Positions 1 to 24,954 of a stretch of DNA of 24,954 bases are shown one piece after another. Position numbers and translations under genes: made by a program. The notes beneath the pieces were generated by a model. It was not told the origin of the DNA. It did no database searches and saw only the letters and a program-made list of their open reading frames with translations. Origin of the DNA: a virus. The stretch covers positions 1 through 24,954 of the IMG/VR virus record IMGVR_UViG_3300027704_000147, one strand, 5' to 3'. Positions within the stretch are counted from its first letter, which is position 1, and every line of letters starts with the position of its first letter.

Positions 1-3000
1 CAGCTTTCTTAATTAGTCGTGCATATTGTGCTGGCGTGTTAGCAAAAGCTAGCACTACACGTCCTAATGGACCAGCTTGTTGTTGACTGATTTTATCAGG
101 TCTGCTTGACTGTTGAGACTCTTCTGCAATTTCTCTAAAATCTCTAAATGCTTGCTCTTCAGCTTCAGCTTCTGTTAAGCCTTCTTTTTGTAAAGCTTTA
201 ATTCTATTTCTATAAAACGAAGCTCCACCTGATGCAATGGCAAAACTATCTGCTAGCTGTGTTGGTAAGAAACCAGCTTTAAGTATTCCAGCGATAACAT
301 TTCTAGCACCATTTCCAGGGCCTTTAGCCATATCAGCAATATCAGCTTCATTTACATTTAGCTTTAAGCCGCTACGTCTATCTAATAAAAATGGTGAATT
401 GAATAGCTTTTTAAAATCTTTCCAATATTGAGGTTGATTAGCAAATGCAACTCCAGCTTTTAATACGTTATTATCACTAAAGTTTATAAAGTTAACGGCT
501 GATATAGTCTGCAATACAGCTGATCTAGTGTTAAAAAACATAATAGCACCAACTGAATTTGTTAACCAGTCTGTAAATCTAGCAGTTAGCTTATCAGAAC
601 CGGAGCTAGTATTTTTACCAGTACTCATCCTTGTAAGCATGTTCTCCATTGCTTCTCTGTAAGGCTTACCGTAAGCAGCTTCAAGCTTGTTTAGATTAGC
701 TTCAGAAAATATTTCATCTGCATTTTGCTGCCATACTTCTAAATACTTATCTCTTTTAACTGTATTTAAAGCTTTTATAAAGTCTGTATCAATAGTTCCA
801 GCAACCCAACCGCCATCAGGAGCAGCATATGCATCTCCTTTACCCATAGCTATTAATTGATCTGCAAAAACAGTTAAATCAGCATCATTATCTACATAGT
901 CAACTAACTCTTGTTGGTCTTTTTGAGACAATCCAGGCACTGTCATACCTTGTTTATCCCAAATAGCAACTCTTACTGCTTGCTCTTTAGTAAAGTCACT
1001 ATCTTTTATTTTTTTACGTAAGTTTTTAGGTACAATTTTTAAAGCTTTTTTAAGGCCTTTAAAGTCTTCCATCAATGAAACTCTATCGTTAGCTAAGTTT
1101 TCCATTGCTCTTGCAAATGGATTAAGCAAATGAGCTTTATACCAAGCCATTTGAGCATCTCCAACATCACCTTTTCCTAAAGTAGAATACAATAAACCTA
1201 CAAAGTCTTCTGCAGACGGCGGAATAAAGAAGTTAAATCTACCTTTATTAGCTCCAGCAACCTCAGCTTTAACTCTAGCGTAAGTTTTATCTGAAGCTAT
1301 GCCTGTTTTGTTTTCTATAATATCATTAAAATCTTTATCAAGATCTAATGATTTGCTAAATTTAAGTTCAGATTCTTGATTAGTGTTGTCTGTTTCTTGC
1401 ATAACGTTTAAAACGTTATTATTGAACAAATCAGACTTGCTTAGCTTTACGGTAGCTGGAAGCTTATTGTTGTTTGTTTTAGCTGGTTTAGATAGCGTTT
1501 CATTAAAAGCCGGATCTATAAAGTTGCCTGAACTGTCAACACCATGAATATCGTATACGGTTTTACCTTGATAAGTCATTAAAGAATTAGGATCTATACC
1601 AAATGCTTGTTTCGCTACGTTAGGATTAAAGTATCTAGACCAAACGTTATCAGTTTCTATATTAAATCCGTCTGGAGTTTTACTTTTATATGAAAACTTT
1701 TTACCATCAACTCCAATTCCAGCTAACTTATCATCGTTTTTATTTAATAAAGCCCCTTGGAAATAATTTTTTTCAACATATTTAAAGTTTTTAGCTACAT
1801 TACCTGATACTGCTTGCGTAAATAAATATTTAGCAACTCCGGTAGCTGGTAGCGTATGCTCTTCTGTAAAAAGTTTTTCACCTTTACTGTTAAACATTTT
1901 ACCTATTTGAGTAAACTTAACTGGAGCACTTTTTCTTATGAAATGACCTTGCCAGCCAGCTGTAGACTTAAGGAGTCCACCTACTAAAGCCGCATTATTC
2001 TTGTCCTTCCCTTCGGCTATAAACTTTTCAAAAGTTTTAAATATACTCTTTAAAGCTTTTTGTTTATTTTCTTGTCTATTTATAAAGTCAACATCATTAA
2101 ATCTTTCTTTGTTTAGTAATAAAACTTCTTTTTTGTTTACTTTTTGGGTGTAAGGTTCTTTATATAAAAGATCTTTCCACATAGGAGATTCAGGAGGAAA
2201 CTTAATTCCTTCACTTTCAGCTTTTTCAATCCATGCTTTGGCGTCAGCAACATTTATAAAAAATACGTGGCTACTATATTTTCTAAACGCCCCATCAGGA
2301 GCTTTATATTTTGTTTTACCATTTTTATCTTTTGCTAAAACTCCAGGCGCAAAAGAACCATCTTTCATTTTATAAAACTTAACATCACCACGCATCTCAG
2401 AAACAGATTTACTTGTTCCTTGAAAATTCTTCCAAAAGCTTTTAGGAAATTTAGAAGCTAAACCAGGTATTGGTTTGCCATTTTTATCTACTTTAGTAGA
2501 AATTAAATCATCTAAAAATTTTTCACGTACAAGTTTATTATTTAAGTTTAAATTAACTACACCTAAAGTTTCAAATATAACGCTCCAATCTTTATCGTTT
2601 TTAGCAAAGTCATTTTCGCTTACTTTAAAAGATTCCTGCAGAACATAATCTATAACACTTGATAGTTCTGTTCCGCTAAACTTTAAAGTAGGTAGTTCTT
2701 TAGTTGTTTCTTCTGGCTTATACATTTCAAAACCAATTTCATCTACAACTCCATTTGTTTCGTATTCAAACGTTTCTGCATCCCAGCCTAATTCTTTAGA
2801 TAGTTTATCTAATAGAACGTCATAAAACTTAACTCTACTAGTTTCACTAGTTAAAGCATTAAAACGAACAGTAGCTATGTTTGGATTTGATTTTATTTCA
2901 TCAATTACACCATTGTAAATAATACTCACAGCTTTAAACTGATCTCCTTTACCTGTTAATTCTTGACTTCCATCTTGATCAAATTCTAATGAATAATCAG

Positions 3001-6000
3001 TAGGATCAGCATCTTGATCAGCTCCTAAGTCTCTAGCGTTTAATTGTACATTATATGTCTTATCGCCAATAGTAAAACTGGTATTACGATTCTCAGCTTC
3101 ATCTATAGACCAATCTAAATCCTGTTTAGTACTTAGACTAAACTTTAAGGTAGGCGCTCTATCTATTTCAGATAATACTTTAGCTCTTTTAGCTGGTTCT
3201 ATTTTACCTTCAGTAACTTCAGGAGCAGCGTCTTTAACTAGCATTTCAGTTACAACATTAACTAAACCAGCTTTTCTCTTTTGAGTAAAAAACTCTTTAG
3301 CTTGTTCAAGTGTTGTAGGCAGCTTAGAGGACACTTTAGGTCCAGACTGTAAGTTAGTATCCTTTGGTAATATACCTTTGTTAACGGCTTCCCTAGCATC
3401 CTTAACGTTAAGTCTAGGACCTTGTTCAGCTAACACTTTTACTTTAGCCTCTCTTTCTAGTTTAACTAGATCCGATGCTGGTAAAGCTTTTAATACTTCT
3501 AATATATTTTTATTTAGAAATTGCTCGTCTATAGCTTTCTCTGTACCCATAAGATCAGATACAGCTTTACGTAGCTTACTCTCTCTAGCTTTTTTATTTA
3601 CAGCTGTTTTAACTTTCTTACCAGGTAAATCACTACTTAATATTTCTCCTGAAACTTCTTTAGCTAAATCATATATTTCATCGCCTTGCTTGATACCAAG
3701 AACTCTTCTAAGCTTAGAAGTAGCTTGTTTGTCAGTAGACACAACGTCAACTGCAATTTCTTCAGCAGCAACACCTTTAGCTTCAGTTACATCATCTGTA
3801 AATTCTTCACCTAGTATTCTTTTCGACGCCTCTATAGCTCTAGCTGGTAAAAACTTATTTATATAAGCAGCCAATGGAACACCAGACTCAGGTTTATATT
3901 CTTTAATTAAATCTAATATACCACGTTTACCTGTTTCTACTTCGTCAGTAAGTAGCTGTCTGTCAAACCCTGGAGCTTGAGATCTTTTTTCTACTATTTT
4001 ATTTGTTATAGGTTTAAACTGCTCTATAATGTCAAAAGCAGCAGCTTCACCTTGTGCGTCATATAGCTCTTGAACTTTAGTCGATGCTTCTTCAGATCTA
4101 GATTCTTTAATGTTTGTGTCTGTTTTTTTATCTAAATCTACTTTTTCTTTTATTTTACCTTTTTTAAGCTGTGAAACATCTTCAGAGGTTAAGGTTTCTG
4201 TTTTTACTTTTTTAGATAATGAATTTAAAAATTCAACTACATTTTCATCACCTTGCAATATAAAATCTCCATCTGTATTTGTAGATTTGTTTATTCCATT
4301 ATTTATAGTTAAACCTAAAAGACCTAGTATACCTTGATTTTTTTTAGCTTCTAAATCAAACCTTTTAGAACTAACTTCTTCTAAAAAATTAGTTAACACC
4401 TCATCGTATCGACCTTCACTTACGTCTAAAGCAGTGTTTTTTGAAACTCTATTATAAGCAGATTCATTATTTTCTTTTAACCAAGACAAAACAGTCTCGG
4501 CCATACCTTTAAAAGCTTCTGGATCTTTAGCAAAACCTAAAGTGAAAAGAGAGTGCCCTAACTCATGTAAACCTATACCTGTTTTACCGTTGTTTATTGA
4601 GTTTTCTTTCACTACAACAATATCACTAAAAGAATCATCTGGGCTATAATTAAAACCGTTAACTTGTCCAGATTTTACTCCCTCAGTAGCTTTATTTAGT
4701 TCTGCTTCAGCTTGAGCTTCTGTTATTTTTCCACTTTTAACTCTAGCATCTAAAGACGCTTTAAACCCTTCAATAGCTTCAGACTTAGTTTCATAAACAT
4801 TAAAAGTTTGTTCTGTTCCAGATTTATTTACAGCGATAATCGCTTTTTTTGTTTTATCTATATTAGTGTCAAAGTTTTCGCTTAAGTATATTTTTTCAGC
4901 TTCTATTTTAACAGTAGCTTTATCTACTTTTTTACCCTCACCTATTAATTTTTGCTCAGCTAAACTGTTTAATCTATTTAACTCTTTACTTGGTAGTAAA
5001 TTAATATTTATTTTGTAATCTTTTTTAAAGTCATTTATTTCGTTGTTTAAGGCGTCAAACAAAATCTTTAAAGAGGTTAAAGACGCTTGTTTACTTTTAT
5101 CACTTCCAATACCTTCCGCGATATTTTTAGCTTCTTTTTGTATTTTTAGTTTATTTATTTCTGCAACTAATAACATTTCATAACCTTCTTTGGTTAAGTT
5201 TGATTTTAGCTTTTTTCTTTTAGATTCTAGCTTATTAATAAAGCTATCAGTTAGTTCTTTTACTACTTGTTTTTTAGCTCTTGCTTCTTTAGTTCTACCA
5301 TCAATATTTTGTAATTCTAAACTTATTTCGTTTATCTCATTAAGATCAGCCATAGCCTCTTGATTAGAGTTGTAGTCTGAAAAAACACGACTCACCATTC
5401 CATCGACTAAAGGTACACTAGTAAACGTTCCACTAAGCAGTAAAGCGCTGAAAGCCGCATGTGGCACATCTTTAACCAAGTTACTAGGTGACCACTCTTT
5501 TCTACCTATAAGCATGTCTATACCTGCTTGAAACATCACTGTCCCAGATTCACCCGCCACCTCTATAGCTGTGTCTTTAACTGCCGTCTTACCTATTTGC
5601 TTTAAAGTAAACTTACTAAGACCATCTAGTATTCCTTTAGTTGGAACACCAGCAGTAGCTTTTTTTAATATATTTATAGTTGGTATAGCTGCGAAACCAA
5701 CCTCAGCAGAAGCGTAACCCGTAGCAACTCCAGCTTTGTATAGCGCAGATTTTTTAGTGCCTAATATGTTATTCTTCTCTTCTTCTTCTAAAACTCTTCT
5801 TTGCGTTTCATAACTAGTGACTCCAATAGCTATAGACCCAGGCCACATACCCATAGAGTACATAGCTAAATTGCCAAACTGGCCAACAATTTCTTGAGCC
5901 GAAAACTCAGCTAAATTAGCTCCACTAGAAAAAGCGTCTTCAAAACTAACATCATCTTTATAGTAATCTTCAAAAAGCTTATCAGCTCCTTTACTGTATG

Positions 6001-7402
6001 ACTCAGCTGTTTTAGAAAAATCTCTTAAGTTCCCTATGACCATTCCAGCTAAAGGTGTCACGCCACTTCTGTTGGCCATTTGTTTTATTTCTATGCCATC
6101 AGCTATCATGGTAGAAGCACCACCTAATAGGTCATAAGGTATTTTACCTAAAACTAAAGCGGCTTTAGATCCTAATTTGTCTAAATCATTATAACTTTTT
6201 TTAGTCAATTTCAGATCCTCTGCTTCGTTTTTAATAGAAACATCTAAATCTGATATATCGTCTACAATAGCCTGTATATTGTTATTTGCTATTTCAAAAT
6301 TTTCTTTAGATTTTACAAATAAATCAAATGTAGCTTTAGGAACTATTTTGCCATTTGAAAGCTTAACGGTTTTATTGTTTTTTATAGCCTCGTTGTAAAC
6401 GTTCACTAAAGAATTATAACTTTGCGCCTCTTCTTTGTTTGTGATTTCGTTTGGATTTCCAAAATCTTTTAAGTTTTTTTCAGCTTCTTTTAGCTCAAAA
6501 AAACCTAAATCTGTTAAATCAAAATTAAAATCAGATTCTTCGCTAAAAGCTTTAGCTATTCTCACGTAGTTATCTAGATCAGGATTGTTAAAAACCTCAA
6601 CTTTTTCAGAATCTCCGTCAATATTAGTTACTTCTTTAATTGTAGTTCCTGCTGTAGATTTTAAAGTGAGTTTTAATTCTTCTTCTAAAGCTTTCTTTTT
6701 AATTATTTCTTCAGAAGCTTTTTCTACTTTTTGAGTAGTTACACTATCTTTATTTTTTTCGCTTAAAGTTTCTAAATATCTTTTAGTTAAAACACGTTTT
6801 ATTTTTACACGCTCTACATTGGTAGCTATTTCTATAGCTTTGTTTGTTATTTCTTGTTCTGTTGATCCTTTAGCTAATATGCTTTTAGCTTCTTTTGCAA
6901 ACTTACCGTAACTTTCATTTGCTTTTTCAGAAGCATATACTTCATTATCGTTACTTAAATCGGTGTTTAATCTAAAGCTTTTTAACTCTTCAGTTTCTTT
7001 TCTTGGAGTTAAAACTATTTCATCAAGTTTTATATCAGTACTTAATATATCAACTTGTTCAGCTTTAACTACTTTTTTTCTTTCAGCTATTTCTTCTGGA
7101 GAGTTTTCTAAATCTACTTTTTTTTGTTTATTTAGTTGTTTTTTCTGCTCGTCAGTAAGATCCTTATAAGCGGTTAACTCCGAAGAACCATCTTCCGATT
7201 GTAAAGCCGTATCTTCTGTTACTGCAGGTACAACCTCCTCCACAGCAACTTCCGGCTTTCCCAGCTCGTCCTGAGGTCCAAAGTCTGGATCTTCTTGTAT
7301 ATCTGGATTAGCTTCTAAAAAAGTTTGAAGATCTCTATCTGTTTCTTCAGCAAATTTCTTTGCTTGCTCTTCAGTTAGTTTTTTACCGTTGAATATATAC
7401 AT
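1..7402 (-). CDS. Giant multidomain internal virion (ejection) protein, C-terminus cut by window edge
   Basis: Not named by homology; probably packaged and injected with the DNA. The frame opens with ATG at 7402-7400 (MYIFNGKKLT), one base after the previous stop, and has no stop down to position 1, giving at least 2467 residues. Seen in order: a short N-terminal motif followed by a Glu/Val-rich linker; charged helical sequence; hydrophobic or amphipathic helices at about 408-440, 502-530, 548-578 and 647-669; a coiled-coil-like Lys/Glu-rich part (about 670-900); the metallopeptidase motif HELGH at 946-950 with Glu1001 as possible third zinc ligand; a sigma-70 region 2-like segment (about 1105-1205); LKFS motifs at 1419, 1573 and 2013; EEHTLPA at 1847-1853; and a long segment from about 2054 starting FFIPPSAEDF that I recognise from large phage proteins of the polyvalent-protein type. 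Size and position match T7 gp16. Function of the individual domains is inference. Confidence 0.85.
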   Translation of the reverse strand, partial: MYIFNGKKLTEEQAKKFAEETDRDLQTFLEANPDIQEDPDFGPQDELGKPEVAVEEVVPAVTEDTALQSEDGSSELTAYKDLTDEQKKQLNKQKKVDLENSPEEIAERKKVVKAEQVDILSTDIKLDEIVLTPRKETEELKSFRLNTDLSNDNEVYASEKANESYGKFAKEAKSILAKGSTEQEITNKAIEIATNVERVKIKRVLTKRYLETLSEKNKDSVTTQKVEKASEEIIKKKALEEELKLTLKSTAGTTIKEVTNIDGDSEKVEVFNNPDLDNYVRIAKAFSEESDFNFDLTDLGFFELKEAEKNLKDFGNPNEITNKEEAQSYNSLVNVYNEAIKNNKTVKLSNGKIVPKATFDLFVKSKENFEIANNNIQAIVDDISDLDVSIKNEAEDLKLTKKSYNDLDKLGSKAALVLGKIPYDLLGGASTMIADGIEIKQMANRSGVTPLAGMVIGNLRDFSKTAESYSKGADKLFEDYYKDDVSFEDAFSSGANLAEFSAQEIVGQFGNLAMYSMGMWPGSIAIGVTSYETQRRVLEEEEKNNILGTKKSALYKAGVATGYASAEVGFAAIPTINILKKATAGVPTKGILDGLSKFTLKQIGKTAVKDTAIEVAGESGTVMFQAGIDMLIGRKEWSPSNLVKDVPHAAFSALLLSGTFTSVPLVDGMVSRVFSDYNSNQEAMADLNEINEISLELQNIDGRTKEARAKKQVVKELTDSFINKLESKRKKLKSNLTKEGYEMLLVAEINKLKIQKEAKNIAEGIGSDKSKQASLTSLKILFDALNNEINDFKKDYKININLLPSKELNRLNSLAEQKLIGEGKKVDKATVKIEAEKIYLSENFDTNIDKTKKAIIAVNKSGTEQTFNVYETKSEAIEGFKASLDARVKSGKITEAQAEAELNKATEGVKSGQVNGFNYSPDDSFSDIVVVKENSINNGKTGIGLHELGHSLFTLGFAKDPEAFKGMAETVLSWLKENNESAYNRVSKNTALDVSEGRYDEVLTNFLEEVSSKRFDLEAKKNQGILGLLGLTINNGINKSTNTDGDFILQGDENVVEFLNSLSKKVKTETLTSEDVSQLKKGKIKEKVDLDKKTDTNIKESRSEEASTKVQELYDAQGEAAAFDIIEQFKPITNKIVEKRSQAPGFDRQLLTDEVETGKRGILDLIKEYKPESGVPLAAYINKFLPARAIEASKRILGEEFTDDVTEAKGVAAEEIAVDVVSTDKQATSKLRRVLGIKQGDEIYDLAKEVSGEILSSDLPGKKVKTAVNKKARESKLRKAVSDLMGTEKAIDEQFLNKNILEVLKALPASDLVKLEREAKVKVLAEQGPRLNVKDAREAVNKGILPKDTNLQSGPKVSSKLPTTLEQAKEFFTQKRKAGLVNVVTEMLVKDAAPEVTEGKIEPAKRAKVLSEIDRAPTLKFSLSTKQDLDWSIDEAENRNTSFTIGDKTYNVQLNARDLGADQDADPTDYSLEFDQDGSQELTGKGDQFKAVSIIYNGVIDEIKSNPNIATVRFNALTSETSRVKFYDVLLDKLSKELGWDAETFEYETNGVVDEIGFEMYKPEETTKELPTLKFSGTELSSVIDYVLQESFKVSENDFAKNDKDWSVIFETLGVVNLNLNNKLVREKFLDDLISTKVDKNGKPIPGLASKFPKSFWKNFQGTSKSVSEMRGDVKFYKMKDGSFAPGVLAKDKNGKTKYKAPDGAFRKYSSHVFFINVADAKAWIEKAESEGIKFPPESPMWKDLLYKEPYTQKVNKKEVLLLNKERFNDVDFINRQENKQKALKSIFKTFEKFIAEGKDKNNAALVGGLLKSTAGWQGHFIRKSAPVKFTQIGKMFNSKGEKLFTEEHTLPATGVAKYLFTQAVSGNVAKNFKYVEKNYFQGALLNKNDDKLAGIGVDGKKFSYKSKTPDGFNIETDNVWSRYFNPNVAKQAFGIDPNSLMTYQGKTVYDIHGVDSSGNFIDPAFNETLSKPAKTNNNKLPATVKLSKSDLFNNNVLNVMQETDNTNQESELKFSKSLDLDKDFNDIIENKTGIASDKTYARVKAEVAGANKGRFNFFIPPSAEDFVGLLYSTLGKGDVGDAQMAWYKAHLLNPFARAMENLANDRVSLMEDFKGLKKALKIVPKNLRKKIKDSDFTKEQAVRVAIWDKQGMTVPGLSQKDQQELVDYVDNDADLTVFADQLIAMGKGDAYAAPDGGWVAGTIDTDFIKALNTVKRDKYLEVWQQNADEIFSEANLNKLEAAYGKPYREAMENMLTRMSTGKNTSSGSDKLTARFTDWLTNSVGAIMFFNTRSAVLQTISAVNFINFSDNNVLKAGVAFANQPQYWKDFKKLFNSPFLLDRRSGLKLNVNEADIADMAKGPGNGARNVIAGILKAGFLPTQLADSFAIASGGASFYRNRIKALQKEGLTEAEAEEQAFRDFREIAEESQQSSRPDKISQQQAGPLGRVVLAFANTPAQYARLIKKA

Positions 7403-7403
7403 A

Positions 7404-8567
7404 CTAGTTAAATTGATCTGCAGTTAATACTTCTTCTTCAACCATTTCAGGTTGTACTTTTTCTTTTACAACTTCCGTAGTTTGTCCTACAGCTACCGTT
7501 GGTAGCAATGGTTTTAAACTACTAAACATAAGCTCTTGAAACTCAGCCTGTTGATCTGCGTCTATGTTTTTACCATTAGCAGCAACTCCAAATTTAAGAT
7601 CTTCTTCTTTGTTAAAATTATTTCTCCATGCTCTATTAGCGTCCTCATAGTTGTTTAATAAAGAATTAGCTCTAGCTGTAGATTTAGCTTTAGTATCATT
7701 AATTATTTTAGCCATGTTAGCCGGTATAAATTCAGTTTGCATTTTACCGTCTTTAGAAACTTCAAGGTATTTTTTATCTAATAATAAATAAGCATCATTA
7801 TATTGTAAACTTTTGTCTATGATTGATACTTGCTTACCATCTACGTCTAAAGAGCTTGGAGTTTGTAGCATCTTTATATTCTCTGCTTTTAAATTCAATA
7901 TAACACCAGGATCGTAAGCTAACCAAGTTAAAGCTGGTTTATCAACCGTCATACCATCTAGTAATGATCCAGCATATTTCAACCTTATTTCTCCATCGTC
8001 ACCTATGTAGTACTCTTCAGATGCATCATCACCCGCTAAACCGCTTCTAATAGCCATAGTTTTACACCAAACCGGAGTGTCTCTACCTACTAAAGCCATA
8101 CCTTCGGCTTGACCTGGGTTTTTAGCATCTTCTAAGCCAAAATACTCGATCATAAACATAGAATCAGTATCTCTACCTATTTCTATTATTTGGTATAACT
8201 CTGTTAAAGATTTATTTAAACTAGACAAAGCAACACCAGCATCATTTCTTTCTTCTCTTGTTCCGGCTTGAGCAACGGCAGTGTCAGCATGGTAAATACC
8301 CCATATAAGGTCATTACCTAATTTAGATAATGATGGATTATTTATACCGCCTTTTTTTATGTTTTTTAACGCTTCTTCTTGATCATCAAAAAGTCTAGCA
8401 GCTACATCTCTTTGAGTTGTGGCGGCTTCTTTCTGAGAAGCAGACATAGAAGCTTTGTTTTTTCTTATAGATTCAGCTGTATCTACCCCTAAATTATCTA
8501 CGGCACTTGTCCATAGTTCATTAGCTTCTTTACTTACAGATGTAAAAGTACTTTGTTTTGCTTCCAT
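7404..8567 (-). CDS. Putative internal virion/cargo protein (387 aa)
   Basis: I cannot name this protein from its sequence. It is 387 residues, hydrophilic and mostly helical in its first 150 residues (Ala, Lys, Glu and Gln rich, with a segment MSASQKEAATTQRDVAARLF). A mixed middle part has aromatic and Asp/Gly-rich strands (EEYYIGDDGEIRLKYAG). The tail is acidic and Val/Glu rich (about 355-387). There is no signal peptide, membrane segment or catalytic motif. It starts 5 bases after the upstream gene and stops (TAG) one base before the giant gene, so the three are almost certainly cotranscribed. By position, between a gp14-like small protein and a gp16-like giant, it corresponds to T7 gp15 or a crAss-like cargo protein. 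That role rests on context only. Confidence 0.7.
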   Translation of the reverse strand: MEAKQSTFTSVSKEANELWTSAVDNLGVDTAESIRKNKASMSASQKEAATTQRDVAARLFDDQEEALKNIKKGGINNPSLSKLGNDLIWGIYHADTAVAQAGTREERNDAGVALSSLNKSLTELYQIIEIGRDTDSMFMIEYFGLEDAKNPGQAEGMALVGRDTPVWCKTMAIRSGLAGDDASEEYYIGDDGEIRLKYAGSLLDGMTVDKPALTWLAYDPGVILNLKAENIKMLQTPSSLDVDGKQVSIIDKSLQYNDAYLLLDKKYLEVSKDGKMQTEFIPANMAKIINDTKAKSTARANSLLNNYEDANRAWRNNFNKEEDLKFGVAANGKNIDADQQAEFQELMFSSLKPLLPTVAVGQTTEVVKEKVQPEMVEEEVLTADQFN

Positions 8568-8572
8568 ATTTA

Positions 8573-9298
8573 TTATCCTAATTTTCCAATAGCTGCGCTA
8601 CCCATGCTACCTACAGCACTAACTCCAGCGTTTATTGAATCAGCTTTTGCCTGAGTGGCTGCTGCTTGTTGAGCCGCAGCACCTGTTATTTGAGCTTGCT
8701 TACGGTCTAATTGTTGCATTTCTCTTTCTTCTGTTCTTCTGAATTTTAAATCTTTTGCCTGAACATCAACATCTTGCATTCTTTTAGCTTCGCCTCTTAA
8801 TTCGCCTTGAACTCTTCTAGATTCGTTTAATTGAATACCTTGAACTCTTTCTTCTCCTTTAGCTGCTAGTTTCTGGTTGTTAGCCTCTTGTTGTTCTATG
8901 CTAGCGGAAACACCTTTTTTACTTTCTAATGCCATTCTAGCTAAAGCAGTAGCTCCACCGGCGCTTGCTCCTGTAGCTCTAAGAGTATCAAGAGTATTAG
9001 CTAAAGCGATATCAGCTTCTTCAACTTGCATCTCTGCAGCAGCTGTAGATACAGATAAATTAGCAAAAGGATTAGAAGCTATTGAGCTTACATCTGAAAT
9101 CATAGCAGATAAATCTGTTACTCCTTCGTAGGGATTAATTATATCTTGTCTACTGTTCTCAAGTTCTTCAAGTTCACCTGTTAATCTGTTTTTGTTATTA
9201 CGTGCTCTTTTTTCTGCTTTACCAGCTGAAATAGCGCCTATAGCGCTACCTGCTACGGCGGCTGCACCTCCAATTATTGCTGCTGTTACTATTCCCAT
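8573..9298 (-). CDS. Small Gly/Ala-rich internal virion protein, gp14-like
   Basis: A 241-residue protein of a type common in marine short-tailed phages. Residues 3-27 form a hydrophobic segment made of small residues (AAIIGGAAAVAGSAIGAIS), which could be a membrane-active helix. A basic stretch (KAEKRARNNKNR) and a Glu-rich helix follow. The middle has the pattern NPFANLSVSTAAAEMQ and LANTLDTLRATGASAGG that I recognise from homologues. Residues about 130-205 are a charged coiled coil rich in Gln, Arg and Glu, and the last 20 residues are again small and hydrophobic. Such a protein could line or open the ejection channel, as T7 gp14 does in the outer membrane. It starts one base downstream of the GNAT-like gene and is followed 5 bases later by the 387-residue gene. 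Confidence 0.75.
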   Translation of the reverse strand: MGIVTAAIIGGAAAVAGSAIGAISAGKAEKRARNNKNRLTGELEELENSRQDIINPYEGVTDLSAMISDVSSIASNPFANLSVSTAAAEMQVEEADIALANTLDTLRATGASAGGATALARMALESKKGVSASIEQQEANNQKLAAKGEERVQGIQLNESRRVQGELRGEAKRMQDVDVQAKDLKFRRTEEREMQQLDRKQAQITGAAAQQAAATQAKADSINAGVSAVGSMGSAAIGKLG

Positions 9299-9299
9299 T

Positions 9300-9713
9300 T
9301 TATACTATTTTTTTTGATATTTCATAAGAAGGATCTTTGTCTATTGTATAATTTAAACTTTTATGCGTATCAATTAAACCTTTACTTCTACCTATACTTA
9401 GTATTACTTTGCATCCGCTTATTTTAGCCACATACTCTAAGCCTGATACTAAAAGTTTACTAGCTTCTTTTTTGTCGGCTTCTTTATAATTAGCGTCTGA
9501 AACTATCCATTCCATCCAACCGATTTTAGAATTAGTAGTGTATATAAATCCGGCTATAATAGCTTTTCCGTGCTTTTCAACGATAAGTCCACCTGTTCCA
9601 TTTTCAGGTAATAATTCTTTAGTTGGATGCGTTTGCCATTCAGGCCACATTTTCCAAAGACCAACTAAAGTATCCCAATCAGATTCTTTTAATTTACGTA
9701 CACTTAATTCCAT
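9300..9713 (-). CDS. GNAT-fold protein, possibly non-catalytic (T7 gp13-like position)
   Basis: A 137-residue protein with the layout of the GNAT acetyltransferase fold: N-terminal RKLKESDWDTLVGLW (beta 1 and helix 1), GLIVEKHGKAIIAGFIYT (beta 2-3), WMEWIVSD (beta 4), a helix at about 78-98, CKVILSIG (beta 5) and HKSLNYTID, the usual 'YeklGF' position. The acetyl-CoA pyrophosphate loop (Q/R-x-x-G-x-G/A) expected after beta 4 is not visible; DANYKEADKKEASKLL stands there instead. It may therefore bind no acetyl-CoA or have a structural role. T7 gp13, also about 138 residues and located just before gp14-16, belongs as I recall to a GNAT-related family, so the order here is parallel. The fold call is moderately sure; activity is unknown. 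Confidence 0.7.
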   Translation of the reverse strand: MELSVRKLKESDWDTLVGLWKMWPEWQTHPTKELLPENGTGGLIVEKHGKAIIAGFIYTTNSKIGWMEWIVSDANYKEADKKEASKLLVSGLEYVAKISGCKVILSIGRSKGLIDTHKSLNYTIDKDPSYEISKKIV

Positions 9714-9723
9714 TTAATTTAAT

Positions 9724-11175
9724 TTAATATGATGATTCTACATATTGTGAAGACACTGCAAATAATTCTTTCATACCACCCACATCTGTTACCGTATCTG
9801 TAGATAGTTTTACTGTAGCAAAATAACCTTTTATACCAGTCATAGCTGCTCCCCAAAAAACTTCTCCGGCAGCAGCTGGACTATTATTTATAAGATTTGA
9901 CATGTATTTGTTCTCTTTACGAGAAAAACCTGCATGATTAATTGGAGGTGTTAAAATAGCAGGATATTGATTTCCATAATTATCATAAGATCCTTGATTA
10001 TAGCTATAAACTAAAGCTACAGTATCTTGAGTACCTAGATTGTATGCGTCTCCAGCAGCATTTATTGGCGTTCCAACGCTTGCTACTCCTGTAACTCCAG
10101 ATTTAAAGCTATCAACTTGCCAACCATTACCTCCTTCGTAGTTAACTGTCTTAAATACTTTAGACATACTAACTTTTGGGTTAAAAATAAACTCTATATT
10201 AGCTTTTTGCTGTACTCCGTAAAAATTAGAACGTTTAGCATCCGCAGCGTAATGCAACCATAAAACACCATCTTTAACAGTGTAATATTGATTTTTAATA
10301 CTACCTCCGTTATCTGGTTCGTAACCAAAGAAACTAGTAAAGCCATTTACGCCGTCATCAAAAGTAACCGTTGAGTATGTGCCAGAGAAAGGTTGTAAAG
10401 ATAATACATACTGCTTGCTGTGTATATCCCAAGCTCCTATTGCTTTACCTCTTTCGTCAATTGATCTGTCTAGTTCGCTTAGTTTGTCTCTAAAGTAGTC
10501 AAACATACCGTAATTAGATATTTCAGTTAAACCATCGTTAGACAACCTTAAAACTGCATTACGATCTTTATCTGTGAAGTATTTTCTATTACCGTATTTA
10601 GCAAAACTCTCTGGATTTCTACTTATACCAAAATTGCCAGAATAAGGTTGAACTGCACCTATAACAAGATTAGCAGATGTAACTGTTCCACCGCCTTCAG
10701 CTGAGTATATAGCATCTTTATCTATTAAAGCTCTACTTACTTTAGATTCTTGAAATATAGTTAAATTAGTGTTTTCTGCATAAAGTCTTTGTATTGATCC
10801 GTTAGCTGGATCTACACTTTTTATTATATCTTCACCTACAGAGAAAACGTTTGTATCGTTTATACCTGTTCTAGAATTAAATATACCAGAGTATATCATT
10901 GAATTAACCCTTAAAGATGCTCTTGGGTTGTCTTCTACTAAATAAGCTCTTACGCCAGGCTGTACAGATGCATTATTGTAACCACCAGTTATTCTAGCTT
11001 CTTCTACAGCCCAATTATAAACGCTTGATGCTGCTGGAGTAGGTATTATGCTTGTGTTGCCATATGTATTGTCTCCTCTGGAGCCATTCCACATAGGTGC
11101 GCTATTAGGCGCTGCGTCACTTAATGTCTTTCTCAGTATAAAACTGTTGAAATATTTAACTTCTATTACTCCCAT
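9724..11175 (-). CDS. Tail muzzle/stabilisation protein, beta-propeller-type part (483 aa)
   Basis: Resembles the C-terminal half of the muzzle (tail nozzle) proteins of crAss-like and related marine phages, which close the tail tube. Recognised stretches are VEEARITGGYNN, LIYSGIFNSRTG-like text (here MIYSGIFNSRTGINDTN), SVGEDIIKSVDPANGSIQRL, VSRALIDKDAIYSAEGGG, NPESFAKYGNRKYFTDKDRN and LRLSNDGLTEISNYGMFDYF. The repeats of short beta strands with Asp/Asn turns suit a propeller. There is no signal peptide or membrane segment. The ATG is preceded by an A/T-only leader (TAATATAATATG). It lies 39 bases after the 1506-residue gene and in the same reading phase, so the pair may be the two halves of what is a single protein elsewhere. 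The structural role is well supported; the exact position in the tail is inference. Confidence 0.75.
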   Translation of the reverse strand: MGVIEVKYFNSFILRKTLSDAAPNSAPMWNGSRGDNTYGNTSIIPTPAASSVYNWAVEEARITGGYNNASVQPGVRAYLVEDNPRASLRVNSMIYSGIFNSRTGINDTNVFSVGEDIIKSVDPANGSIQRLYAENTNLTIFQESKVSRALIDKDAIYSAEGGGTVTSANLVIGAVQPYSGNFGISRNPESFAKYGNRKYFTDKDRNAVLRLSNDGLTEISNYGMFDYFRDKLSELDRSIDERGKAIGAWDIHSKQYVLSLQPFSGTYSTVTFDDGVNGFTSFFGYEPDNGGSIKNQYYTVKDGVLWLHYAADAKRSNFYGVQQKANIEFIFNPKVSMSKVFKTVNYEGGNGWQVDSFKSGVTGVASVGTPINAAGDAYNLGTQDTVALVYSYNQGSYDNYGNQYPAILTPPINHAGFSRKENKYMSNLINNSPAAAGEVFWGAAMTGIKGYFATVKLSTDTVTDVGGMKELFAVSSQYVESSY

Positions 11176-11214
11176 ATTATATTATCACTTATTATTTAAA
11201 AAATCTCCAGTAAA

Positions 11215-14200
11215 TTACACAGGTCCAGACGGCTGTCCATTACCATCGTCACTTCTATCATATGGATTATATGCTTCAACAGCGTTACCTACCATAGGTA
11301 TTGCTGATTGTTTTATTTTTTTTCCATTTAGATCAAATTGAGCCGTATATTTTCTTTGAGAATTGCTAGAGGAGTTTACTTGAGGCTCATAGACTTCACT
11401 AGTTGTAAATGCTGAATTTTCTGTACCATATTCGCTATTAACACTGTTAATCTCTTGAACTGATTGATATACGTAATAATCTCCTTGTCTTGCAGCTGGA
11501 ACCCAATTTTGAGTTAGAGATGATTCTCTAAAAAACTGAGTAACATATTTTAAGGACCACTCTCTAGCGTATACAGTTTCAAATGTCGTTGGGTTGTTTA
11601 TAGTTAAGTTTTCAGCGTCAATTCTAGTCAATTGCCCTGTTAGTGATACTCTATAAGCATATACTTCGTTAGAAGATTCAGTTCCAAGTGAAGGATAATA
11701 AAAATCACCGTAAGATATATCTACAGTAATTCTACTTTCTGTTAAACCTGCTCCTCTTTTTTTATATGAATTACTATCTCTCCAGCTAGGTTGGTTACTT
11801 AAAGGGGTTGGAATAACCCTACTTGGAGGATCAGGTCCATCAAAAGAAGGACCTCCATCTACTGGATATAAAATTAATAATCTATAATCACCATACTGAT
11901 CTGCTGTTTGTAGGTAACCTTGATCTTTTCCAAAAACAAAAGTTTTTGAAACTGTAGATGTAACTGAAGATTGATCAGACGCCTGAGGAAACCAAGCTGT
12001 GGCACCTACTGAATCTTGTGCTATTCTATTTGGATCAACACTTGATCCAACGCCTTGTGTTATTTGGTATTCAGCAGAGTTTTTTAATATACCTGTTTTT
12101 GCAAAGTCATTTCCATTAGCGCTTGAGTTTAAGCTAGCATTATTAATGTTTATTTGCTCAGAACCAAAACGTATTTGAGAACCTTCTACATCTAAAACAT
12201 CCTGCCAAGTGCCTCCTGATGGTCTTATCTGTAAATAAGCAGTCCACGAAACCGTGTTGTAGGTAGGCTGGCGAGAAGACGATGAATCAATAAAAGAACT
12301 CCAAGGCCATTGTCTAAATTTAAAGTCAACCTTTAAAAAAGCTGTACCTGCGGTTAAAGAGTTGTTTCCGTTGCTAACGCTAGTATCTCTAGAACCTGTC
12401 TTGTAGTTACTGTTGTTCATCCTGTAAGGATTTCCTTCGTCATCTTGTACAGTTAAATCTACATTACCAGAGGATTGAACCGATGAAGAGGTGTTACTAA
12501 ATCCAGATTGTAGTAGTGATAAAAGCTCTATACCGTGTGTTCTTGAGCTTGCGCCACTTTCTGCGTTAAAACTATTTGGATATGGATCAGCTAAAGCTGA
12601 TGAGTAGTCTTCACACCAGAAAAAACCAGTAGATTGTATTCCTTTAGATATATCAGGTTGAGTTGAATTAGCTGCGTCATACTTGCCAAAACCTGGATTC
12701 ATAGGTTGTTTTCCAGCAACAGCTCCTATTTGCACAGTATAAGACAAGTTACCAGAATCAGTTACGGTGATGCTAAAACTATAATTTCCACTAACATCTA
12801 AAGGAGCAAAAACCTGTCCATCAGAAGGATTTATGCTTATAAGAGGTGTAGATGTTGGAACTTGATTTTTTATTTCCCAAGATAAATTGCTCGAAAGTTT
12901 GCCAGGTACAATAGTACCATTTGTACCTAAAAAAGTAAATATTGGAACATTTGGGTCTGTTCTGTCTTCTGATATAGCTGGGAAAAGAGCTGCATTTGTT
13001 ATAATAGGACCAATGTTACCTAAAATTACCGCAGGAACATCTACATTACCATAATTAATGATATTATTTGGGTCTGTTTTATTTATAACGCTAAAAGTAA
13101 ATATAAATGTATTTTTTAAAGCAGCTGTTTCAAAGTATTTTTCATTAACAACTTTTAATGTATAAGTTTTTTTATTGTCAACGTCAGCGCCATCTTCAAG
13201 CAACCAATCGCTTGTTATTACGGTTCCTTGTCCATTAGAAACGTTTACAAGTTTTATTTCTGCATTAGCTATAGGAACTCCATTTCCTAACCCAGAAGGT
13301 AAAGTAGCTGTAAAATTTAAAACAACAATATCTCCCTGGGGAGAAGCCTCTGTTTGCGAATAAAGAAAACCATCCTCACCATTAGAGTTCCATCCTTCTA
13401 AAGTTCCGTCGTCATTACCCGCTAACAAATTAAAATCGCTTATTAATCCAGTTGTAGAGGTTTCGTAAAATATATCTAATAAAGATTCAAATGGAGCCGT
13501 TTCAAATACACCTAAAAATATATTTTGTCTAGTATACCCCGTTATGCTACTTACCTGTGAAGAGCCTATTGGTTTAGACAGCGGCGTAGAAGCGGCAACT
13601 GAAACGTTATTTTGAGATATTCTAGCTACATAAGGATCTGAATCTGTTTGATATATAGTGCTATATGGAGGATTAACGGTTGCATCAATGAACATATTGT
13701 TTTGTTCTGATATAGACGCAACAGTCATTGTGTTGTCTTTTGGATAATAAGGCTCGTTATATGTAGGGGCAGTGTTATCAATGAAATTAGGCGTAACTCT
13801 ACCAAATAACTTAACGTCACTTCTGTACTGAAGCTGTTCGGGTCCCACTTCTGTTAAGTCTCTAGGCACTTTGTTTATATTATCGCTAATAAGAGATATA
13901 TGTGCAATAGTGTTTATTGGATCGGGCATATCAGCTCTTTGAGTAGAGGTGTAGTCTGGATAATCGTTTAATATACCGGGTAAGTAAACGTTGTAATAAT
14001 CTGTTTCTGTTTGCTTTACAACTACTTTATAAGAATACCAGCCCAAGGGATTGTAATTTGGACTAGTAGTATCACCATTCCATAAACCAGGAGTTCCTGT
14101 TATTATGTTGGAAACACTATTAATACCTGCATTTACTAGTATTTTTAAAGAATCTCCAGGCCATGAGTGTATGTCGTTAACTGATGGAGATACAGGTTCA

Positions 14201-15735
14201 CCTTTATAGGGATGATAATATGTTGATCCTTTAAAGTTCAAATCATTACCTCCAGTTGTTATTGTTTTTATTTGCGTATCTATAGGAGAAAGTATAGTAG
14301 TAGACTGTCTTCCATATCTATCAGAAAGCACTATACCAACTTGATAGTTTCTATTTTGTTTTAAAGTGTGTTCAGGGTACTCTATTTGACTCGTGGTATA
14401 AAGTGAATTATTAGTATTAGAAATATCAAATATTGACTTTTCAGTAACAGCTACATCATAATTTATAGTAGAAGGTGGAGTGTGTTTATCTTGAAAATTA
14501 CCATAAACAACTCTATTGCTAATTATTTCTTGACTAAGCGCTCTAACTGGCACTTTATCATAAACTCTTACTATTTCTGATTCAGGTAGTGTTTTATAAG
14601 GTTTTCTAGATTGATAATCGTAAGAATAGAAATCTGTTGATAAACCAACAAAAGTACTAGAAGGTATTGAATCTAATGTTTTTACGGTTAATGAGTTAGA
14701 ATCTTTCCAAACAATTTCTACTTGAGATACGTCGTAAGCAGATTCTAAATTTTGTCCTTGAATTGGTAATGGAATATGAAGTTTTACATTAGTAACTTTA
14801 TTACGCATAAATTCCACAATAGAACTTCTATAAGCTGAATCCTCATCACCGCTTAAAAAATAACCATCTTGCTGTGGTATAAATGCTTCTTGAGTAAAAG
14901 GAGCTAATATAGAGTATTCTCCATCAGAAAACTTAAACCTATAGCTAAAAGATACAAATTTATTTTTTAAATAATCAGGATCTCCAGGCCATTTAACGTC
15001 GTAATACATGTTATCCGTGGTTCCATCTGGTAATTTTGAAGAAGTAACATCCTGCGCTGCACACACCCATTGATTACGATTAGGATTAACAACAGTTGTA
15101 GAGTTTGGAATAAATTCGTTTGTATCTTGGTAATATAGCTCTATTACCTCGTAAGGATTATATTTTGCTATAGATACTAAATCTTCTGAATTATAGTGAG
15201 ATGAATTTGCTTGTGCTGTGGATACGTTTATTTTTCTTGGTTGATTTCTGTTATCAGTCCAAAATAACAAATTCTCTAAAGCGTTTACAGCGTTTATTGG
15301 ATTAGTTTTAGAGAAATTCAAATAAGCACCACTAACTAATTGAGATGCTTCTGTAGTTAAGGTGTTGTAAGAATATATGTAATTCAACGCCGTAGAAGAG
15401 TATAATATATTTCCTGGAAAACCTGGATCAGTATAATTTGTTAAAAAAACAAATATAGTACTAGATACTATGTCACTGTATAAGCCTATTGATTTTAATG
15501 TTCCAGTACTATGTCCTGCTAAAACGCTAAAATCAACTGGAACTGGATCGCTACCACTTGTGTTTATAAGAGCTTTTGAATTACCTAAAGCATTCTCTAA
15601 AGCACCTACGTCTTCGCCTTCTGATTTACTAACCTGTATATTAAATCCATCTCTATATTCACCTGAAGGTAGTAATCTACTATCAAGATCTTTATTCATT
15701 TTAGACTTTATAAAAGCATTTTTAACTTCAGCCAT
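11215..15735 (-). CDS. Large tail muzzle/nozzle protein with Ig-like insertion (1506 aa)
   Basis: The start is diagnostic: AEVKNAFIKSKMNKDLDSR, then LLPSGEYRDGFNIQVSKSEG and DVGALENALGN. This is the N-terminus of a tail stabilisation/muzzle family widespread in marine and crAss-like phages. It is functionally comparable to P22 gp10 or T7 gp12, which form the tail nozzle. Later family signatures include RFKFSDGEYSILAPFTQEAF (about 265-285) and VVKQTETDYYNVYLPGILND (about 570-590). From about 775 to 1010 the style changes to Thr/Ser/Val-rich beta sequence, including a cadherin- or Ig-like repeat (SINPSDGQV then SGNYSFSITVTD). The last 500 residues are again beta-rich with many Asn, Ser and Tyr. 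Its start is 5 bases after the 409-residue ring gene. Length is near or above the usual single-chain muzzle, although the propeller part is encoded separately downstream. Confidence 0.8.
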   Translation of the reverse strand: MAEVKNAFIKSKMNKDLDSRLLPSGEYRDGFNIQVSKSEGEDVGALENALGNSKALINTSGSDPVPVDFSVLAGHSTGTLKSIGLYSDIVSSTIFVFLTNYTDPGFPGNILYSSTALNYIYSYNTLTTEASQLVSGAYLNFSKTNPINAVNALENLLFWTDNRNQPRKINVSTAQANSSHYNSEDLVSIAKYNPYEVIELYYQDTNEFIPNSTTVVNPNRNQWVCAAQDVTSSKLPDGTTDNMYYDVKWPGDPDYLKNKFVSFSYRFKFSDGEYSILAPFTQEAFIPQQDGYFLSGDEDSAYRSSIVEFMRNKVTNVKLHIPLPIQGQNLESAYDVSQVEIVWKDSNSLTVKTLDSIPSSTFVGLSTDFYSYDYQSRKPYKTLPESEIVRVYDKVPVRALSQEIISNRVVYGNFQDKHTPPSTINYDVAVTEKSIFDISNTNNSLYTTSQIEYPEHTLKQNRNYQVGIVLSDRYGRQSTTILSPIDTQIKTITTGGNDLNFKGSTYYHPYKGEPVSPSVNDIHSWPGDSLKILVNAGINSVSNIITGTPGLWNGDTTSPNYNPLGWYSYKVVVKQTETDYYNVYLPGILNDYPDYTSTQRADMPDPINTIAHISLISDNINKVPRDLTEVGPEQLQYRSDVKLFGRVTPNFIDNTAPTYNEPYYPKDNTMTVASISEQNNMFIDATVNPPYSTIYQTDSDPYVARISQNNVSVAASTPLSKPIGSSQVSSITGYTRQNIFLGVFETAPFESLLDIFYETSTTGLISDFNLLAGNDDGTLEGWNSNGEDGFLYSQTEASPQGDIVVLNFTATLPSGLGNGVPIANAEIKLVNVSNGQGTVITSDWLLEDGADVDNKKTYTLKVVNEKYFETAALKNTFIFTFSVINKTDPNNIINYGNVDVPAVILGNIGPIITNAALFPAISEDRTDPNVPIFTFLGTNGTIVPGKLSSNLSWEIKNQVPTSTPLISINPSDGQVFAPLDVSGNYSFSITVTDSGNLSYTVQIGAVAGKQPMNPGFGKYDAANSTQPDISKGIQSTGFFWCEDYSSALADPYPNSFNAESGASSRTHGIELLSLLQSGFSNTSSSVQSSGNVDLTVQDDEGNPYRMNNSNYKTGSRDTSVSNGNNSLTAGTAFLKVDFKFRQWPWSSFIDSSSSRQPTYNTVSWTAYLQIRPSGGTWQDVLDVEGSQIRFGSEQININNASLNSSANGNDFAKTGILKNSAEYQITQGVGSSVDPNRIAQDSVGATAWFPQASDQSSVTSTVSKTFVFGKDQGYLQTADQYGDYRLLILYPVDGGPSFDGPDPPSRVIPTPLSNQPSWRDSNSYKKRGAGLTESRITVDISYGDFYYPSLGTESSNEVYAYRVSLTGQLTRIDAENLTINNPTTFETVYAREWSLKYVTQFFRESSLTQNWVPAARQGDYYVYQSVQEINSVNSEYGTENSAFTTSEVYEPQVNSSSNSQRKYTAQFDLNGKKIKQSAIPMVGNAVEAYNPYDRSDDGNGQPSGPV

Positions 15736-15740
15736 TCAAT

Positions 15741-16970
15741 TTAGTATTTAATCCATTTAGATTTACCTCGAGCAATCTGAACAAACTCATTTAATTTTAT
15801 ATTTGATAATCTAATCTTAGCATTTCTTAGTTTAGCACTTTTTTCTCTTCTGAGTCTCTGTACGACATACTCAGGTTGATTTATTCTAGTAGCTATTATA
15901 GCATGACTAATATGGGCATATAAAGCTTCTTCTGCTAACTTAGGTATTTTCATGTCAGCATCATAACCTAAACCATCAGAAATATATTCTAAAATTATTA
16001 GTTTTTGTGCTAAGTCACTAGAAAAAGACATTTTGCCGCTTTTTTCATTTATAGTAAACCATCCGTTTACTTGAGCTGTTTCAGGCTGTAAACCATATCT
16101 TTGTCCAAAATAGTTATCTCCATACATGCCGCCATATCCTAAACCGTCTGACAATAGCATACCCGTCAAATTGCTTTGAGCAGCATTGATTTGATCTAGA
16201 TTATTTGCGTTCCAGCGGGTTTCAGTTTGAGAAGAAAACTCTAAATTTTGACTGTCACTTTCTTGTATGGGTAAACCTTCGTTATCTTGAGCGGGTACTT
16301 CATAAGGATTACTAGTGAGCGTGGTGGGGTATATAATATGCTTTATTCCTTGACCATCAATCCAAGATACATTAACATAGTTTACGTAATCTTGAGGCAA
16401 TGGAACGCTTAAATTAGCAGGTATACTAAGCTCTTGAGATCTTATACTTTTTAAAGTGTCATAGCTAAATTCTTGTAAACCTCTTTTAGCGAAAAATATT
16501 ACGTCAGTTGTTTTGGCACTTGGAATTAGTTTACCTGCACCAACGTAGCCAACCATAAAATTAGTTATAACATCTTCTAAAGAAGTGTAAGCGTAACCAC
16601 CGTAGTTATCTTCCACTGTAGTTCCAAAAGCATCTCTATTACCGTACGAACCTCCAAACTGACTTAACAGCTGAACTACAAAAGATTCTGTTCCAAGAGG
16701 TGGTATAGTTGCTAGAGTTATAACGTTATTTTCAACAGTGTATGCGTTTACATATTCTTGATATTGATTAGCCAACCCGTTAGGACTTACGTATAATCTA
16801 AAGTTGTTTAAATTGTATGTGTCCGTATTGGGATCATAATTTCCAAATGTTAAGTCGGTGTCAAATGTAGTTGTTAGCCTAGTGTTAACTATAGGAGCTT
16901 CAAATGTTTGAGAACCAGCGTAATACTGCGCATTTGTTTCTGTTATTAAACCATTATTTGGTGTAGCCAT
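15741..16970 (-). CDS. Tail ring/tube protein (409 aa)
   Basis: A virion neck protein of the kind found just before the muzzle gene in crAss-like and marine podovirus-type phages, where several 12-fold rings join portal and muzzle. Recognisable stretches are LNNFRLYVSPNG, FFAKRGLQEFSYDTLKSIRSQEL (about 165-190), SVPLPQDYVNYVNVSWIDGQGIKHIIYPT, QRYGLQPETAQVNGWFTIN, LIILEYISDGLGYDADMKIP and the basic C-terminus KIRLSNIKLNEFVQIARGKS. The N-terminal 120 residues look like a separate beta domain, and the C-terminal 100 residues are helical and basic. There are no membrane segments. It follows the 237-residue connector gene by 3 bases and precedes the muzzle gene by 5 bases, so the three form one translational cluster. 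The family assignment is from memory of homologues; which ring it forms is not known. Confidence 0.72.
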   Translation of the reverse strand: MATPNNGLITETNAQYYAGSQTFEAPIVNTRLTTTFDTDLTFGNYDPNTDTYNLNNFRLYVSPNGLANQYQEYVNAYTVENNVITLATIPPLGTESFVVQLLSQFGGSYGNRDAFGTTVEDNYGGYAYTSLEDVITNFMVGYVGAGKLIPSAKTTDVIFFAKRGLQEFSYDTLKSIRSQELSIPANLSVPLPQDYVNYVNVSWIDGQGIKHIIYPTTLTSNPYEVPAQDNEGLPIQESDSQNLEFSSQTETRWNANNLDQINAAQSNLTGMLLSDGLGYGGMYGDNYFGQRYGLQPETAQVNGWFTINEKSGKMSFSSDLAQKLIILEYISDGLGYDADMKIPKLAEEALYAHISHAIIATRINQPEYVVQRLRREKSAKLRNAKIRLSNIKLNEFVQIARGKSKWIKY

Positions 16971-16973
16971 TTT

Positions 16974-17687
16974 TTAACTTTTTTTATTTGTTTCTTCGGC
17001 TTGAACTAAAGCGGCTGCCGTTTGTATTATTTGAGGGTCTCTTATTATGATACCAGAATACAATAATATTTTTAATACAACTTCAGTTTGCTCTGATGCG
17101 TGTAATTCGATATCAGTAGAAAGAATACTTTGATATTCGTATTGACCTAATGATCCAGGAGTAAAACCCCACACTACGTCCTTAGGTTTTCGCACGTAAT
17201 CTACTTTTATTTTATCTATTATAGTTAAAGGTTTTATAAAAAGCTTTTGATTTTCATAAAGATAAGCTGGATTTATAACGCTTGGCTTAGTTAATTTAGA
17301 TTGATTAGCATAATAAAACTCACGTCTATCAAGTCTTTGAACAACTTTTTCTTCGTTGTAAAGCACATTACCTAATCTATAAAAAATAACTTCATCACCA
17401 TAAGAATCTATTGTTGGAAGCGAAAAGTAGTTAGTATTAGCTACAAGAGTCGCTGGTCCAAGTGTTTTGAATATAGCTATTTTTTCGTCAATATTTTCTT
17501 GTCTATCTGCATAATCTGTATCTGCCTGAGGCACACGTAGTTGCTGATTAAGATCATCGAAGTATTTTTCAAATATCTCTAACTGTACTTGTGTTGCTAC
17601 TGTGTTAAACTCAGTCGGGGTCATGTAACCACGCTGCTCTTTATTCAGTATCATTAAAACAGTTTGATATACTGTATTTACGTCCAT
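16974..17687 (-). CDS. Head-tail connector / ring protein (237 aa)
   Basis: The N-terminus (VNTVYQTVLMILNKEQRGYMTPTEFN) followed by VQLEIFEKYFDDLNQ is typical of a small connector family that sits between capsid and muzzle genes in crAss-like and marine phages. In size and place it corresponds to P22 gp4 or T7 gp11 adaptor proteins, which dock under the portal. Residues 1-75 are helical. Residues about 90-190 are beta-rich (YFSLPTIDSYGDEVIFYRLG, IDKIKVDYVRKPKDVVWGF). The C-terminus is a helix rich in Ala and Glu (QIIQTAAALVQAEETNKKS). It begins after a hairpin terminator and its A/T-only leader has no Shine-Dalgarno sequence. It ends 3 bases before the 409-residue ring gene. The structural role is likely; the precise ring is inferred. 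Confidence 0.72.
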   Translation of the reverse strand: MDVNTVYQTVLMILNKEQRGYMTPTEFNTVATQVQLEIFEKYFDDLNQQLRVPQADTDYADRQENIDEKIAIFKTLGPATLVANTNYFSLPTIDSYGDEVIFYRLGNVLYNEEKVVQRLDRREFYYANQSKLTKPSVINPAYLYENQKLFIKPLTIIDKIKVDYVRKPKDVVWGFTPGSLGQYEYQSILSTDIELHASEQTEVVLKILLYSGIIIRDPQIIQTAAALVQAEETNKKS

Positions 17688-17704
17688 AGCAATTTTTTAT
17701 TATT

Positions 17705-17736
17705 ATTAAAATAAAGGAGGCTCTCGCCTCCCTTAT
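17705..17736 (-). terminator. Intrinsic terminator between 254-aa gene and connector gene
   Basis: Six-base GC stem GGAGGC / GCCTCC with a four-base loop (plus-strand 17716-17731), extended after one mismatch by four A/T pairs. Read on the minus strand it is followed by TTTATTTT. It lies within the 60-base gap after the 254-residue gene and before the 237-residue gene. Its place and T-rich tail fit a rho-independent terminator for leftward transcription; partial read-through to the tail genes is possible. Confidence 0.75.
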
Positions 17737-17747
17737 AATATTACATG

Positions 17748-18512
17748 TTAAGAGAACTTTTTCTCTATAGACTGGAATACTTGTATTCCTTCGTCTGTTT
17801 TGAAGAAAGATGCCATAGCTGAGTATGGATTTTCATCAAAAGGTATTGTCATTAATTTACGTCCATTAGATGCCCAAGTAAACGTTCTTTGATCGTCGGC
17901 AAGTTTTATAATATTTGCTTCAGTTGCTCTAATGGCAAAATTTCTAAGTTGAACATTATCATCGTTAGCTAGATCTAAGAACAGTTTAGGATTATACTTA
18001 GCAAATAAGAATAAGTCTCTTTTAAGTTCCTTAGAACTCATGTCTGACACTTTAGATCCTAACTCTACACGTAGTATTGCTTCACATTGATCAATGTCAA
18101 TATTTTTAGCAACGTTTAAAGCCTCTAGCTCCATCTCTAATTCAAATAAATCATCTTTAGCATCTTCTTGGATATCTTGCTCTGTATACAATATACTTAA
18201 AAGCGGGTGATATAAAGATAATATTTTTTGAAGTGCTTGATTTTCTTTAGTAACTAATAAACTTCCTTCTTTAAATCTAATGTGGCCAAGCGTAGCTTCG
18301 CCAGCTTGTTCATCTTTAAATGGAGAGTTTTGATTAGTTGCATATCTAACTTCTCTTTGTTCGTTTTTTTCAGCGTCATACCACAATAGTGGATGCCTTG
18401 CTGTATGTTTTGAAGGTATTTTTAATGTTAGAGGATTATGAGGTCCTTTTAAAAAATACGTTCTGTCTTTTATTTCCCAAGACGAATCTTGAATTGTTTG
18501 CTTTTTAGCCAT
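17748..18512 (-). CDS. Conserved virion-module protein of unknown function (254 aa)
   Basis: I recognise the pattern but know no function. The N-terminus (SSWEIKDRTYFL), then LTLKIPSKHTARHPLLWYD, REVRYATNQNSPFKDEQAGE, and a C-terminal part (FTWASNGRKLMTIPFDENPY, SAMASFFKTDEG) recur in uncultured marine phages next to the capsid gene. Residues 1-95 look like a compact beta domain. Residues 95-210 are helical and acidic, and the last 40 residues carry the conserved aromatic/Gly motif. There is no membrane segment, signal peptide or catalytic signature. Each side has a hairpin terminator, so this gene may be a separate transcription unit with its own dosage. It could be a capsid-associated or assembly protein, or a modulator carried in the late module; context does not decide. 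Confidence 0.7.
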   Translation of the reverse strand: MAKKQTIQDSSWEIKDRTYFLKGPHNPLTLKIPSKHTARHPLLWYDAEKNEQREVRYATNQNSPFKDEQAGEATLGHIRFKEGSLLVTKENQALQKILSLYHPLLSILYTEQDIQEDAKDDLFELEMELEALNVAKNIDIDQCEAILRVELGSKVSDMSSKELKRDLFLFAKYNPKLFLDLANDDNVQLRNFAIRATEANIIKLADDQRTFTWASNGRKLMTIPFDENPYSAMASFFKTDEGIQVFQSIEKKFS

Positions 18513-18525
18513 AATATAATATAAT
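18510..18525 (-). promoter_or_regulatory. A/T-only leader and start (no Shine-Dalgarno) of 254-aa gene
   Basis: Minus-strand ATTATATTATATTATG, ending in the start codon. The same 16 bases stand before the scaffold gene at 21269-21284. No purine-rich ribosome binding site is present. Bacteroidota usually start translation from A/T-rich unstructured leaders, so this supports both the start chosen and the host group. Confidence 0.55.
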
Positions 18526-18536
18526 TTGATATTTAA

Positions 18537-18566
18537 TAAAAGTAGAAGTTACCCTCGTCAGTTCAA
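18537..18566 (-). promoter_or_regulatory. Candidate Bacteroidota-type promoter of the 254-aa gene
   Basis: On the minus strand TTG (18566-18564) is followed after exactly 19 bases by TACTTTTA (18544-18537). The known Bacteroidota pattern is TTG or TTTG, about 19-21 bases, then TAnnTTTG; here the last base is A instead of G. It would start transcription about 20-25 bases before the ATG. The first box lies in the loop of the terminator hairpin, so one segment would end capsid transcripts and start the next. The match is short and could be chance. Confidence 0.35.
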
Positions 18567-18581
18567 CGAGGGTAAATCTAC
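18542..18581 (-). terminator. Intrinsic terminator after the major capsid gene
   Basis: Nine-base stem TTACCCTCG / CGAGGGTAA (plus strand 18549-18557 and 18567-18575), nine-base loop, and a further five-base stem GTAGA / TCTAC (18542-18546 and 18577-18581) beyond a small internal loop. On the minus strand it is followed by CTTTTATT. It begins 9 bases after the capsid stop codon. The stem is strong for so AT-rich a sequence, so it probably ends or attenuates the head-gene transcript and protects its 3' end. Confidence 0.8.
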
Positions 18582-18589
18582 TAGAGTAA

Positions 18590-20059
18590 TTACACTCCTT
18601 TGAATAATACAAAGTTGTTAGCAGCTTGCACTACTAAACATCTTTCAGATAAGAAGTTAACTTCCATAGCATCAAGAGTACTTGTGAAAGCACCACCTGC
18701 TGATCCAGTTAACCAAGACTTCATACGACGATCTTCTGTTTGAGAAGCTCTGTATCGCACGTGTAAGAATGGTCTACGGATGTTAGTTCCTAAAATTTGA
18801 TCGTATACTGTAGAGGTTCCAGCTGGCACTAAGATACCTTCGATAGAAGATGGTCCCGTTTGCGCACCACGAGTAGAAGCGTCATTTAAGTATTTCCAGT
18901 CAGTTTTATAGAAGTCATAAGATCCTCTGCGGAAACCACTAAATCCAAGATTTAATGCCATTTCTTCAGAATTTTCAAATAATCCATAAGCAGTACCACC
19001 TTGAGATCCTTGAGATACAGCACTTAGCATGTTATCAAATTCTAGTGAAGTTGAACGTTGTAAAAACAACATGTTTTCTTCAATAGCTCCTTGAGTATCT
19101 AAGTTTTTCAAAATCTCATCAAAGTCATCAATTCCGCTTGCGCCACTAAATCCAACTTCAACGTTACCTCTAGACTGTACAGCAGCAAATAAACCTTGAG
19201 TACCTTTAAACGTAGCTGCTAAAGCTGCTGATCCTGCCGCTGCAAGCTCACCTTCAATAACACTCATTTCTAAGTAATCTTCAAAACGTAAACGAGTTTC
19301 AGATTCAGCTTTTAAATACCATAAGTATCCAGAAGTACCATCTTCAGTAGCAACTTCTACCCAACCGATCTGAGCCATGTCAGAACCATTGATAGTGTAA
19401 GTATTACGAATGATGATAGGTGAATTAGAAAACTGAGTAAATGAAGGATCAATACTGATGTTAGTAGTTCCAACAGCTGGATTAACACCACCTGCTACAG
19501 AATTAGTTGTTTGAGATCCTTTATTAAATTCAGAACCGTATACAAAGATCTTAACGATAGCACCTAAACCAGCTGTGTTTGCAGCAGTATAAGGAGCAAC
19601 TGTTAATTGACCAGCAGTAGCGGCTCCAGGAGCAGCTAAGCTACTAGCTGTAACGATACATTTTAATTCTTGACCAGCTCCATCCATAGCAACTATAGTT
19701 TGCCCTGGAGATACCACGTTAGTAATAGCCGGAAGACCAGCTGCAGCTACACGAACAGGAATAACAAATACGTTAGCACCTGCATTACCTACATTGTCAT
19801 AAGAGATATGTAGTCTGTTTTGTTCTGACCAAATAACTTGATCTGATGTCATTGGCATTTCAGCTCCAACCATACGTAAGAATCCAGAAAGAGTTCTATT
19901 TCCGTAACGTTCTACTTCTTGTTCGTAGATCTCAGGTAGATACTGTTGTGCGAAATCATTGGCGTTAGCACCGCCTGTGTTAAATGCTAAATAGTTTGTC
20001 GCTAACAGTTGTTGTTGTTGCGATGGTACTATCGAACCGAATTGTGGACTTAAAGCCAT
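18590..20059 (-). CDS. Major capsid protein, HK97 fold (489 aa)
   Basis: Forms the head shell. The N-terminal part has ATNYLAFNTGG, LPEIYEQEVERYGNRTLSG and FLRMVGAEMPMTSDQVIWSE, followed by QNRLHISYDNV, which I recognise from marine and crAss-like capsid proteins of this size. The C-terminal part (RPFLHVRYRAS, MKSWLTGSAGGAFTSTLDA, MEVNFLSERCLVVQAANNF) is the conserved end of the family. Residues about 90-200 are Ala, Gly, Val and Thr rich strands. Codon and residue choice are more even and G-richer than in neighbours, as expected for a very highly expressed gene. The start is 12 bases after the scaffold stop, and a strong hairpin terminator follows. No protease cleavage site is obvious near the N-terminus. 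Confidence 0.88.
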   Translation of the reverse strand: MALSPQFGSIVPSQQQQLLATNYLAFNTGGANANDFAQQYLPEIYEQEVERYGNRTLSGFLRMVGAEMPMTSDQVIWSEQNRLHISYDNVGNAGANVFVIPVRVAAAGLPAITNVVSPGQTIVAMDGAGQELKCIVTASSLAAPGAATAGQLTVAPYTAANTAGLGAIVKIFVYGSEFNKGSQTTNSVAGGVNPAVGTTNISIDPSFTQFSNSPIIIRNTYTINGSDMAQIGWVEVATEDGTSGYLWYLKAESETRLRFEDYLEMSVIEGELAAAGSAALAATFKGTQGLFAAVQSRGNVEVGFSGASGIDDFDEILKNLDTQGAIEENMLFLQRSTSLEFDNMLSAVSQGSQGGTAYGLFENSEEMALNLGFSGFRRGSYDFYKTDWKYLNDASTRGAQTGPSSIEGILVPAGTSTVYDQILGTNIRRPFLHVRYRASQTEDRRMKSWLTGSAGGAFTSTLDAMEVNFLSERCLVVQAANNFVLFKGV

Positions 20060-20071
20060 AATAGTTTAATT

Positions 20072-21271
20072 TTAATTGTTAAATTTTCTTGTTTTAATCT
20101 TAAGCTTTGAAGAATCAAGACCGCTAATTGCTTTCACTTTTAATCCATTAACAAATACATTACCATCTTGCGTTTTGCGAGGCTCTGTACTTATGTTTTT
20201 AGATTTAGCTAGTTGACTTTTAATCGCGTCAGTTTTACCTTGTTCATAAAAGTGCTGCGCTATAGTGTCAGCGTTTCGCGCTGCGTATAAAGCTTTGTGA
20301 TAACCTTTCGTATCAACAACTTCTCCCTTGTCATTTAAGAACGTCTTAATGAATGTAGAAATGTCTTTTTGACTATCTCCAACCTTAACTGGATCCTTGA
20401 TACCATATCTAAACTTTTTCTCTCCAACTTTAAAATCAAAACCTTTGAAATTGCTGTTAAGAAGTTCGTCTGTTTGGCCGTGGAACTTGTTTTGGTTAAC
20501 TTTACTGAGCTCTTGCTCTTCGTTGTATCGGTTGAAAAAATCTGTAGCTTTTTGCTGCTCTTGATTTACTCCAGGTCTCAACTTGATCTCTGCGTAGTAT
20601 TCATCTTTAAGCGAACTCAAATAGCTTTTAGCTTTTGCAACTTCTTCTTTATATGCGAGTTTCTTTTTACGGATATCTCGCGCTTCATCTAAATCCTCAT
20701 CAAAATTAAAATTATCTTCAATTACAAAGTCAATTTCTTCTGAATCTAAATGTGGTTTAGCTTGTTTATAGTATTCTTTTAATAATGCCTCTCCATCTAC
20801 ATTACTGTAGTCTGCGTTTAATCTTGCATAGTCATCTATAGTACCACCTGTCTCTTTCATGAAAGAAACTAATTTTTCTAGATTTTCTGGAACATCTTGT
20901 GTTTCAGCTTGCGGTAATACTTCTTTTTGTTCCTGTGAGGTAGTGGCGTTTTCAGTGCCTCCAACCATTGTGATCTCTTCAGAACTATTGTCTTCATCTT
21001 CTATTAATTCTAAAGGTGATTCTACTTCTTCATTTTTGATTTCAATCTTAGTAATCTCGCCGGACTGCTGTACTTGTTCTCCCACTTTAGGTATATCTCC
21101 GGTTTGTTTATCATCAACCACTGCTTCTGTTTCTCCGATCGGAATGGCATCTTCTGTTGGTTTTTTAGTTAAATCTACTTTGGTGATTTCTGGAACAGTA
21201 TCCATGTCTTTGTACTTAGGCATGTGATGCTTAACTTTAAATTCACCTTCTTGTTTTACTTGTTCTGACAT
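20072..21271 (-). CDS. Capsid scaffolding-type protein (399 aa)
   Basis: Placed between portal and major capsid genes, where phages keep the scaffold. The first 130 residues are very acidic (Glu/Asp/Gln and Thr, for example EEVESPLELIEDEDNSSEE) and probably disordered. A helical core follows: LEKLVSFMKETGGTIDDYAR, LLKEYYKQAKPHLDSEEIDF and EARDIRKKKLAYKEEVAKAK, a pattern typical of scaffold proteins in marine phages. The C-terminus is short and basic (SSKLKIKTRKFNN), suitable for binding capsid subunits. It has no membrane segment or catalytic motif. Its leader is ATTATATTATATTATG without a Shine-Dalgarno sequence. No separate prohead protease gene stands beside it, so how the scaffold leaves the head is not evident. 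The function is inferred from place, charge and family resemblance. Confidence 0.78.
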   Translation of the reverse strand: MSEQVKQEGEFKVKHHMPKYKDMDTVPEITKVDLTKKPTEDAIPIGETEAVVDDKQTGDIPKVGEQVQQSGEITKIEIKNEEVESPLELIEDEDNSSEEITMVGGTENATTSQEQKEVLPQAETQDVPENLEKLVSFMKETGGTIDDYARLNADYSNVDGEALLKEYYKQAKPHLDSEEIDFVIEDNFNFDEDLDEARDIRKKKLAYKEEVAKAKSYLSSLKDEYYAEIKLRPGVNQEQQKATDFFNRYNEEQELSKVNQNKFHGQTDELLNSNFKGFDFKVGEKKFRYGIKDPVKVGDSQKDISTFIKTFLNDKGEVVDTKGYHKALYAARNADTIAQHFYEQGKTDAIKSQLAKSKNISTEPRKTQDGNVFVNGLKVKAISGLDSSKLKIKTRKFNN

Positions 21272-21284
21272 AATATAATATAAT
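21269..21284 (-). promoter_or_regulatory. A/T-only leader and start (no Shine-Dalgarno) of scaffold gene
   Basis: Minus-strand ATTATATTATATTATG, identical over 16 bases to the leader of the 254-residue gene at 18510-18525. It fills the 28-base gap after the portal stop together with ATTAATTTT. No purine-rich ribosome binding site is present. Related but shorter A/T strings stand before the portal (AATATAATAAATG) and the 483-residue gene (TAATATAATATG). Confidence 0.5.
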
Positions 21285-21299
21285 AAAATTAATAATTCA

Positions 21300-23711
21300 C
21301 TATCTTGGCGTAAACTGCTCTAGTCCAAATCCATCTAGATTATCATTACCTGCTGATTCAAAATTCTTAGGTAATAAATCGTTTTGTCTTTGATCTATCA
21401 GTTCGCTTTGTTGTGTACCTTGCATTTGTAGTCTTTGATCTTTTCGATCTTCTATTTGTGCTTCTTTTTGAGTGTCTGCTTTTGCTCTCATTTCAGCTAA
21501 TTTAATTTGATACGAAAACTCTTCGGCCATTAAACCTCTTTTTATTTGAGCTTCTTGCTCCATTCGTTCGATTTCAAATTGGGATTTTGCTTGTTCTATT
21601 TGAACTGTTGTTTGAGCTAATGCTTGTTGCTTCTGTACCTCTGCAGCTGCTGCTTTTTCTGCAGACTCACTATTAGCTTGAGCTTGTGCTTGAATGTTTT
21701 CCATTTGAGCAGCTCTTTCAGCAGCTTCATTTTCAGCTTGTCTAAACTTAAGCAATGTATTAGCTAGCTTTATATTCTGTATATTTCTTATATCTATAGC
21801 GTCAGCTAGTTTTATACTTCCAGCTTGTAGTGCTATTTGTATACTTTTTTCTAATTGAGCTTTATCTTCTTCATCTGGCTCTAAATCTAAAAATATTCCA
21901 AAGTCATGTAAAGACAATGAGTCTATTTCTTGAAGAGTAGCGACATTGAAAGCATTTATACTGTTTAATAAAGAAGCTTTAGTTAAAGGAAACTGAAGCA
22001 TATCACTAACTCTTAAACTAACGTTTTCACAAGAGCGTATAGTTAGATACATTAAAGACTGTAATATATGTCTTGTAGCTGTATTAGAATTAGCTGCTGC
22101 TAGTTTTTGCAAACCAACTAGGGCGTTTTTATCTGGAGAGCTACCATCTCTAGCTTCATTAAGCCCGGTTACATCGCGTATCATTTGTAAGTAATATTGA
22201 TACGTTTGTATCATGGCTTGTATCTTAGATATACCTGAAGAACTTTGAAGTTCTTGAATAGGTATTTTACCTCTATTCATTTCGCCATCTTGAGTGAGCG
22301 ATCTACCTACTATTGTACCTGTTTGAAAGTACATGTTTAACGCTTCTGCTGCGTTATAATTTGTTCCGTTACCTAAATCAACCTCAGCTAAACCATCAAC
22401 GTCTACATACACTCCATCTGGAACCAATCTAGCTAGCACTTGCTGTAGTTTAAGATGCGTTAATTGAATCATGTCAGCAAAACCAGTTGTTCTACTTACT
22501 ATAGACTCTATACGTCCTTGATACATTCTAGGAGCAGATATAACGTAATTCATGTTAACCTTTGTAGTGTCACCGTAAGGTCGTGTCATGTTTTCAGACA
22601 ATTCCCACTTAAGTATACTATCACCCATACCTAGTATTTTTGCTCCTGTATATAAAACCTCTATAGATCTTGAAGCTCTTTCAAAGTTATCACTAGGTGG
22701 TGGATTAAAAGTATCTTGCTTTTCTAAGATTTTTTCTAGTCCTTGCTCTGTTTGTTTTATTTTGAATACTTGATCTTGATATGTCTTGTATTCAAAGAAC
22801 AATACTTGATGTTGATTAACGTCGCTATTAACTTGCCAATCGCTTTGAGCATAATTCTGACGTCCTGGATATTTTTGTATTCTTTCTAACTCTTCGTCTG
22901 TTAAAGCTGGAAACAATTTTTTTATTTCTGGAAGAGTTATGCTTTTTATCTCACCAACATAATATATGTCTTCAAAATTAGGATCATCTGTAGCTGAATA
23001 AACTAGATTAGCTGGATTTACGTAGTCTATAGTAATTCCTTCAGCTAAATTAAAACTAGTCTTAACTGCTGATATACCTAACACGGTTAAATCATAAGCT
23101 AATCTTTTTTTAGTTTCGTCAAATTTATTTGAATCAAGAACATTATTTATAACTTCTTCTTCAGCTATCTCAATACTCTGCTTATAATTTAATTGCATGT
23201 ATAGATCTAACTCATCTTGATCTTTAGGAAGATTATCGGGATCTGTTGAGGCAAAGAAATTTTGACCTGTTGCTTGAGATAGTTTTTCTATCGCTGCTTT
23301 ATTTTTAATGTCACGCATGGCATTAGAAGCAAAATCAGTACGTTGTTTTAACGCAAATGGATCAGAGGCAAATGAATTTAATTCATATCCTTTTTCTGTC
23401 ATACCATTAACTACAATATCTACAAACTTAGATAGCACAGGTATTGGTTTCCAGTCTAAATTTAAATAAGACAAATCACCATTATTTGACAATTCGTCCT
23501 TATATTTCTGCACAGGTTGTTCACCTCTAGCGTATAATCTTAGTCTATTAAAGTTCTGGAAATTATAGGAAAACCTATTCTGTCCACTGTTATTTCTAAA
23601 CCACTCTTGTTCAATAGCGTTTCCAACAGCTAAACCATATTCAAATGATTTCTTTTCTTCTTCAGGTACCACCTGATCTGGAAAGATGCTATTATTATTA
23701 GTATAGACCAT
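21300..23711 (-). CDS. Portal protein (803 aa)
   Basis: Forms the dodecameric ring at one vertex through which DNA enters and leaves. The N-terminus (FEYGLAVGNAIEQEWF), RLRLYARGEQPVQKYKDEL (about 55-73), GDLSYLNLDWKPIPVLSKF and VDIVVNGMTEKGYE are strong signatures of the crAss-like and marine portal family, and 803 residues is the normal length there. The core continues with ISAVKTSFNLAEGITIDYVN, then YVISAPRMYQGRIESIV and RDVTGLNEARDGSSPDKNAL (about 510-530), the long stem-helix region. Residues about 650-770 are a Gln/Ala/Glu coiled coil that probably reaches into the head interior as a barrel. The gene starts 3 bases after the terminase stop (TAA) and ends with TAG 28 bases before the scaffold. 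The assignment is firm by family pattern and by place. Confidence 0.9.
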   Translation of the reverse strand: MVYTNNNSIFPDQVVPEEEKKSFEYGLAVGNAIEQEWFRNNSGQNRFSYNFQNFNRLRLYARGEQPVQKYKDELSNNGDLSYLNLDWKPIPVLSKFVDIVVNGMTEKGYELNSFASDPFALKQRTDFASNAMRDIKNKAAIEKLSQATGQNFFASTDPDNLPKDQDELDLYMQLNYKQSIEIAEEEVINNVLDSNKFDETKKRLAYDLTVLGISAVKTSFNLAEGITIDYVNPANLVYSATDDPNFEDIYYVGEIKSITLPEIKKLFPALTDEELERIQKYPGRQNYAQSDWQVNSDVNQHQVLFFEYKTYQDQVFKIKQTEQGLEKILEKQDTFNPPPSDNFERASRSIEVLYTGAKILGMGDSILKWELSENMTRPYGDTTKVNMNYVISAPRMYQGRIESIVSRTTGFADMIQLTHLKLQQVLARLVPDGVYVDVDGLAEVDLGNGTNYNAAEALNMYFQTGTIVGRSLTQDGEMNRGKIPIQELQSSSGISKIQAMIQTYQYYLQMIRDVTGLNEARDGSSPDKNALVGLQKLAAANSNTATRHILQSLMYLTIRSCENVSLRVSDMLQFPLTKASLLNSINAFNVATLQEIDSLSLHDFGIFLDLEPDEEDKAQLEKSIQIALQAGSIKLADAIDIRNIQNIKLANTLLKFRQAENEAAERAAQMENIQAQAQANSESAEKAAAAEVQKQQALAQTTVQIEQAKSQFEIERMEQEAQIKRGLMAEEFSYQIKLAEMRAKADTQKEAQIEDRKDQRLQMQGTQQSELIDQRQNDLLPKNFESAGNDNLDGFGLEQFTPR

Positions 23712-23714
23712 TTA

Positions 23715-24954
23715 TTATATTATTTTTGAATTTTCACCTGTATTATTATATTTTCTAAAACCTAAAGACACTTTTGATATAACTCTTTGTGCTACAGGCG
23801 TATATCTATTTTTATTGCAAGCCATTATAGCTAAACCTGAGCTTATAGAAGCATCATGTTTTGTTCTGTTGTTTATATTGAACTTTTCCCAGTCTTCTAA
23901 TGTTCTTTGAAAATACATGTTACCATAACCTTGATCTTGTACGCCTATATGGTGTTCTATATAATCTTCTATTGCAGCAGCGTGAGCTTGTTTTATATCC
24001 TCACTTGAGTTAGGTATTCCACCTATTTCTCTTTCGGTAACAGATAATTTATGCATGACCTTGTCTGGTCTATTCATAGAGTAACCTCTGTAACCTCTTC
24101 TTTTTATATAATACAAAAGTCTAGGTTTATTATTCTCTGCTAATATTGGCATACCATAAAAAACCAAAGCCATTAAAACGTCTTCAAAAAACATTTCAGC
24201 AGTTTGTGGTCTAGCTATGTATTCTAAAAAGAATAAATTAGGAGGAACGTCTTCCATTGAAAACTTAGTTAAACCATGTAAAGCGCCGTTGGATCCTCTA
24301 CCATCTACCGTTCCTGATATGTCATAACTATCACAACCAAATGCGCCACAATGATCATTACCTGGATATTTTGTATTGTTTTTTAATATATACTTATTCT
24401 GCAAATTACTTGGAGGAACCCAACTAACGAAAAATCTACCATTTTTACTTGGTAAAAACATCACCCTAGTATCTTTAATCCCACCTTCCCATTGAAAATT
24501 ACCCTGCGTAACAACATTAGTGTTACGAAGATCTTCATTATAGTCTATTTGCTCGTATATTTTAGTTAAATTAAACAAAGCTTGCTTAGCTTCATCTCTA
24601 AAAGCATGCTTAGTTGTTCTTGGAAATTGTCTATAGTATTCATTTAAACCGTCTTGATCTGTTTTTAAACCATCAACTTCATTCTCCCAATGCGATATAA
24701 CACCTATATCTATGTCTTCTCCATCAATACCTTTAATTGGTTTTTTCGGAGTGTCGAATACAGGAAATCCATGAGTATCAATGTATCCTTCGTAGTTCCA
24801 TTCCATAGGTATGAACAAACTATATAGTCCTGAACTAGTCTGTCCATTGCGGTTTCTTTCGGTGACGTCCGAAGCTTCGTATAGTTTCTTAAAATTTGCT
24901 CCACCTTTATCTAATGCGTTTGAGGTAGAACCCATCATACATTTTCCTACTATT
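23715..24954 (-). CDS. Terminase large subunit, C-terminal part (5' end beyond window)
   Basis: This is the motor that cuts and packages DNA into the head. The open frame continues past the first visible ATG (24938) to the window edge (residues IVGKC before MMGSTSNAL), so that ATG is internal and the N-terminal ATPase core is missing. Visible parts, numbered from that ATG, are MGSTSNALDKGGANFKKLY (the end of the ATPase domain), YYRQFPRTTKHAFRDEAKQA (the linker to the nuclease), and an RNase H-like nuclease. In the nuclease, acidic residues at GCDSYDIS (D203/D206), ILAENNKP (E268) and KHDASISSGLA (D362) are the likely metal ligands. The C-terminus has TPVAQRVISKVSLGFRKY. The full family length is about 650-800 residues, so roughly half is present. 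It is followed by the portal after 3 bases, the usual order. Confidence 0.88.
   Translation of the reverse strand, partial: IVGKCMMGSTSNALDKGGANFKKLYEASDVTERNRNGQTSSGLYSLFIPMEWNYEGYIDTHGFPVFDTPKKPIKGIDGEDIDIGVISHWENEVDGLKTDQDGLNEYYRQFPRTTKHAFRDEAKQALFNLTKIYEQIDYNEDLRNTNVVTQGNFQWEGGIKDTRVMFLPSKNGRFFVSWVPPSNLQNKYILKNNTKYPGNDHCGAFGCDSYDISGTVDGRGSNGALHGLTKFSMEDVPPNLFFLEYIARPQTAEMFFEDVLMALVFYGMPILAENNKPRLLYYIKRRGYRGYSMNRPDKVMHKLSVTEREIGGIPNSSEDIKQAHAAAIEDYIEHHIGVQDQGYGNMYFQRTLEDWEKFNINNRTKHDASISSGLAIMACNKNRYTPVAQRVISKVSLGFRKYNNTGENSKII

Follow-up and report, generated by a model that had tools for sequence, protein, structure and literature searches.

A tail muzzle encoded by two adjacent genes in a clade of uncultured phages, probably through one ancestral gene fission

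The gene pair and the gap

The window, that is, the whole stretch of 24,954 nucleotides that was analysed (IMG/VR record IMGVR_UViG_3300027704_000147), carries two adjacent genes on its minus strand, here called A and B. The features considered are the following.

11215..15735, minus strand: gene A, an open reading frame of 1506 residues; N-terminal muzzle chain with a C-terminal extension
13444..13512, minus strand: last conserved strand region of A ahead of the break, residues 742-764; counterpart of FETxP..DIYYEAS in one-chain relatives
11218..13443, minus strand: C-terminal extension of A, residues 765-1506
12712..13404, minus strand: two cadherin/Ig-like domains in the extension of A, residues about 778-1008, by fold match
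11176..11214, minus strand: gap between A and B, 39 bases; length and phase vary over 132 loci
11177..11196, minus strand: conserved leader motif AAAAAYAAGTRATWATAAAA (here AATAATAAGTGATAATATAA), promoter-like; matrix score 21.7
9724..11175, minus strand: gene B, an open reading frame of 483 residues; C-terminal muzzle chain
11140..11166, minus strand: first conserved strand of B, residues 4-12 (IEVKYFNSF); corresponds to WFNCYSFGNG of one-chain relatives

The original prediction described the 39-base gap as holding in-frame TAA (closing A), TGA and TAA codons, and these do precede the ATG of B at 11175. It also held that the split is no single sequencing error; this is borne out, since the closest relative (L001), whose B is 97% identical to that of the window, has the same 39-base gap. 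The common phase of the two genes, to which it also drew attention, is real but uninformative: over 132 two-gene loci, counted as distinct in the 200 bases around the start of B, the phases are distributed 46/40/46, so that the match in the window is due to chance. Across the same loci the gap measures 3 to 464 bases (median 33), and four loci have an extra open reading frame between A and B. The leader motif lies ahead of B in 99 of the 132 loci, a count obtained with a matrix itself built from such B leaders, and may serve B as its own transcription or translation start.

Correspondence to single-chain muzzles

Positions 1-180 of the profile PHROG 14478 (1474 positions) correspond best to A 4-201, and positions 941-1215 to B 78-346. 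As predicted, the N-terminal start of the family is thus in one gene and the propeller-type part in another, and A and B, as judged from sequence, match opposite ends of a single one-chain muzzle family, in order. The one-chain gp097 of Cellulophaga phage phi38:1 (1324 residues; Pervagoviridae; PHROG 14478) is 28% identical to A over residues 1-487 and 35% identical to B over residues 41-352 (tblastn), and lies in a neighbourhood similar to that of the window; it is, however, one open reading frame, in which the two conserved strands are about 50 residues apart and no large insertion separates them. B matches Pfam PF25729 (crAss_MUZ_C) with 40.2 bits, above the curated cut-off of 27, and has this C-terminal domain in common with crAss001 gp44. 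Neither A nor B matches Pfam PF25731 (crAss_MUZ) at E 0.1; that family is also absent from the one-chain muzzles of phi38:1, elemoF and phi13:2 (E 0.01), and is present in Gundel and gp44. Sequence searches against PDB chains returned nothing for B at E 1 and, for A, one aminopeptidase of no use (E 0.51); a plasmid search with A gave nothing at E 1e-5.

Among known structures, gp44 of crAss001 (PDB 7qok, 7qol; Pfam PF25731, PF25729) is the best match of both models. Its gene follows other tail genes, in an order also seen in phi38:1 and the window; unlike the window, with its two genes, its break in the IG2 region and its extended A, crAss001 has one chain of 1371 residues. The model of B (residues 80-480) aligns to gp44, mainly over its propeller and C-terminus, with Z 18.2 and rmsd 4.1 over 324 aligned residues, and partly ahead of IG2, since the alignment covers chain residues 292-1371. 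More weakly (Z 9-13), the fold of B also matches the T7 nozzle gp12 and P22 gp10, each as one PDB chain; neither is known to have a crass-type domain. The model of A is of middling quality (pLDDT 74, pTM 0.58). Its residues 53-771 align to gp44 55-935 (Z 11.6, rmsd 5.4, 376 aligned), a Z that barely exceeds those of cadherin rows covering another part of A, and a Foldseek alignment to gp44 gave TM 0.22 and rmsd 29.7.

By alignment to gp44, A would contain the start of the propeller, IG1, most of IG2 and a crass-type domain, and B the remaining IG2/crass strands, the remaining propeller and the C-terminal domain. The original prediction placed the propeller signatures in B, which agrees with the PHROG segment found there; blades 1-2 and part of 3 should nevertheless lie in A, dividing the propeller between the chains rather than leaving it to B alone. 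That the two proteins might belong to separate families, or align to non-adjacent parts, is not what was found: they fall in one PHROG, in order, and both match gp44 best.

In one-chain relatives the connector from FETxP to YFNxF spans 33-51 residues, as measured in those 11 of 35 rows that showed both motifs; in L219 it has 41 residues and no insert. At the same place in the window A stops and, after the gap, B begins with an ATG of its own, and strands are predicted in the A model at residues 742-746 and 750-764. The break therefore appears to fall in a short connector between two IG2 strands, inside the folded part. A profile alignment of the one-chain connector to gp44 proved unreliable upstream of the propeller, so the position in gp44, about residue 920-950, was taken from the fold alignments, namely the edge of the A alignment and strand patterns compared by eye. 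Since gp44-like muzzles are single polypeptides and two genes occur here, the locus is filed as a split variant rather than an ordinary member.

When each chain is modelled alone, B 117-483 is mostly of high confidence, while B 1-116 and A 1-51 are mostly of low confidence. Both of these ends are largely conserved in sequence, except B 26-50, and should be the ones that need the partner chain, although low confidence can have other causes. B as a whole is strongly conserved, with a mean identity to the window of 0.65-0.79 in residues 76-225 (73 aligned sequences).

The extension of A

From the start of FETxP to the end of A there are 762 residues in the window; the median is 722 and the range 78-1118 among the 131 of 137 distinct A proteins with the pattern. 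In fold searches the extension matched two-domain cadherin fragments with Z about 11, at an rmsd near 10, and residues 904-1009 gave single-domain fits at rmsd 2.2-2.4. Pfam at 1e-3 had no match in residues about 778-1008. Run on eight A tails (a ninth protein in that run being the one-chain L208), it returned Fib_succ_major and a below-cut-off cadherin match, both in L079, and nothing else. The tail is highly variable, and the most conserved residues of A fall in the muzzle part; calling the tail an adhesin is a guess from its fold and place. A split intein or trans-splicing was set aside because A C-termini are mutually dissimilar by eye (20 listed of 119).

Distribution and phylogeny

Scoring of 249 loci gave 158 two-gene and 67 one-chain forms and left 24 unscored; the distinct IMG/VR two-gene loci number 132, against 64 distinct one-chain genes, and A and B are both intact in all 132. 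Apparent splits in L159 (Panino) and in L173 (single-base gaps relative to L172) were left uncounted. A one-chain muzzle occurs in 10 of the 11 named phage records opened (phi38:1, Gundel_1, elemoF, MW202828, phi13:2, crAss001, cr85, cr111, cr1 and cr118). By sequence, the best matches that have a name are Pervagoviridae (phi38:1) and other phages that their records do not assign to the order Crassvirales; the relatives that have been isolated infect Flavobacteriia. Those close relatives that could be scored have two genes and more distant ones have one, a pattern that points to a split that is old and clade-wide, not peculiar to this phage or contig.

For the trees, loci without a full set of three complete marker genes and copies of phi38:1 were dropped, leaving 175 rows, and removal of near-duplicates left 96. 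In trees of the A N-terminus (96 rows) and the B core (95 rows, L146 having too few columns), a single branch (support 99) sets the two-gene forms apart from the one-chain forms; the same branch has support 100 in muzzle trees with more one-chain rows, from which L118, L146 and L177 were dropped and in which two-gene rows were thinned. In the marker tree, built on three neighbouring structural proteins, a single clade (support 100) takes in 60 of the 62 two-gene rows and leaves the one-chain lineages outside. Two two-gene rows, L209 and L239, lie outside this clade, and L209 may reflect a muzzle exchange. Gut phages are absent from this tree, as the marker profiles did not recover them, and its two deepest rows, Gundel and phi13:2, carry a long-branch flag. 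Distances in the A, B and marker trees correlate at 0.75, 0.71 and 0.75 (two-gene rows), which does not separate co-inheritance from shared descent. With all trees unrooted, fission is preferred to fusion on the premise that the one-chain phages branch outside; a single old fission is the best-supported reading of the sequences. The fission proposed originally thus stands, as an event of a whole clade rather than of this phage.

Alternative explanations

Were the two-gene form ancestral, the one-chain muzzles found elsewhere would have arisen by joining, and counting changes without a root does not distinguish gains from losses. Such a fusion implies either a root placed at the two-gene clade or within it, or the same join made repeatedly, given that one chain is found in several lineages (phi13:2, Gundel, the phi38 group and the MW202828 group) and in the five gut crassviruses opened; it is accordingly quite improbable. 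Somewhat less improbable, though still unlikely, is that the halves no longer form one subunit, A having become a separate tail-tip adhesin and B alone the gate. The confident folding of B 117-483 by itself and the variability of the A tail would suit such a division of roles, but the best-conserved residues of A lie in its muzzle part and B, aligned to gp44, holds only part of the propeller.

Hardly any weight can be given to the remaining two. Readthrough of the stops into one long protein would fit the shared phase in the window, and TGA reassignment is reported for a zeta crAss-like phage (PMC12386605); yet TAA occurs twice between the frames, phase and gap length vary over the 132 loci, four loci interpose a further frame, and the start and leader of B are conserved. 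Likewise, single frame breaks do occur in relatives (L173 against L172, and Panino L159), which might suggest that A or B is a decaying remnant or an assembly error, but this is hard to reconcile with the strong conservation of B and with two intact genes at every one of the distinct two-gene loci.

Discussion

The best explanation overall, and one in which we have considerable confidence, is one ancestral break whose two products would fold as one tail-tip subunit. The sequences themselves show two genes of one family, a single break position and a single branch in the muzzle trees. An ancestral single-chain muzzle gene would have been broken once, in the short connector between two IG2 strands, the event dating back to the common ancestor of a large uncultured clade that has phi38:1 as a relative and crAss001 as a more distant one. 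A and B would then make up one folded subunit and build the tail-tip plug (hexameric in crAss001), the beta-propeller being closed between blades 1-2 and part of 3 from A and the rest from B, and IG2 likewise. Because the cut lies inside the folded part and the first half carries extra domains, assembly probably requires the two products to interlock. At the distal tip would lie the C-terminus that A gained, where the domains added to it, cadherin/Ig-like and others, may touch the surface of the host, and the conserved motif ahead of B would provide it with its own start.

In crAss001 the muzzle sits at the tail tip as a hexamer and gates cargo; across crassviruses it has been described as highly conserved, and as the likely gate for DNA and cargo release (PMC10172136). 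A two-gene muzzle is not described in the portions covered of the literature searched, including PMC10172136, PMC12386605, PMC11054128 and PMC10136315. We tentatively propose, at slightly under even chances, a tip gate in which two chains jointly close the propeller and likewise one Ig domain, and in which one ancient fission in a surface connector freed a C-terminus as a growth site for swappable cadherin-like adhesion domains and B gained its own phage promoter.

A stable natural cut in a folded muzzle shows where this machine tolerates a break, and the split points to a site at which the muzzle can take on further domains. It also offers a case in which the joint completion of a propeller and an Ig domain by two chains can be put to the test. 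Models based on one chain will miss or mislabel half of this split muzzle.

The two muzzle genes

Structural genes stand in a row on the minus strand of the window (an IMG/VR virus record of 24,954 bases), and the muzzle is encoded there by two adjacent genes, A and B:

11215-15735, minus strand: A, N-terminal muzzle chain, 1506 aa
9724-11175, minus strand: B, C-terminal muzzle chain, 483 aa, 39 bases after A

The original prediction of two adjacent muzzle genes with in-frame stops between them is borne out by the ORFs, by the 39-base gap with its in-frame TAA, TGA and TAA, and by the ends of PHROG 14478 (1474 positions), which A matches best at profile positions 1-180 and B at 941-1215. Since both match this profile, A and B belong to one protein family; B also contains the Pfam crassvirus muzzle C-terminal domain, with a score above the cut-off. 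The small gene after B (9300-9713, minus strand) matches PHROG 17252, is acetyltransferase-like by eye only and gave no Pfam match at 0.01.

Distribution of the split

A locus search with A, B and one-chain forms as queries, seeded with the window and Cellulophaga phage phi38:1 (its counts are not frequencies), found at least 249 loci; two profiles scored 158 as two-gene and 67 as one-chain, leaving 24 unscored, Panino and L173 among them. Counted as distinct in the 200 bases round the B start, two-gene loci number at least 132; one-chain genes, counted as different gene sequences, number at least 64. Fourteen contigs came from bacterial or archaeal genome bins: 7 two-gene, 6 not scorable and 1 one-chain (L262, from a Wenyingzhuangia genome).

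Among the 132 two-gene loci the A-B gap ranges from 3 to 464 bases (29-41 in 100 of them), and the three relative phases of A and B occur 46, 40 and 46 times. The common phase noted in the original prediction is thus real in the window and due to chance; the same phases and gap spread make readthrough across the gap very unlikely. Four loci (L075, L078, L132 and L143; gaps of 439-464 bases) carry a separate ORF of ~140 aa between A and B. Pfam, run on three of these ORFs, placed a nucleotidyltransferase domain above the cut-off in one and below it in another, and found nothing in the remaining one.

As to which phages have one chain, a single long muzzle ORF was present in 10 of the 11 named records opened, crAss001 included. 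In crAss001, cr85, cr111 and cr118 the N-terminal profile alone matched, and the sole long annotated gene was assumed to be the muzzle.

One-chain muzzle ORFs in named phage records
phi38:1, 1324 aa
Gundel_1, 1386 aa
elemoF, 1493 aa
MW202828, 1551 aa
phi13:2, 1613 aa
crAss001, 1371 aa
cr85, 1453 aa
cr111, 1483 aa
cr1, 1374 aa
cr118, 1503 aa

In the eleventh, Maribacter phage Panino (L159), a frame change at ~7000-7030, either a sequencing error or a real frameshift, interrupts a one-chain muzzle inside its propeller part. Panino was left out of the split count, as its break is a different one, further downstream.

Fission or fusion

In trees of the A N-terminus (96 rows) and the B core (95 rows), a single branch sets all two-gene forms apart from the one-chain forms (SH-aLRT 99 in each), and support for this branch was 100 when 11 one-chain rows were added and the two-gene rows thinned (76 rows in total). 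A marker tree of 96 rows was built from the products of three structural genes nearby (18590-20059, 16974-17687 and 15741-16970 in the window). The names "capsid" and "ring/connector" are labels only, based on place and the PHROG category 'head and packaging' and, for 16974-17687, also on an SU10 adaptor match below the cut-off. This tree, drawn with a midpoint root and with the Gundel and phi13:2 rows flagged as long branches, requires three changes between the one-chain and two-gene states. Sixty two-gene rows form one clade (support 100), L239 is placed without firmness, and L209 groups with one-chain rows. Having a two-gene muzzle and neighbours that group with one-chain phages, L209 is possibly an exchange of the whole muzzle pair.

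Either fission of one gene or fusion of two could relate these forms. One-chain lineages occupy several branches outside the two-gene clade, and all five gut crassviruses opened are also one-chain; because of this, fission, as originally proposed, is favoured over fusion. The fission appears ancestral to the whole two-gene clade.

Position of the break

In one-chain muzzles the conserved strands ..FETEP..DIYYEAS.. and ..WFNCYSFGNGVES.. lie 33-51 residues apart (both patterns in 11 of 35 rows). Measured a second way, from FETxP to xVES, in 38 one-chain rows (60 listed), this connector is 40-46 residues long in 29, 60 in L246 and 71 in L247. Six one-chain rows (L183, L208, L210, L220, L241 and L245) have inserts of 122-143 residues, so the connector also tolerates inserts in one-chain forms. 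A value of 22 in L240 was rejected as a chance match.

The first strand occupies residues 742-764 of A; the second (MGVIEVKYFNSF) opens B. The FETxP pattern was located in 131 of the 137 distinct A proteins, and some of these matches may be spurious. Counted from the beginning of this motif, the rest of A is 722 residues long at the median (range 78-1118), ~20 of which make up the strand itself. In the window, the two domains that open this tail (~778-1008) are predicted to adopt a cadherin-domain-like fold; at A 416-480, elsewhere in the protein, Pfam gave a cadherin hint with a score below the cut-off. Mean identity to the window's A falls from ~0.5 over the first 600 residues to 0.1-0.2 past residue 800. 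Three one-chain muzzles (L200, L223 and L234) have ~1,230-1,540 residues after the connector, compared with ~480 in the window's B, and this part is apparently another site of domain addition.

A putative signal before B

Many A-B gaps close with a conserved stretch, AAAAAYAAGTRATWATAAAA. Of the 132 two-gene loci (training leaders included), 99 have a match ahead of B to a weight matrix trained on 96 B leaders, and 33 have none; the AAGT-to-ATG spacing is 15-16 bases in 72 of the 99. The motif was not seen by eye in L221, a basal two-gene member. Outside the training set, the "ring/connector" gene, ~2 kb upstream of A, has the motif in its leader in 46 of 131 two-gene loci, and there a hairpin comes after it; the copy at this place in the window (~17735-17749, minus strand) is weak and under the matrix threshold. 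Elsewhere in the two-gene loci (2.4 Mb) there are 27 matches on the plus strand and 4 on the minus. In the one-chain loci (n=66; 1.0 Mb) the motif was found in none of 56 "ring/connector" leaders, with 10 matches elsewhere and 1 more on the minus strand. It looks like a putative phage promoter or start signal specific to the two-gene clade.

Structural models

The AlphaFold2 model of B (73 sequences; pLDDT 78) is mostly well predicted from residue 117 onward and of low confidence before it. Its best PDB match is crAss001 gp44, the single-chain muzzle protein (Z 18.2, rmsd 4.1), with 324 residues aligned over positions 292-1371 of the gp44 chain. The model of A 1-1200 (43 sequences; pLDDT 74, pTM 0.58) also matches gp44 best, A 53-771 aligning with gp44 55-935 (Z 11.6, 376 aligned). 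This match is the weaker because Foldseek alone gave E 4.1e-9 but a TM of 0.22 and an rmsd of 29.7 over the whole length.

According to the gp44 domain boundaries in PMC10172136, the second Ig-like domain, IG2 (318-1021), is inserted in propeller blade 3 and itself holds insertions at 453-904 and 940-1012. The models place the break near gp44 920-950, inside IG2 and hence inside the propeller too; from this position we infer that each domain would be completed by two chains. Most of A 1-51 and B 1-116 is conserved, but these ends are for the most part poorly predicted when modelled singly, which fits two-chain domains and is no proof of them. What the muzzle does and how its one-chain form folds were already known; the two-chain form and the location of the break inside IG2 are new as far as our literature search reached. 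A and B are best regarded as parts of a single muzzle subunit.
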